The translations under genes and the position numbers were made by a program. From Kutzneria sp. (lineage in GTDB: Bacteria > Actinomycetota > Actinomycetes > Mycobacteriales > Pseudonocardiaceae), in assembly GCA_019239965.1 (NCBI GenBank), contig JAFAZC010000075.1, positions 1 to 64,000 on the forward strand: DNA of 64,000 nt. Direction: 5' to 3'. Shown in pieces: positions 1-64,000 of this stretch. Each line of letters opens with the position of its first letter. Position 1 is the first letter of the stretch. The notes beneath the pieces are model-generated. The model was not told the DNA's origin. It saw only the letters and a program-made list of their open reading frames with translations, and ran no database searches.

Positions 1-1
1 G

Positions 2-2536
2 GAACAGGCGCACCTCGCGGCCGTGCGGCTGATCGCCGACCGTAGGGAGGGGCTGGCCCGGCTGACCGGCCAGGTCGAGGCGCTGCGCAGCAAGAACAAC
101 GCCACCTCCGACGAGGTCGAACGACTGTCCACGGCGCTGGCCGAGGCCGGTGAACGGGCCGAACAGGCCCGCGTCGAGCTAGCCGAACAGCGGGAGGCCG
201 CCGGTACCGAGGACGAGGGCGATGTCGGCCTCGACGAACGCCACCAACTGGCCGTTGAGGCCGACGAGGCCGCCAAGAGCAGGGTGGAGGAGCTACTCGC
301 CGCCGAACGCGCCGCCGACAAGGAGATCTCTTCTTGGAAGGCGAGAGTCGAGGCGCTGTCGCTGGGCCTCACCCGCAAAGACGGAGCCGGTGCGCTGCTG
401 GCTGCCGGGGACCGGCTGCCGGGTCTGCTCGGTTCGGTCGCCGCGCTGCTCACCGTCGAACCGGGTGCGGAGGCGGCGCTGGCCGCCGCGCTCGGTCCGG
501 TCGCCGACGCGGTCGCGGTGGCCGGAGGCGACGACGCCGTCGCGGCACTGCGCCTGCTGCGGTCGGGCGACGCCGGGCGAGCCGGAGTGCTTGTCGGCGG
601 TGCCGGCGGGCTGGATGGCCGGGACGGGTGGCCCATGCTGCCGGCGGGTGCCCGCTGGGCCGTCGACCTTGTGCGTGCGCCCGAGCCGTTGCTTCCCGCT
701 GTGCGGCGGGCTCTTGACCGGATGATCGTCGTGGCTGACCTCGCCTCGGCGCACGCCGCGGTGACCGCCGAACCCGGACTTCGTGCGGTCACCCGTGACG
801 GCGACGTGCTCGGTGCGGACTGGGCGGTCGGCGGCTCCGGTCGGGCGCAGAGCACGATCGAGGTGCAGGCCGCCGTCGATGAGGCGCGGGAGCGGCTCGG
901 TGTGGCCGAGCGCGCGCTCGAGCAGGCCAGTGCGGCCCTTGTCGGCGCACGTGCCGAACGTCAGGCGCGCCGTGCCGAGGTGGCCGCCATCGCGGAACAG
1001 CGCGGCGAAGCCAAGATCCGCAGAGTCCGGTCTGGTGAGCGGCTGAACCGACTGCACCAGGCCGTGTGTTCAGCCGAGGCCGAGGTGCAGCGGATCGCCG
1101 CGCAGCGGAGCAAGGTCGAGCAGTCACGGCAGGAGGCGGTCGAGAAGCTCGCCGAGCTCGAGGAGCGACTCGCCGCCGCTCAGGAGCTGACCGTCGAGGA
1201 GGAGCCCGACACCGCTGAGCGCGACGAGGCCAGCACGCAGTTGGCGGCGGCGCGGCAGGCGGAGATGGACGCGAGGCTGTCGCTGCGCACCGCTGAGGAA
1301 CGCGCGAGGGCTTTGCAGGGCAAGGCCGAGCAGCTGCGCAGGGCCGCACGTGCCGAGCGGGACGCACGTGAGCGCGCCGAACGGGCCAGGCTGGCCAGGA
1401 TCCGGGGCGCCGCGGTCGCCGAGGCCGTCGTCGCCGCGGGGGAGGTCGCGCTCGCACGGATCGAGTCCTCGCTGCGCAGGGCCGCCGCCGAGCGCGACGA
1501 CGTCCAGTCCCGGCGCGCCGGGCGGGAAGCCGAGCTGGCGCGGGTCAGGGGTCAGGTCAGGGAACTGACCGGCGAATTGGAGAAGCTGACCGACGCGGTG
1601 CACCGGGACGAGGTGCTGCGGGCCGAGCAGAGACTGCGGCTGGAGCAGCTGGAGACCAAGGTCACCGAGGACTTCGGCATCGGCATGGCCGATCTCGTCA
1701 CCGAGTACGGTCCGGACGTGCCGGTTCCGCCGACCCCGACCGAGCTGGCCGAGTACGCCGCCGCCAAGGAGCGCGGCGAGTTGGTCACCGAGCCGCAGTC
1801 GATGCCCTACGACCGTGAGGTGCAGGCGCGTCGGGCCAAGCGCGCCGAGCGGGATCTCGCCCAGCTCGGCAAGGTCAATCCGCTGGCGCTCGAGGAGTTC
1901 GCCGCGCTCGAGGAGCGCTACAAGTTCCTGTCCACCCAACTCGAGGACCTCAAGGCCACCCGGCGTGACCTGCTCACCGTGGTCAAGGAGGTCGACGACA
2001 AGATCCTCGAGGTCTTCACCTCCGCGTACCACGACGTGGCGCGTGAGTTCGAGCTGGTTTTCGCCACGCTGTTCCCTGGCGGTGAGGGCCGGCTGGTGCT
2101 CACCGAGCCGGACGACATGCTCACCACCGGCGTGGACGTGGAGGCCCGGCCGCCCGGCAAGAAGATCAAGCGGCTTTCCCTGCTGTCCGGCGGCGAGAAG
2201 TCGCTCACCGCGGTCGCGATGCTGGTGGCGATCTTCCGCGCGCGGCCTTCACCGTTCTACGTGCTCGACGAGGTCGAGGCGGCGCTGGACGACACCAACC
2301 TGCGCCGGCTGATCAGTCTGTTCGATCAGCTGCGGGAGCGCTCGCAGCTGCTCATCATCACGCACCAGAAACCCACCATGGAAATCGCCGACGCGCTCTA
2401 CGGCGTGAGCATGCGCGGCGATGGCATCAGTGCGGTCATTTCGCAGCGCATGCGCGGCGGCAAAGACCAGGAGCCCCTACCGGAGGCGGATTCCGGGGAA
2501 ACGGAGGAATCCGAGCCGCGGGCGGACGCGGTGTGA
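2..2536 (+). CDS. smc: Chromosome segregation ATPase SMC (5' end outside window)
   Basis: SMC compacts and segregates chromosomes as a DNA-entrapping ATPase with ScpA/ScpB. The frame is open from base 2, so the N-terminal head with Walker A lies upstream of the window. What remains is part of the first coiled coil, a hinge-like stretch around residues 135-285 of the visible part (rich in small residues, no heptads), the second Ala/Glu/Arg-rich coiled coil, and the C-terminal head with the ABC signature LSGGEK and Walker B FYVLDEVEAALDD. A charged tail of about 30 residues follows. The next conserved gene in related genomes is ftsY, here about 10 kb downstream. The family assignment is very secure; only the true start is missing. 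Confidence 0.97.
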   Translation, partial: EQAHLAAVRLIADRREGLARLTGQVEALRSKNNATSDEVERLSTALAEAGERAEQARVELAEQREAAGTEDEGDVGLDERHQLAVEADEAAKSRVEELLAAERAADKEISSWKARVEALSLGLTRKDGAGALLAAGDRLPGLLGSVAALLTVEPGAEAALAAALGPVADAVAVAGGDDAVAALRLLRSGDAGRAGVLVGGAGGLDGRDGWPMLPAGARWAVDLVRAPEPLLPAVRRALDRMIVVADLASAHAAVTAEPGLRAVTRDGDVLGADWAVGGSGRAQSTIEVQAAVDEARERLGVAERALEQASAALVGARAERQARRAEVAAIAEQRGEAKIRRVRSGERLNRLHQAVCSAEAEVQRIAAQRSKVEQSRQEAVEKLAELEERLAAAQELTVEEEPDTAERDEASTQLAAARQAEMDARLSLRTAEERARALQGKAEQLRRAARAERDARERAERARLARIRGAAVAEAVVAAGEVALARIESSLRRAAAERDDVQSRRAGREAELARVRGQVRELTGELEKLTDAVHRDEVLRAEQRLRLEQLETKVTEDFGIGMADLVTEYGPDVPVPPTPTELAEYAAAKERGELVTEPQSMPYDREVQARRAKRAERDLAQLGKVNPLALEEFAALEERYKFLSTQLEDLKATRRDLLTVVKEVDDKILEVFTSAYHDVAREFELVFATLFPGGEGRLVLTEPDDMLTTGVDVEARPPGKKIKRLSLLSGGEKSLTAVAMLVAIFRARPSPFYVLDEVEAALDDTNLRRLISLFDQLRERSQLLIITHQKPTMEIADALYGVSMRGDGISAVISQRMRGGKDQEPLPEADSGETEESEPRADAV

Positions 2537-2562
2537 CCACTTTCTCCCTGCGTTGCGTGAGG

Positions 2563-3537
2563 TCAGCCGAGTCGTCGAATTCTGTATTCGTCACTCGGCT
2601 TTCCGCTGAGCAGAAGGTCGAGTCGACCAGTGAGCACATAGGTTCCGCAGGCGCCCCGCGCTATTGTGGTCGGCGCCGGATCCGGCCATGCCAATGAGTT
2701 CGCTACGGTCGCGGTTCGCCAATGGTCCGTTGAATCAAGCGTCACCACCCTGTTGGCGCTGGTGTTGTCGATTTCCTGAATGGTGGAGGGCCCGTCGAGG
2801 AGCAGTCCATCGGGAGCACCGATCGGGGCGTCCACCGCGACCCGGGCCACGGTGCGCGAACCGTCCAGCGCCACTCGGTAGAGCGCGCGGGCGGAGGACT
2901 GGGCGACGAGCAGGAAGCCGTCGGGGTTCCAGACGATCCCATTGGCACCATTGCCTTTGCCGACCGGGACCAGCTGGTCGTCACGGACCAGTATGGACGG
3001 TGCTCCCGTCAGCGACACCTCGTACACCGCGCCGCTGACAGAGTCGGTGACGAAGGCGCTGCCGTCGGGGCCGACCGTGACGTCGTTGCCGAAGTGCCCG
3101 TGCCCGGTGTCCAGCGAGCCGAGATCGACATACGCGATCCGCTGTCCGGACGCCAGGTCGTAGATGCCGAGCCCGGCGGTCTTTCCGTTGGTCTGCGGTG
3201 AGGTCCTGTCCGCGATGCCGATGTCGCCGTTCACCACGAGGATTCGGTTCCTCGGTGTGTCGACGGTGATTCCCATGGTGGTGATGAGCGCCGGATCGGA
3301 CACCAGTGTGTTCACGGAGCCGTCGAGATTCACGATGCTCACGGTTCCGTGCTTGACCGATCCGACAAGGAAACGTTCCCTAGTTGGATCGTAGGCGATT
3401 CCCTCGGGATGCAGTGTGGGGGCGGAACCGACCATCGAATCCGGGTAGCAGGACTTCTCCGCACGTGCTGGAGAGGAAGGCAAGAGTGCGGTGGCGGAGA
3501 TGGCCGCCAATACAATCGTCATTAATCGAATTGTCAT
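2563..3537 (-). CDS. Secreted SMP-30/NHL-type beta-propeller protein
   Basis: This is a 324-residue protein with a signal peptide: Met-Thr-Ile-Arg start, hydrophobic core, and a cleavage-like Ala-Arg-Ala near residue 26. The mature part has repeated short modules containing Gly-Ile-x-Tyr/Val, Asp-Gly-Ser and Asn-Arg-Ile, as expected for a six-bladed SMP-30/gluconolactonase-like propeller. The frame runs further upstream to 3906, but the segment before the signal peptide is low-complexity and overlaps the divergent MFS gene, so I start at 3537. Relatives are annotated as SMP-30/gluconolactonase/LRE proteins; no substrate can be read from the sequence. It is convergent with smc, with a 26-nt gap. 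Confidence 0.72.
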   Translation of the reverse strand: MTIRLMTIVLAAISATALLPSSPARAEKSCYPDSMVGSAPTLHPEGIAYDPTRERFLVGSVKHGTVSIVNLDGSVNTLVSDPALITTMGITVDTPRNRILVVNGDIGIADRTSPQTNGKTAGLGIYDLASGQRIAYVDLGSLDTGHGHFGNDVTVGPDGSAFVTDSVSGAVYEVSLTGAPSILVRDDQLVPVGKGNGANGIVWNPDGFLLVAQSSARALYRVALDGSRTVARVAVDAPIGAPDGLLLDGPSTIQEIDNTSANRVVTLDSTDHWRTATVANSLAWPDPAPTTIARGACGTYVLTGRLDLLLSGKPSDEYRIRRLG

Positions 3538-3759
3538 ATCGGCAAAGGCTAGTCGTTCGCCTGGCATGTCGGCACCGACGAAGGTCTTGCCGGGTGATCG
3601 GATGTCCCGCGCCGCTGCGTCAGTCTGTCGTATTCGGTCAGATGTGAACGCCGCCACTAGGGCCCTGGACGGCTGACAGCGCGTGAGGCGCCGACTACGG
3701 TAGGGCATGACGCGGTGGGGGCCGCGCGGACGGTGTCCAGTCGAGGAAGCGGGGACGCC

Positions 3760-5025
3760 ATGGGCGACGTGTCCAAGCGTGCCACCTTCGGGTCGGTTTT
3801 CGCCGTCGGCGAGTTTCGTGCGTTGTGGAGCGCGGAGTTGCTCTCCGTCGCGGGAGATCAACTTGCCAGGGTCGCGCTCTCCGTACTGGTCTACGGGCGG
3901 ACACACTCCGCCGCGCTCACCGGCCTGACTTACGCGCTGACCTTCGTGCCTTCGCTGGCGGGTGGCGTCTTTCTCGCAGGGCTCGCCGACCGGTTCCCGC
4001 GGCGCGACATCATGGTCGTGATCGACCTGGCGCGAATGGCACTCATCGCGCTGGCGGCTCTGCCCGGCACGCCACTGGTCGTCCTCGGCGCGCTGGTCGC
4101 CGGCGTGTCCCTAGTGAACGCCCCGTTCAAGGCGGCTCAACTGGCGCTGCTCCCCGACGTGCTCGGCGCGGACCGGTACGTGCTTGGCATGGCACTGCGC
4201 ACCATCACCAACCAGTCAGCCCAGCTGGCCGGGTTCGCCGGCGGCGGCCTGCTGGTCGCTGCGGTGGATCCACACATCGGGCTTGCGCTCGACGCGGTCA
4301 CCTTCGGTGCCTCGGCGGTGGTGATCTGGTTGGGTGTCGACCGCCGCGCCGCGCCGGCCATCGACAGCGCACCCGCGGTGAACAAGTCGCCGCTAGCCTC
4401 CAGCGCGACGGCCGTGCGGTTCATCGCGGCCAATCGCGCGCTGCGCTCGCTGATCGTGATGAGCTGGCTCACCGGGCTGTTCATCGTCTACGAGGGGCTC
4501 GCGGCGCCTTATGCCATGCCACTGGGCGGCAATGCCGCGGTGGGAGTCGTATTGGCCAGTGATCCGCTCGGCGCGATGGTCGGAGCGTTCGTGTGGGGAC
4601 GCTTCGTGCCGCGGGAGCTCGGCGCGCGGCTGGTGGGTGTGGTGACCCTGCTCGCCGGCGTCCCGCTGATCGGCTGTCTGTTCCGTCCCGGACTCGCGGT
4701 GTCAACGGTGCTGTTCGCGACCGCGGGCGCGTTGGGCACGGCGGCGTTGATGCAGAGCACAGCGTCGTTCGTGGAACTGCTTCCGCACTCCGGCAGGGCG
4801 CAGGCACTTGGGCTGTCCAATTCGGGGCTGACGACCGTGATGGGGCTCAGTCCCTTCGCTGCCGGGGCGGTGGCCGACCACCTCGACACGGCGACGACGA
4901 TCGGCCTTGTCGGTGTGGTCGGCACCCTGATCGGTGCTGGGGTGGCGGCAACCTGGCGGCGTGCTTTGGCCGCCACCCCAGTCGGTGCCCGTATCCCCGG
5001 CGCTCAGCCCGCGGGGGAAGGGTAG
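3760..5025 (+). CDS. MFS transporter
   Basis: This 421-residue protein has about 12 hydrophobic segments and the N-half layout of drug- or siderophore-exporter MFS proteins: a basic loop ADRFPRRD after the second helix and Gly/Ala-rich helices. The frame opens at 3715, but the ATG at 3760 begins the conserved part and gives a normal N-terminal length (MGDVSKRATFGS). The substrate is unknown. It stands alone between the propeller gene (divergent) and the GGDEF gene. Confidence 0.82.
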   Translation: MGDVSKRATFGSVFAVGEFRALWSAELLSVAGDQLARVALSVLVYGRTHSAALTGLTYALTFVPSLAGGVFLAGLADRFPRRDIMVVIDLARMALIALAALPGTPLVVLGALVAGVSLVNAPFKAAQLALLPDVLGADRYVLGMALRTITNQSAQLAGFAGGGLLVAAVDPHIGLALDAVTFGASAVVIWLGVDRRAAPAIDSAPAVNKSPLASSATAVRFIAANRALRSLIVMSWLTGLFIVYEGLAAPYAMPLGGNAAVGVVLASDPLGAMVGAFVWGRFVPRELGARLVGVVTLLAGVPLIGCLFRPGLAVSTVLFATAGALGTAALMQSTASFVELLPHSGRAQALGLSNSGLTTVMGLSPFAAGAVADHLDTATTIGLVGVVGTLIGAGVAATWRRALAATPVGARIPGAQPAGEG

Positions 5026-5160
5026 GAGTTCACTGATCCCGGCTGGTCATGGGTGACTACCTCTTCCTGTTCGGTACGGCTTCGTCACACGATGCGTCTG
5101 GCGAACCGTATGTGATTCGATGGATACTCGATGTGGAAAAGCGTTTCGAGGGGGCGTGAT

Positions 5161-6483
5161 ATGACGATTGTGACGCTTGGGGGGCGCGGTGAGGGCACAG
5201 TTGTGCCGCAATTGGGTAAGTGCGGTAGCTGGTTCACTCGGTGGGCGTTGTGGACGCGTCCGCGTCCGTGGGTGGTGTTCACACTCATCGTGGAAACCTG
5301 TGTTGCCGCATTGATCGTCGCGGCCTTCGTGATGGTGCCGGTGCACCCGGGAGATCTTGTTGTATTCGGAGTCCTGCTCGCACTGGGAATCGCGCAGGCG
5401 GAGATGTCCCGTCGCGGAGAGCGACTGCGTCGTCAACTGAGCGAGACCCCGCACATCAACATGACGGCGGTGTGGTTGGTGCCAGGGGCGATTCTGCTGC
5501 CGCCCGGCCTCGCCGCGGTCCTCGGCGTCCTGCTCTACCTGCACCTCGGCCTCCGTAGCTGGTACCGGCTGCACAGCGTGGCACCGTGCCGGATGATGGC
5601 TAGTGCCGCCGTGGTTGTGCTTTCCTGCTTTGCCTCCTCAGGCGCGTTGATGGTGTTCGGCGTCCACGCGAACGCCTTGATCGGCGAGGGCGCCACCCCG
5701 GAACGGACGGCGCTGTTCGTGGCGTCGGTGCTCGCGTTCGAACTCGTCAACGCCACTGTCACCGCGGTAGCGTTGTACCTCGCTGCGATCGAGACACCGA
5801 CCGCACGGATGTTGTTCGGCAGCTGGGAGGACAACGCGCTCGAGTTTGCGACTGTCTGCCTTGGCGGTCTCACCGCCGCTGTGTTGATCTACCAACCAAT
5901 TCTTGTCATATTCACATTTATCCCGCTGCTCGTCCTGCATCGTAGTGTATTGGTGAAGCAACTGGAAGTGGCCGCGACAACTGATCATAAAACTGGCCTG
6001 CTGAACGCGGTTGCGTGGCACAATCTGGCGAGAGTCGAGTTGTCAAGAGCGCGGCGGAGCAAGACGAGTTTTGGCATCCTCATGGTCGACCTCGATCATT
6101 TTAAACGAGTGAACGACACGTACGGTCACCTCGCCGGTGACGCTGTGTTGAAAGCGGTTGCCGACGCGGTCAAGGGCGAAGTTCGCGATTACGATTCGGC
6201 CGGCCGATTCGGCGGCGAGGAGTTCGCGGTTCTGCTTCCCGGAATCAGCGAGGCCGATGTCGTCGCCACCGCCGAAAGGATTCGACACAGAGTGACGACC
6301 CTTGCCGTCGACGTCCCGCTGGAAGACGGTCGCGGCGTGGTCGACTCGCTGTCCGCCTCGATCGGCGTCGCGGTCTACCCCTACGGCGGCCCGGACGTGG
6401 AAGGCTTATTACTCACCGCGGACAGTGCCCTGTACAAGGCCAAGGACACCGGCAGGAACAAGGTCGTCAGCGTCGCCGCCTAG
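5161..6483 (+). CDS. Membrane-bound diguanylate cyclase (GGDEF)
   Basis: This is a 440-residue protein. The N-terminal half (about residues 35-260) has six to seven hydrophobic segments forming an uncharacterised membrane sensor region. The C-terminal GGDEF domain should make cyclic di-GMP from two GTP. The active-site motif is GGEEF at residues 351-355, and RDYD at 342-345 is an RxxD inhibitory site exactly five residues before it, so an active, product-inhibited enzyme is expected. The start at 5161 is supported by a GAGGGGG ribosome site; an ATG at 5131 lacks one. No EAL domain is present. In actinomycetes cyclic di-GMP controls development, for example through BldD. Confidence 0.9.
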   Translation: MTIVTLGGRGEGTVVPQLGKCGSWFTRWALWTRPRPWVVFTLIVETCVAALIVAAFVMVPVHPGDLVVFGVLLALGIAQAEMSRRGERLRRQLSETPHINMTAVWLVPGAILLPPGLAAVLGVLLYLHLGLRSWYRLHSVAPCRMMASAAVVVLSCFASSGALMVFGVHANALIGEGATPERTALFVASVLAFELVNATVTAVALYLAAIETPTARMLFGSWEDNALEFATVCLGGLTAAVLIYQPILVIFTFIPLLVLHRSVLVKQLEVAATTDHKTGLLNAVAWHNLARVELSRARRSKTSFGILMVDLDHFKRVNDTYGHLAGDAVLKAVADAVKGEVRDYDSAGRFGGEEFAVLLPGISEADVVATAERIRHRVTTLAVDVPLEDGRGVVDSLSASIGVAVYPYGGPDVEGLLLTADSALYKAKDTGRNKVVSVAA

Positions 6484-6527
6484 GACGCCGGTCGGGACGG
6501 CGCGTGGACCTGTGCACAGGTGCCGAG

Positions 6528-6536
6528 TTGTCCACA
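6528..6536 (+). promoter_or_regulatory. Isolated DnaA-box-like 9-mer
   Basis: An exact TTGTCCACA, the high-G+C form of the DnaA box, sits between the GGDEF gene and the PIN remnant, beside the palindrome CCTGTGCACAGG. It may be chance or the edge of an old insertion. Confidence 0.3.
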
Positions 6537-6605
6537 GCCGACGGATTTTCGTGATCATCTTCTGGTAACCGTCGGTAGACTGGGACTGGGCTCGCCCCCC
6601 TGGGA

Positions 6606-6896
6606 ATGGGTGGGGGCTGGGCAGTGCTCTTTGATCGACATTCCGTCGTGCCGACCCCGATGGGCGATGCTCTCGCCCTCATCGCGGCCGTGCGCTCCCA
6701 GCCGCAGCATGCCGTCGTCGAGGCGGGAACGCGCCATCTCGACGTGCTGACCGCGGCATGCGTCGACGGCCAGGCCACTGGCGACCTGGTTCCAGGCGCC
6801 GTCCTCGCGGCATTGGTCATGGGGCACGGCTGCGAGACCGTCAGCTTCGACCGGGATTTCGCGCGTTTCCCAGGATTGCGCTGGTCAACCCCCTGA
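6606..6896 (+). pseudogene. C-terminal remnant of a VapC-like PIN-domain toxin
   Basis: The translated 96 codons resemble the second half of actinobacterial VapC ribonuclease toxins, ending in SFDRDFARFPGLRW, a typical PIN C-terminal block. The first half, which should carry the initial metal-binding Asp and the MxxVDxN start, is not found in any frame of the upstream 120 bp. The site usually read LVPDAxLAAL is LVPGAVLAAL here, so a catalytic Asp has also become Gly. No antitoxin gene is adjacent. I read it as a decayed toxin, though a short expressed protein cannot be excluded. The PIN identity comes from motif recognition, not a search. Confidence 0.55.
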
Positions 6897-7442
6897 CGGG
6901 GGCCTTCCATCCTGGCGGTGGCGGGCACGGTGTGCGGCAACCCGCGACCTGGTGGCACAGGCCCTGGCGCAGAATCGACGGGTGTGATTGCGCGAGGTGT
7001 CCGCGAAGGCCGCATCACAACCGGCGGCAGCGCAGCGCCGCAGTGCCTCGAAGCCGTGTCCGGCGGCGAACACGGCCAGCCCCACGGCGGTGATCGCGGC
7101 CAGGTCCTCTGCCCAGTTCGCGTCGGGGCGCGAGACATGCAGGTGCCAGGGAGTCCCGTCATGGTTGGACAGGTAGGGCCGCTGCGCGTAACCGGCCAGC
7201 AGCTCGTTGACGATCCCGGCCGCCGCGGCGGGGCTGCCCGCTCCGAACACCGCCCCGAGCCGTCCGCCGAGCGCCCTGGTGGCGACCACCTCGTCCTCGG
7301 TGACGGCGACAGGTTCCGGCTCGCCGTGTTCCGCCAGGAATCGCCGCAGGTCCGCCGGCTCACTGAGGGCATCGGCGTTCACCAGGTCGGCCGCGATGCG
7401 GACGGCCCGATCCGGGTCTTGCAGCGGCATACGCACACCCAC
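6885..7442 (-). CDS. CGNR zinc-finger (ABATE domain) transcriptional regulator
   Basis: The protein is about 185 residues. The N-terminal two thirds fits the ABATE/DUF1470 fold. The C-terminal CGNR zinc finger has cysteines near 137, 142, 158 and 162 and the signature block NHTRRFCARACATRSRVAAH, thought to bind DNA. Possible starts are GTG 7442, GTG 7436 and ATG 7430, all just downstream of a perfect inverted repeat shared with the divergent MFS gene; this suggests autoregulation and control of that transporter. The ligand is unknown. The 3' end overlaps the PIN remnant by 12 nt on the opposite strand. Confidence 0.85.
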   Translation of the reverse strand: MGVRMPLQDPDRAVRIAADLVNADALSEPADLRRFLAEHGEPEPVAVTEDEVVATRALGGRLGAVFGAGSPAAAAGIVNELLAGYAQRPYLSNHDGTPWHLHVSRPDANWAEDLAAITAVGLAVFAAGHGFEALRRCAAAGCDAAFADTSRNHTRRFCARACATRSRVAAHRARHRQDGRPPSGG

Positions 7443-7447
7443 AGCAT

Positions 7448-7482
7448 AATGTAACGCGTTAAATGTAAGTATGCGTTACATT
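7448..7482. promoter_or_regulatory. Divergent promoter/operator between CGNR gene and MFS gene
   Basis: Perfect 10-bp arms AATGTAACGC (7448-7457) and GCGTTACATT (7473-7482) are separated by 15 bp. The left arm also belongs to a second palindrome, TAACGCGTTA (7452-7461). TACATT at 7477-7482 can serve as the -10 of the MFS gene, 7 nt before GTG 7490; on the other strand TATGCT (7443-7448) lies 6 nt before a GTG of the regulator. A repressor bound here would cover both promoters. Confidence 0.65.
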
Positions 7483-7489
7483 GGCGAGG

Positions 7490-8659
7490 GTGAGGGCCTA
7501 CTACACGGCCGCGACCCTGGCCAGGCTTGGCGACGAGATGGTCGGCGCCGCGGTGCCGCTCCTGGTGCTGGCACGCACCGGGGGCGTACTGGCTGGTGAC
7601 ATCTCGCTGGCCGGCCTCACCCTGGCCGCCTACGCGCTTCCTTCCATCGGCACCGGCCCGCTGCTGGGAGCCTGGTTGGACGGCACGCGGCACCGCCGCG
7701 CCGCGCTGGCCACCAACCAGCTCGCCCTCGCGGCGTCGATGCTGGGACTGGTGGCCACGGTTGGCGCCGCTCCGGGCTGGACCGCTCCGGCCATCGCCCT
7801 GGTCGCCGGTCTCACGGTTCCGATGGCCAGCGGCGGATTCACCGGAATGCTGCCGTTGCTGGTGGCGCCGGACAGGCTCGCCGCGGCGAACTCCGCCGAG
7901 GCGGTCAGCTTCAGCGTCGCATCGATGGCCGGACCCGCGGTGGCCGGCACCGTGGCGCTGGTGGTCTCACCGGCCGCGGCCGTCGCGATGATCGCGGGGG
8001 TGGCCATACTGAGTCTTGTCGCGTTGCTCGCCGTGCCGGCCGTGCCGCCGAGACAGGGCACGACGCGGCTGTCCGTCCGAGACGGCGTGCGGCACCTGCT
8101 TCACACCCCGCGGCTGCGTGCGGTGACCCTCACGTCGACCGTGTCGTTTGGCGCCGTCGGCATGCTTGTCGTGGCGTTGCCGGTGCGGACAGGCCAGCTC
8201 GGGATCAGCGGCAACGCGTCGGGATTCGTGCTCGCGGCCTTCGAAGCCGGCTGCGTTGTCACCAACCTCGCGTTGATCCGGCTGCAGAACCGCTGGCAGA
8301 CCGTACTGGTGTGCACGGCGGCCTACGGGGTCGTGCTCGCCGGCTGGGCGGCCGCCCCCTCCTTCCCGGTGCTGCTTGGTCTGGGACTCGTCGCCGGGTT
8401 CACCCTCGGACCGGAGCTGCCCGCACTGCTGGCCGCCCGGCAGCGCTACACGCCGGCTGGGCTGCTCAGCCAGGTTGGCACCACCGGAGCCAGCCTCAAA
8501 GTTGGCGCGTCGGCGATGGGCTCCGCGCTCGGCGGCCAACTGGTCCCGACCTGGGGTGCGGCCGGCGTGTTCAGCCTCGTCGCCGCCCTACAGGTGATCG
8601 CGGTACTGGCCGGACTGCTGGTCAGCCGACCACGACCGGCAGCTCGGCCAGCCCACTGA
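7490..8659 (+). CDS. MFS transporter paired with CGNR regulator
   Basis: This is a 389-residue protein with about 12 membrane segments of the major facilitator superfamily, beginning VRAYYTAATLARLGDEM and with a basic loop GTRHRRAA after helix 2. Starts at TTG 7481 or GTG 7490 are possible. I prefer 7490 because TACATT then sits at leaderless -10 distance. The divergent CGNR regulator and the shared operator imply inducible efflux of an unknown compound. Its last 38 nt overlap the 3' end of the convergent P450 gene. Confidence 0.82.
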   Translation: MRAYYTAATLARLGDEMVGAAVPLLVLARTGGVLAGDISLAGLTLAAYALPSIGTGPLLGAWLDGTRHRRAALATNQLALAASMLGLVATVGAAPGWTAPAIALVAGLTVPMASGGFTGMLPLLVAPDRLAAANSAEAVSFSVASMAGPAVAGTVALVVSPAAAVAMIAGVAILSLVALLAVPAVPPRQGTTRLSVRDGVRHLLHTPRLRAVTLTSTVSFGAVGMLVVALPVRTGQLGISGNASGFVLAAFEAGCVVTNLALIRLQNRWQTVLVCTAAYGVVLAGWAAAPSFPVLLGLGLVAGFTLGPELPALLAARQRYTPAGLLSQVGTTGASLKVGASAMGSALGGQLVPTWGAAGVFSLVAALQVIAVLAGLLVSRPRPAARPAH

Positions 8660-9851
8660 CCAGGACTCGGCGCCACCGCAGCTGCTCGGCCTTCCCGGCG
8701 AGGCGCAGTCTCGGAAACCGGCTGATCAGCGCGTGCAATGACTCCTGAAGCTCCAGCCGTGCCAGCGGCGCGCCAAGACAGAAATGTGGCCCGTGGCCGA
8801 AGGCGAGGTGCTGGCGGGCGGCACGGTGCGGATCCAACTCGTCGGGCCGGTCGAAGGCTCGCGGATCCCGGTTGGCCGAGCCGATCGCGGCCATCACGCC
8901 GTCACCGGCCCTGATCACCGTTCCGGCGATCTCCACATCCTGCTTGGCGATCCGAAGCTGGCCGACTTCGCTGAGCCGGGTGAACCGGAGCAGTTCCTCC
9001 ACCACCTCCGGCACCAGCCGTGGTTCCCCCACCAAGCGGTCCCACCGGGACGGCTCGCGCAGCAGCGTGGCCACGAAAGTGGCGATCTGGTTCGCGGAGG
9101 TCTCGTGGCCGGCCACCAGCAGATTCAGTCCGAACGACACCAGCTCCCGTTCGCCAAGCCGGTCCCCTCCGTCGTCAGCGGCGATGACGAGGTGGTCGAG
9201 CAGAGTGGTCGGTGGACGGCGTCCGCCGAGCAGCGCCTCACGGGTGCCAACGACAAGATCGGCCATGTAGTCGGCAAGGTCGGTCATGGCCGCGTCCACA
9301 CGGTCCTGTTCGGCCATGGACATGCTGTACGCCAGCTCGGTCATGGCCCGGAACCGGGCGCGGTCGGCGTAGGGCACGCCGAGGAGATGACAGATCACCT
9401 GGATCGGCAGGGGCAGCGCGAACCGTTCCCGAAGGTCGACGACGTCGCCGGCGGCCGCGAGGCCCTCGGCGAGCGCGTCGGCCAGCCGCCGCACCCATGG
9501 CCGTACCTGTTCGATCCTGCGGTGGACGAACACGCTGGCCACCAGTCGGCGAAGCCTGGTGTGCTCGGGGGGATCGGTCGTCGGCAGGGTGCCCGGCAGC
9601 GGCGAGGCGACCCCCACCCGCGGTGCGTTCGCCGCCACGACCCCGGCCCTGGAGAACCGCGGATCGGACAGCACCAGTTTCACGTCGTCATACCTGGTCA
9701 CCAGCCAGACGACGGCACCAGCAAGTGTGCGCACCCGCGCCACCGGACGCTCATCGCGGAGCCGGGCCCAGGTCGGCGACGGGTCGAACCGGAACGCGTC
9801 GGGGAACGGAATGTCGAGGATCTCGTCGGCGGGCCGTTCGAAGATCGTCAT
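8622..9851 (-). CDS. Cytochrome P450
   Basis: This is a 409-residue soluble bacterial P450 (class I, needing ferredoxin and reductase; none is encoded nearby). Diagnostic motifs are the I-helix oxygen-activation site AGHETS (Ser replaces the more common second Thr), the K-helix ELLR, and the heme loop FGHGPHFCLGAPLAR with Cys358 as axial ligand. It resembles the CYP105/107-type enzymes common in actinomycetes, but the substrate cannot be inferred. Its ATG lies 4 nt after the stop of the upstream SSS symporter gene, so it is almost certainly co-transcribed with anmK and the symporter. Confidence 0.92.
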   Translation of the reverse strand: MTIFERPADEILDIPFPDAFRFDPSPTWARLRDERPVARVRTLAGAVVWLVTRYDDVKLVLSDPRFSRAGVVAANAPRVGVASPLPGTLPTTDPPEHTRLRRLVASVFVHRRIEQVRPWVRRLADALAEGLAAAGDVVDLRERFALPLPIQVICHLLGVPYADRARFRAMTELAYSMSMAEQDRVDAAMTDLADYMADLVVGTREALLGGRRPPTTLLDHLVIAADDGGDRLGERELVSFGLNLLVAGHETSANQIATFVATLLREPSRWDRLVGEPRLVPEVVEELLRFTRLSEVGQLRIAKQDVEIAGTVIRAGDGVMAAIGSANRDPRAFDRPDELDPHRAARQHLAFGHGPHFCLGAPLARLELQESLHALISRFPRLRLAGKAEQLRWRRVLVSGLAELPVVVG

Positions 9852-9855
9852 CTGC

Positions 9856-11352
9856 TCACGGTAGGTCGGCCTCGACCAGTTCGGGAGCCGCCGTACGGTG
9901 CCTCAGCGACATCAGACCGCCGACGATGAGCGTGATCACCACACCGAGCAGCGTGTACCACGGAAACGCCAGCCCGACCTGTTTGCCGTTCACGGTGAAC
10001 TTCAGCGACACGACGACGGCCATCACGGCGATGGTGATCAGGAAGGCGAGTACCGCGTCGAGCTCCCTGGCTCTGCGCACCAGCAGCCCCAACGCGAACG
10101 AGCCGAGCAGTGCGCCGTAGGTGTAGCCGGTGATGCTCAGTCCCAGTTCGATCACCGGGCCGGTCGTCGTGGAGAACATGGACGCGAACACGACGAACAC
10201 GGCGGCCCACACCAGGGTCCACATCCGGCCGTGCCGCAACTGCGCGTCCTCGGGCAGCGCCTGGCGCCGCAACCGCTGGTAGAGATCATTCACTGTGGAG
10301 GTGGACAACGCGTTCAGCGCCGAAGCCAGCGCGCCCATCGTCGACGCCAGGATGCCTGCGATCAGCAGCCCGGCCACGCCGACCGGAAGACTCTCCACGA
10401 TGAACTTGGCGAAGAACCCGTCGGTGTTCTGCAACCCGAGCTCCTTCGGGGCGGCGCCGTGGTAGAGCACCCACAGTCCGGAGCCGACGAGCAGGAACAG
10501 TCCGAATTGGACGAACACGACGATGCCGCTGCCGATTAGGGCCTTCTGGCCGTCCCGAAGGCTCCTCGTCGCCAACAGCCGCTGCACGATCAGCTGGTCG
10601 GAACCGTGCGAGGCCATCGAGAACACCGCACCACCGACGACCGCGGTGACGAAGGCGTACTGGCTGGTCAACACGGGCGAGCTGAAATCGAGGAACTGGT
10701 AGCGTCCGCCGTCCGCGGCGATCGACATCCAGTTTGACGGCAGTTTGTCGGCGAGCACGACCACCGCCACGATCGCGCCGCCGAGGTAGAGCGCGAGCTG
10801 CACCACGTCGACCCAGACCACCGAGCGGACCCCGCCGACGTAGGTGTAGACCACGGTCAACACGGTCAGGCCGAGCACGATGTGCCAGTACTGGGTGTGC
10901 AGGCCGTAGGTCGCCAGGATGGCCTGGATCGGAATCGCGCCCGCGAACAGCCGAACCCCCTCGGCGAGCAGTCTCGTGACGACGAAGGCCAGTGACGCCA
11001 CCGTCTGCGAGGCGGTGCCGAACCGTTTGCCGAGGAACGTGTACGCGGTGACGAAGTTGCCCTTGAAGTATCTCGGCAACAGCACGACGGAAACGATTGT
11101 CCTGCCGGCGATGTACCCGAGCGCCAGTTGCAGGTAGGTGAATCCGCTGCCCCACACCAGGCCAGGAGTGCTGATCACGGTGAGCGTCGAGGTCTCCGTG
11201 GCGACGACCGAAAGGCACACCGCCCACCACGGCAGGGTGCGGCCGCCGACGAAGAAGTCGGTCCCGGTGCGTTGCTTTCCGCGCAGCAGCAGGCCGATCA
11301 CGGGCATCGCGAGCAGATACAGCACGATGATGGCGATGTCGGCTGGGTGCAT
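9856..11352 (-). CDS. Sodium:solute symporter (SSS family)
   Basis: This 498-residue protein has 13-14 hydrophobic segments typical of LeuT-fold sodium/solute symporters, including GKQRTGTDFFVGGRTLPWW after helix 1 and the conserved FVGGR. It lies 25 nt downstream of anmK and 4 nt upstream of a P450 gene. The pairing with anmK suggests import of an amino sugar such as 1,6-anhydro-N-acetylmuramic acid or a related sialic-acid-like or muropeptide-derived sugar. That substrate is inference from context, not read from motifs. Confidence 0.88.
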   Translation of the reverse strand: MHPADIAIIVLYLLAMPVIGLLLRGKQRTGTDFFVGGRTLPWWAVCLSVVATETSTLTVISTPGLVWGSGFTYLQLALGYIAGRTIVSVVLLPRYFKGNFVTAYTFLGKRFGTASQTVASLAFVVTRLLAEGVRLFAGAIPIQAILATYGLHTQYWHIVLGLTVLTVVYTYVGGVRSVVWVDVVQLALYLGGAIVAVVVLADKLPSNWMSIAADGGRYQFLDFSSPVLTSQYAFVTAVVGGAVFSMASHGSDQLIVQRLLATRSLRDGQKALIGSGIVVFVQFGLFLLVGSGLWVLYHGAAPKELGLQNTDGFFAKFIVESLPVGVAGLLIAGILASTMGALASALNALSTSTVNDLYQRLRRQALPEDAQLRHGRMWTLVWAAVFVVFASMFSTTTGPVIELGLSITGYTYGALLGSFALGLLVRRARELDAVLAFLITIAVMAVVVSLKFTVNGKQVGLAFPWYTLLGVVITLIVGGLMSLRHRTAAPELVEADLP

Positions 11353-11377
11353 GGCCGCCTCCGTATCGTCGAAAGCC

Positions 11378-12586
11378 TCAGATGACGCGCAGTCGTTTCA
11401 CTGACCGGCTCGGTGGTCCGGACGGTCGCAATGGCAGCAGGCCGGGCGTGACGCTGCCGAGCAGCCGGGCGCCACTGGCGCCGGTGGCGCTCGGTGTACT
11501 CGCCGCGATGCCGTTCCAGGTCAGAAAGCCCAGCAGGGCTGTCAGATGCGCCTCCTTGGCATGTGCCGGCAGTCCGAACTGGTCGCTGGTGGTGATCTCG
11601 GCAGGGGCGAGCCGTGCCGCCAGCGACCGCATTAGGGTGGGATTGCGTACCCCTCCGCCGGAGGCGATGACCCGTGCCGCACCGTGCGCACGGCAGGCGT
11701 CGGCGACCGTGATCGCGGTCAGCTCGACCAGCGTGGCGAGCAGGTCCTCGGTGCCGATTCCCTCGGCGTTCAGCCCGGTGGCGTTGTCGAGGTAACCGGA
11801 GTGGAACCGCTCCTTGCCGGTCGACTTCGGAGGCGACTGCTGATAGTAGGGATCGGCGAGCAGCCGGTCGAGCAGGCCCCGGTCCGGTGTACCGGCGGCG
11901 GCCAGCTCCCCCTCGGCGTCCCACGGCCGACCGGCTCTCCTCGCGGCCAGATCGAGCAGGGCGTTGCCGGGACCGGTGTCGTAGGCAAGCGCCGGAGAAC
12001 CCGGTGCGACAACGGTGATGTTGGCGATGCCGCCGAGGTTGAGTGCCGCGAGCGGAGTGCCGTCGCGATGGGCAAGCTCGGTGAGCCACAGTGTGTCGAG
12101 GGTGCTCGCGAGTGGGGCGCCCTGCCCGCCGGCGGCGACGTCGCGCGCCCGAAGGTCGGAGACAACCGGTCGACCGGTGGCTTCCGCGATCCACGCCGGC
12201 TGGCCCAACTGCAGTGTGCCGAGGCACCGGCCGGCGTCCACCCAGTGGTAGATGGTCTGGCCGAGGGAGGCGATCAGGTCCGCCTTTCCGGCGGCGAGTT
12301 CGGCGATGCCCCGCTCAGCCGCGCCGGCGAACGCCTGCCCGACCAGGGTGTCCAGTTCGCACAGTTCGGCGGCCGTGCAGCCGGCTGGCGGCAGCACCGC
12401 GAGCAGGCGCTCCCGCAGCCGCTCGGGGTAGGCCAGCTCGATGTCACCGAGCGGTGCCAGCTCGATGGTGGGGGCGTCCGTGGTGGCTCCGGCTATGCCG
12501 AGGTCGGCGACGGCCACGTCGATGCCATCCATCGACGTGCCCGAGATGAGGCCGATCACTCGCTGCGCGGCCACCGCGTCACGCAC
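11378..12586 (-). CDS. anmK: Anhydro-N-acetylmuramic acid kinase
   Basis: AnmK hydrolyses and phosphorylates 1,6-anhydroMurNAc to MurNAc-6-phosphate in peptidoglycan recycling. The N-terminal phosphate-binding signature is VIGLISGTSMDGIDVAVADL. Downstream blocks LNLGGIANITVV, DTGPGNALLD and IASGGGVRNPTLM match the ASKHA-fold kinase. At 402 residues it is slightly longer than the roughly 370 typical. No MurQ etherase or NagZ gene is next to it. It leads an apparent operon anmK - symporter - P450 and is divergent from ftsY with a 163-bp gap. Confidence 0.93.
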   Translation of the reverse strand: MRDAVAAQRVIGLISGTSMDGIDVAVADLGIAGATTDAPTIELAPLGDIELAYPERLRERLLAVLPPAGCTAAELCELDTLVGQAFAGAAERGIAELAAGKADLIASLGQTIYHWVDAGRCLGTLQLGQPAWIAEATGRPVVSDLRARDVAAGGQGAPLASTLDTLWLTELAHRDGTPLAALNLGGIANITVVAPGSPALAYDTGPGNALLDLAARRAGRPWDAEGELAAAGTPDRGLLDRLLADPYYQQSPPKSTGKERFHSGYLDNATGLNAEGIGTEDLLATLVELTAITVADACRAHGAARVIASGGGVRNPTLMRSLAARLAPAEITTSDQFGLPAHAKEAHLTALLGFLTWNGIAASTPSATGASGARLLGSVTPGLLPLRPSGPPSRSVKRLRVI

Positions 12587-12749
12587 GGTATGTGGTGTAT
12601 GCCACTATTCACCTCGGCCGCAAGAGCTTATGTGGATCTTTTACCGAATCGTCGAATTTCAGGTTGGTTGTCGACGGTGTCGTCTGGTTGCCTCGGTGGC
12701 GCGTCATGGGCGCGGTGTTGTCGAACAGGCCGGATGCGAGGATGGCCAG

Positions 12750-13931
12750 GTGCTGGATTCGACTGCGCTGCTCTGGATCGGTGCCGCGGTACTAGTCGTC
12801 CTGGTCGCCACCCTGGTGATCGCGCTGGTCATCGCCCGCCACAGACGGATCAGCCTCACCGAGCGCGAACGGGACGGGGCTGGCGGGGGCTATCAGGCCA
12901 CGGGGGAGCTCACGCTGACCACCGGCGCCCCGGCGGTGACCGAGGAACGTGCGCCCCCCGACGAGAGGGCGGAGCCGCCAACCGACGCGGTACCAGTCCA
13001 GCCCGAGATCGAGCCGGTCGCCGGTCGGCTCGAACGGTTGCGCGGACGGCTCTCGCGATCCCAGTCCACCCTCGGCAAGGGGCTGCTCAGTCTGCTCGGT
13101 GCCGGTGACCTGGACGAAGACTCGTGGAGCGATATCGAGGACACCCTGCTGTTCGCCGACCTTGGCACGGCGACGACCACCGCGATCGTCGACCGCCTCC
13201 GCGAGAATCTGGCGTCCCAGGGCACCCGTGGCGCCGACCAGGTGCATCACCTGCTGCGCGGGGTACTGATCGAGGCACTGCGGCCCGAGCTGCCGCGTGC
13301 GGTGCGGGCGCTGCCGCACGACGGCCGACCCGCCGTCGTGCTCATGGTGGGTGTCAACGGCACCGGCAAGACGACGACCACGGGGAAGCTGGCCCGCGTT
13401 CTCGTCAGCGACGGCCGCACCGTCCTGCTCGGTGCGGCCGACACGTTTCGCGCGGCCGCGGCCGAGCAGTTGGCGACCTGGGCGGAGCGGGTCGGTGCCG
13501 AGGTGGTGCGCGGTGCGGCGGGCGCCGATCCAGCCGCGGTGGCCTTCGACGCCGTCCGGCGTGGAATCGAGACCGAGTCCGACGCCGTGCTCATCGACAC
13601 GGCGGGCCGACTGCACACCAAGACCGGCCTGATGGACGAGCTCGGCAAGGTCAAGCGGGTCATTGGCAAGCAGGCCGAGGTCGACGAGGTGTTGCTCGTG
13701 CTCGATGCCACCACCGGCCAGAATGGACTGACCCAGGCCAGGGTCTTCGCCGACGTCGTCGACGTCACCGGGATCGTGCTGACCAAGTTGGACGGCACGG
13801 CCAAGGGCGGCATCGTGTTCCAGGTGCAACACGAGCTCGGTGTGCCGGTCAAACTCGTCGGCCTCGGTGAGGGCCCGGATGATCTGGCCCCTTTCGAGCC
13901 GAGTGCGTTCGTCGACGCACTGCTCGGTTGA
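12750..13931 (+). CDS. ftsY: Signal recognition particle receptor FtsY
   Basis: This is a 393-residue SRP receptor GTPase that docks Ffh-ribosome complexes at the membrane. An N-terminal transmembrane anchor (about residues 6-28) precedes a short acidic/proline-rich linker. The NG domain carries G1 GVNGTGKTTT, the insertion-box motif DTFRAAAAEQL, DTAGR and TKLDGTAKGG. The frame extends upstream, but GTG 12750 has a GAGGATGG ribosome site and starts directly at the anchor. The ortholog follows smc in mycobacteria; here a 10-kb block separates them. Confidence 0.95.
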   Translation: MLDSTALLWIGAAVLVVLVATLVIALVIARHRRISLTERERDGAGGGYQATGELTLTTGAPAVTEERAPPDERAEPPTDAVPVQPEIEPVAGRLERLRGRLSRSQSTLGKGLLSLLGAGDLDEDSWSDIEDTLLFADLGTATTTAIVDRLRENLASQGTRGADQVHHLLRGVLIEALRPELPRAVRALPHDGRPAVVLMVGVNGTGKTTTTGKLARVLVSDGRTVLLGAADTFRAAAAEQLATWAERVGAEVVRGAAGADPAAVAFDAVRRGIETESDAVLIDTAGRLHTKTGLMDELGKVKRVIGKQAEVDEVLLVLDATTGQNGLTQARVFADVVDVTGIVLTKLDGTAKGGIVFQVQHELGVPVKLVGLGEGPDDLAPFEPSAFVDALLG

Positions 13932-14030
13932 GTCGGCGTGCTGGTGCCGCCGCCAGGTGGACGGGCCTTGACACCCCTGCCGGTTGGCCCTTGACTTCGG
14001 CGGAGCACCGTCGTGCGGGGAGGGGCGGGA

Positions 14031-14264
14031 ATGAGGCTGCGCTACCTGATCGCGGGAGTTCCCGTCGCCGGCATACTCGGTGGACCCTTTGTCGCCAACC
14101 GGACCGAGCCCTACGTCCTTGGCCTGCCGTTCATCCTGTTCTGGTTCGTGGCCTGGGTTGTGCTCACGTCGGTGGCGATGGCCGCGGTGTATCGGCTCGA
14201 TCCGAAGAACAGGCCGGAACCGGGTGACAGGTCGCGCGGTGGCGGCGGGGGAGTGCGCTCGTGA
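14031..14264 (+). CDS. DUF3311 small membrane protein
   Basis: This 77-residue protein has two hydrophobic helices separated by NRTEPYVLGLPF and a basic tail YRLDPKNRPEPGD, matching the DUF3311 family. A GGAGGGGCGGGA ribosome site favours ATG 14031. Its stop overlaps the GTG of the following SSS symporter (GTGA), the arrangement known for small partner proteins of symporters such as YhdT with PanF. A role as a symporter subunit is inferred. Confidence 0.8.
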   Translation: MRLRYLIAGVPVAGILGGPFVANRTEPYVLGLPFILFWFVAWVVLTSVAMAAVYRLDPKNRPEPGDRSRGGGGGVRS

Positions 14265-15742
14265 CGGCGTTGATCGTCACCCTCGGGTTCGTCGTGCTCG
14301 CCGTCGTGCTCGGGTTGCGCGCCCGCCGTGGCAAGGACATGAACCTCGACCAGTGGGCCGTCGCCGGGCGGGGATTCGGCGGGCTCTTCGTGTTCCTGCT
14401 GATGGCCGGCGAGATCTACACGACCTTCACCTTCCTCGGTGCGCCTGGCTGGGCCTATGGCAAGGGCGCGCCCGCGCTGTACATCATCTGCTACGGCGCG
14501 GTCGCCTATCTCGTCTCGTACTGGCTGCTGCCGGCGGTGTGGCGGTTCGCCACCCGAAACAACCTGCACTCACAGGCTGACTTCTTCGTCGCCAAGTTCG
14601 ACAGCCCGGGACTCGGCGTGCTTGTCACCCTTGTCGGGGTGATCGCGTTGGTTCCCTACCTGGTGCTTCAGCTGAGGGGTCTCGGCCTCATCATGTCCGA
14701 GGCCTCCTACGGCCACGTCTCCTATCCGGTGGCCGTCGTCATCGGCACCAGTGTCCTCGCGCTCTACGTTACAGTCTCCGGTGTGCACGGCTCCGCCTGG
14801 ACGGCGGTGGTCAAGGATGGCGTTGTTCTCGTTGTGGTGCTGGCGTTGGGCATTTATCTGCCGTGGCACTACTTTGGCGGAGTCGCGCCGATGTTCCGCG
14901 CCGTCAATGCGGCGCGACCGGGTTTTCTGACACTGCCGTCGACCGGGATGAGCCCGAGCTGGTTCGTCTCGACGGTCCTGCTGTCCGCGCTCGGCTTCTA
15001 CATGTGGCCACACCCGTTCAGCGCCTCCTACACCGCGCGGGACGAGCGGGTGTTCCGGCGCAATGCCATCGTGTTGCCTGCCTACCAACTCATCCTTCTG
15101 TTCGTCTTCTTCGTCGGGTTCGCCGCCGTGCTCGTCGTTCCCGGCCTCAAGGGCAGTGACGGTGACCTGTCGCTGCTGCGGATCACCACCGCGACCTTCG
15201 ATCCGTGGTTCGTCGGGGTGGTCGGGGGCGCCGGTGTGCTCACCGCGCTCGTGCCGGGTTCACTGATCCTGACCACCGCGGCCACGATGCTCGCCAAGAA
15301 CATCTACAAGCTCGCGCGTCCCACCGCCAGCGACGCCAGCATCAGCCTCGCGGCCAAGCTCCTGGTCCCGCTCCTCGCGTTGGTGGCGCTATATCTCACC
15401 TTCGACGGTGGCGGCACCATTGTCTCGTTGTTGCTGGTCGGATATTCGATTGTCACACAGTTGTTTCCCGCGCTGTTGCTCAGCCTCTCCCGGCGTGCGC
15501 TTGTCACTAGGTCCGGCGCCGTATGCGGCATTGTGGCCGGAGTGGCGGTCGTCGCGGTCCTCACCCTGAGCGGTCTGACGCTCGCCGGCATCGCACCCTG
15601 GCTGCCACGGTCGGTCACCGATCTCAACGTCGGTGTCGTCGCGCTGGTCGTCAACCTCGTGGTGCTGGTGGTGGTCACCCTGCTCACCCGGCGTCGCGGC
15701 GTGTTGCGGTCTGGCGCCACCGATGCGGTCTCCACAAGCTGA
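14261..15742 (+). CDS. Sodium:solute symporter (SSS family)
   Basis: A 493-residue SSS transporter with about 13 hydrophobic segments. It overlaps the DUF3311 gene by 4 nt and so is translationally coupled to it. Motifs include LDQWAVAGRGFGG after helix 1 and VKDGVVLVVVLALGIYLPWH. DUF3311-linked symporters in actinobacteria often carry monocarboxylates or vitamins such as pantothenate, but the substrate here is unknown. It is only distantly similar to the anmK-linked symporter. Confidence 0.88.
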   Translation: MTALIVTLGFVVLAVVLGLRARRGKDMNLDQWAVAGRGFGGLFVFLLMAGEIYTTFTFLGAPGWAYGKGAPALYIICYGAVAYLVSYWLLPAVWRFATRNNLHSQADFFVAKFDSPGLGVLVTLVGVIALVPYLVLQLRGLGLIMSEASYGHVSYPVAVVIGTSVLALYVTVSGVHGSAWTAVVKDGVVLVVVLALGIYLPWHYFGGVAPMFRAVNAARPGFLTLPSTGMSPSWFVSTVLLSALGFYMWPHPFSASYTARDERVFRRNAIVLPAYQLILLFVFFVGFAAVLVVPGLKGSDGDLSLLRITTATFDPWFVGVVGGAGVLTALVPGSLILTTAATMLAKNIYKLARPTASDASISLAAKLLVPLLALVALYLTFDGGGTIVSLLLVGYSIVTQLFPALLLSLSRRALVTRSGAVCGIVAGVAVVAVLTLSGLTLAGIAPWLPRSVTDLNVGVVALVVNLVVLVVVTLLTRRRGVLRSGATDAVSTS

Positions 15743-15790
15743 GCACGTCATGCGGCCCGAAACCTGGCCGTAACACGAATGCCGGAACAG

Positions 15791-15828
15791 TTCACGTCTG
15801 CGAAACGTCGTGCGTCCACCGGTGAAAC
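15791..15828 (+). promoter_or_regulatory. Candidate GlnR box upstream of amt-glnK-glnD
   Basis: TTCAC, six bases, then GAAAC (15802-15806), with a second GAAAC at 15824-15828 exactly 22 bp later, resembles the actinomycete GlnR operator (gTnAc-n6-GaAAc repeated each 22 bp). The second gTnAc is poor. It lies about 80-115 bp before the amt start, a sensible activator position. Confidence 0.4.
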
Positions 15829-15856
15829 GGCCGGCATCGAAACTTGCCCTGCCATC

Positions 15857-15898
15857 GACGCCGCGGTCCGCACGGAGAAGACGCCGCGGTCCGCACGG
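15857..15898 (+). repeat. 19-bp direct repeat in amt leader
   Basis: GACGCCGCGGTCCGCACGG occurs at 15857-15875 and again at 15880-15898, immediately before the ribosome site of amt. It looks like a small slippage duplication. Confidence 0.8.
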
Positions 15899-15907
15899 GA
15901 GGACGAT

Positions 15908-19951
<4,044 letters not shown>

Positions 19952-20013
19952 CGGGCTACCCTCGGCGGTAACCCCTAGTTGCCCACATCCCACTCGCGAG
20001 GTCTGGCGGTACC

Positions 20014-21543
20014 GTGTTCGACACCCTTTCCGACCGGCTTTCGTCGGTCTTGGCCAACCTGCGCGGCAAGGGCCGGCTTTCCGACTCCGATGTCGACTCG
20101 ACCTGCCGCGAGATCAGGATCGCACTGCTTGAGGCGGACGTCGCGCTCCCCGTGGTGCGCACGTTCATCGCCGGGATCAAGCAGCGGGCCAAGGGCGCAG
20201 AGGTTTCCCAGGCGCTCAATCCGGCACAGCAGGTCGTCAAGATCGTCAACGAGGAGTTGATCGGCATCCTCGGCGGCGAGGGCCGCAGGCTGAACCTGGC
20301 GAAGACGCCACCTACTGTGATCATGCTCGCTGGGCTGCAGGGGTCCGGCAAGACCACGCTCGCCGGCAAGCTGTCGGCCTGGCTCAAGCGGCAGGGGCAC
20401 ACCCCGCTGCTGGTCGCCTGCGACCTGCAGCGGCCCAATGCCGTGACCCAGCTGCAGGTGGTCGGCGAGCAGGCCGGGGTGCCGGTGTACGCGCCGGAGC
20501 CGGGTAACGGGATCGGCGATCCGGTCGCCGTCGCTCACGACGGTGTCGAGGAGGCCCGGCGCGCCCAGCACGACGTCGTGGTGGTCGACACCGCGGGCCG
20601 GCTCGGCGTCGACGAGGAGATGATGCGTCAGGCCAGCGACATCAGGGCCGCGATCCAGCCCGACGAGGTCCTGTTCGTGGTCGACGCCATGGTTGGGCAG
20701 GACGCCGTCACCACGGCCGAGGCGTTCCGCGACGGCGTCGGGTTCACCGGCGTGGTGCTGACCAAGCTCGACGGTGACGCGCGCGGCGGCGCCGCGCTGA
20801 GCGTCCGCGAGGTCACCGGCCAGCCGATCCTGTTTGCCTCCAACGGGGAGAAACTGGCGGACTTCGACGCCTTCCACCCCGACCGGATGGCCAGCCGCAT
20901 CCTCGGCATGGGCGACCTGCTGACCCTGATCGAGCAGGCCGAGCAGCACCTCGACCAGGAGAAGGCCCAGCAGACCGCGGCCAAGCTCGGTACCGGCGAG
21001 CTGACGCTCGAGGACTTCCTCGAGCAGATGCTCGCCGTGCGCAAGATGGGGCCGATCGCGAACCTGATCGGCATGCTTCCCGGCGCCAACCAGATGAAGG
21101 ACCAACTGGCCCAGTTCGACGAGAAGCACCTCGACCGGGTACAGGCGATCATCCGGGGAATGACGCCGGCGGAGCGGACCGACCCGAAGATCATCAATGG
21201 CTCCCGGCGACTGCGGATCGCGACCGGCTCGGGTGTTTCGGTGAGCGAGGTCAACGACCTGGTGACCCGATTCTTCGAGGCGCGCAAGATGATGAAGCAG
21301 ATGGCGGGCCGATTCGGCATGCCGGGAGCCGGCGGGGGGAAGAAGGGCAAGAAAGGCAAGAAGGGCAAGGGACGTGGTCCGACGCAGGCCAAGCCGCGCG
21401 CCGGATTCCCGGGGTTCGGTGGCGGCATGCCTGACCTGTCCCGGTTGCCGGGCGGTCTAGGTGAGCTGCCGCCCGGCCTCGCCGGGCTCGACCAGCTGCC
21501 GCCCGGTTTCGACCCGTCCAAGCTGAAGTTCGGCAAGAAGTGA
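20014..21543 (+). CDS. ffh: Signal recognition particle protein Ffh
   Basis: This is a 509-residue SRP GTPase. The N domain begins MFDTLSDRLSSVLANLRGKG. The G domain has GLQGSGKTTLAGKLS, DTAGR and TKLDGDARGG. The Met-rich M domain, which binds signal peptides and 4.5S RNA, follows, with helix segments rich in Met around KMMKQMAGRFGM. A Gly/Lys-rich tail and a Pro/Gly/Leu segment extend the C-terminus, as in other actinobacteria. The start is GTG, 62 nt after glnD. Confidence 0.96.
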   Translation: MFDTLSDRLSSVLANLRGKGRLSDSDVDSTCREIRIALLEADVALPVVRTFIAGIKQRAKGAEVSQALNPAQQVVKIVNEELIGILGGEGRRLNLAKTPPTVIMLAGLQGSGKTTLAGKLSAWLKRQGHTPLLVACDLQRPNAVTQLQVVGEQAGVPVYAPEPGNGIGDPVAVAHDGVEEARRAQHDVVVVDTAGRLGVDEEMMRQASDIRAAIQPDEVLFVVDAMVGQDAVTTAEAFRDGVGFTGVVLTKLDGDARGGAALSVREVTGQPILFASNGEKLADFDAFHPDRMASRILGMGDLLTLIEQAEQHLDQEKAQQTAAKLGTGELTLEDFLEQMLAVRKMGPIANLIGMLPGANQMKDQLAQFDEKHLDRVQAIIRGMTPAERTDPKIINGSRRLRIATGSGVSVSEVNDLVTRFFEARKMMKQMAGRFGMPGAGGGKKGKKGKKGKGRGPTQAKPRAGFPGFGGGMPDLSRLPGGLGELPPGLAGLDQLPPGFDPSKLKFGKK

Positions 21544-21577
21544 CCGCCGACGCGCTTGTCTCAGCGGAGGCGGCGTT

Positions 21578-22666
21578 ATGACGGCGATCCATCTGCGCGG
21601 CGTCGTGCTGTCCGGGGACGACGCCACCCAGGACCAGCCACGCGACCTGTGGGTGGTCAACGGCCGGATCAGGACTCAGCCGGTGCCCGGTGCCACCACT
21701 CTGGCCGACACCGGTTTTCTGGTGCCCGGGCTGGTCGACGCGCACTGCCATGTGGGCGTCGGCCCCAACGGTCCGGTCGAGCTGGCCGAGGCGGTCAGGC
21801 AGGCCGAGACCGATCGGGACGCGGGCGCCCTGCTACTGCGGGACTGCGGCTCGCCGCTGGACACCCGGCCGCTGCAGGAGCGCCTCGACCTGCCGAGGGT
21901 CGTGCGCGCCGGCCGGCATCTGGCCAGGCCCAAGCGGTACCTCCGCCATCTCGGCGTCGAGCTGGCGGATCCGGAGTCGCTGCCGGCCGCCGTCGCCGAA
22001 CAGGCGGCTGCGGGTGACGGCTGGGTGAAGCTGGTCGGCGACTGGATCGACAGGGACACCGGTGACCTCGCTCCGCTGTGGCCCGACGACGTGCTGGCCA
22101 AGGCGGTGGACGTGGCCCACAACGCGGGAGCGCGCGTCACCGCACACGTGTTCGGCGAGGAGGCACTCGCCGGCCTGCTCGCCGCCGGTATCGACTGTGT
22201 CGAGCATGGAACCGGCCTCGCCGACGACACCATCGCCGAGTTGGCGCGGCGGGGAACCGCGCTGGTGCCGACCCTGATCAATGTCGAGAACTTTCCGTCG
22301 ATCGCCGCGTCGGCCACCAAGTTCCCCCGATACGCGGCGCACATGCTCGATCTGCACGCCAGGGCCTACCAGACGGTGGCACGAGCGATCGAGGCCGGTG
22401 TCGAGGTCTACGCGGGCACGGACGCGGGTGGCGGCGTACGGCACGGTCGCCTTGTTGACGAGGTCCTTGCCCTGCACCGGGCCGGCATGAGCCGTGAACG
22501 GGCCGTCGCGACGGCCTCCTGGGCGGCCCGCTCCTGGCTGGGTTGGCCAGGCCTGGACGAGGGTGCACCGGCCGACCTGCTGATCTTCGCCGAGGACCCG
22601 AGGAAGGACCTCGGCGTGCTCCGCCGCCCGTCACGGATCATCCTGCGGGGACGGGTGGTCGGCTGA
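21578..22666 (+). CDS. Amidohydrolase family protein
   Basis: This is a 362-residue metal-dependent hydrolase of the imidazolonepropionase/prolidase-like branch. Metal ligands can be followed: VDAHCH near residue 56, the Lys in GWVKLVGD, His in VTAHVFGE, His in VEHGTG and Asp in AGTDAGGG. It starts at ATG 21578 after GGAGG. Orthologs lie directly after ffh in mycobacteria. The substrate is not known. Confidence 0.88.
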   Translation: MTAIHLRGVVLSGDDATQDQPRDLWVVNGRIRTQPVPGATTLADTGFLVPGLVDAHCHVGVGPNGPVELAEAVRQAETDRDAGALLLRDCGSPLDTRPLQERLDLPRVVRAGRHLARPKRYLRHLGVELADPESLPAAVAEQAAAGDGWVKLVGDWIDRDTGDLAPLWPDDVLAKAVDVAHNAGARVTAHVFGEEALAGLLAAGIDCVEHGTGLADDTIAELARRGTALVPTLINVENFPSIAASATKFPRYAAHMLDLHARAYQTVARAIEAGVEVYAGTDAGGGVRHGRLVDEVLALHRAGMSRERAVATASWAARSWLGWPGLDEGAPADLLIFAEDPRKDLGVLRRPSRIILRGRVVG

Positions 22667-22792
22667 GCCGGCCCCTTGGTTCACCGCACACGACGACACC
22701 CTGTCGAGTGGACGTCGTCCCGCTTCTGACGGACTGGTCGGTTCGACCGCGGCCATTAGGCTCCTCTGGTTGGACAACTCACGGAGGCACCC

Positions 22793-23551
22793 TTGAATTC
22801 GCCGGACCCGAGCGAGGGGGAGGCGCACGTGCTGCCGGGTCCCGCCGGGGCGGCGTATGCGCACCGATGGGGCTTCGGCGCGTTCGTCCTGGCCGAGGTC
22901 GTGCTGCTGCTGTCCGCGGTGCTCGTCTCGGCGGCGGCGGGTCCGATTCCCGCCGACCGGCCGATACCACCGATCGTCGTGGTGTTGGCCACCGTGCTGC
23001 CCGCGCTGCTTGCCGCCGGGGTAGCCGTGTTGGCCACCGTGCTGCGGGGCAACGGCCCCGTTCTCGACCTCGGGCTGCGGTGGAGTTGGTGGGACGTCAG
23101 GGTGGGGCTCAAACTCGGCTGCGCCGGCCTCGTGGTGAGCTGCGTGGCCACGGTGGTCTGGGTCAAGGTGGTCGGTCAGGCCAACGCGACCTCGGCGCTC
23201 ACCTCGGTGGTCGGAGCGGAGCGGCTCCCGGTGTCCCTGGCGATCATGCTGTTCTTCTACACCTGGCTGGTGGGGCCCGCCTGTGAGGAGATGCTCTACC
23301 GGGGCCTGCTGTGGGGCGCCATCGAGCGGCTGCGGTGGAGCCGGTGGGCAGCACTGGTGCTGAGCACCGTTGTCTTCGCCGTCGGCCACCTCGAGCCGCT
23401 GCGCACCTCGTTGCTGCTGGTCATCGCCATCCCAATCGGCCTGGCCAGGCTGGTCACCGGCCGCCTTCCCGCGTCCATTCTCGCCCACCAGATCAACAAT
23501 TTCGTGCCGGCCGTCGGTCTCCTGCTGACCTCGCTGGGCGTCTGGACCTGA
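22793..23551 (+). CDS. CPBP-family intramembrane glutamic endopeptidase
   Basis: This 252-residue membrane protein has about seven helices. The three CPBP/Abi motifs are present: EExxxR in ACEEMLYRGLLW, FxxxH in FAVGHL, and HxxxN in LAHQINNF. Together they define an Rce1-type glutamic protease active site inside the membrane. The start codon is TTG, supported by an ACGGAGG site six bases upstream. Targets are unknown. Confidence 0.88.
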   Translation: MNSPDPSEGEAHVLPGPAGAAYAHRWGFGAFVLAEVVLLLSAVLVSAAAGPIPADRPIPPIVVVLATVLPALLAAGVAVLATVLRGNGPVLDLGLRWSWWDVRVGLKLGCAGLVVSCVATVVWVKVVGQANATSALTSVVGAERLPVSLAIMLFFYTWLVGPACEEMLYRGLLWGAIERLRWSRWAALVLSTVVFAVGHLEPLRTSLLLVIAIPIGLARLVTGRLPASILAHQINNFVPAVGLLLTSLGVWT

Positions 23552-23731
23552 CTGGTCCGACCCGCGATTGGTCCGGTGCGTATCCCGTCTGGCAGAATTG
23601 ACCGCTGTCCGCCATTGCCGGTCCCTCTCGCTGTGCCGTGGCGTCCTGAAATCTGAGCGCGTGACTCGGCGTCCCCACTCCGGTCCACCTGCTCAACCGG
23701 AGCAACGAGAGCCTGAGGAGTACCACCACCC

Positions 23732-24205
23732 GTGGCCGTCAAGATCAAGCTGCAGCGGCTCGGCAAGATCCGCCAGCCGCAGTACCGGATCATCGTCGCC
23801 GACTCGCGCACGCGTCGCAGTGGCAAGGCGATCGAGACGATCGGCAAATACCACCCGCTGCAGGACCCCAGCTTCATCGAGGTCGACACCGAGCGGGCAC
23901 AGTACTGGCTCGGCGTCGGTGCACAGCCGACCGAGCCGGTGCAGCGCATCCTGGAGATCACCGGGGACTGGCAGAAGTTCAAGGGGCTTCCCGGCGCCGA
24001 GGGCACTCTCCGGCACGCCGAGCCCAAGCCGGACAAGCAGGCCCTGTTCAACGCGGCGCTGGCCGCGGCGGGCGAGGAGCCGACGACCGAAGCCACCACC
24101 CCGAAGAAGAAGGCCACCGGCAAGAAGGCCGAGGCGGCCAAGAAGTCGGACGCGAAGGCGAAGGACGCGGCCGACGACGAGAAGACCGAGAGCGAGTCGT
24201 CGTGA
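23732..24205 (+). CDS. rpsP: 30S ribosomal protein S16
   Basis: The canonical S16 start [20 protein letters not shown] and core are present. At 157 residues it is nearly twice the E. coli length because of a long Lys/Ala/Glu-rich tail after residue 105, which is usual in actinobacteria. GTG start with GAGGAG upstream. It heads the rpsP - KH protein - rimM - trmD - rplS cluster. Confidence 0.97.
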
Positions 24206-24296
24206 CCGGACTCGCGAGCTTCCTGGCGGGGGCGGCGGCCGAATTCGTTGGGTCGCAGGGTCTTCTCGGCCCGCTAGGCCTTGGCAAGGAGGGTTC

Positions 24297-24536
24297 GTGA
24301 GTGTGCTTTCCGACGCGCTCGACCATCTCGTCAGGGGCATCGTTGACCATCCCGACGAGGTCCGGGTCAGTTTGCTCACTACCCGCCGGGGCCGCACTCT
24401 CGAAGTGCACGTTCACCCCGACGACCTCGGCAAGGTGATCGGTCGCGGTGGCCGCACCGCGACCGCCCTGCGCACCGTGATGGCTGGTATCGGCGGTCGC
24501 GGTGTGCGGGTGGACGTGGTGGACACCGACCGCTGA
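24297..24536 (+). CDS. khpA: KH-domain RNA-binding protein KhpA
   Basis: This 79-residue single KH domain has the RNA-binding loop [16 protein letters not shown]. Start is GTG 24297 after AAGGAGG. Family members bind RNA with KhpB/Jag and affect cell-size control and small RNAs. It sits between rpsP and rimM as in most Gram-positive bacteria. Confidence 0.94.
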
Positions 24537-24541
24537 GTCCG

Positions 24542-25081
24542 ATGTCGACGCCGACAGCGGACGTCCGGGTGGTCGGGCGAGTGGTCCGGCCACACGGGGT
24601 TCGCGGTGAACTCGTCGTCGAGGTGCGAACCGACTCCCCGGAGGAACGGTTCGTGCCCGGCGCCCTGCTGTTGACCCGATCGCGGGACGGGGTCGCGGGC
24701 ACCGCCACCGTGGTGGCCGCACGGCCGCACGCGGGCCGGCTGCTCGTCGAGTTCGCCGGCGTCACGGATCGGGACGCCGCCGAAGCCATGCGGGGCGTCC
24801 TGCTGCTGGTCGACGCGGCCGCTCTGCCGCCGACCGACGATCCGGACGAGTTCCACGACCGCGAACTCGAAGGCCTCGTCGTGCGGAGCACCGATGGTGA
24901 CCACGTCGGGGTCGTGCGCGAGATCCTGCATGGCCCCGGCGGCGACCTGCTCGTTGTCGAGCGTGCCGGCGCCAGCGAGGTGCTCGTGCCGTTCGTCCAT
25001 GCGATCGTGCCCGTCGTGGATCCGGCCGGCGGCCATGTCGTCATCGACCCACCGGCCGGGCTGCTGGACAACGCCTCATGA
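24542..25081 (+). CDS. rimM: Ribosome maturation factor RimM
   Basis: This 179-residue 30S assembly factor binds S19 near the 16S 3' domain. The N-terminal RimM barrel starts [19 protein letters not shown]; the C-terminal PRC barrel follows around [12 protein letters not shown] to [11 protein letters not shown]. It lies five bases after the KH gene and overlaps trmD by 4 nt. Confidence 0.95.
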
Positions 25082-25839
25082 GGATCGACGTCCTGACGAT
25101 CTTTCCCGAGTACCTCGGCCCGCTGCGCGCGGCCCTGCTCGGCAAGGCGGCCGACCGCGGACTGATCGACGTCGCGGTGCACGACCTCAGGCAGTGGACT
25201 CACGACGTGCACCGCGCCGTCGACGACAGTCCGTACGGTGGTGGTCCCGGCATGGTCATGAAGCCCGACGTGTGGGGCGAGGCTCTTGACGCGGTGTGCA
25301 CCGAGGACGACGAAGGCAGGGTGCCGCGACTCGTCGTGCCGACCCCGGCGGGCCACCCGTTCACGCAAGCCACCGCACGACGGTTGGCCACAGAACCGCG
25401 ACTGGTCTTCGCCTGCGGCCGCTACGAAGGGATCGACCAGAGGGTGGTCGAGGACGCGCGGCGCCGAATGGCCGTCGACGAGGTCTCCATCGGCGATTAC
25501 GTGCTCGTCGGCGGTGAGGCGGCCGTGCTCGTCATGGTCGAGGCCGTCGCCAGGTTGCTGCCCGGCGTGCTCGGCAACACCGCGTCGGCCGAGCAGGATT
25601 CGTTCTCCGACGGCCTGCTCGAGGGGCCCTGCTACACGCGTCCGGAACAGTGGCGCGGGTTGAGTGTTCCGGCCGTGCTGCGTTCGGGCGACCACGCGGC
25701 GATCAGCCGCTGGCGTCGGGACCAGGCCATCGAGCGAACCTTCCATCGGCGGCCGGACCTGCTCGAAGCGATGTCCGAGGACCAGTTCGATCCGCGGGAT
25801 CGGGCCCTGCTGGCCACGCTGCGGCGGACTACCGGGTAG
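25078..25839 (+). CDS. trmD: tRNA (guanine-N1-)-methyltransferase TrmD
   Basis: This 253-residue SPOUT enzyme makes m1G37 in tRNA. Motifs include [26 protein letters not shown] and the trefoil-knot S-adenosylmethionine site [11 protein letters not shown] plus [11 protein letters not shown]. The ATG overlaps the rimM stop (ATGA). Confidence 0.97.
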
Positions 25840-26020
25840 TCCGTGGTCGGCAGGGCCGATTTGGGGGTGCCGAGCGGTGTCTGGCACACTGGACGGGTTG
25901 CCGCCGCCGCCCCGTGCGGTCTGGCACCCCTGTGGTCGGTTCGCCCTCGGATTTCGTGGTGCGCGCCCTGGGGAGCGCGGCACCGTACCTGGACCTGCCA
26001 AGAACGAGGACGGACGACCG

Positions 26021-26380
26021 ATGAACACCCTGGACGCTCTGGACGCCCAGTCGCTGCGTTCCGACATCCCGGACTTCCGTCCGGGTGACACCCTGAAGGT
26101 TCACGTCCGCGTCATCGAAGGTGCTCGGGAACGGATCCAGGTGTTCCAGGGTGTCGTCATCCGTCGCCACGGTGATGGCATCCGGGAGACCTTCACCGTG
26201 CGGAAGATCTCCTTCGGAGTGGGCGTCGAGCGCACCTTCCCGGTGCACTCCCCGAACATCGCCACGATCGAACGGGTGGTGCGTGGGGACGTGCGTCGCG
26301 CCAAGCTGTACTACCTGCGCGACCTGCGCGGCAAGGCGGCGAAGATCAAGGAGAAGCGCGACGCGGTATCGCCCTCCTGA
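26021..26380 (+). CDS. rplS: 50S ribosomal protein L19
   Basis: This is a 119-residue L19 with the conserved [26 protein letters not shown] and [12 protein letters not shown] blocks. The frame opens at 25664 inside trmD, but ATG 26021 begins the family N-terminus. The 181-nt gap after trmD contains CACACT (near 25886) in a promoter-like position, so rplS may also have its own promoter. Confidence 0.96.
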
Positions 26381-26410
26381 CTCGCGGCCTGCGGCACCGA
26401 TCCTGTCAAT

Positions 26411-26425
26411 CCGGTCCGAGACCGG
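26411..26425 (+). terminator. Hairpin after rplS
   Basis: CCGGTC-CGA-GACCGG, a 6-bp perfect stem 30 nt after the rplS stop. No T-run follows, so it is a weak terminator candidate. Confidence 0.35.
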
Positions 26426-26434
26426 CGTGTGGGA

Positions 26435-26449
26435 TCGGAACAATTCCGA
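26435..26449. promoter_or_regulatory. Palindrome upstream of lepB
   Basis: TCGGAA-CAA-TTCCGA is a perfect inverted repeat 30 bp before the lepB -10 hexamer. It has the size and position of a transcription-factor site, but I recognise no known factor. Confidence 0.4.
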
Positions 26450-26479
26450 GCGCTGTACATCAGGCTCACCACGCGGGCG

Positions 26480-26485
26480 TAATCT
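26480..26485 (+). promoter_or_regulatory. lepB -10 element (leaderless promoter)
   Basis: TAATCT lies six bases before GTG 26492 and there is no Shine-Dalgarno sequence. This spacing puts the transcription start at the start codon. Confidence 0.55.
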
Positions 26486-26491
26486 GACCAC

Positions 26492-27457
26492 GTGACCGAT
26501 GTCGTGCCCTCGCAGCCGCCCCATGGCCCCGTGGATCCGAAGGAGCAGACACTGAAGTTCAATGTGCCGTGGGGCAGAACGGGTGACTGGCCGCCGAACA
26601 ATGGTGGTCCCGGCGCGGGCGAGCCCGCCAAGCCGGAGAAGAAGCGGTCGTTCTGGAAGGAACTGCCGATTCTCGTCGTCACGGCTCTGGTGTTGACGTT
26701 CCTGATCCAGACCTTCCTCGCCAGGGTGTACGTCATTCCGTCCGAGTCGATGGAACAGACCCTGCACGGGTGTGCCACCTGCACCGACGACCGCGTGCTC
26801 GTCGACAAGCTCACCTACGACTTCACCACTCCGGGGCCCGGCGACATCGTGGTGTTCAAAGCGCCGGACAACTGGAACCGCAACGAGTTCCAGCCCGTCC
26901 GCTCGGACAATCCGGTCCTGCACTGGCTCCAGGACGCGGCGTCCCTGGTGGGCCTGGCGCAGCCCAACGAGTACGACCTGATCAAGCGGGTGATCGCGGT
27001 CGGAGGCCAGACAGTCCAGTGCTGTGACAACAACCGGGTCGTCGTGGACGGCAAGCCGCTCAACGAGCAGCAGTATCTCTACTGGCGGCCGGATGCGGCA
27101 CCCCAGCAGATACCCTTCGGGCCGGTCAAGGTGCCCGACGGCAAGCTCTGGGTGATGGGCGACAACCGGAACAACTCCGACGACTCCCGCCTCCAGGTGC
27201 CCGGCGACCTGCCGGCCGGTGCGGTGCCGGTGGCCAATGTGATCGGCAAAGCCCGGTTCATCGTGCTGCCACCAACCCGCTGGCGCGGGCTGCCCACCAT
27301 CGACGCACAGACCCAGGCGGCAGCCCTCGGTGCGCCCGCGTGGCAGGCGGGTCTGCCGGCCGGTGTCGGCGCCGCCATGGCCCTGCCCACCCTGTGGTTC
27401 GGACGGCGCGTGCGCACGAGCCTGCGTGCGCTGTTGGTACGCCGGAGCAAGTCCTGA
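26492..27457 (+). CDS. lepB: Signal peptidase I
   Basis: This 321-residue membrane peptidase removes signal peptides from Sec/Tat substrates. A long Pro/Gly-rich cytoplasmic N-terminus (about 50 residues) precedes one membrane helix (about 55-78). Catalytic Ser is in [11 protein letters not shown]; catalytic Lys is in [10 protein letters not shown]; box E is [15 protein letters not shown] second hydrophobic segment near the C-terminus is followed by Arg-rich residues. The mRNA is probably leaderless. It follows rplS and precedes rnhB by 2 nt, as in mycobacteria. Confidence 0.95.
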
Positions 27458-27459
27458 CC

Positions 27460-28248
27460 GTGCTCGCGGATGGGGGTGGCTTCCGGCCGCCCAGAGCGGT
27501 GGTTCGAGGCGCCGCTGGCACGTGGACACTGCAGTCGGCGCTGGACAGACGTGGTCTCGGTCCGGTGGCCGGTGTCGACGAGGCCGGCCGTGGCGCCTGT
27601 GCCGGTCCGCTGGTCGTCGCCTCGTGCATCCTTCGTCCTGGGGACGCGCGGCGATTGGAGGGGCTCACGGACTCCAAGCTGCTCACCGAACCGGCCAGAG
27701 ACCGGATGTACGACATGCTGTTGGCCAGAGCGCTGGACTTCACGGTCGTCGTGGTGCCCCCAGCCGAGATCGACCTCATCGGGGTCCATGTGGCCAACAT
27801 CGAGGGCATGCGCCGCGCCATCGCCCAGCTGACCACGCACCCCGGATATGTTCTCGTCGATGGTTTTCGGGTCCCGGGGCTGACCGCGCCGAGCCTGTCG
27901 GTGGTCAAAGGCGACCAGGTGGCGGCCTGTGTGGCCGCGGCATCGGTGTTGGCCAAGGTCACCCGGGACCGGATCATGACGGAATTACACGGCAGACTGC
28001 CGCGTTACCGGTTTGATGTGCACAAGGGCTATGCGACGTCCGACCACACCGCGGCTCTACGCTCGCACGGACCGTGCGTGGACCATCGGTGGTCCTATGC
28101 CAACGTTGCCGCTGCGGCTCAGCGGCTGGGGCTATCGCCGCCACGCCGGGTGATGCGCAGCGTCGCGGCGCGAGGGGTGGTCCAGAATGGGACGTCCCCC
28201 GGTGCGGGGGTACCAGAGTCAGGACGGGGAGGGGCGCGGATCCGATGA
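27460..28248 (+). CDS. rnhB: Ribonuclease HII
   Basis: RNase HII cuts the RNA strand of RNA-DNA hybrids, including single misincorporated ribonucleotides. The catalytic motif [15 protein letters not shown] supplies Asp and Glu, and YVLVDGF a further Asp; [13 protein letters not shown] is also conserved. The frame opens inside lepB, but GTG 27460, two bases after the lepB stop, gives 262 residues. The protein ends in a Gly/Arg-rich tail and overlaps the next gene by 4 nt. Confidence 0.94.
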
Positions 28249-28586
28249 GCGCGGAGGATCTCGAGAAGTACGAGACCGAGATGGAGCTGCAGCTCTACCG
28301 GGAGTACCGCGACATCGTCGGCCAGTTCTCCTACGTGGTCGAGACGGAGCGTCGGTTCTATCTCGCCAATGGGGTGGACGTGCAGGTACGCAACGCCGAG
28401 GGCGAGGTGTACTTCGAGGTCAAGATGTCCGACGCCTGGGTGTGGGACATGTATCGGCCCGCGCGGTTCGTCAAGAACGTTAGGGTGATCACCTTCAAGG
28501 ACGTCAACGTCGAGGAGCTGGACAAGCCGGACCTGCGGCTGCCGGAGGACGGTCCGTTCGGCGCCAGTGGAGGCACAGCCACGTAG
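28245..28586 (+). CDS. DUF2469 family protein
   Basis: A 113-residue acidic protein starting [20 protein letters not shown], a strongly conserved actinobacterial family of unknown function. The central block [18 protein letters not shown] and [18 protein letters not shown] is diagnostic. It is translationally coupled to rnhB (ATGA), as in mycobacteria (Rv2901c-type context). Confidence 0.9.
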
Positions 28587-28653
28587 CACGGGCGCGTCCC
28601 CATAGCACGTGGTGCCGACGGTGGGAGAACCCGTGGCGCCTTCTCAGCTGACA

Positions 28654-28709
28654 TTGTCCACAGCCCCGCCGGCTGTCCACAGTTGCCCAACCGGGGCTGG
28701 TTGTCCAGC
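28654..28709 (+). promoter_or_regulatory. Cluster of DnaA-box-like 9-mers upstream of yraN
   Basis: TTGTCCACA (28654-28662, exact high-G+C consensus), CTGTCCACA (28673-28681, one mismatch) and TTGTCCAGC (28701-28709, two mismatches) lie on one strand within 56 bp, in the 174-bp gap before yraN-comM-dprA. Confidence 0.4.
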
Positions 28710-28760
28710 CCGTTCCCGAGCACGGTCGAAGCATGGCCGATGCGGTGAGGGGAGCGGGGA

Positions 28761-29123
28761 GTGCGACGGGACAAAACCACCGAGTTGGAGCGCATGGGCG
28801 AGGAGCTCGCAGCGCTGTTCCTCCAGGGACAGGGGCTCGTCGTGCTCTCGCGCAACTGGCGATGTCGGGCCGGCGAACTGGATGTTGTCGCGACGGACGG
28901 CGTCAGGCTGTTCGTCTGCGAGATCAAGACGCGGTCCGGTGTGGCCTACGGGAGTCCCGCCGAAGCGGTGACCCCGGCCAAACAGGCCAGGATCCGGCGA
29001 CTGGCCAATCTGTGGCTGTCCGCTCACCGGGTCGGCTGGTGCGAAACCCGCTTCGACGTCATCTCCGTGTTGTGGCCAGACCACGGTCCGGCACGGGTGG
29101 AACACCTCCGGGGTGCGTTCTGA
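28761..29123 (+). CDS. YraN family (UPF0102) putative endonuclease
   Basis: This 120-residue protein has the nuclease-like core: Glu in GEELAA, Asp in RAGELDVVA, and Glu-x-Lys in CEIKTRSG, the PD-(D/E)xK pattern seen in Holliday-junction resolvases. The function is unproven. GTG start after AGCGGGGAG. Its stop overlaps the ATG of comM, as in mycobacteria. Confidence 0.9.
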   Translation: MRRDKTTELERMGEELAALFLQGQGLVVLSRNWRCRAGELDVVATDGVRLFVCEIKTRSGVAYGSPAEAVTPAKQARIRRLANLWLSAHRVGWCETRFDVISVLWPDHGPARVEHLRGAF

Positions 29124-30636
29124 TGTCGCTGGCCAGGTCGTGGGCGGTAGCCCTCGTCGGCGTCGACGGCAGGATGGTCGAGATCGAGGCGGATGTGAAC
29201 CGGGGGCGGCCGCAGGTCCAGCTCGTCGGGTTGCCGGACGCCGCACTCAACGAAGCCAAGGACCGGGTGCGTGCGGCGGTGCGCAACAGCGGGATCGACT
29301 GGCCGGACCAGCAGACACCCTGGCCATGTCGCCGGCGGACCTGCCCAAGGGCGGTTCCGGATACGACCTGAGCCTGGCCTGCGCCGTGCTCGCCGGTTCG
29401 GGAGAGGTGCCACAGACCGCGCTCGGCGGCACGGTCCTGCTCGGCGAGCTGGCGCTCGACGGCCGTATCCGACCGGTCCGCGGGGTGCTTCCCGGGCTGC
29501 TCGCCGCGCGCCGGGCCGGACTCACCAGGGCCGTCGTGCCGGTGGAGACCCTGCGGGAGGCCGCGCTCGTCGACGGTGTCGAGTCGCGCGGTGCCGGCCG
29601 GCTCAGCGACGTCCTCTGCTGGTTGCGGGGCGAGGAAGGCACGCTGGTCGAACCGGGACCCCCTGGTGAGGCCGGCCGAGAGGACGCGGCCGACCTCGCG
29701 GACGTCGTCGGGCAGCCCGAAGCGCGGTGGGCGCTGGAGGTGGCCGCGGCCGGCGGGCACCACCTGCTGCTGGTCGGTCCGCCGGGGACGGGCAAGACCA
29801 TGCTGGCGCGTCGGTTGCCCGGCCTGCTTCCCCCGCTGTCGTCGGAGCAGGCCCTCGAGGTCACCGCGGTGCATTCCGTCGCTGGCCTGCTCACTGCGGA
29901 CGCCCCACTGGTCAGTACGCCGCCGTTCGTCGCGCCACACCACACCGCATCTGTCTCCGCCCTGGTCGGAGGCGGTCCCGGGTTGGCGAGGCCGGGCGCG
30001 ATCAGCGCGGCGCACCAGGGAGTCCTGTTCCTGGACGAGGTCTGCGAGTACGGGCCACGCCACCTGGAAGCCCTGCGCACCGCTGTCGAAGAGGGGGAGA
30101 TCAGGCTGGCCAGGAGGGACGGGGTCGTCCGATATCCGGCCAGGTTCCAGCTGGTCATGGCCGCCAATCCGTGTCCGTGCGCGCCGCCGAGGGACATCGA
30201 CTGCTCGTGTGCGCCCGGTCAGCGCCGACGCTATTTCAGTCGGCTGTCCGGGCCGTTGCTCGACCGGATCGACCTGGTGGCCAGGATGCGTCCGATCACC
30301 GCGATGGGTTCCGCGGACGCTGGGCCCCCGGAATCCACCGCGGTGGTGAGCGCGCGGGTTGCCGACGCTCGGGCCAGAGCGGAGCGACGATGGCGCGGCC
30401 GAGGGTGGCGGACCAACGTCGAGGTGCCAGGGCCGGTGCTTCGGCGGGACTTCGAGCTGCCAAGGAGCGCGACGGCGCTGCTGGACCGGGGACTGGCTGC
30501 CGGTGTGGTCAGCGCCCGCGGCGCCGACCGCTGTCTTCGGGTGGCGTGGACGATCTCCGACCTGGCCGGCTGTGGCCGTCCCGGACACGATCACGTCGCG
30601 GCCGCGTTGGCATTCCGAGACCGGAGGACGGCATGA
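29123..30636 (+). pseudogene. comM: ComM/YifB Mg-chelatase-like AAA ATPase, frameshifted
   Basis: ComM is a hexameric helicase promoting branch migration in natural transformation. The product starts MSLARSWAVALVGVDG and reads well to SGIDWPDQQ. At about 29315 the frame is lost, and the protein continues in the next frame as LAMSPADLPKGGSGYDLSLA. The family reads DWPDQxITLxLSPADLPK, so one base is missing within CAGCAGACACC. The remainder is intact: Walker A GPPGTGKTMLARRLPG, Walker B FLDEV, and the Cys-rich CPCAPPRDIDCSCAPG loop. Restoring one base gives about 504 residues. It may be a true recent lesion or an assembly error. Confidence 0.85.
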
Positions 30637-31817
30637 CCAGCGTGCCGAAAGCGGATCCGGTGCGGTTGGCCCGGGCGTATCTGGTCAGGGTCGCCGAGCC
30701 GCCCGCACCGAGGCTGGTCGAACTCGTCGAACAGGAGGGTCCGATCCGCGCCGCTGAGTTGGTCCGGCGCGGTGCGGTCACCGGTGACGGTGTGCGGGAG
30801 ACCGCCGCACGCCGACACCTCGACCTGGCCTCTCAGGACGTGGCAGCGGCGGGAGCTGTCGGCGCACGTCTGATCATCCCGGAGGACGAGGACTGGCCTG
30901 GGTGGCAACTACTGGCGTTGCGATTGGCGGGTTCGCGCGGCATTCAAGGGATGGCCGAGCCGCTCGCGCTGTGGGTTCGCGGGGCCGCGGCACTCTCGGA
31001 GGTGGTCGACCGCTCGGTCTCGGTTGTCGGTGCCCGGTCGGCGTCGGGCTACGGCGAGCAGGTCGCCGGCGAGTTCGGGTACGGATTGGCGGCGCGGCAG
31101 GTGACTGTGGTGTCCGGTGCCGCGTACGGGATCGACGGGTCCGCACACAGGGGTGCGCTTGGAGCGGGCGGCCTCACGGTCGCGGTGCTGGGGTCCGGGA
31201 TCGACGTGGGCTATCCCGCTGGCCATGCCGGTCTGCTCCGCGCCATCGCGGAGCAGGGCCTGGTGATCAGTGAGCACCCGCCGGGCACGCCGCCGGCTCG
31301 CCATCGTTTCCTGGTTCGCAACAGGCTCATCGCGGCGCTTGGTGCGGGGGCGGTTGTGGTGGAGGCCGGGCGGCGCAGTGGCGCGCACAACACCGCTTCC
31401 ACTGCCCGAGTGCTCGGCCGAACGGTCATGGCCGTGCCAGGGCCGGTGACCTCGGCGATGTCGGTGGGGTGCCACCAGCTGCTCCGGTCGGGTGAAGCCA
31501 TCGCGGTGACGACCGTGGACGAGGTGGTCGAGACGATCGGGCGGGTCGGTGCCGATCTCGCCCCCCGGCAGAGGTCGCCCGCCAGGGCCACCGACGGCCT
31601 GGATCGTGTCGCGTTGCAGGTACACGAGGCGCTCAGCACCCGTGCCGAGCACAGCGACGAGTGGACAGCCGTGCAGTCCGGCGTGCCGCTTGAGCGGGTC
31701 AGGGCGCTGCTGTGCGAGCTGGAACTGCTCGGATTGGCCCAGCGCGGTGAATCGGGATGGCGCCGGGCGGCGGGACCATCGGCCAGGACGTCCCCCGGCC
31801 GGTGCGGCGGTTCTTGA
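30633..31817 (+). CDS. dprA: DNA-processing protein DprA
   Basis: DprA loads RecA onto incoming single-stranded DNA. This 394-residue protein has an N-terminal SAM-like region, the Rossmann core SVVGARSASGYGEQVAGEFG with SGAAYGIDGSAHRGAL, LGSGIDVGYPAGH and FLVRNRLIAAL, and a C-terminal winged helix. ATG 30633 overlaps the comM stop; the long open frame upstream is a shadow inside comM. DprA is widespread in bacteria not known to be competent. Confidence 0.94.
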   Translation: MTSVPKADPVRLARAYLVRVAEPPAPRLVELVEQEGPIRAAELVRRGAVTGDGVRETAARRHLDLASQDVAAAGAVGARLIIPEDEDWPGWQLLALRLAGSRGIQGMAEPLALWVRGAAALSEVVDRSVSVVGARSASGYGEQVAGEFGYGLAARQVTVVSGAAYGIDGSAHRGALGAGGLTVAVLGSGIDVGYPAGHAGLLRAIAEQGLVISEHPPGTPPARHRFLVRNRLIAALGAGAVVVEAGRRSGAHNTASTARVLGRTVMAVPGPVTSAMSVGCHQLLRSGEAIAVTTVDEVVETIGRVGADLAPRQRSPARATDGLDRVALQVHEALSTRAEHSDEWTAVQSGVPLERVRALLCELELLGLAQRGESGWRRAAGPSARTSPGRCGGS

Positions 31818-31844
31818 CCGGGACCGGGCCGCGGCGCAACGTAT

Positions 31845-32852
31845 GTGATTATGTCGCCGCCTCCCCACGACCCGACCAGCGGACAGCGACCGAACCGGAG
31901 TGGCACCGCCCTGACGGGCACGACACGGCCGAGCGGACGCACCGCAGCCGTCGGTACCGTGCTCGGCGACTATGAACGCCACCTCAGGTTGGAGCGAGGT
32001 CTGTCCGATCACACGGTGCGTGCCTACCTCGGTGACGTCGTATCGCTACTGGGTCATACCGCTGACGCGCAGCAGCCTGGTGATCTCGCCGATATCGACC
32101 TCGCGGCGCTGCGTGCCTGGCTGTCGCGGCTGAAAGCCGACGGAGCGAGTCGTACGACCCTGGCCAGGCGTTCCTCGGCGGCCAGAACGTTCACCGCGTG
32201 GGCGGCGCGGCGGGGACACCTGGCCACCGACCCGGGTCCGCTGCTGATGGCACCGAGGCCACACCGGACGCTGCCCGGGGTGCTTCGTCAGGACCAGGCC
32301 GCCGCGCTGCTGCGAATGTCGGCGTCGGCGGCGGCCGAGGGCGACGCACTCGCATTGCGGGACCAGGCTCTGCTGGAACTGCTCTACGCGACCGGTGTGC
32401 GTGTGTCGGAGCTCTGCGCTCTCGACCTGGACGACGTCGACTACTCCACACGGGTGGTCCGAGTCGCCGGAAAAGGGGGACGGCAGCGCAGCGTGCCGTT
32501 CGGGATTCCGGCCGAGAAAGCGCTCCGCCGCTGGCTCGACGAGGGACGGCCGACTGTGGTCAGAGTGGGGTCCCCGCCGGCTGTGCTCCTCGGGGCCCGC
32601 GGCGGCCGGCTGAACCAGCGCGTCGCGAGGACGATCGTGCACCAGGCGGTCGGTGCGGTTCCGGGGGCGACGGACATGGGGCCGCATGGGTTCAGGCACA
32701 CTGCCGCCACGCATCTGCTCGAGGGAGGCGCCGACCTACGGACCGTCCAAGAGCTGCTCGGCCACGCTACGCTCGCAACAACGCAGCTTTATACCCATGT
32801 CACTGTCGACCGGCTGAAGGCGATCCATGACCGAACCCACCCCCGTTCCTGA
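31845..32852 (+). CDS. xerC: Tyrosine recombinase XerC
   Basis: XerC resolves chromosome dimers at dif. All catalytic residues are visible: Arg in ATGVRVSEL, Lys in GKGGRQR, His-x-x-Arg in [10 protein letters not shown], His in [10 protein letters not shown] and Tyr in TQLYTHV. The N-terminal core-binding domain starts near [20 protein letters not shown] non-conserved leader of about 35 residues precedes it; GTG 31845 or ATG 31851 could be the start and neither has a ribosome site. As a chromosomal housekeeping gene after dprA it is not an integrase of a mobile element. Confidence 0.93.
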
Positions 32853-32874
32853 TGACGTAGGGGGAGGTTCCCGT

Positions 32875-33810
32875 ATGGCGACCGTGCCTGCCGTGCCCTC
32901 CCAGGAGACGCGCTCGATGCCTGACGGCGATGGTCACCAGGCGGATAACACGACGGCGGGCCGGGCCGACAAGTCAGCCGTGACCAACGGTGCACACGGC
33001 GCCGGTCAGCCCGACGGCATCCTTCCCGGAGACCAGCGCACGGCTGACGACGTCGAGGCGGGGATCGTCGCACTGTGGCGCCGTTACGGTCTCGGCCACG
33101 AACACCAACTGCGGGATCGCCTGGTGTTGCACTACGCGCCGCTGGTCAAGTACGTCGCCGGTCGGGTCGGCACGGGTCTGCCCGCCCATGTCGACGTCGC
33201 CGACCTGATCCAGTCCGGCATCTTCGGGCTGGTCGACGCCATCGAGAAGTTCGAACCAGAGCGTGGCCTCAAGTTCGAGACGTACGCGATGCAACGCATC
33301 CGTGGTGCGATCCTGGACGAGCTTCGATCACAGGACTGGGTTCCGCGTTCGGTCAGGAGCAGGGCACGAGACGTGGAACGAGCGCTGGAACGGTTGGGCG
33401 CCCGACTGCAACGGACGCCGACCGATGGGGAGCTGGCGAGTGAGCTCGGGATCAGCATCGACGAACTGCGCGAACTCTACGCTCAGCTCCAGCTGACCAG
33501 CGTCGCCGCGCTGGACGAGCTGATCGCGGCCGGGCGCGGCGGTGCGTCGCTGGCCGAGACCCTGCCCGACGACTACGCCGAGGATCCGGTCGCCACTCTG
33601 GTCGACCAGGACAGCCGTCGCCAGCTGGCGGCCGCCATCGAGCAGCTTGCCGAGCGGGATCGGATCGTGGTGACGCTGTACTACTTCGAGAACCTGACGC
33701 TCGCCGAGATCGGAAAGGTGCTTGGTGTCACCGAGTCCCGGGTGTGCCAACTGCACACCAGGGCGGTACTCAGGTTGCGCACGAAACTCGCCGAGCAGTC
33801 CGAACTGTGA
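32875..33810 (+). CDS. whiG: Sporulation-type sigma factor WhiG (FliA family)
   Basis: This 311-residue sigma-28-like factor has region 2 (YAPLVKYVAGRVGTGLP, DLIQSGIFGLVDAIEKFEP, KFETYAMQRIRGAILDELR), region 3 (DWVPRSVRSRARDVERALE) and region 4 (ALAERD-type helix followed by LTLAEIGKVLGVTESRVCQL). In Streptomyces WhiG commits aerial hyphae to sporulation and is held by RsiG with cyclic di-GMP, which could connect it to the GGDEF protein in this window. A GGGGGAGG ribosome site supports ATG 32875 over ATG 32827, which overlaps xerC. Confidence 0.93.
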   Translation: MATVPAVPSQETRSMPDGDGHQADNTTAGRADKSAVTNGAHGAGQPDGILPGDQRTADDVEAGIVALWRRYGLGHEHQLRDRLVLHYAPLVKYVAGRVGTGLPAHVDVADLIQSGIFGLVDAIEKFEPERGLKFETYAMQRIRGAILDELRSQDWVPRSVRSRARDVERALERLGARLQRTPTDGELASELGISIDELRELYAQLQLTSVAALDELIAAGRGGASLAETLPDDYAEDPVATLVDQDSRRQLAAAIEQLAERDRIVVTLYYFENLTLAEIGKVLGVTESRVCQLHTRAVLRLRTKLAEQSEL

Positions 33811-33832
33811 GCGGCCAGCGTCCAGGTCGGGG

Positions 33833-34321
33833 CTACGGATCCCGCCAGGGCAACAGGCGGACTCGGCCGGCCAGCAGGTGGAGTGGATCCAGGTACTCGG
33901 CGCCCCTGCGCGCTCCCCAGTGCAGACAGGGGCCCGGACAGCCGGCGTGGCCCTGGCGTAGCTGGCCGACTGGCTCGCCGCGCGCCACCCGCTGCCCGAC
34001 AGACACCGCGGGCGTCACCGGTTCATAGGTCGTTCGCAGACCGCCGGTGTGCTGGACGGACACCACGGGGCGGTCGGCGAGTTGGCCGGCGTACACCACG
34101 ACGCCGTCACCGGCGGCCAGGACCTGCTGGTTCACCGGGGCGCCGAGATCGACACCGCGGTGACCAGGCCCGAACGGCTGGGACGGTGCCTCGAACCGGC
34201 GCACGGTCGGATGCGGGGCCGCCAGCGGCCAGACGAATCGGGGCCGCGGTGCGGCCGCCGCGGGCGGAGCGAGCAGGGCCCACACGAAGGCGGCGGTGGC
34301 CATGACCAGAAAGGCGCGCAT
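33833..34321 (-). CDS. Exported M23/LytM-domain protein with altered catalytic His
   Basis: This 162-residue protein begins with a signal peptide (MRAFLVMATAAFVWALLA...AAAA) followed by a LytM fold: FGPGHRGVDLGAP supplies zinc ligands His and Asp, and the last motif is PCLHWGARRG. Active LytM enzymes have His-x-His there; here the first, general-base His is Cys, so peptidase activity is doubtful. Homologs at this locus in other actinobacteria seem to share the Cys (from memory). It is convergent with whiG and divergent from rpsB. Confidence 0.85.
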   Translation of the reverse strand: MRAFLVMATAAFVWALLAPPAAAAPRPRFVWPLAAPHPTVRRFEAPSQPFGPGHRGVDLGAPVNQQVLAAGDGVVVYAGQLADRPVVSVQHTGGLRTTYEPVTPAVSVGQRVARGEPVGQLRQGHAGCPGPCLHWGARRGAEYLDPLHLLAGRVRLLPWRDP

Positions 34322-34448
34322 GTGACCAGCGTCGATTCTCTCGGGTGGCGGCGCCACCGGCGGTGATCGAGATGTGGATGACGGGCGGGGATGTGGACAA
34401 CCGCTGGCGAGGACGGGCCGCCGGTTCGGGGGCTGGCGGCGGCCGGCG

Positions 34449-34676
34449 TACACTGGTTGGGCGACCCGTACGTGTACGGGGCGACTTCGCGTGCCACGGC
34501 ACACCTCTCGCGACCGACGGTCGCGTGGGGGAACACCGTTCGGCGGTCCCAGCGGCGCGACAGCGGCGATCGGGTACGAACGGTGGCCTGGCACCAGGGC
34601 ACGGGGTCACCGACCCCCTGCGACAACCGAACGCGCGCCATCGGGCGCGCTCGACACCACGAGGTGTTTACCGGCC
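34449..34676 (+). promoter_or_regulatory. rpsB promoter and structured 5' leader
   Basis: The 355-bp stretch between the LytM gene and rpsB has no credible gene. TACACT at 34449-34454 is a possible -10. Hairpins follow: CCCGTA/TACGGG (34465-34480), CGCGACC/GGTCGCG (34509-34525), GGGGTC/GACCCC (34603-34617), GCGCGCC/GGCGCGC (34633-34650) and ACACC/GGTGT (34654-34667). The last one contains the GAGG ribosome site in its loop and 3' arm, which suggests translational control of rpsB-tsf, perhaps by S2. Nothing notable is seen at 34322-34440. Confidence 0.55.
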
Positions 34677-35489
34677 ATGGCCGTCGTCACCATGAAACAG
34701 CTGCTCGACAGCGGCGTGCACTTCGGGCACCAGACCAGGCGCTGGAACCCCAAGATGAAGCGGTTCATCTTCACCGAGCGCAACGGCATCTACATCATCG
34801 ACCTGCAGCAGACCCTGACCTACATCGACCGGGCCTACGAGTTCGTCAAGGAGACCGTCGCCCACGGCGGTTCGATCCTGTTCGTCGGCACCAAGAAGCA
34901 GGCGCAGGAGGCCATCGCGCACGAGGCGCTCAGGGTCGGGATGCCCTTCGTCAACCAGCGTTGGCTGGGCGGCATGCTCACCAACTTCACCACCGTGCAC
35001 AAGCGCCTGCAGCGCCTCAAGGAGTTGGAGGCGATGGAGCAGACCGGTGGCTTCCAGGGTCTGACCAAGAAGGAGATCCTGATGCTCACCCGGGAGAAGG
35101 GCAAGCTGGAGAAGACCCTCGGCGGTATCAGGGACATGGGGAGGGTGCCGAGCGCGGTGTGGATCGTGGACACCAAGAAGGAGCACATCGCCGTCGGCGA
35201 GGCGCGCAAGCTCGGTATCCCGATCGTGGCCATCCTGGACACCAACTGCGACCCCGACGAGGTCGACTACCCTATTCCCGGCAACGACGACGCGATCCGC
35301 TCGGCCGCGCTGCTGACCAAGGTCGTCGCCGAGGCGGCGGCGGCCGGCCTGATCGCCCGTGCGGGCGCGAGGACGAAGGACAGCGTCGCCGCCGACGACA
35401 AGGCTATCGCCGCCGAAGAGCCGCTTGCGGAGTGGGAGCAGGACCTGCTCGTCAGCGCCAGCGCCGAAGGCGGCTCCACCAACGCCTGA
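34677..35489 (+). CDS. rpsB: 30S ribosomal protein S2
   Basis: This is a 270-residue S2 starting [20 protein letters not shown] with conserved [32 protein letters not shown] and [17 protein letters not shown] blocks. The frame opens 300 nt earlier but the leader does not code for the family N-terminus. It is followed by tsf after 51 nt, the universal rpsB-tsf pair. Confidence 0.98.
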
Positions 35490-35540
35490 TCCACGGCCAG
35501 TACTGCCCGCGCGTACCGCAAAGGAAACGGACACCGCACG

Positions 35541-36356
35541 ATGCCGAACTACACCACGGCCGACGTGAAGAAGCTTCGCGAGCTCACCGGCTCTGGAATG
35601 ATGGACTGCAAGAAGGCCCTTGAGGAGGCCGACGGAGACTTCGACAAGGCTGTCGAGATCCTGCGCATCAAGGGGGCGAAGGACGTCGGCAAGCGCGCCG
35701 GCAGGGCCACCGCCAACGGCCTTGTCGCCGCCGAGGCCGGCGTTATGGTCGAACTGAACTGCGAGACCGACTTCGTCGCCAAGAACATCGAGTTCCAGGA
35801 GCTCGCCGCGAAGATCGTCGCGGCGGCGGGTGACGCCAAGGTCACCGACGTCGAGGCACTCGGTGCGGTCACACTGGCCGAGGGCACGGTGTCGGACGCC
35901 GTGCAGGCACTGTCGGCCAAGATCGGCGAGAAGCTGGCGATCCGACGCCTCGTACGGTTCGACGGTCAGGTCAACACCTACCTGCACCGTCGTTCCTCCG
36001 ACCTGCCGCCGGCGGTCGGTGTGTTGGTGGAGTACTCAGGCGGCGACGTCGAGGCGGTGCGCGGTGTCGGCATGCAGATCGCCGCGATGAAGCCCCGGTT
36101 CGTCACCCGTGACGAGGTACCCGCTGAGGTTGTCGCCCACGAACGGCGCATCGCCGAGGAGACCGCTCGCGAGGAAGGCAAGCCGGAACAGGCGCTGCCC
36201 AAGATCGTCGAAGGCCGTCTCAACGGATTCTTCAAGGACGTCGTCCTGCTCGAGCAGCCCTCGGTGCAGGAGTCCAAGAAGTCCGTGAAGGCCGTCCTCG
36301 ACGAGGCTGGTGTGACCGTGACCCGCTTCGCCCGGTTCGAGGTGGGGCAGGACTGA
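35541..36356 (+). CDS. tsf: Elongation factor Ts
   Basis: This is a 271-residue nucleotide-exchange factor for EF-Tu. The N-terminal UBA-like domain has the signature [18 protein letters not shown] and is followed by [11 protein letters not shown] and the two dimerisation/core subdomains. Start ATG 35541 with AAAGGAAACGG upstream. Confidence 0.98.
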
Positions 36357-36368
36357 TCGTGGTGTGGT

Positions 36369-36410
36369 GGCGGGGTCGCCGTGCTGGCAGGCCAGATTGG
36401 CGACCCCGCC
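36369..36410 (+). terminator. Terminator-like hairpin after tsf
   Basis: GGCGGGGTCGCC (36369-36380) pairs perfectly with GGCGACCCCGCC (36399-36410) across an 18-nt loop, 12 nt after the tsf stop. No T-run follows, as is common in high-G+C genomes. Confidence 0.7.
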
Positions 36411-36458
36411 TTCGCATGTCCAAGTCGACCGTGGTCACCGCACTAGTGAGGAGGACGA

Positions 36459-37214
36459 ATGTCGCTGATGGAGGACGAGGCGGTCCACGTCGGTTACCGC
36501 AGGGTGCTGCTCAAGCTGGGCGGCGAGATGTTCGGTGGCGGCGCGGTCGGTGTCGATCCTGATGTCGTGCACGCGGTTGCCCGGCAGATCGCCGAGGTCG
36601 TCCGTGAGGGCGCGCAGGTCGCCATCGTGATCGGCGGTGGCAACTTCTTTCGGGGCGCCGAGCTCAGCCAGCGCGGCATGGACCGGGACCGGGCCGACTA
36701 CATGGCGATGCTGGGCACCGTCATGAACTGCCTCGCGTTGCAGGACTTCCTTGAGAAGCAGGGCATCGACACCCGGGTGCAGACCGCGATCACGATGGGG
36801 CAGGTCGCAGAGCCCTACATTCCGCGGCGGGCCGAGCGCCATCTCGAGAAGGGCCGTGTCGTCATTTTCGCGGGCGGCGTCGGCATGCCGTATTTCTCCA
36901 CCGACACCGCGGCCGCCCAACGCGCGCTGGAGATCGGCTGCGACGTGGTGCTGATGGCCAAGGCCGTTGATGGCGTCTACGACGCCGACCCCCGTCGTGA
37001 CCCCAACGCGACGATGTTCGACAGCATCACCCACCGAGAGGTGCTCGAGCGCGGACTCGAGGTGGCCGACTCGACGGCGTTCAGCCTGTGCCAGGACAAC
37101 AACATGCCGATCATCGTGTTCAACCTGCTCGTCGAGGGGAACATCGCACGTGCGGTGCGCGGTGAGAAGATCGGCACCGTGGTACACACCCCTGACGAGG
37201 GGCCGGCGGCCTGA
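36459..37214 (+). CDS. pyrH: Uridylate kinase
   Basis: This 251-residue hexameric UMP kinase of the amino-acid-kinase fold makes UDP. Conserved blocks are [38 protein letters not shown] and [16 protein letters not shown] 36459 follows a GAGGAGG site. Its own promoter probably lies after the tsf hairpin. Order tsf-pyrH-frr is widely conserved. Confidence 0.97.
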
Positions 37215-37270
37215 GGCTGGAATGGTGGACACCGGTAGCACAGGCAGACGTCCGTAGCCACCGAGGATCT

Positions 37271-37286
37271 GCTCGCAGGAGCGAGC
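37271..37286 (+). promoter_or_regulatory. Hairpin adjoining the frr ribosome site
   Basis: GCTCGC-AGGA-GCGAGC forms a 6-bp stem ending four bases before the AAGGAG site of frr. Its loop itself contains AGGA. It may tune frr translation. Confidence 0.4.
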
Positions 37287-37300
37287 GATAAGGAGCAGCC

Positions 37301-37858
37301 GTGATCGACGAGACCCTCCTCGACGCAGAGGAGAAGATGGAATCCGCGGTGTCGGTGGCCAAGGACCACCTGGCCGCCGTGCGTACTGGTCGGGCCAATG
37401 CCACCATGTTCCAGGGCATCCAGGTCGACTACTACGGCTCGCCCACCCCGATCAACCAGTTGGCCGGTATCACGATTCCCGAGGCCAGAATGGTGATCAT
37501 CAAGCCTTATGACGTCAGCCAGCTCAAGGAGATCGAGAAGGCCATCCGCGACTCCGATCTCGGGGTGAACCCCACCAACGACGGCGCGATCATCCGAGTG
37601 GTGATTCCGCAGCTGTCCGAGGAGCGCCGCAGGGACATGGTCAAGGTCGCCAAGAGCAAGGGCGAGGACGCCAAGGTGGCCGTTCGCAACATTCGGCGCA
37701 AGGCCAAGGAGGAGCTCGATCGCATCGCCAAGGACGGCGAGGCGAGTGAGGACGACGTGGCGCGCGCCGAGAAGGAGCTGCAGCACCTCACCGACAAGTA
37801 CGTCGGGCAGGTCGATGTGCTGGTCAAGCACAAGGAAGCCGAGTTGCTCGAGGTCTGA
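37301..37858 (+). CDS. frr: Ribosome recycling factor
   Basis: This 185-residue factor splits post-termination ribosomes with EF-G. Family blocks include [61 protein letters not shown] and [15 protein letters not shown] start with AAGGAG. It is followed closely by cdsA. Confidence 0.98.
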
Positions 37859-37889
37859 GCGGAACGGTGAGGAAAGTTGCCGGGGTGCG

Positions 37890-38774
37890 ATGACGATCGG
37901 CGGAAGACAAGAAACACCTGACGCGTCTGCCGACGAGTCGGGTGGCGGTGAAACGCCCGTGCCCTCGCGGGCTGGACGGAACCTTCCGGCCGCTCTCGCG
38001 GTCGGATTCGGCCTTGGCGGGCTGATCCTGGGGTGCCTTCTGGTGGCACCGAAGCTGTTCGTCGGCATCGTGGCGATCGCGGTCGCGGTGGCCACCGTCG
38101 AACTGGCCGGCGCGCTTCGCCGTGCGGCCGGTATCACCGTGACCCTGGTTCCGGTTCTGCTTGGCGGGCAGGCCATGGTGTGGCTGTCCTGGCCGTTCGA
38201 ACGGACTGGCCTCGTGGCGGCGTTCGCGGTGACGATCCTTGCCTGCTTGGTCTGGCGTTTCACCGGAGGCACCGAGGGTTACGTCCGTGACGTCACCGCC
38301 TCGGTGTTCGTCGCCGGATATGTGCCGCTGTTCGCGTCCTTCGCGGCCATGCTTGTGGTGCCCGCGGACGGCATGTTCAGAGTGGTGTGCTTCATGATCG
38401 GCGTGATCTGTTCGGACACCGGCGGGTACACCGCGGGCGTGCTTCTGGGCAGGCATCCGATGGCTCCGCGCATCAGTCCGAAGAAGTCCTGGGAGGGATT
38501 CACCGGTTCGCTGGTGGCCGGCATGCTCGGCAGCGCACTGGCGGTCTCCTTGCTGTTGCACGGCCAGTGGTGGCAGGGGGTTGTGCTCGGTGCGGCCATG
38601 GTGGGCACGGCGACCGTTGGCGACCTCGTCGAGTCGCTGATCAAACGTGATCTCGGGATCAAGGATATGGGCACCCTGCTCCCGGGCCACGGTGGTCTGA
38701 TGGACCGCCTGGACTCCCTGTTGCCCTCCGCCGTCGTAGCCTGGCTCTTGCTGAGCCTGTTCGTGCCATCGTGA
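37890..38774 (+). CDS. cdsA: Phosphatidate cytidylyltransferase
   Basis: This 294-residue membrane enzyme makes CDP-diacylglycerol from phosphatidate and CTP. After a polar N-terminus of about 40 residues there are seven to eight helices and the C-terminal signature GDLVESLIKRDLGIKDMGTL with LPGHGGLMDRLDSLL. The start at ATG 37890 is chosen over a longer frame lying inside frr. Order frr-cdsA-rlmN is conserved in relatives, but an insertion separates cdsA from rlmN here. Confidence 0.95.
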   Translation: MTIGGRQETPDASADESGGGETPVPSRAGRNLPAALAVGFGLGGLILGCLLVAPKLFVGIVAIAVAVATVELAGALRRAAGITVTLVPVLLGGQAMVWLSWPFERTGLVAAFAVTILACLVWRFTGGTEGYVRDVTASVFVAGYVPLFASFAAMLVVPADGMFRVVCFMIGVICSDTGGYTAGVLLGRHPMAPRISPKKSWEGFTGSLVAGMLGSALAVSLLLHGQWWQGVVLGAAMVGTATVGDLVESLIKRDLGIKDMGTLLPGHGGLMDRLDSLLPSAVVAWLLLSLFVPS

Positions 38775-38792
38775 GTCCTCTGTGGACATCCG

Positions 38793-39572
38793 CTAGTCGT
38801 CGTACGGATCGTCGTAGGATTCCTCGTCGTCCGGAGTCGGACTGATCACCGAGAAGGCGGCTCCGAGCGGATCCTCCAGCACGGCCACCCTGCCGTAGGC
38901 GGAATCGAAAGGATCGACGGTGATCGTGCCACCATGCCGCTCGGCGCACTCGGCGGTGCGGTCGGTGCCCAGTTCGTCCAGCACTCGGAAGAACAGCATC
39001 CAGTGCGGAGCGGTGGTAACAGGGAAGTCGGAGTCCATGCGGTACCGGCCGAGCACAGCGGTACCACCGAGCCACCAGATCGTGTAGTCAAGGTCGACTC
39101 CATCGCCGACCTGTCCCTGGCTGTAGCCGAACAGGCCGCGGAAGAACTTGTCGGCGGCCTGGCCGTCACGGGTGTTGAGATCGGCCCATTCGAACGAGCC
39201 CGGCACGCCGACGGTGAACTGCCGCCCCGGGCTCGGTTTGCTCAACGCGACGGCGGCACCGCTGGGATCCTCGGCGACCACGAATCGACCGTCGATGGGA
39301 CCGCGCAGTACCTGGCCCCCGTGCTGCCGCACGCGTTCCACCGCGATCCAGGGGTTGCGGATCGTCAGGTGCAGGGTCCATGTGGTGCGTGGGCCCGGGT
39401 GCAGCCCGGCGACCAGGTTTCCCTTGGCCAGTGCGGTGGCGTAGTGGCTGGCGTCGGTGGTGAAATGCCAATCGAACAAGGCGCTGTAGAACCGCATGCT
39501 CGCTTCCGGGTCCGTGCTTGCCAAGTCGACCCAGCACGGATTGCCGAGAAGGAGATCCGCGGTGTTGGTCAT
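38793..39572 (-). CDS. VOC family (glyoxalase-like) protein, two tandem domains
   Basis: This 259-residue protein is built of two vicinal-oxygen-chelate modules. Module 1 starts at NPCWVDLASTDPEASMRFYS and ends at FVVAEDPSGAAVALSKP; module 2 starts at FEWADLNTRDGQAADKFFRG and ends at VAVLEDPLGAAFSVI. ATG 39572 has GAGGAG six bases upstream. Such proteins include antibiotic-binding and dioxygenase-like members; nothing fixes the substrate. An Asp/Glu/Tyr-rich tail ends the protein. It is convergent with cdsA. Confidence 0.85.
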   Translation of the reverse strand: MTNTADLLLGNPCWVDLASTDPEASMRFYSALFDWHFTTDASHYATALAKGNLVAGLHPGPRTTWTLHLTIRNPWIAVERVRQHGGQVLRGPIDGRFVVAEDPSGAAVALSKPSPGRQFTVGVPGSFEWADLNTRDGQAADKFFRGLFGYSQGQVGDGVDLDYTIWWLGGTAVLGRYRMDSDFPVTTAPHWMLFFRVLDELGTDRTAECAERHGGTITVDPFDSAYGRVAVLEDPLGAAFSVISPTPDDEESYDDPYDD

Positions 39573-39669
39573 GGGCATCTCCTCAGCGTGAGGCGGGGTT
39601 CTACCCACCGTCATCAATGATCAAGCCCGCGTTGTCCCGTGACAAGAGTCCACATGATTGGCTTGACAC

Positions 39670-40431
39670 ATGGCAAAGGCGTGGCTGTCCACTCGTGCGG
39701 CGAGGGCACGGACGAGGCTGGCTGGCGCGCACGTCCTACCGAGCCCGAACATCTGGCGCTGGCCCGAGCTGTATGAGATCGAGAACCGCGCCCAGGACAG
39801 CGCCGGGCGGCTGTGGCGGGCGCTGCGCGAAGAGTGTGACTGGACCGGCCTCGACGTGGTCGACGTCGGCTGCGGTGACGGCTTCCACCTGACGACCTTC
39901 GCCGACGACGCGGCGAGCGTCACCGGCATCGAGCCGCATCCACCGTTGGCGACGCGGGCGAGCGGACGTGTTCGAGGACTCGGCGCGGTTCGCGTGCTCG
40001 CGGGCACGGCACAGCGGTTGCCGCTGCCGGACACCAGCGTCGACCTGGTGCACGCTCGAACCGCGTACTTCTTCGGGCCAGGGTGTGAACCGGGCATGCT
40101 GGAGGCTGATCGGGTGCTGCGACCGGGCGGCGCACTGGCCATCGTCGACCTTGACGGGACGCGTCCTCCGTACGGTTCGTGGCTGTGTGCCGATGTCGCC
40201 GGCTACGACCCATTCGCTGTCGAACAGTTCTTTGCGGTCAAGGGATTCAGCTGTAGGAAGGTCGACACGCTGTGGCGGTTCGGCAGCCGGTCCGAGCTCG
40301 AGGCGGTACTGCGGATCGAGTTCTCCGCCGCCACGGCGGAACGGGCCATCGCGGCGACACCCGGCCTCGAGATCCCGGTTGGCTACCGGCTGCACGTCCG
40401 CCGCAAGCCAACCGGCCTGATTGTGTCGTGA
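39670..40431 (+). CDS. Class I SAM-dependent methyltransferase
   Basis: This 253-residue protein has SAM-binding motif I VVDVGCGDGFHLTTF, the acidic end of strand 2 in VTGIEPHPPLA, motif III-like LPLPDTSVDLVHARTAYFF and post-motif VLRPGGALAIVDLDG, a methyltransferase-11 layout. An Arg/Ala-rich N-terminus precedes NIWRWPELYEIENRAQD, a block common to an actinobacterial subfamily of unknown substrate. It is divergent from the VOC gene. Confidence 0.88.
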   Translation: MAKAWLSTRAARARTRLAGAHVLPSPNIWRWPELYEIENRAQDSAGRLWRALREECDWTGLDVVDVGCGDGFHLTTFADDAASVTGIEPHPPLATRASGRVRGLGAVRVLAGTAQRLPLPDTSVDLVHARTAYFFGPGCEPGMLEADRVLRPGGALAIVDLDGTRPPYGSWLCADVAGYDPFAVEQFFAVKGFSCRKVDTLWRFGSRSELEAVLRIEFSAATAERAIAATPGLEIPVGYRLHVRRKPTGLIVS

Positions 40432-40467
40432 CGGGGGCCGCGACCGACCCCCGTCACCACACCGGTT

Positions 40468-41160
40468 TCAGTCCTCCTCGTCGACGTCGTCCACCTCGTC
40501 GTCCTGGGCGAGCAGCTCGTAGATCCTGCGCTTGGCGTCGTTGATCGCCTTGACGGCCTTGGTCTTCTGCTCTTCGGTTCCGGCCTGTGAGATCTGGTCG
40601 ACCGCCATGAACAGCTGGGACAGTGCGGTGTGCAGCTGCATCGCGTCCTGGTCGACGTCACCGGCGACCTCCGCCCAGGGCGTGCTCGACGCCTGGTTGG
40701 CGACCTCGGCGTTGCCGGACTCGGTGAGCGTGAACAACCGCTTGCCCCCCTGTTCGGCGGCGGTGATCAGTCCCTCGTCGGTGAGCAGTTGGAGCGTTGG
40801 GTACACGGATCCCGGGCTGGGCTTCCACAAGCCGTGGGTGCGCTGGGCGAGCTCCTGGATCATTTCGTAGCCGTGCATTGGCCGTTCGGCGAGCAACGCG
40901 AGTACGGCCGCACGGACGTTGCCGCGTCGTTGTCGTCGTCCGCCGCGGCGTCCGCCTCGCCCTAAGAAGCCCGCCATCGGGCTCAGTGCGCCCGGCCAGG
41001 GACCGCCGGCCGCGAACGGCAATCCGGGGATGGGACCCGGTGCCGGCGGGAATCCCGGGCGGTGCGGCGGCTCGTGGTGAGGGTATGCGGGGACGTGGTC
41101 CCCGAAGCCGTGGTGCCGGGTGAACGCGTGCCCTGGCCTGCCGTGAGAGTGATGGCGCAT
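40468..41160 (-). CDS. PadR-family repressor with His-rich N-terminus
   Basis: This 230-residue protein has its winged-helix PadR domain from about residue 82 (VRAAVLALLAERPMHGYEMIQEL, then PSPGSVYPTLQLLTDEGLI). The C-terminal dimerisation helices end in an acidic run. The first 33 residues contain ten histidines, unusual even for PadR proteins and suggestive of metal binding. The palindromic operator at 41198-41223 lies between it and the divergent MFS gene, so it probably represses itself and that exporter. Confidence 0.92.
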   Translation of the reverse strand: MRHHSHGRPGHAFTRHHGFGDHVPAYPHHEPPHRPGFPPAPGPIPGLPFAAGGPWPGALSPMAGFLGRGGRRGGRRQRRGNVRAAVLALLAERPMHGYEMIQELAQRTHGLWKPSPGSVYPTLQLLTDEGLITAAEQGGKRLFTLTESGNAEVANQASSTPWAEVAGDVDQDAMQLHTALSQLFMAVDQISQAGTEEQKTKAVKAINDAKRRIYELLAQDDEVDDVDEED

Positions 41161-41197
41161 GTCGTCGTCCTTTCACTGAAGTAGTGGTACGTAGTAA

Positions 41198-41223
41198 CGA
41201 TATATCGCTGATATATCGCGATA
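41198..41223. promoter_or_regulatory. PadR-type operator
   Basis: CGATATATCG (41198-41207) and TATCGCGATA (41214-41223) are both perfect palindromes, and the core GATATATCGC is repeated in tandem. This AT-rich block matches the ATATCG/CGATAT pattern of PadR sites and stands out in the G+C-rich region. Confidence 0.7.
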
Positions 41224-41290
41224 CAACGCCATTGGCTGTGTCGCGCGTCACATCCAGGAAGTGTCAGACCCCGCACCTAACGTGGGTGCC

Positions 41291-42640
41291 ATGACGACAG
41301 CCAAGCAGTCGATGTGGACTCCGCTGCTGGTCACGATGTGCGTCGGGTATTTCCTTATTTTGCTGGACGTCACGATTGTGAATGTGGCCCTGCCGCGGAT
41401 TGGCCAGCAACTGCGGGTGGGCGGTGGCCCTCTCGCATGGGTCACCACCGGGTATACCGTGCCGTTCGCCGCGCTCCTGCTGTTCGCCGGCACGACCGGG
41501 GACCGACTCGGTCATCGGCGGATGGTGCTGACCGGACTCGCGGTGTTCGGTCTCGCCTCGCTGGCGTGCTCGGTCGCGCCGACCCTTGGTGTGCTGGTTG
41601 GCGGGCGAGCCGTGCAGGGCGTCGGCGCCGCGTTCCTGTTACCCGGCACGCTTGCGGTGATCACGAAGGCGATTCCTGATCCCGCTCTGCGTGCGCGTGC
41701 GGTTGGGGTGTGGGCGTCGGTTGGTGGCCTGGCGTTGATCGCCGGTCCGCTGCTCGGCGGGCTTCTCGTTTCGACGGTCGGCTGGCCCTCCGTGTTCTGG
41801 ATCAACCTTCCCGTGGTGGCTGCCGCTCTGGTGGCGGCGGTCAGGGTGCTGCCTCATGAGGCGGGTGATCCTCGTACTCGGCCCGATTCGCCGGGTGCGG
41901 CGCTCGGCGCGGTGTTCCTCGCCGCCGTGGTGTTCGCCGCTGCCGAACACAGCTGGCTGGCTGCCGTGCTGGCGGTGGTCACGTTGGGTGCGTTCCTGCT
42001 GGTCGAGCGCTCCTCGGGACAGCCGATGCTTCCGCTCGTCCTGTTCGGTCGCCGGGACTTCGCGCTGTTCAACCTCGGTGCGTTCATCATGAATGCCGCC
42101 GGCCAGGGCATGCTGTTCCTGGTCGCCCTGATGCTGCAGGATGCGCAGGGGCACGGTCCGCTGCAGGCAGGCCTGGCCATGCTTCCGGGGTTCGTGCCGC
42201 TCGCGGTGTTGCCGTCATTCGCCGGCGGGATCATCAACCGATTCGGTGCCGGCCGGGTGGCGGCCGTGTCGCTCATGGTGACCGCACTCGGCATCGCCGG
42301 TCTGACACTGGTCGGCAAGGACACCCCGTACCTGGCGATGGTGATGCCGTTGTTGGTGTGGGGCGCTGGGCTCGGCCTGCTCACTCCAGCGCTGGTCGGT
42401 GGCGCGGTGAGCGCGGTGTCGGCCGATCGATCGGGGCTGGCCAGCGCGGTCAACAACACCGCGCGGCAGGCTGGCGGCTCACTGGGTACGGCGGTCTGTG
42501 CCGCGCTCGCCGGTCCAGTGCTGGCCGCCGGGTTCGTGTCGGGTTTCCGGCTCGCCGCCGTGATCATGGCCGGTCTGTGTGCCGCTGTTGCCGTCTTGCT
42601 GCTGATCGGCGTCGGCCGGTCGCGAACAGCCCCCGGCTGA
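41291..42640 (+). CDS. MFS drug exporter, DHA2 (14-helix) family
   Basis: This 449-residue protein with about 14 helices has the DHA2 marker LDVTIVNVALPRIGQQL in helix 1, the antiporter loop TGDRLGHRRMVLTGL and the motif C-like GPLLGGLLVSTVGWPSVFWI. It is divergent from the PadR gene. ATG 41291 sits seven bases after TAACGT, a leaderless arrangement; GTG 41261 is an alternative 30 nt upstream. Substrate unknown; a lipophilic or cationic toxicant is likely for the family. Confidence 0.9.
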   Translation: MTTAKQSMWTPLLVTMCVGYFLILLDVTIVNVALPRIGQQLRVGGGPLAWVTTGYTVPFAALLLFAGTTGDRLGHRRMVLTGLAVFGLASLACSVAPTLGVLVGGRAVQGVGAAFLLPGTLAVITKAIPDPALRARAVGVWASVGGLALIAGPLLGGLLVSTVGWPSVFWINLPVVAAALVAAVRVLPHEAGDPRTRPDSPGAALGAVFLAAVVFAAAEHSWLAAVLAVVTLGAFLLVERSSGQPMLPLVLFGRRDFALFNLGAFIMNAAGQGMLFLVALMLQDAQGHGPLQAGLAMLPGFVPLAVLPSFAGGIINRFGAGRVAAVSLMVTALGIAGLTLVGKDTPYLAMVMPLLVWGAGLGLLTPALVGGAVSAVSADRSGLASAVNNTARQAGGSLGTAVCAALAGPVLAAGFVSGFRLAAVIMAGLCAAVAVLLLIGVGRSRTAPG

Positions 42641-42654
42641 GGGGGCCGCCCGAA

Positions 42655-43077
42655 TCAGGGCCTGTGATCGGTGTTGGCGAGGAGTTGGGTAGCTGCCAGT
42701 TCGGCATAGAGCTTGTCGGCGGTGAGCAGCTGGCCGTGGGTGCTGACGGTGCGTTCGAGCAGAAAAGTGCCGCCCGCACCGACAGCGGCGTTGGCCAGCA
42801 CCAGCACGCTCATCAGCACCAACAGGCCGGTGATCCCTCCGCTGCCGGCAAGTCTGGTGATCAGCTGGCGCACCGCAAGGGGCAACGCGAGCCCGGTGGC
42901 CGCCGTGACGAGACTCAGCAGCCCGCCCGCCAGCAGGGCCGTCTGAAAAGGACGAATGTAGTCGAGCAGGGTCCGCCACGCCGGCTGGTTGGTCTGCCCC
43001 CTCACTGACCGCCTCCGCTCGACGGCGGGTTCGGCCCGATGGCACGGGTCGGTCGTCGGATCACTGACAGATGGCAA
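42655..43077 (-). pseudogene. ABC exporter remnant with internal deletion
   Basis: The 140 codons join two parts of an MsbA/LmrA-type half-transporter. Residues about 35-108 are the first two membrane helices (LLDYIRPFQTALLAGGLLSL to AGGTFLLERT). The rest, VSTHGQLLTADKLYAELAA, is the extreme C-terminus that normally follows the ATPase domain. About 430 residues, including Walker A, signature and Walker B, are missing. The junction is near 42747. It lies convergent to the MFS gene and can encode no functional pump. Confidence 0.75.
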
Positions 43078-43098
43078 GACATCCGTTCAGCGTGCACT

Positions 43099-43113
43099 CG
43101 ATACCAAGTATCG
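43099..43113. promoter_or_regulatory. Inverted repeat upstream of ABC remnant
   Basis: CGATAC-CAA-GTATCG is a perfect 6-bp inverted repeat 22 bp before the ABC remnant start, on its promoter side, and 110 bp before rlmN. It is probably the old operator of the exporter. Confidence 0.45.
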
Positions 43114-43224
43114 GGTCGAGTCGGAGGTGAACGGCAGACAGGGCGAGAGAGCCGTCGGCACACATGTGAGCGGGTACGACCAGATCGGACACCACCGTGA
43201 GGGCGTGGGACACTAGGGGCTGTC

Positions 43225-44346
43225 ATGACCTCGCTCCCCCTCGTCTTCGACGCTCCCCGCCGTGGCCTGCCCCCGCGGCACCTGGCCGACCTCTCCTCCG
43301 CCGAGCGCGCGCAAGCCGTGGCCGATCTTGGGGAGAAACCGTTCCGGGCCAAGCAGTTGTCCCACCACTACTTCGCCCGGTTGACCACCGAGTCCGACGC
43401 CATGACCGACATTCCGTCGACAGCGAGGGACCGGCTGGTCGGCGAGCTCCTGCCGACGCTGTTGAGCCCGGTCCGACAGCTGCGGTGTGACGAAGGGGCC
43501 ACCCGCAAGACCCTGTGGCGGGCGCACGACGGCACCCTGTTGGAGAGCGTCCTGATGGGATACCCGGACCGGGCCACCGTGTGCGTCTCCAGCCAGGCTG
43601 GGTGCGGAATGGCCTGCCCGTTCTGCGCCACCGGCCAGGGCGGGCTACGGCGCAATCTGTCCACGGCGGAGATCGTCGACCAGGTCAGGTTGGCGGCCGC
43701 GGCTGTGCGTGACGGCGAACTAGGTGGTGAAGACGGGGCACGGGGTCCTCAGCGTCTCTCGAACGTCGTGTTCATGGGCATGGGTGAACCACTGGCCAAC
43801 TACCGGCGGGTGGTCGATGCGGTGCACAGGATCTGTGATCCGGCGCCGGACGGGTTGGGGATCTCGCAGCGGTCGGTGACCGTGTCCACGGTCGGTCTGG
43901 TGCCGGCGATCCGGAAGCTGACTGAGGAGGAGTTGCAGGTTCGACTCGCTGTGTCGTTGCATACGCCGGATGACGAGCTGCGGAACACGCTGGTGCCGGT
44001 GAACACCCGGTGGACGGTATCCGAGGTGTTGCAGGCCGCGCGTGGCTACGCCGACCGGACGGGTCGCCGGGTGTCGATCGAGTATGCGTTGATCCGGGAC
44101 GTCAATGATCAGCCGTGGCGGGCAGACCTGCTCGGCAAGAAGCTGCACACGCATCTCGGGCAGTTCGCGCACGTCAACGTGATTCCGTTGAACCCGACGC
44201 CGGGCTCGAAGTGGGATGCCTCGCCGAAGCCGGTGCAGGACGAGTTCGTTCGGCGGGTGAAGGCCCAGGGTGTGGAGTGCACCGTGCGTGACACCCGTGG
44301 CCGGGAGATCGCCGCTGCCTGTGGACAACTGGCCGCCGAAGGCTGA
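43225..44346 (+). CDS. rlmN: 23S rRNA (adenine2503-C2)-methyltransferase RlmN
   Basis: This 373-residue radical-SAM enzyme methylates A2503 of 23S rRNA and A37 of some tRNAs. The cluster motif is CGMACPFC, and [27 protein letters not shown] and [13 protein letters not shown] follow. The catalytic Cys near the C-terminus lies in [11 protein letters not shown]. It belongs to the conserved backbone after cdsA. Confidence 0.96.
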
Positions 44347-44375
44347 GCTTGCTAGAACGAGCGGTAATACCGGGT

Positions 44376-44381
44376 TATACT
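44376..44381 (+). promoter_or_regulatory. -10 element of the mazEF module
   Basis: TATACT ends six bases before GTG 44388, in the local sequence GGTAATACCGGGTTATACT, which also looks like an imperfect palindrome suited to autorepression. No ribosome site precedes the GTG, so the transcript is probably leaderless. Confidence 0.55.
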
Positions 44382-44387
44382 TTCCTT

Positions 44388-44636
44388 GTGAAGACGGCTA
44401 TTTCTGTGCCAGATGAGACGTTTGCGCAGGTCGAACGCGGTGCCAAGTGTCTCGGAGTTACGCGCTCGGAGTTCTACGCCCGTGCGGCGCGCTTCTATCT
44501 GGAGCACCTGGAAAAGGAATCACTGACCAACGAGATCAACGCGGCGCTCGACATCATCGGTGATGGGGACGACTCCGCCGCGGCCGCGGTCAGCGCCGGC
44601 CGGCGGATGGTGGAGTCGGTGGACGACGAGTGGTGA
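44388..44636 (+). CDS. MazE-like ribbon-helix-helix antitoxin
   Basis: This 82-residue protein starts MKTAISVPDETFAQVERGAK and continues LGVTRSEFYARAARFYLEHL, a typical ribbon-helix-helix DNA-binding antitoxin. Its acidic C-terminus ends in ESVDDEW and should wrap around the toxin. Its TGG-TGA end overlaps the toxin start. The module separates rlmN from the DUF2631 gene and is an accessory insertion in the backbone. Confidence 0.88.
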   Translation: MKTAISVPDETFAQVERGAKCLGVTRSEFYARAARFYLEHLEKESLTNEINAALDIIGDGDDSAAAAVSAGRRMVESVDDEW

Positions 44637-44974
44637 TCGAACGCGGCGGCATCCATTGGGCGGATCTGGGCGAGTCCGACGAATCGCGTCCCGCCAAGCG
44701 CCGTCCGGTGATCGTCGTACAAGCCGACCCGTACAACACAAGTCGGTTGGCGACGGTGCTGGTCGCCGTCATCACCTCCAACACGAAGCTCGCCGCCACG
44801 CCTGGGAACGTCTTCCTACCCGCATCCGCGACAGGGCTGTCCCGTGACTCGGTGGTCAACGTGACGGCATTGGTCGCCCTGAACAAGGACGATCTGCTGG
44901 AGCGGGTGGGTGATGTTCCGATGGTTCTGATGCGCGACGTGGACGCGGGCCTGCGCCGAGCGCTCGGACTTTGA
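44633..44974 (+). CDS. MazF/PemK-family toxin endoribonuclease
   Basis: The protein is about 113 residues (GTG 44633, or 44630). The MazF fold is evident: RGGIHWADLGE, RPAKRRPVIVVQADPYN (strand with the conserved RPV), VLVAVITSN with the catalytic Thr-Ser region, and GLSRDSVVNVTALVAL. It should cut mRNA at short motifs when the antitoxin is degraded. All expected key residues appear intact. Confidence 0.9.
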   Translation: MIERGGIHWADLGESDESRPAKRRPVIVVQADPYNTSRLATVLVAVITSNTKLAATPGNVFLPASATGLSRDSVVNVTALVALNKDDLLERVGDVPMVLMRDVDAGLRRALGL

Positions 44975-45076
44975 CAGCGGCGGGATCGCCGGTCCGCTCG
45001 ACGGCGTCAGCTCAGATGCATGCAACGCTCACATGGCCGTTCAGGGTGCGCCGCCCAGGTCCAGGCCCTCTCGGGG

Positions 45077-45340
45077 TCAGCGGCGCCAGGGGGTGCGGCT
45101 GCGGATCCGGTCGTAGATGAGGGCACCGATGATCACCGCGGCGGTGGCGATCAGCCAGATGTCCTCGATGTGCCCGCGGTGGTTGCCGATCAGCATGGCG
45201 AGCATGGCGAACGCGGTCAGCCAGCCGGCGATGCGGGTGGCTCGGGGAAAGACACCGTGCCAGCCCCACTCCGCGGACGGCTCGTCGTGCGGATCGGCAC
45301 CGTGCGCCGGACGGGATTCCAGTTCCGAAGAGGGCGCCAC
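45077..45340 (-). CDS. DUF2631 small membrane protein
   Basis: This 87-residue protein has a polar N-terminus (MAPSSELESRPAHGADPHDE) and two hydrophobic helices, ending YDRIRSRTPWRR. AGGAG lies five bases before GTG 45340; longer frames upstream lack a site. The family is restricted to actinobacteria and located near dxr in several genomes. Function unknown. Confidence 0.82.
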   Translation of the reverse strand: MAPSSELESRPAHGADPHDEPSAEWGWHGVFPRATRIAGWLTAFAMLAMLIGNHRGHIEDIWLIATAAVIIGALIYDRIRSRTPWRR

Positions 45341-45410
45341 GATCACTCCTGGTCCTATGGGAACAGCTGCCGTCTCATCGTCGCATATGACCCGCACGTG
45401 ACGTGCCGAG

Positions 45411-45436
45411 GGCAGGCGCCCCAAGGGGCGCCTGCC
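45411..45436 (-). terminator. Terminator hairpin after the GlsB-type gene
   Basis: GGCAGGCGCCCC pairs over 12 bp with GGGGCGCCTGCC around a two-base centre, five bases beyond the stop of the minus-strand gene ending at 45442. Confidence 0.65.
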
Positions 45437-45441
45437 ACGAC

Positions 45442-45708
45442 CTAGCCCCGGACCCTCCGCCGTGCGACGAGCCGATAGAGACCGAGGACCACGACGGCAC
45501 CGAGAATGGCCAGCAGCCAGGTGTGGATCTCGAAGAACCCACCGAGGTCGGTCCCGAAGATGGCCTTGCCAATGATGCCGCCGACGAACCCGCCGACGAT
45601 CCCGAGCAGTGTCGTGATGATGAGCCCGCCGCCGTCGGCGCCGGGCATGATGGCCTTGGCGAGCAGGCCGACGACAAGACCGAGCACGATCCAAGCGATG
45701 ATGCCCAC
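45442..45708 (-). CDS. GlsB/YeaQ/YmgE family stress membrane protein
   Basis: This 88-residue protein consists of Gly-rich helices: [43 protein letters not shown] and a third C-terminal helix with Arg-rich end. This matches the transglycosylase-associated/GlsB family, which is induced by envelope or general stress in various bacteria. GTG 45708 has GAGGGG six bases upstream. The family's molecular role is unclear. Confidence 0.88.
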
Positions 45709-45842
45709 CGGCAACCCCTCACTTTCTGTCGATCCGAATAATCGGGTACCCGAACTGGCCACCATCATGCCCGGTCCACCGTGCCCATTGCCGCCGCCAA
45801 CCGGCGGGCCCGTGGTTCCCGGCATACCGAGCGTCGGGGACA

Positions 45843-47093
45843 ATGCTCGTGATGGACCACTCACCTACGGAATCCCCGGCTCTCGCCAGGGTCCTCGTCC
45901 TCGGAGCCACGGGCTCGGTCGGCGAGCAGGCTCTCGACGTCGTCACGGCCAACCCGGACCGGTTCCGTGCGGTCGGCCTCGCGGCCGGCGGGTCGAACGC
46001 GGCGGTGCTGGCCGAGCGAGCCGTCGCGACCGGCGCCGAGGCGGTCGCGGTGTCCCTGTCGACGTCGGTGGAAGACCTCCAGCTCGCGCTGTACGCCGAG
46101 GCCCAGCGCAGGGGTTACGCACGTGGCGAGTTCCGGATGCCCAGGATTCTGGCCGGTCCGGACGCGGTGTGTGAGCTGATCGACACGACCTCGGCCGATG
46201 TCGTGCTCAACGCCCTGCCCGGTTCCCAAGGGCTCACCCCGACCCTGCGTGCGCTGGCCACCGGCGCCCGGCTCGCACTGGCGAACAAGGAGTCCCTGGT
46301 GGCGGGCGGCCCACTGGTACTAAAAGCGGCCCGACCCGGCCAGCTCGTTCCGGTCGACTCCGAGCACTCCGCGTTGGCCCAGTGTTTGCGTGGCGGCCGG
46401 GCGGAGGAAGTCGCCAGACTGGTGCTCACCGCGTCCGGCGGACCGTTCCGGGGTCGTCGGCGCGCCGAGTTGGCCGAGGTGACCGTGGCGCAGGCCATGG
46501 CTCATCCGACCTGGAGCATGGGCACGCTCATCACCATCAACTCCGCGACCCTCGTCAACAAGGGCCTCGAGCTAATCGAGGCGCAGCTGCTGTTCGGCGT
46601 GCCATACGACCGCATCGACGTGGTCGTGCATCCGCAATCGGTCGTTCACTCCATGGTGACGTTCGCGGATGGCTCCACCCTGGCCCAGGCCAGTCCCCCC
46701 GACATGCGGCTCCCCATCTCGCTGGCACTGGGCTGGCCGGACCGGGTGGCCGGTGCCGCGTCGCCGTGTGTCTGGGACTCCCCGGCGACGTGGACCTTCG
46801 AGCCGCTCGACGACGTGACGTTTCCCGCCGTCGAACTGGCCAGGCGGGCCGGCGTCGGCGGTGGTTGCCTGCCCGCGGTGTACAACGCGGCCAACGAGGA
46901 GGCGGTCGCCGCGTTCCTGGTGGGTAATGCCACCTTCACATCGATTGTGGACACTGTGTACCAGGTGCTCGACGCCGCCGACGGCTGGCGTCGTGAGCCC
47001 GCCGACGTGGCCGAGGTCCTGGCCGCCGAGGAGTGGGCCCGTGCTCGCGCGCGGGAACTGGTGTCCGCCGCAGCAGGTTCGGGAAGGAACTGA
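45843..47093 (+). CDS. dxr: 1-deoxy-D-xylulose 5-phosphate reductoisomerase
   Basis: Dxr makes MEP, the committed step of the non-mevalonate isoprenoid pathway. The 416-residue protein has the NADPH loop [28 protein letters not shown], the metal/substrate block [12 protein letters not shown] and [14 protein letters not shown] 45843 and ATG 45852 are both possible starts with no clear ribosome site. It forms the conserved dxr - rip - ispG run. Confidence 0.95.
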
Positions 47094-47095
47094 AC

Positions 47096-48319
47096 GTGAT
47101 CTACGTCATCGGGGTGGTCCTCTTCGCGCTCGGCATCGGGGTCTCGGTGGCCTTGCACGAGTTCGGCCACCTGCTGACGGCCAAGGCGTTCGGCATGAAG
47201 GTCACCCGGTACTTCATTGGATTCGGGCCGCGGATCTGGTCGTTCCGCCGCGGCGAGACCGAGTACGGGCTCAAGGTCATTCCGGCCGGCGGTTTCTGCG
47301 AGATCGTCGGCATGACCGCGCTGGACACGGTGGATCCGGCCGACGCGCCGCGTGCGTTCTACCGACAGAAGACCTGGAAACGGGTTGTCGTGCTGTCCGC
47401 GGGGTCGGTGACCCACTTCATCGTGGGTTTCGTCGTGCTCTACCTGTCGGCGATAACGCTCGGCCTGCCCAACACGCAGAACCTGCCGATCGTCGGCGAG
47501 GTCAGCCAGTGCGCGCAGGCCAGCCAGGACCCGATGACCGGTGCGTACAGCCCGTGCACGTCGGCCGACCCGGCCCCGGCGAAGGCGGCAGGCCTCAAGC
47601 CCGGGGACCAGATCCTCTCGGTGGGCGGGCACCCGACTCCGACCTACAACGACATGGTCGCGCAGACCCGCCAGGCCAACGGCCCGACGCCCGTCACCGT
47701 GCTGCGCGACGGCGACCGTCTCGACCTGACCGTGAACGTCGCCCAGGTGCAGCGTGTCCTGGACCTGTCGACGTTGGGCAAGGACGCGAAGACCGGCACG
47801 GTCGGGGCCATCGGAGTGTCCCAGGCCTTCACGGTCGCCTACGGGCCGGTGTCGGCGCTGTCCGGCGCGACCTCGTTCACCGGCCAGATGTTCGTCGCGG
47901 TGGGTGAGAGCATCAAGCGTTTTCCGCAGAAGGTGCCCGCGCTGGTCCGGGCCATCGCTGGCGAGAAGCGCGACCTTGAGGCGCCGGTGAGCGTCGTCGG
48001 TGCGAGCCTAATCGGCGGGCAGGCGGCCCAGTACGGCCTGTGGTGGTTCTTCCTGCTGCTGCTGGCCAACCTGAACTTCTTCATCGGGGTGTTCAACCTG
48101 CTCCCACTGCTGCCGCTCGACGGTGGTCACATCGCGGTCAACCTCTACGAACGGGTCCGGGACGCGGTGCGCAAACTGCGCGGCAAGCCGGCGGGCGCCC
48201 CGGTCGACTACATGAAACTGCTGCCGCTGACCTATGTGCTGGTGTTCATCGGCGGCGCGATAACATTACTGACTGTCACCGCCGACATCGTCAATCCGAT
48301 CCAACTGGGCGGACAGTGA
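47096..48319 (+). CDS. Site-2 intramembrane metalloprotease (Rip1/RseP family)
   Basis: This 407-residue M50 protease has zinc motif HEFGH at residues 21-25 in the first helix, the downstream LLPLLPLDGGH supplying the third ligand, and one PDZ domain around residues 150-240. Members cleave anti-sigma factors in the membrane; mycobacterial Rip1 controls several sigma pathways and cell-wall genes. GTG 47096 follows AAGGA and lies two bases after the dxr stop. Confidence 0.94.
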   Translation: MIYVIGVVLFALGIGVSVALHEFGHLLTAKAFGMKVTRYFIGFGPRIWSFRRGETEYGLKVIPAGGFCEIVGMTALDTVDPADAPRAFYRQKTWKRVVVLSAGSVTHFIVGFVVLYLSAITLGLPNTQNLPIVGEVSQCAQASQDPMTGAYSPCTSADPAPAKAAGLKPGDQILSVGGHPTPTYNDMVAQTRQANGPTPVTVLRDGDRLDLTVNVAQVQRVLDLSTLGKDAKTGTVGAIGVSQAFTVAYGPVSALSGATSFTGQMFVAVGESIKRFPQKVPALVRAIAGEKRDLEAPVSVVGASLIGGQAAQYGLWWFFLLLLANLNFFIGVFNLLPLLPLDGGHIAVNLYERVRDAVRKLRGKPAGAPVDYMKLLPLTYVLVFIGGAITLLTVTADIVNPIQLGGQ

Positions 48320-48378
48320 CTGCCCGGAGCACACTGGAAACCGTCCGGGAGACACCCGGCGAGGAGAAGTAACACACC

Positions 48379-49530
48379 ATGACCGATGGCGTGATGTTGG
48401 GAATGCCGGCCCTGCCGCCCCCGGTGCTCGCGGAGCGGCGCAGGACACGCCAACTCCAGGTTGGCTCCGTCGGCGTCGGCAGCGACTTCCCGATCTCAGT
48501 ACAGTCGATGACCACCACGTTGACCGCCGATGTCAACGCCACTCTGCAGCAGATCGCCGAGCTGACCGCGGCGGGCTGCGACATCGTGCGGGTCGCCTGC
48601 CCGTCGCAGGATGACGCCGACGCGCTCCCGGCCATCGCGAGCAAGTCGACCATCCCGGTCATCGCCGACATCCACTTCCAGCCCAAGTACGTCTTCGCCG
48701 CGATCGAGGCGGGCTGCGCGGCGGTCCGGGTGAACCCCGGCAACATCAAGAAGTTCGACGACAGGGTCGCCGAGATCGCCGCGGCCGCGCGTGACCACGG
48801 CACCCCGATCCGGATCGGGGTCAACGCCGGCTCGTTGGACCGGCGGCTGCTGGAGAAGTACGGCAAGGCCACACCGGAGGCACTGGTCGAGTCGGCGCTG
48901 TGGGAGGCCTCACTGTTCGCCGAGCACGACTTCCACGACATCAAGATCTCGGTCAAGCACAACGACCCGGTGGTCATGGTGCGCGCCTACGAGCTATTGG
49001 CCGAGTCGTGCGACTATCCGCTGCACCTCGGGGTCACCGAGGCCGGGCCGGCGTTCCAGGGCACCATCAAGTCGGCGGTGGCCTTCGGCGCGTTGCTGCG
49101 CCAGGGGATAGGCGACACGATCCGGGTGTCGCTCTCCGCGCCTCCCGTCGAGGAGGTCAAGGTCGGCATCCAGATCCTGCAGTCGCTCAACCTCCGGCCG
49201 CGCAAGTTGGAGATCGTCTCCTGCCCGTCCTGCGGACGTGCCCAGGTCGACGTCTACAAGCTCGCCGACGAGGTGACCGCGGGGCTGGAAGGCCTGGAAG
49301 TGCCGCTGCGGGTGGCGGTCATGGGCTGCGTGGTCAATGGGCCCGGCGAAGCCCGCGAAGCCGACCTCGGGGTCGCCTCCGGCAACGGCAAGGGGCAGAT
49401 CTTCGTCAAGGGCAAGGTCGTGAAGACGGTGCCCGAACACAAGATCGTGGAGACCCTGATCGAGGAGGCGATGCGGATCGCCGAGGAGATGGGTCCCGTC
49501 GAGGGGGAGCCGGTTGTAACCGTCTCCTGA
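48379..49530 (+). CDS. ispG: 4-hydroxy-3-methylbut-2-enyl diphosphate synthase IspG
   Basis: This 383-residue iron-sulfur enzyme is the penultimate MEP-pathway step. Cluster cysteines are in [11 protein letters not shown] and [12 protein letters not shown], and the TIM-barrel blocks [15 protein letters not shown] and [14 protein letters not shown] are conserved. The flavodoxin/ferredoxin partner is not nearby. It lies 59 nt after the protease gene. Confidence 0.97.
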
Positions 49531-49623
49531 CCGGACGGGGCGCGCCGGCGGAGTCGAGATCAACTACGCCGAGTGGGTACTTGTTCGCGCAGGTTGAGGT
49601 GTTCATCTGGCACGCTGTGTTTC

Positions 49624-50478
49624 GTGTTGAGGCTCGCCGGCGCCAGAGTGCTCGACGACCGGGACGTGTCCGCGGTGCGGACGGTGTTCAATGGTGACCC
49701 GGTCGCATGCTGCATGGTCGCCGCGCGCGTGGAGGCGGCGGGGACGGACCCGTGGCGGTTGGGCGGCGAGCTGTGGGGTCTCGACGGCCGACACTCCCGT
49801 CACGGCGACCTGTCGGGGCTCTGCTTCGCGGGCCCCAACCTGATTCCGCTCAGCGGCAACCGCTCGGCCTTGCGGTGCTTCGCCGACCGCGCGATGCGCC
49901 GCCACCGCATGTGCTCGTCACTGGTCGGGCCGGCCGAGCAGGTGATGGGGCTGTGGCAGGAGCTGGAGCCGGTGTGGGGCCCGGCGAGGGAGGTGCGCGC
50001 GTGCCAGCCGCTGCTCGCGATGGGTGCCTCGCCGTGGATCACGCCGGATCCGTTCGTCCGCTCAGTGCGGCCGGAGGAGTTGGACCGATATCTTCCCGCC
50101 GCGATCGCGATGTTCACCGAGGAGGTCGGCATCGACCCGAGAGTGGAGGACGGCGGCGCGGGCTACCGGGCGCGGGTGGCGGAGCTGATCACCGCCGGCA
50201 GGGCCTTCGCCAGGTTCGAGGGCGGCGAAGTGATCTACAAAGCCGAGATTGGCGCACTATCGACCAAGGTCGGGCAGATCCAGGGGGTATGGGTCCATCC
50301 GGACTGGCGCGGCCACGGGGTCGGAGCGAGTGGCACCGCCGCGGTCGCCGACCGGTTGGTGCGCAGGCTCGGCCGCACCGCGAGCCTGTACGTCAACGGC
50401 TACAACCTCCCGGCGAGGGCGGCCTACCGGCGGATCGGGTTCACCGAGGTGGGCAGGTACGCGACCGTCCTCTTCTGA
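49624..50478 (+). CDS. GNAT N-acetyltransferase with N-terminal DUF4081-like domain
   Basis: The protein is 284 residues (GTG 49624). The first half (LDDRDVSAVRTVFNGDPVAC to ACQPLLAMG) matches the DUF4081-type region; the second half is a GNAT fold with acetyl-CoA loop GVWVHPDWRGHGVGASG and the end VNGYNLPARAAYRRIGF. Orthologs follow ispG in mycobacteria (Rv2867c-type). Substrate unknown. Confidence 0.88.
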   Translation: MLRLAGARVLDDRDVSAVRTVFNGDPVACCMVAARVEAAGTDPWRLGGELWGLDGRHSRHGDLSGLCFAGPNLIPLSGNRSALRCFADRAMRRHRMCSSLVGPAEQVMGLWQELEPVWGPAREVRACQPLLAMGASPWITPDPFVRSVRPEELDRYLPAAIAMFTEEVGIDPRVEDGGAGYRARVAELITAGRAFARFEGGEVIYKAEIGALSTKVGQIQGVWVHPDWRGHGVGASGTAAVADRLVRRLGRTASLYVNGYNLPARAAYRRIGFTEVGRYATVLF

Positions 50479-50553
50479 GCCAGCTGACCCTGTTCTCGAC
50501 CACTCTGTCGGCGGCCATTGTTCGGATCCTCACCAACGGCCGGCGCGGACCGG

Positions 50554-50559
50554 CATACT
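50554..50559 (+). promoter_or_regulatory. -10 element of the PBP gene
   Basis: CATACT lies six bases before GTG 50566 and there is no ribosome site, which indicates a leaderless transcript. Confidence 0.5.
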
Positions 50560-50565
50560 GGCGCC

Positions 50566-52374
50566 GTGCGAAGGATATTCGGCCTCGTGCTCGCCGTCCC
50601 CCTGCTCGTCTCGTTCGCCGGCTGTGGCCTGTTCCACAGCGGGCCGAGTTCACAGGACGTCGCCGGGACGTTCCTCAAGGACTTCGGCGGCGGTGATACG
50701 GCCGGCGCCGCGGCACTCACCGACGACTCGGCCGCCGCCAAGACGATGTTGGACAAGGTGAGATCGGCGCTCAAGCCTGCGGGCGCGGATCTCCATCCCG
50801 ATCTGACCGCTGATGGAGTCGATCGTTCCGGTGACAGCGTGGACGAGCCGTTCCAGGCTTCCTGGGACCTCGGCCAGGGACGCACCTGGAGCTATACCGG
50901 ACACGTTGCAGTCAAGCGGATCGACGGGGACTGGAAGGTGCACTGGCAGCCGTCGGACATCCACCCCAAGCTGGCCGCCGAGCAGACCATCGCCCTGCAG
51001 GTGGAGCAGCCCGACCCGGCGCCGGTGTTGGACCGGGACGGCGTTGCGCTACTCGCCCCGACTCCGGTGATCACGGTCGTCGTCGATCGCAAGCAGGCAG
51101 GCGACCTCGGCGCGGTGGCCGGCAGCCTCGCCGACGCGCTGTCCCGGTTCGATGCGACCATCACGCCTCAGTCGATCATTGACGGCGCCACGAAAACCCC
51201 CGACGGGCAGGGCTACCCGGTGATCAGCCTGCGGGACTCGGACTACCAGCAGGTGCGCGCCCAGATCCATGAGTTGCCGGGGGTGAGCTTCGCCAGCCAG
51301 ACCCAGTTGCTGGCCAAGGACAAGGCACTCGGGCCGCAGCTGCTGGCCACCGTCAAGGCAGCGGTCCAGGCGAAGGTCGCCGGCTCGGCCGGCTGGCGGG
51401 TGATCACCCAGGACGCGGGCGGCAACGAGGTCAACGAGTTGACCGCCAAGCCCGCCAAGCCGGCCGGGTCGACCTCCGTGACACTGAGCACGGCCGTCCA
51501 GGCGGCGGCCCAGGCGGCCATCGCCTCCGCTCCGCAGGCCGCCGCCATCGTGGCGATGCAGCCGTCCACCGGGGAGTTGCTCGCGGTCGCGCAGAACGCT
51601 CCCGCCGACACGCAGGGCCTGATCGCGCTGAGCGGGCAGTTCCCGCCCGGTTCCACGTTCAAGATCGTCACCGCCGCCGCGACGCTCGCCGCGGGCAAGG
51701 CGACCATCGACTCCCCGCAGGCCTGCCCCGGCACGGTGACCATCGAGGGCCGGCTGATTCCCAACGAGGACAAGTTCGACCTCGGTACGGTCCCGCTGCG
51801 CACCGCCTTCGCCCAGTCGTGCAACACGACCTTCTCGCAGCTGGCGGTGAATCTGCCCAACGACGCGTTGACCACCATGGCCAAGCAGCTCGGTGTCGGC
51901 GCCGATTTCACCGTTCCCGGCGTGACCACGGTGACCGGGTCCGTTCCGGCGGCGACCGGCACCATCGAGCGGGCCGAGGACGGATTCGGGCAGGGCAAGG
52001 ACCAGGTGAGTCCGTTCGGTATGGCGCTGGCCGTCAGCACCGTCGTGAAGGGGACGATTCCGACGCCGAGCCTGCTGCGCGGCACCCAGACGAAGGTCAA
52101 CACGCCGTCGCAGCGGCCGGTGTCGCCCGCGGTGCTGGACTCGCTCCGGCAGATGATGCGGGCGGTGGTCACCGACGGAACGGCCCGTGCCATCAGGGAC
52201 ACTCCGGATGTGGCCGGCAAGACGGGCACCGCACAGTTCGGGGACGGCACCCAGTCGCACGGTTGGTTCGTGGGATACCGGGGTGATCTCGCCTTCGCCG
52301 TGCTGCTCACCGCCGCGGGCAGTTCGACGCCGGCGGTCACCGCGGCCGGCACCTTCCTGCGCGCACTGCGCTGA
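50566..52374 (+). CDS. Lipoprotein penicillin-binding protein (class B transpeptidase)
   Basis: This 602-residue exported protein has lipobox FAGC with Cys20. An NTF2-like domain (MecA_N type, about 35-140) and a dimerisation region precede the transpeptidase domain: Ser363 in GSTFKIV, SCN at 418-420 and KTG at 552-554. It should cross-link peptidoglycan. Orthologs (PBP-lipo, Rv2864c type) lie near ispG in mycobacteria and influence division and beta-lactam response. The mRNA is probably leaderless. Confidence 0.93.
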
Positions 52375-52477
52375 GTGCCGGGTTCGCGGCGGACGAGGTC
52401 GGCCTGCCGACGGTGTCTCCTGGTATCCCATAACGACGGTTCCACGCAGAACACGGCAGGGGAGGGGATTCGCCGAG

Positions 52478-54013
52478 TTGGGTGGGGCACTGCTGGTCGC
52501 CGGGACGACCTCGGACGCGGGCAAGAGTGTCCTCGTCGCCGGAATCTGTCGGTGGCTGGCGCGCCGCGGGGTCCGGGTCGCCCCGTTCAAGGCGCAGAAC
52601 ATGTCCAACAACTCGGTCGTCACCGTCGAGGGCGGCGAGATCGGCCGGGCACAGGCACTCCAGGCCGCCGCCGCAGGTCTGGAGCCGAGCGTTCGGTTCA
52701 ACCCTGTCCTGCTCAAACCGAGTGGTGACCGCAGATCCCAGATCGTGCTGCTCGGCAGGGCGGTGGGCGAGGTCAGTGCCGTGTCCTACCGGAAGAGCAA
52801 GGCCGAATTGCTCGACACCGCCGTTTCGGTGCTCGGCGGGCTGCGCGCGGAGTTCGACGCCGTGGTCTGCGAGGGCGCGGGATCGCCCGCCGAGATCAAT
52901 CTCAGGGCCACCGACATCGCCAACCTCGGCCTCGCCAGGGCCGCCGAACTTCCAGTGATCGTGATTGGTGATATTGACCGGGGTGGGGTGTTCGCGCACC
53001 TGTTCGGCACCCTCGCCCTGCTCGACGCCGCCGACCAGGCGCTGGTCACTGGATTCGTGATCAACAAGTTTCGTGGTGACCCAGACCTGCTCGCGCCGGG
53101 ACTGCGCCAGTTGCGTGCCCTCACCGGCCGCCCCGTGTACGGCGTGCTGCCCTGGCGGGAAGAGCTCTGGCTGGACGCCGAAGACTCGCTGTCGGCGGTG
53201 GCGGACGGCGTCGTCGGCAGGCCGGCACCGCCGGCGGGGGAGCAGTGGCTGCGGGTCGCCGTGATACGGCTGCCGAGGATCTCCAATGCGACCGACGTGG
53301 AAGCACTCGCCGGCGAGCCCGGGGTGTCCGTGCGGTTCGTCACCGAGCCGTCCCGGCTGGCGGACGCCGACCTCATCGTGCTGCCCGGCTCGAAGGCGAC
53401 CGTCGCCGATCTCGGTTGGCTGCGCCGGACAGGGTTGGCCGACGCGGTCACCGCGCATGTCCGGCGAGGCATGCCGCTGCTGGGCATCTGCGGCGGTTAC
53501 CAGATGCTGGCCAGTGCCATCCATGACGACGTCGAGTCGCGGGCCGGACGGGTCGACGGCCTCGGCATTATCGACATGGAGATCGTCTTCGACGAGGTCA
53601 AGACGGTGTGCAGGCGGTCAGGAACCGCCCTCGGACACGACGTCAGCGGGTACGAGATCCATCACGGCCGTGTCCTGCGCCCGGCCGACCGGCTCGCCGC
53701 CCTGACCGAGTGTGCCGACGGCGCTTGCGAGGGGGTGGCCGGCGGCCCTGTTGTCGGCACGCACTGGCACGGTCTGCTGGAGAACGACGGATTCCGCAGG
53801 GAGATCCTTCGCTGGGCGGCACGATACTCCGGAAGGGACGGCTTCACCGTCGTGCCGGACACCTCGTTCGCGGCCGCGCGGGCAGCCCAGCTGGACCTGC
53901 TCGGCGACCTCGTCGCCGAGCATCTGGACACCGACGCCCTGTGCGGTCTGCTGGACAGGGGCGCACCCGACGGGCTTCCCGTTGTGCCCCCCGGTGCGCC
54001 CGCACCGTGCTGA
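52478..54013 (+). CDS. cobQ: Cobyric acid synthase
   Basis: This 511-residue enzyme performs four glutamine-dependent amidations of the corrin ring. The N-terminal P-loop [15 protein letters not shown] and [12 protein letters not shown] are diagnostic; the C-terminal class I glutamine amidotransferase has Cys in [10 protein letters not shown] and His in [14 protein letters not shown] 52478 is the apparent start, about ten bases after GGAGGGG; a long open frame upstream is a shadow of the PBP gene. cobN at the end of the window belongs to the same pathway. Confidence 0.93.
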
Positions 54014-54021
54014 ACCGCCGC

Positions 54022-54480
54022 CTAGCGACCGGCCGTGCTGGTGGGCGAGGCCGATCCGGTTGTGGACGCCGTCGTCGACGGCGCCGCGCCGCGGTCGGCA
54101 TCCAGGATCGCCGAGGCGACGGCGCGACCCGCGGGACCGAGTCCGTCCTGGTAGCGGCCGAGGATCTGCTGTTCCCGGGTCGGGTCGGTTCGCGTGCCCC
54201 CGGCCGCCGTGCGTATCCGCTGTATCGTCGCGGAGGCCTCGCCGCGTTGCCGGAGCAGCTCGATGATCTGCTTGTCCAGCTCGTCGATGTGCTGGCGCTG
54301 CTCGGTGATGGACGCGTTCGGGTCCGGGGTCTGCACCGGCGTCTGCCGCGAGTTGGGCTGATCGGACGCCTTCTCCAGCGACGGTGAGCAGGCCGCCGCC
54401 GCGATCATGGCCGCCCCTCCCACGGCGGCCAGTGCGGCCCGACGAGACAAGCTGCTGGTAGTGCGGACGTCCATCGACAC
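54022..54480 (-). CDS. Lipoprotein with AroQ-type chorismate mutase domain
   Basis: The protein is 152 residues. The N-terminus has a twin-arginine-like SRRAALAA and a lipobox ending in Cys31, then a Ser/Pro/Thr linker. Residues about 57-125 form a short all-helical chorismate mutase: ITEQRQHIDELDKQIIELLR, RGEASATIQRIR, AAGGTRTDPTREQQIL and GPAGRAVASAIL. The pattern fits the small AroQ-delta form like mycobacterial Rv0948c, including GGTR and the Arg-Glu pair. A Ser/Thr-rich tail ends it. Exported members of this subgroup are unusual. It is convergent with cobQ and lies downstream of the FadR-type gene. Confidence 0.8.
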   Translation of the reverse strand: MSMDVRTTSSLSRRAALAAVGGAAMIAAAACSPSLEKASDQPNSRQTPVQTPDPNASITEQRQHIDELDKQIIELLRQRGEASATIQRIRTAAGGTRTDPTREQQILGRYQDGLGPAGRAVASAILDADRGAAPSTTASTTGSASPTSTAGR

Positions 54481-54554
54481 CTCATCCTCAACGAGACCCT
54501 GGACTGGGACGCGGTTGCTGTCCTTGTTGTCTTGCAGATCGTACGGGCCTCGGC

Positions 54555-55238
54555 TCAGTGTCGATCGGCCGCGTGTCGTTCCAGCAGGTCGTCGAGGAAG
54601 ACGCTGGCCTCCCGCGCGGCGCGCTCGGAATCGCCGCCCCGGATGGCCTCGAGCAGGCCGTCGTGGGAGATCTGCTTGGCGCCGCCGGGCGTGTCCGTCA
54701 CGCCGACGGCGACACTGGCGCGGATGACTTCGGTGAGCCCTCGGTGCAGCTCGGCGAGCACGGCGTTGTGCGAGCTCTGGACGACCATCAGGTGGAAGAG
54801 GGTGTCCCGCTCGATCATCTCGGGCCAGTTCTGCCTTGCCTCGGCGGCGTTGCGCTCGTCGAGCAACTCCTCCAGGCCGCGCACGTCCTCGTCGGTGCGC
54901 CGGATGGCGGCCAACCTGGCGCCCTCCACCTCGAGCGCGCGGCGCACCTCGAGCACGTCGAGCAGTTCCTCGTCGACGAGCCGGCGAACGGCACCGGAGA
55001 GTTCACTCGTCGCCCGTACGAAGGTCCCGTCGCCCTGGCGGACCTCCAGCAGGCCGGCATGGGCCAGCGCCCTGACGGCTTCGCGGACGGTGTTGCGTCC
55101 GACGCCAAGCGCGGTGACCAGCTCGGGCTCGGCGGGAATACGGCGGCCGACCGGCCATTCTCCGGATGAGATCGCCTGTCGCATCTGCTCGATCACCTGG
55201 TCGACAAGACCAGCGCGGCGAGTGGCGGCCAACGGCAC
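54555..55238 (-). CDS. FadR-subfamily GntR transcriptional regulator
   Basis: This 227-residue protein has the GntR winged helix RIPAEPELVTALGVGRNTVR with LLEVRQGDGTFV, and an all-helical FCD effector domain carrying Asp/His metal ligands (ERDTLFHLMVVQSSHNAVL, KQISHDGLLEAI). GTG 55238 is preceded by GGGAG; the frame runs on to 55403 but has no better site. Effector probably a carboxylic acid. It may regulate the divergent-lying or downstream genes; no operator was identified. Confidence 0.9.
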   Translation of the reverse strand: MPLAATRRAGLVDQVIEQMRQAISSGEWPVGRRIPAEPELVTALGVGRNTVREAVRALAHAGLLEVRQGDGTFVRATSELSGAVRRLVDEELLDVLEVRRALEVEGARLAAIRRTDEDVRGLEELLDERNAAEARQNWPEMIERDTLFHLMVVQSSHNAVLAELHRGLTEVIRASVAVGVTDTPGGAKQISHDGLLEAIRGGDSERAAREASVFLDDLLERHAADRH

Positions 55239-55434
55239 GGTATCTCCCTTCCTCATGGATCCCGTCTCGTCGAAGGGGTCCGTCTTCGTTCCTGGCTTCG
55301 TCCCGCCCGGCATTCCCATTGCGGGGTGACCGGCAGACATGATGAACGATGTGACGCCGACCGCATACCACCGACCGCTCGAAGTGCGGCCATGGCGGGA
55401 CAAGTCCTGCTCTGACCACCCGATTGGCGGCTGC

Positions 55435-56826
55435 TCAGTCCAGCGGCAACGTGAGCAGGGCGTTCTCGACCAGCTCCGGCATGGCCGGATGGATCCAGTA
55501 CTGTCCGCGCGCCATGCTGCGCGCGTCGAGTCCGAAGCTCATCGCCTGGATCACGGGCTGGATGAGCGTCGGGGCCTGCGGGCCGATGATGTGCGCACCC
55601 AGCAGCTGACCTGTGCCCGGATCCGCGATCAGTTTGGCAAACCCCGTGGTGTCCTCCATCGCCCAGCCGTAAGCGATGTCGGCGTAGTCCTGTGTCGCGG
55701 TCACGTACCTGGTGCCGCGGGCGCGGGCCTGTCGTTCGGTGAGCCCAACCGAGGCCACCTGAGGTGAGGAGAACACCGCGTGCGGCACGAATCGGTGGTC
55801 GGACTCGACCGGTTCATCCGGGTGGAGCACGTTGTGCCGCACCACGCGTGCCTCGTGATTGGCGACATGTTTGAGCTGGTGGGCGGAGCTGAGGTCACCG
55901 AGCGCCCAGATGTCGTCGATCACCGTGCGCTGCCGCGTGTCGACGACCACTCTGCCGTCGGCGTGTGTGGTGACCCCGGTGGCGCCCACGTCGAGCAGGT
56001 CGGAGTTGGGTGTTCTGCCGACGGCGACGAGCAGGTCCTCCGCCTCGACGACGTCAGCACCGGTCGGCGTCTCCAGGTGCAGGCGGACGGCCCCAGCGGT
56101 TCGCTCGGCTCGGATCACCTTGGAGTTGAGCCGGACGTCCCACCGGTTCCCGGCCAGCTCGGTGAACCGTGCGGAGATGTCGTCGTCCTCGGCGCGCAGC
56201 AGCGCGCCGAAACGGGCCACCAGCGTCACGTCGACGCCGAAGGAGGAGAACACGTGCGCGAACTCCGATGCGACGAACCCGCTGCCCAGGATGACCATGC
56301 TCGCGGGAAGCCGGTCCAGCCGCATCACGTCGTCACTGGTGTGGAACCCGGCGTCGGTCAGGCCGGGGACGTCCGGAATGATGGGCCGTGAGCCAGCCGC
56401 GAGTACGAACCGGTCCGCGGTGATCGTCTCGCCGGTGCCGGTGTCCAGCGTCTTGGGGCCGACGAACCGGGCCAGCCCCTCGTACACGGTGACGTTGGCG
56501 TTGTCCTCGATCCGCCACCGCCGGCCGCCTGCGGAGATTGGGTCGATCCGACCGAAAATCCGGTCACGGACATCGGGCCAGCGCACCCCGTACAGCTGGG
56601 CGTCCACGCCCAGCCGTGCCCCCGCGGCGGGCGTCGCCGCGACGTCGGCGGTGTGCACGAACATCTTGGTGGGAATGCACCCCATGTTCAGGCACGTGCC
56701 GCCGAACACGCCCTTCTCGACGATCGCGACGTTCCAGTCCGCGAACTGTTCGTCGACGATCGAATTACCGGACCCGGTGCCGATGATGACTATGTCGAAG
56801 TGCCGCACAGTGTCATCCAACCGCAC
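55435..56826 (-). CDS. mtr: Mycothione reductase
   Basis: This 463-residue flavoprotein reduces mycothiol disulfide with NADPH. FAD motif DIVIIGTGSGNSIVD, redox-active disulfide GGTCLNMGCIPTK, NADPH motif VILGSGFVASEFAHVFSSFG and C-terminal His-Glu in HPAMPELVENALL identify it. Mtr, rather than glutathione or lipoamide reductase, is indicated by the N-terminal and redox blocks and the actinobacterial context (Rv2855-type position). This implies the host uses mycothiol. Confidence 0.94.
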   Translation of the reverse strand: MRLDDTVRHFDIVIIGTGSGNSIVDEQFADWNVAIVEKGVFGGTCLNMGCIPTKMFVHTADVAATPAAGARLGVDAQLYGVRWPDVRDRIFGRIDPISAGGRRWRIEDNANVTVYEGLARFVGPKTLDTGTGETITADRFVLAAGSRPIIPDVPGLTDAGFHTSDDVMRLDRLPASMVILGSGFVASEFAHVFSSFGVDVTLVARFGALLRAEDDDISARFTELAGNRWDVRLNSKVIRAERTAGAVRLHLETPTGADVVEAEDLLVAVGRTPNSDLLDVGATGVTTHADGRVVVDTRQRTVIDDIWALGDLSSAHQLKHVANHEARVVRHNVLHPDEPVESDHRFVPHAVFSSPQVASVGLTERQARARGTRYVTATQDYADIAYGWAMEDTTGFAKLIADPGTGQLLGAHIIGPQAPTLIQPVIQAMSFGLDARSMARGQYWIHPAMPELVENALLTLPLD

Positions 56827-56858
56827 GCGGAGACTCGTGATTCCTGGTATTTCACCGC

Positions 56859-57401
56859 TCAGTGCGAGTAGACCGGCGTGATGATCGCTCTCGCCAGCGT
56901 GTGAAACGCCAGGTTGAAGCTCACGACGGCCGGGGTCGCGATGCTGTCGACGTCCAGCGCCGGTGTGTCGACGGCGTGCACCACGAAAAAGTAACGATGC
57001 GTCATGTCGCCTTTCGGTGGTGCGGCACCGCCGTACGCCGCGCCGCCGAAGTCATTGCGGACGTGGAACGAGTCGCCTGGCAGTGTGGCGTCGCTCGCGC
57101 CGGCTCCCGCCGGAAGTTCGGTCACCGACGCCGCGATGTTGACCGCGACCCAGTGCCAGAAGCCCGACGGCGTCGGCGCGTCCGGGTCGAAGCAGGTCAC
57201 CGTGAAACTCTGGGTGCCCTCCGGGAAGTCCCGCCAGCTCAGCTGCGGCGAGGTGTTGCCGCCGCTGAGGCCCATGCCGTCGAAGACCTGGGCGTCGGCG
57301 AGCCGCTGCCCGTCGGCGACGTCATCGGAGACGACCGTGAACGAACCGACCGCCGGCAGCAGGGTGTACGGGTCTGGAGCGGCGGGGCGGTCGAGGCTCA
57401 T
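56859..57401 (-). CDS. YbhB/YbcL-type PEBP (Raf kinase inhibitor-like) protein
   Basis: This 180-residue protein has the PEBP ligand-pocket blocks [39 protein letters not shown] and GPAPP-like [16 protein letters not shown] with the Asp-Pro-Asp and His residues conserved. Bacterial members have no firmly established role. It lies just upstream of mtr on the same strand with a 32-nt gap and may be co-transcribed. Confidence 0.9.
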
Positions 57402-57567
57402 GGAGAAGTCCTTCGTGGAAAAGACGACATTTCGACATCGGCAACACTAGTACCGGCGGGACGGGCGCACACACTGACCGGCGGCCTGCCGGCGAGGACG
57501 GCCTGACCGCGACACACGCCACATAATGGGTGGACCACTGCGCACAAGCACCGGAAGGCCTTCAACC

Positions 57568-58500
57568 ATGGCACCGCACTGGACCGACGCGGACATCCCC
57601 GATTTCACCGGCAAGACGGCCCTTGTCACCGGCGCCAACTCCGGAATCGGCCTGCACGAGTCACTCCAGCTGGCCAGACACGGCGCCCAGGTGTTCGTCG
57701 CCGCGCGCAACGGGGACAAGGGTCGCGCCGCCATCGAAATGCTGCGCGAACACGTGCCAGCGGACCGTGTCGAACTGGTGCCCCTCGATCTCGCCGACCT
57801 CGACTCGGTGCGCCGGCTCGCCGGCGAACTGGCCGGCCGCCTCGAGCACCTCGATCTGCTGGTCAACAACGCCGGTGTGATGGCGGTGCCGAGTCGGCAG
57901 ACCACGACGCAGGGCTTTGAACTGCAGTTCGGCACCAATCATCTCGGGCACTTCGCGCTCACCGGTCTGCTGTTGCCGCTACTGCTGGCCGCCACGGACA
58001 GTCGAGTGGTGACCGTGAGCAGTGTCATGCACAAGGTGGGCCGCATCGATCTCGACGACCTACAGAGCGAGCGGGCGTACGGCCCGCAGCGAGCCTACGG
58101 TGCCGCCAAGCTGGCCAACGCGGTCTTCACCCTCGAATTGGACCGCAGGCTTCGGGCCGTCGGAGCCAGCACGCTCAGCGTCGGGGCCCATCCCGGGTTC
58201 AGCCACACCAACCTGCAGAACACCGGCACTGGCTTTGTGGCGCGAATGAGCGCGCTGGTCACCCCGGTGTTCGCGCAGTCGGCGGCGCGGGGAGCGCTGC
58301 CTGTCCTGCGGGCCGCCGTCGACCCGCTGGCGCACGGTGGTGACTACTACGGCCCGCACGGTGTCGCGGAGATGTGGGGCTACCCGGTGAAGGTGCCCTA
58401 CACGAGAACCGCGCACGACGCCGAACTGGGCAAGGCGCTCTGGGCCGCTTCGGTGGACCTGACCTCGGTTGACTACGCCGAGCTTGCCGAGGCGGCCTGA
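57568..58500 (+). CDS. SDR-family oxidoreductase
   Basis: This 310-residue protein has cofactor motif ALVTGANSGIG, LLVNNAGVM, catalytic Ser region VTVSSVMHK and the Tyr-x-x-x-Lys in AYGAAKLANA. It belongs to the retinol-dehydrogenase-like/protochlorophyllide-type branch common in actinomycetes. ATG 57568 follows GGAAGG. Substrate unknown; it is divergent from the PEBP gene. Confidence 0.9.
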   Translation: MAPHWTDADIPDFTGKTALVTGANSGIGLHESLQLARHGAQVFVAARNGDKGRAAIEMLREHVPADRVELVPLDLADLDSVRRLAGELAGRLEHLDLLVNNAGVMAVPSRQTTTQGFELQFGTNHLGHFALTGLLLPLLLAATDSRVVTVSSVMHKVGRIDLDDLQSERAYGPQRAYGAAKLANAVFTLELDRRLRAVGASTLSVGAHPGFSHTNLQNTGTGFVARMSALVTPVFAQSAARGALPVLRAAVDPLAHGGDYYGPHGVAEMWGYPVKVPYTRTAHDAELGKALWAASVDLTSVDYAELAEAA

Positions 58501-58534
58501 ACTCGGCTGGTGACACGGATCGCGGCCTCCGGGA

Positions 58535-58888
58535 TCACCGCCAACTGCCTGGGAAGGCACTGGCCACGACCAGCCGAGGAGCCAACGGAGTGCCTGGTGC
58601 CGGAAGGGACAACAACCCCGCGACGATCTGTCCGAGAGTGCCGGTCCGTTCCCACACCAGGCCGGGTGGATCGGTCGGTGTCGTCCGGATGCCGAGGACG
58701 TTGGTGGCCGAGTAGATCCGGATGCCGTCGGTGACGCCACCGGGCCAGGCCCGGAAGCCGTCGACCTCGGTCGGCCGACCGTCGTCGGTGGTGACCGGCA
58801 TGAACCGCCAGCCGGACTCGCGCAGCGTGATCAGGTGCGCCAGTTCGGGATACCGCCGGACCGCCTCGTCGTCGGGGAGCGGGCTCAT
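58535..58888 (-). CDS. Conserved hypothetical protein paired with XRE regulator
   Basis: This 117-residue protein starts MSPLPDDEAVRRYPELAHLI and contains LRESGWRFMPVTTDDGRPTE, FRAWPGGVTDGIRI and SATNVLGIRT. I recognise the block ESGWRF...GWPGG as recurring beside XRE/DUF397 genes in actinomycetes, but no function is known. GGAG lies four bases before ATG 58888. It is divergent from the XRE gene with a 113-bp gap, so the two may share control. Confidence 0.7.
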   Translation of the reverse strand: MSPLPDDEAVRRYPELAHLITLRESGWRFMPVTTDDGRPTEVDGFRAWPGGVTDGIRIYSATNVLGIRTTPTDPPGLVWERTGTLGQIVAGLLSLPAPGTPLAPRLVVASAFPGSWR

Positions 58889-59001
58889 GCGCTCCGAGTA
58901 TGCGAACGAGAAACCGCAGGTGGGAAAGCGGAAGCGCAATCCCACATGTGCCGTCCCAAGTGGATAATGGCCGAGATCACGGCCGTTCGGGGAGGTCACC
59001 G

Positions 59002-59838
59002 GTGAGCGAACAGCGGGGTCCGATACTGCTCAAGCGCCGGCTCGGCCGACGGCTGCGGGAACTGCGCGAGGAAGCCCGGCTCACCCTGGCGGAGGCGGCG
59101 GCCCGGCTGGAGTTCTCGCCGAGCAAACTGAGCCGGATGGAGAAGGGTCTCCAGCTGGTCACCGTGCACGAGCTGCGCTCGATGATGGACCTCTACGACG
59201 GTTTCGACCCGGACCTGCTGGATCTGGCCAGAAAGGCCAGGGAGAAAGGCTGGTGGCGCGTCTACGGTCTTGACGACAAGGGGTACGTGGCGATCGAAGC
59301 CGACGCGTGCACGGTTCGGGATGTCCAACTCGTCTACATCCCGGGGCTGCTGCAGACCGAGGACTACGCGCGAGCGATCTTTGCTGGATCCTGGCAACGA
59401 CGCAGCGAGGATGTGATCGACAAATGGGTGTCGGTACGGATGATCCGGCAGCGACGACTCGTCGATCCAGCGGGAGGCTTGGAGTTGGCTGCCATCGTGG
59501 ACGAGGCCTCACTGCGCAAGCCCATCGGCGGACGTGAGGTGATGTCGGCACAACTGGAGCACATGGTCGAGCTGGCCGGCCTGCCCAACATCACGGTGCA
59601 GGTGCTACCAACCCGAATCGGGCTACATTCCGGCATGGCCGGCGCCTTCACCGTGCTGTCTTTTCCCGACGACGAAGATCCTGACCTGGTCTACCTCGAT
59701 TACCCCGGCGGCTCGGTGCATATTGAGAAGGACGTCGAGGTCAGCGCCTGTAGGCTGGTCTTCGACAACCTGCGATCCAAAGCGTTGACTCCGGGCGAGT
59801 CGGCCAGCCTCGTGGAGCGGGTTGCCCGGGAGCTGTGA
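59002..59838 (+). CDS. XRE-family regulator with DUF5753 domain
   Basis: This 278-residue protein has an N-terminal helix-turn-helix (LGRRLRELREEARLTLAEAA, FSPSKLSRMEKG) and a C-terminal DUF5753 region (VYIPGLLQTEDYARAIF, LVDEASLRKPIGG, VQVLPTRIGLHSGMAGAFTV). GTG 59002 follows CGGGGAGG. Such regulators are abundant in actinomycetes, are typically encoded next to a small DUF397 gene, and are linked to development and antibiotic production (BldB/WhiJ-type systems). Confidence 0.93.
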   Translation: MSEQRGPILLKRRLGRRLRELREEARLTLAEAAARLEFSPSKLSRMEKGLQLVTVHELRSMMDLYDGFDPDLLDLARKAREKGWWRVYGLDDKGYVAIEADACTVRDVQLVYIPGLLQTEDYARAIFAGSWQRRSEDVIDKWVSVRMIRQRRLVDPAGGLELAAIVDEASLRKPIGGREVMSAQLEHMVELAGLPNITVQVLPTRIGLHSGMAGAFTVLSFPDDEDPDLVYLDYPGGSVHIEKDVEVSACRLVFDNLRSKALTPGESASLVERVAREL

Positions 59839-59864
59839 CTGGTTGAGGAAAGAGGCGGTGCCTT

Positions 59865-60077
59865 ATGTCCGCTGTGGACTTCTCTGGCGTCCGCTGGCGG
59901 AAGAGCAACCGCAGCGGCGACGGCAACGGCAACAACTGCGTCGCGGTGGCCTGGACGGGAGACAGTGCCCGTGTGGGCTACCGCGATTCCAAGGACCCGA
60001 ACCGGGCGACGCTCGTGTTTCCGGCTGCGGCACACGCCGAGTTTGTAATGGCGGTGCGGCGCGGCGAGCTCGGCTAG
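59865..60077 (+). CDS. DUF397 small protein
   Basis: This 70-residue protein has the diagnostic start FSGVRWRKSNRSGDGNGNNC and VAVAWTG, with RDSKDP and a C-terminal helix AAHAEFVMAVRRGEL. It lies 26 nt after the XRE gene. In WhiJ-like systems the DUF397 partner is thought to antagonise the XRE protein, a toxin-antitoxin-like logic that remains debated. Confidence 0.93.
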   Translation: MSAVDFSGVRWRKSNRSGDGNGNNCVAVAWTGDSARVGYRDSKDPNRATLVFPAAAHAEFVMAVRRGELG

Positions 60078-60198
60078 CGCCGGCTGTCACGGACGCCGTT
60101 CTTCCGCTTGCCATTCGACACAGGTGGGCCGGGCCCCCGTCGGTCGTGACGAACTCATGCACGGCCTTGGCTCCTCCGGTGAACCGTTTCCAGGCTGT

Positions 60199-60229
60199 GT
60201 GGGGCCTCCCGACATACGGGAAGCCCCAC
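60199..60229. terminator. Bidirectional terminator between DUF397 gene and lon
   Basis: GTGGGGC pairs with GCCCCAC and the inner TCCCG with CGGGA around loop ACATA, separated by one C/A mismatch. It lies 12 bp from the lon stop and 122 bp after the DUF397 stop. Confidence 0.7.
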
Positions 60230-60240
60230 GCAGTGGTTCA

Positions 60241-62616
60241 TCAGGCGGCTACTGGTGCCGCGGCTTCGGCCGACCGCAGTGCGAGCGTCAGTACCTCGCG
60301 GACGTCGCTGACCAGGTGCACGGTCAGCTGCTCGCGCACCGACTCGGGCACGTCGTCCAGATCGGGCTCGTTGCGCCGCGGGAGCAGCACCGTGGTGATG
60401 CCGGCCCGGTGCGCGGCGAGCAGCTTCTGCTTCACCCCGCCGATCGGCAGCACCCGGCCGGTCAGCGACACCTCGCCGGTCATCGCCACGTCGGAGCGGG
60501 CCGGTCGCCCGGACAGCAGCGAGGCCAATGCCGTCGTCATCGTCACGCCGGCGCTGGGCCCGTCCTTGGGCACGGCACCGGCCGGAACATGCACGTGCAC
60601 ACCGCGATCCTTCAGGTCCCCCACTGGCAGCTCCAGTTCGGCGCCGTGTGACCGCAGGTAGGACAAGGCGATGTGGGCCGACTCCTTCATCACGTCACCG
60701 AGCTGTCCGGTGAGCGAGACCCCGGTCGACCCCGTTTCCGGATCGGCCAGTGAGGCCTCCACGAACAGCACGTCCCCACCGGCTCCTGTGACGGCGAGGC
60801 CGGTCGCCACGCCGGGCACGGACGTACGCTCCGCCGACTCGGGCGTGTGCCGGGGGCGTCCCAGGTAGTCCCGCAGGTCGTCCCCGGAGACCGTCACCGG
60901 CAGTGTGGTGTCCTCCAGTGCCACCTTCGCGGTGATCTTGCGCAGGACCCTGGCGATCGAGCGCTCCAGGTCGCGCACGCCGGCCTCACGGGTGTACTCG
61001 GCCGCCAGCCGGCGCAGCGCGTCCTCGTCCACTGAGACCTCTGCCTCGGTCATGCCGGCCCGTTCCAGCTGCCGTGGCAGCAGGTGGTCGCGGCCGATGG
61101 TGACCTTCTCGTCTTCGGTGTAGCCGTCGAGCCGGACCAGTTCCATCCGGTCGAGCAGCGGGCCGGGGATGTGCTCGAGCACATTGGCCGTCGCCAGGAA
61201 CAACACGTCGGACAGGTCCAGCTCCACCTCCAGGTAGTGGTCCCGGAAGGTGTGGTTCTGCGCGGGGTCCAGCACCTCGAGCAGCGCCGCCGTCGGGTCG
61301 CCCCGGTAGTCCGAGCCGACCTTGTCCACCTCGTCCAGCAGCACCACCGGGTTCATCGAACCTGCTTCGGAGATCGCCCGAACGATCCGGCCAGGCAGCG
61401 CGCCGACGTAGGTGCGCCGGTGCCCGCGGATCTCGGCCTCGTCCCGGACACCGCCGAGGGCCACCCGGACGAACTTGCGGCCCATCGCCCGCGCCACCGA
61501 CTCGCCCAGCGAGGTCTTGCCGACCCCGGGCGGCCCGACAAGCGCGAGCACCGCACCGCTGCGCCGGCCGCCGACAACGCCGAGGCCCTTGTCCGTCCGG
61601 CGCCGACGCACCGCGAGATGTTCGATGATCCGGTCCTTCACGTCGTCCAGCCCGGAATGGTCGGCGTCGAGCACGGCCCTTGCCTCCGTGATGGCGTAGG
61701 CGTCCTCGGTGCGCGTGTTCCACGGCATCTGCAGGATCGTGTCCAGCCAGGTGCGGATCCAGCTCACCTCGGGCGACTGGTCCGAGGTGCGCTCCAGCTT
61801 GTCCACCTCGGCCATGGCCGCCTCGTGGACCTTTTCCGGAAGGTTCGCCGCTTCCACTCGCGCCCGATAGTCCTGCTCCTCGGACGCGGGCTTGCCGTCG
61901 AGTTCGGCGAGCTCCTTTCGGATGGCCGCGAGTTGCTGGCGCAGCAGGAACTCCCGCTGCTGGCGTTCGACGCCTTCCCGAACGTCCTTGCGGATCGTCT
62001 CGCTGACGTCGAGTTCCGCCAAGTGTTCCCGGCCCCAGGCCAGCAGCTTCTCCAGTCGCTCGGCCACATCGGCGGTCTCAAGCAGCCAGAGCTTCTGTTC
62101 GGTGCTGAGGTAGGAGGCGTAGCCGGCGAGGTCGGCAAGGGCTGACGGGTCGGTGACCCCCTGCACGGAGTCGACCACCTGCCACGCGCCCCGCTGTTGC
62201 AGGATCGTGGTCACCAGTGCGCGGTATTCCTTGGCCAGTTCACGGGTGTGCTCGTCGACAGGAGTCTCTTCGGAAACCTCGGCCCGCACCCACAGTGCGG
62301 CGCCGGGGCCAGTGGTGCCGGTGCCGATGCGGACCCGTGCGACGCCGCGCACCACGGCGGCACGCTCACCGCCGGGCAGCCGACCGATCTGCGTGATCAC
62401 GCCCAGGGTGCCCACCGAGCCGTACTTGCCGTCCAGCCGCGGCACGAGCAGGACCCTGGCTGCCTCGCTGGTTCCCGGCGTCCTGGTCTTCGAGGCCTGA
62501 GCGGCCTCAACGGCTGCCCGGATGTCGGTGTCGTCGAGCTCGACCGGCACCACCATGCCGGGCAGTACCACCATGTCGTCCAGCGGAAGCACCGGAAGCG
62601 CCAGTGTTTCGCTCAC
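60241..62616 (-). CDS. lon: ATP-dependent protease Lon
   Basis: This 791-residue AAA+ protease has an N-terminal LAN domain ([20 protein letters not shown]), a long helical linker, Walker [12 protein letters not shown], Walker [11 protein letters not shown], and the protease domain with catalytic Ser in [10 protein letters not shown] and Lys in [17 protein letters not shown] 62616 has GGAGGGTGG nine bases upstream, better than the GTG at 62625. It degrades misfolded and regulatory proteins, including antitoxins such as MazE in other bacteria. Some actinobacteria lack Lon. Confidence 0.96.
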
Positions 62617-62711
62617 GTCGTCCACCCTCCACCTGATGTTGAGTCATACAGGCTCAACCAATTGGAGCCAGGTGATGTTCCCCTGAGGTGTTCGCTCAGA
62701 GCGAGCACGAC

Positions 62712-62845
62712 GGCGATGCGACTACGATCAACGAGCCAGACGGCGGTGGATACGAGGAATCCAGCGAAATTCTGGAGCGGTCGCGCCACTGTGACAGTCA
62801 TGACGACTGAAAGCCAGAGACTCGACCACCGGCCGTGATGTCTCT
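62712..62845 (+). promoter_or_regulatory. Cobalamin riboswitch
   Basis: The 265-bp gap before cobN contains GGCGGTG...AATCC, the B12-box core CGCGCCACTGTGAC (GCCACTG at 62785-62791) and AAGCCAGAGAC (62811-62821), in the order and spacing of the AdoCbl aptamer. A hairpin CGGGG/CCCCG (62849-62865) directly before the GAGGAGGAG ribosome site is a likely expression platform. Cobalamin should lower cobN expression. The 5' boundary is approximate. Confidence 0.82.
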
Positions 62846-62880
62846 ACCCGGGGCGCAGGACCCCGAGGAGGAGTACCGCC

Positions 62881-64000
62881 GTGCCGCCACGCGTCCTCTT
62901 ACTGTCCACCGCCGACACCGACCTGCTCGCCGCGAAGCGGTGCGGCGCGGCATACCGCGTCGCCAACCCGGCCCGGCTGGACCTGGCGGACCTGCCCGCA
63001 CTGCTCGACGGGGCCGCGCTGGCCGTCGTCCGGCTCCTCGGTGGGCGCCGAGTCTGGGAGGACGGACTCGCCGCGGTGCTGGCCAGTGGAGTGCCCACGG
63101 TGTGTCTCGGGGGTGAGGCGACGCCGGACGCGGAACTGATGGCCCTGTCGACGGTGCCGGCCGGAGTCGCGACGCAAGCGCTTGCCTACCTGGTGGAGGG
63201 CGGTCCCGACAATCTCGGGCAGCTGGCCGCCTTCCTGTCGGACACCGTGCTGTTGACTGGCGAGGGATTCCGCGCTCCGGTAGGCATGCCGACCTTCGGA
63301 ACCCACGGGGATCCCCCATTCCTCGCCGATCGGCCGACGGTCGGCATCGTGTTCTACCGGGCGCACGCGCTGGCCGGCAACACCGCGTTCGTCGACGCCC
63401 TCGTCGCGGCCGTCGCCGCCGCCGGCGCCAACGCGCTGCCCGTGTTCTGCGGATCCTTGCGGGGACTCGACAGTGACGACGCGACCGGCCTGCTCCAGCT
63501 GCTCAGCCGGTGCGACGCCCTGGTCGCCACGGTGCTCGCCGCCGGGGGAGCGGTGGCCGCGGAGGCCAGCGCCGGTGGCGACGAGGACGCCTGGGACGCG
63601 GGGGCGCTGGCCCGCCTCGACGTGCCGGTCCTGCAAGGTCTGTGCCTGACTTCGTCGCGCGCGGTCTGGACGGCCTCCAGCGCGGCACTGTCCCCGATGG
63701 ACGCCGCCATGCAGGTCGCCATTCCGGAGTTCGACGGCCGGCTGATCGGAGTTCCCTTCTCCTTCAAGGAGAACGGTCCCGACGGGATACCAGTGTACGT
63801 GGCCGACCCCGAGCGGACCGCGAGGGTGGCCGGCACCGCGGTGGCCATGGCCACACTGCGCCATGTGCCCAACGCGGACAAGAAGGTGGCGATAGTGCTG
63901 TCGTCCTATCCCACTAAACACGCCAGGGTGGGCAACGCGGTCGGCCTGGACACACCGGCCTCCGCGGTAGCCCTGTTACGTGCCATGGCCGAACATGGGT
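62881..64000 (+). CDS. cobN: Cobaltochelatase subunit CobN (3' end outside window)
   Basis: The first 373 codons of the large ATP-dependent cobaltochelatase subunit, which inserts cobalt into hydrogenobyrinate diamide in aerobic cobalamin synthesis. The start PPRVLLLSTADTDLLAAKR, the block LPALLDGAALAVVRLLGGRR and SFKENGPDGIPVYVADPERT are typical. GTG 62881 is preceded by GAGGAGGAG. It lies downstream of the cobalamin riboswitch and divergent from lon. The frame is open to the window end. Confidence 0.94.
   Translation, partial: MPPRVLLLSTADTDLLAAKRCGAAYRVANPARLDLADLPALLDGAALAVVRLLGGRRVWEDGLAAVLASGVPTVCLGGEATPDAELMALSTVPAGVATQALAYLVEGGPDNLGQLAAFLSDTVLLTGEGFRAPVGMPTFGTHGDPPFLADRPTVGIVFYRAHALAGNTAFVDALVAAVAAAGANALPVFCGSLRGLDSDDATGLLQLLSRCDALVATVLAAGGAVAAEASAGGDEDAWDAGALARLDVPVLQGLCLTSSRAVWTASSAALSPMDAAMQVAIPEFDGRLIGVPFSFKENGPDGIPVYVADPERTARVAGTAVAMATLRHVPNADKKVAIVLSSYPTKHARVGNAVGLDTPASAVALLRAMAEHG

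Follow-up and report, generated by a model that had tools for sequence, protein, structure and literature searches.

A chorismate mutase related to the AroQ-delta branch and predicted to be a lipoprotein in Kutzneria and other Pseudonocardiaceae-type genomes

Genes and features of the locus

The analyzed window is a stretch of 64,000 nucleotides from a Kutzneria sp. contig (JAFAZC010000075.1). Reading of its open reading frames confirms a minus-strand frame at exactly 54022-54480. The GTG at 54480 lies in frame upstream of an ATG at 54474, which is the likelier start; an identical MDVR start is found in all seven Kutzneria copies of the gene. Active-site, loop and docking-tail positions (R18 to G89, with residue 55) are given below in the numbering of the AroQ-delta chorismate mutase (CM) of Mycobacterium tuberculosis (MtCM). 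The following features are relevant:

52478-54013, plus strand: cobyric acid synthase-like gene (cobQ), convergent with the CM gene, ending 8 bp from its stop; the syntenic anchor
54022-54474, minus strand: gene of the predicted lipoprotein CM, 150 aa, ATG start (MDVR)
54391-54474, minus strand: predicted signal peptide, residues 1-28, with twin-arginine-like SRRAAL (by eye)
54388-54390, minus strand: lipobox cysteine Cys29 (Cys31 counted from the GTG), invariant in the alignment
54310-54387, minus strand: Pro/Ser/Thr-rich linker, residues 30-55 (sequence; low model confidence)
54088-54309, minus strand: AroQ CM domain, residues 56-129, three helices (profiles, PDB matches, alignment, model)
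54184-54186, minus strand: Asp97, the MtCM Val55 position (alignment), just before predicted helix H2
54025-54087, minus strand: low-complexity Ala/Ser/Thr/Pro tail where MtCM has its docking tail for DAHP synthase (RLGH)
54537-54543, minus strand: TACGATC, promoter-like, preceding the CM gene and shared by 8 of 14 members
54555-55250, minus strand: GntR/FCD (FadR-type) regulator, upstream of the CM gene on the same strand, about 80 bp apart

Signal peptides and lipoboxes were judged by eye. A twin-arginine-like signal and a lipobox cysteine had been proposed in a sequence-only reading of the window, and both are present, Cys31 of that reading being Cys29 from the likelier start. The Tat-type S-R-R-x-x-L motif appears in the sequence of the window protein as SRRAAL, followed by the lipobox AAAC instead of the classical LxxC. 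RRAAL is common to the seven Kutzneria copies, G023 and G034; the S-R-R-x-x-L motif is absent from G405, G012 and G138-G140, and four members outside Kutzneria have Sec-type lipoboxes (LSGC, MTGC twice, and LSAC). The lipobox cysteine is invariant in the 12 lipoproteins of alignment A1 at identities down to 39%, and the two copies with a dead active site that were left out of that alignment (L072, L073) have it too, which makes 14 of 14. Such conservation indicates that this cysteine is not a chance occurrence. Thus, the window protein is predicted to be a Tat-type lipoprotein, which would be exported and lipidated.

Domain family, active site and docking tail

The CM domain scores above the cut-offs of three profiles: 42.8 bits with Pfam CM_2 (cut-off 27, E 6.1e-11), 87 bits with NF005894, the NCBIfam profile for chorismate mutase (cut-off 73, E 6.8e-25), and 61.6 bits with TIGR01808, also from NCBIfam (cut-off 52.15). 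When six relatives were also scanned with NF005894, L077, L078 and L081 passed the cut-off of 73, and L071 (65.5), L074 (70.8) and the dead copy L072 (35.7) fell below it. The top PDB sequence matches are AroQ-delta enzymes (5mpv, E 5.2e-12; 2qbv, E 5.2e-11). An AlphaFold2 model built from five sequences is of low confidence (mean pLDDT 59.7, pTM 0.31, linker below 50 up to residue 44) and has three helices, at 56-90, 98-112 and 114-127. In a Foldseek search this model was led to 2w1a (2w1a_C), 2vkl, 2qbv and 5hud, with AroQ-delta structures best; all 21 matches with E <1 are CMs or CM domains, including 1ybz, titled hypothetical in Foldseek and chorismate mutase in the PDB sequence search. 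The delta-like CM domain seen in the sequence-only reading is therefore upheld by the profile search it had suggested and by the closest structures, and profiles, PDB sequence matches and Foldseek all place the domain within the CM fold.

AroQ-delta enzymes are normally cytoplasmic and need DAHP synthase for full activity. The window protein has neither the docking tail nor, judging by its signal, the cytoplasmic location. It also differs from the AroQ-gamma type with its six-helix protomer and C-terminal disulfide, having 150 aa, three predicted helices and a single cysteine, that of the lipobox. Because both the docking tail and the cytoplasmic location fail, we file the lipoprotein outside AroQ-delta proper: by sequence it is an AroQ CM related to the AroQ-delta branch, not a member sensu stricto.

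Window residues R60, R77, R88, R100, E101 and R128-G129 correspond to R18, R35, R46, R58, E59 and R85-G86 of MtCM. Twelve of the 14 lipoproteins, the window protein among them, retain R18, R35, R46, R58 and E59, and these 12 also have Asp55. Thus, the active site, whose arginines could have been lost, is intact in the window protein, but it is really lost in two of the 14 members. R85-G86, described as part of the basic machinery or structure (PMC4281200), is kept in 10 of 14, with Arg85 missing also from G006 and G034. The C-terminal residues by which AroQ-delta contacts DAHP synthase (PMC4281200) have no counterpart here, the docking tail LG[H/R] being found in 0 of 14. In the family's housekeeping-type cytosolic copies, V55 and L/M88-G89 are each present in 30 of 30, mostly best matches and not a random sample.

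Asp55 is known from directed evolution of MtCM. There, V55D raised kcat/Km 12-fold, T52P 6-fold and both together 22-fold; V55D was the strongest single step to partner-independent activity, Asp55 occurred in 32 of 34 selected clones, and EcCM and *MtCM, which are efficient by nature, have Pro and Asp as well (PMC7762937). Asp55 holds and orders Arg18' and Arg46 (PMC9910054). The window protein has Ile62 and, at position 52, Thr; Pro52 is seen in G023 only among the 14. Because Asp55 is present and the docking tail is missing, the lipoprotein CM probably works without DAHP synthase. In 34 other rows of the residue table, which include L005 (another CM type) and the signal-less relative L052 (Glu55), position 55 is N in 13, S in 6, E in 6, H in 4, Q in 3, V in 1 and D in 1; L120 gave no match to the domain queries and is absent from the table. 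Asp55 is not necessarily new, because Streptomyces-type AroQ mostly has N, S or H there, and once D, and others have E or Q. It may derive from a polar residue instead of Val.

Distribution, gene context and origin

The same lipoprotein occurs in 14 Pseudonocardiaceae-type genomes at a conserved site near cobQ: in all seven Kutzneria, Gandjariella (G023), G405, G034, G012 and G138-G140. In the family search, 386 of 390 genomes had a match; among the best 30 loci, which were read, 14 encode lipoproteins and 16 do not, so the count is at least 14 and more divergent ones may exist. Of 246 genomes sampled across the class, 69 had a match at E <= 1e-14, and no visible signal or lipobox was seen by eye in the N-termini of the best 29 loci besides that of the window. 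In 20 genomes without a known lipoprotein copy at this site, no CM match was obtained at E 1e-3 (0 of 20), and a GntR match was found in 9 of 20, the L165 stretch ending with its contig. Among the titles and abstracts listed in literature searches, which reached mostly papers outside subscription, none dealt with an AroQ-delta that is a lipoprotein.

The other 13 lipoprotein loci were compared together with their flanks by tblastn. Genes similar to cobQ and M24 peptidase are present in 13 of 13, and a mycothione-reductase-like gene, a GntR gene and an MFS gene in 12 of 13 each; the names cobQ and mycothione reductase are putative and were given by recognition of the sequence. In G138-G140 GntR is separated from the CM gene by an asparagine-synthase gene, and in G012 a polysaccharide deacetylase separates cobQ from the CM gene. 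The M24-peptidase and MFS genes have no match anywhere in the window, including 52374-52478 and 55250-55435. No exported prephenate-using partner was recognized near the CM gene.

The upstream regulator contains FCD (E 2.8e-22) and GntR (E 1.6e-19) domains, in agreement with its earlier description as FadR-type; it reaches no NCBIfam cut-off among the 25 matches listed of 28. Its carboxylate-sensing family had been taken as a pointer to the ligand of the CM, which is weak evidence, as in 12 of the 13 other loci the regulator gene is arranged divergently with an MFS gene. The pointer is further weakened by the conserved, promoter-like TACGATC that separates the regulator from the CM gene. All seven Kutzneria and G034 (8 of 14 members) have it 40-69 bp ahead of the CM start, and it hints at the CM gene's own promoter. 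A simple pattern scan of six genomes detected no FadR-like site between the two genes; the sole FadR-like pattern upstream falls inside the GntR coding start.

A tree was built from 76 of 79 domain rows, near-identical rows being merged and L005 left out; it rests on 75 columns only and a midpoint root. The 14 lipoproteins and the signal-less relative L052 form one group (97/87). The best-supported split in the tree (100/97) separates the lipoproteins and Streptomyces-type AroQ, a working label resting partly on the tree itself, from the family's cytosolic copies; a direct sister relation of the lipoproteins and the Streptomyces type has a support of 83/0 only. The lipoprotein gene is unlikely to be a recent duplicate of the family's housekeeping aroQ-delta, from which the 100/97 split separates it. 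The inclusion of L052 may be a long-branch join. This relative, from G016 (L081:8037-8348), has Glu55-Pro56 and lacks the tail, and its gene lies near genes that resemble those of 2-oxoacid dehydrogenase E1/E2 and of an FAD-binding monooxygenase.

The six Kutzneria genomes besides that of the window (G000) also have a cytosolic AroQ-delta. In all six, and in Gandjariella, its gene lies between pcrA and a small ORF; in G000 it is missing from this place, where about 85 bp without Ns separate the small ORF from the aligned portion of pcrA (L181, G000:C108:12001-19000, around 3319-3404). Possibly this absence is an assembly error. The G000 assembly has 4.7 Mb and is 93.8% complete; those of its congeners have 10-12 Mb. 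G000 keeps an AroH-class CM, followed by an ORF that by eye resembles cytidylate kinase, as well as prephenate dehydratase (PheA) and prephenate dehydrogenase (TyrA); therefore, cytosolic Phe and Tyr synthesis has no need of the lipoprotein. The AroH-class CM also rules out that the lipoprotein is the sole CM of this genome. Among 60 relatives, CM_2 matches that are gamma-like by their profile start position do not overlap with intact lipoprotein copies. We considered mutual exclusion of the two types and rejected it, as the numbers are too small and a gamma-like ORF, lacking a clear signal, occurs in the dead-copy genome G002.

The two dead lipoprotein CMs belong to Kutzneria genomes G002 and G005 (L072:7995-8405 and L073:8004-8414). 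Both have Gln in place of R18 and R46, Asp in place of E59 and Ser in place of R85 and lack the H1-H2 loop, yet their frame, signal and lipobox are preserved. Catalysis is dispensable in this branch, because the two copies have lost the active site. For the domain, four pairs of intact copies (G001/G003, G001/G006, G003/G006 and G000/G004) give dN/dS values of 0.24-0.42, intact meaning R18, R35, R46, R58 and E59 present, since G006 lacks R85. The ratio is 0.81-1.04 in three pairs of intact and dead copies and 0.63 between the two dead ones. These values, pairwise counts on a short gene and a small sample, suggest relaxed constraint on the dead branch. By their residues, the G002 and G005 lipoproteins are natural pseudoenzymes.

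Proposed function and alternative explanations

We consider it fairly probable that the protein is an exported, membrane-tethered, self-sufficient CM that turns extracellular chorismate into prephenate. Export would proceed by the Tat-type signal (Sec-type in some relatives), and lipidated Cys29 would tether the CM to the cytoplasmic membrane on its outer side. There the domain would most likely dimerize in the intertwined AroQ manner, with none of the active-site arginines missing. Asp at the MtCM Val55 position would cap helix H2 and order Arg18' and Arg46; we propose that the absent docking tail is not needed because Asp55 orders the active site. Leakage from the cell, or lysis of neighbouring cells, would supply the chorismate. 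A more elaborate scenario, which we offer tentatively, is that a partner-free AroQ similar to the laboratory-evolved one was lipid-anchored outside the cell as a scavenger of chorismate or as a receiver of it as a cue, and that one Kutzneria branch then turned it into a dead, exported, ligand-binding lipoprotein.

It is unlikely, although the dead copies lend the idea some weight, that the exported domain in general is a pseudoenzyme-like binding or structural module that senses or holds a ligand, with catalysis incidental. G002 and G005 have kept signal, lipobox and frame after losing the active site, GntR and a divergent MFS gene lie near the CM gene in 12 of 13 other loci, and no partner enzyme is recognized nearby. 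Nevertheless, the four arginines, Glu59 and Asp55 are retained in 12 of 14 members, and the rise of dN/dS from intact pairs to intact/dead pairs is what relaxed constraint after a loss predicts. Much less probable is a cryptic or leaky signal on a cytosolic housekeeping CM, at least in G000. The idea draws on the housekeeping aroQ-delta, gone from G000 and present at its site in six of six congeners, but the AroH-class CM makes the lipoprotein unnecessary for this task, and conservation of the lipobox extends throughout the lineage, also to the members with a Sec-type signal.

An even slighter chance belongs to a different chorismate-like ligand outside the cell, for instance isochorismate. 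The sequence-only reading had suggested a changed ligand or role, and the unusual location, as well as loop positions 52-57 and the tail, unlike those of housekeeping AroQ-delta, would agree with a new ligand. Yet the four active-site arginines and Glu59 are unchanged, and the NCBIfam profiles for isochorismate lyase and CM-like proteins score only 18.5 bits against 126 and 12.4 bits against 73.35. With catalytic residues intact and conserved in 12 of 14, Asp55 present and the docking tail gone, the data do not support a changed ligand. A changed role is likely, because we know of nothing outside the cell that would provide chorismate or use prephenate.

The preferred reading, an exported self-sufficient CM, can be compared with several known systems. 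With M. tuberculosis AroQ-delta (Rv0948c; 2QBV, 2W1A) the lipoprotein shares the fold, R18/R35/R46/R58/E59, R85-G86 and the start of the GGTR loop; it differs by the added signal, by Asp instead of V55 and by a Ser/Thr/Pro/Ala tail instead of RLGH, and no DAHP-synthase partner is expected for it outside the cell. Asp55, Ile62 and a changed docking tail are shared with the laboratory-evolved autonomous MtCM (V55D, T52P; N-s4.15, 5MPV), whereas the lipoprotein is natural, has Thr52 and is predicted to be exported. Streptomyces-type cytosolic AroQ-delta lies on the same side of the 100/97 split, has Gln43 and lacks the LG[H/R] tail; it shows no signal or lipobox by eye in the N-termini read and has mostly N, S or H at position 55. 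AroQ-gamma *MtCM (Rv1885c) is likewise an exported CM of unsettled purpose, with Asp at the equivalent loop position (PMC9910054), but each of its protomers contains six helices and there is a C-terminal disulfide (PMC10520331), where the lipoprotein has a three-helix domain and a predicted lipid anchor. The exported bacterial CMs described in the latter source are AroQ-gamma, several of them from pathogens and their purpose unsettled; exported fusions of CM with cyclohexadienyl dehydratase also belong to the gamma group, and one idea put forward there is the sensing of chorismate from lysed bacteria (PMC10520331).

The lipoprotein, which comes from actinomycetes, would thus differ in kind from these exported CMs, and its natural dead copies provide built-in controls. 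Directed evolution yields a prediction for this family, namely that a natural AroQ with Asp55 and without the tail would be active without DAHP synthase.
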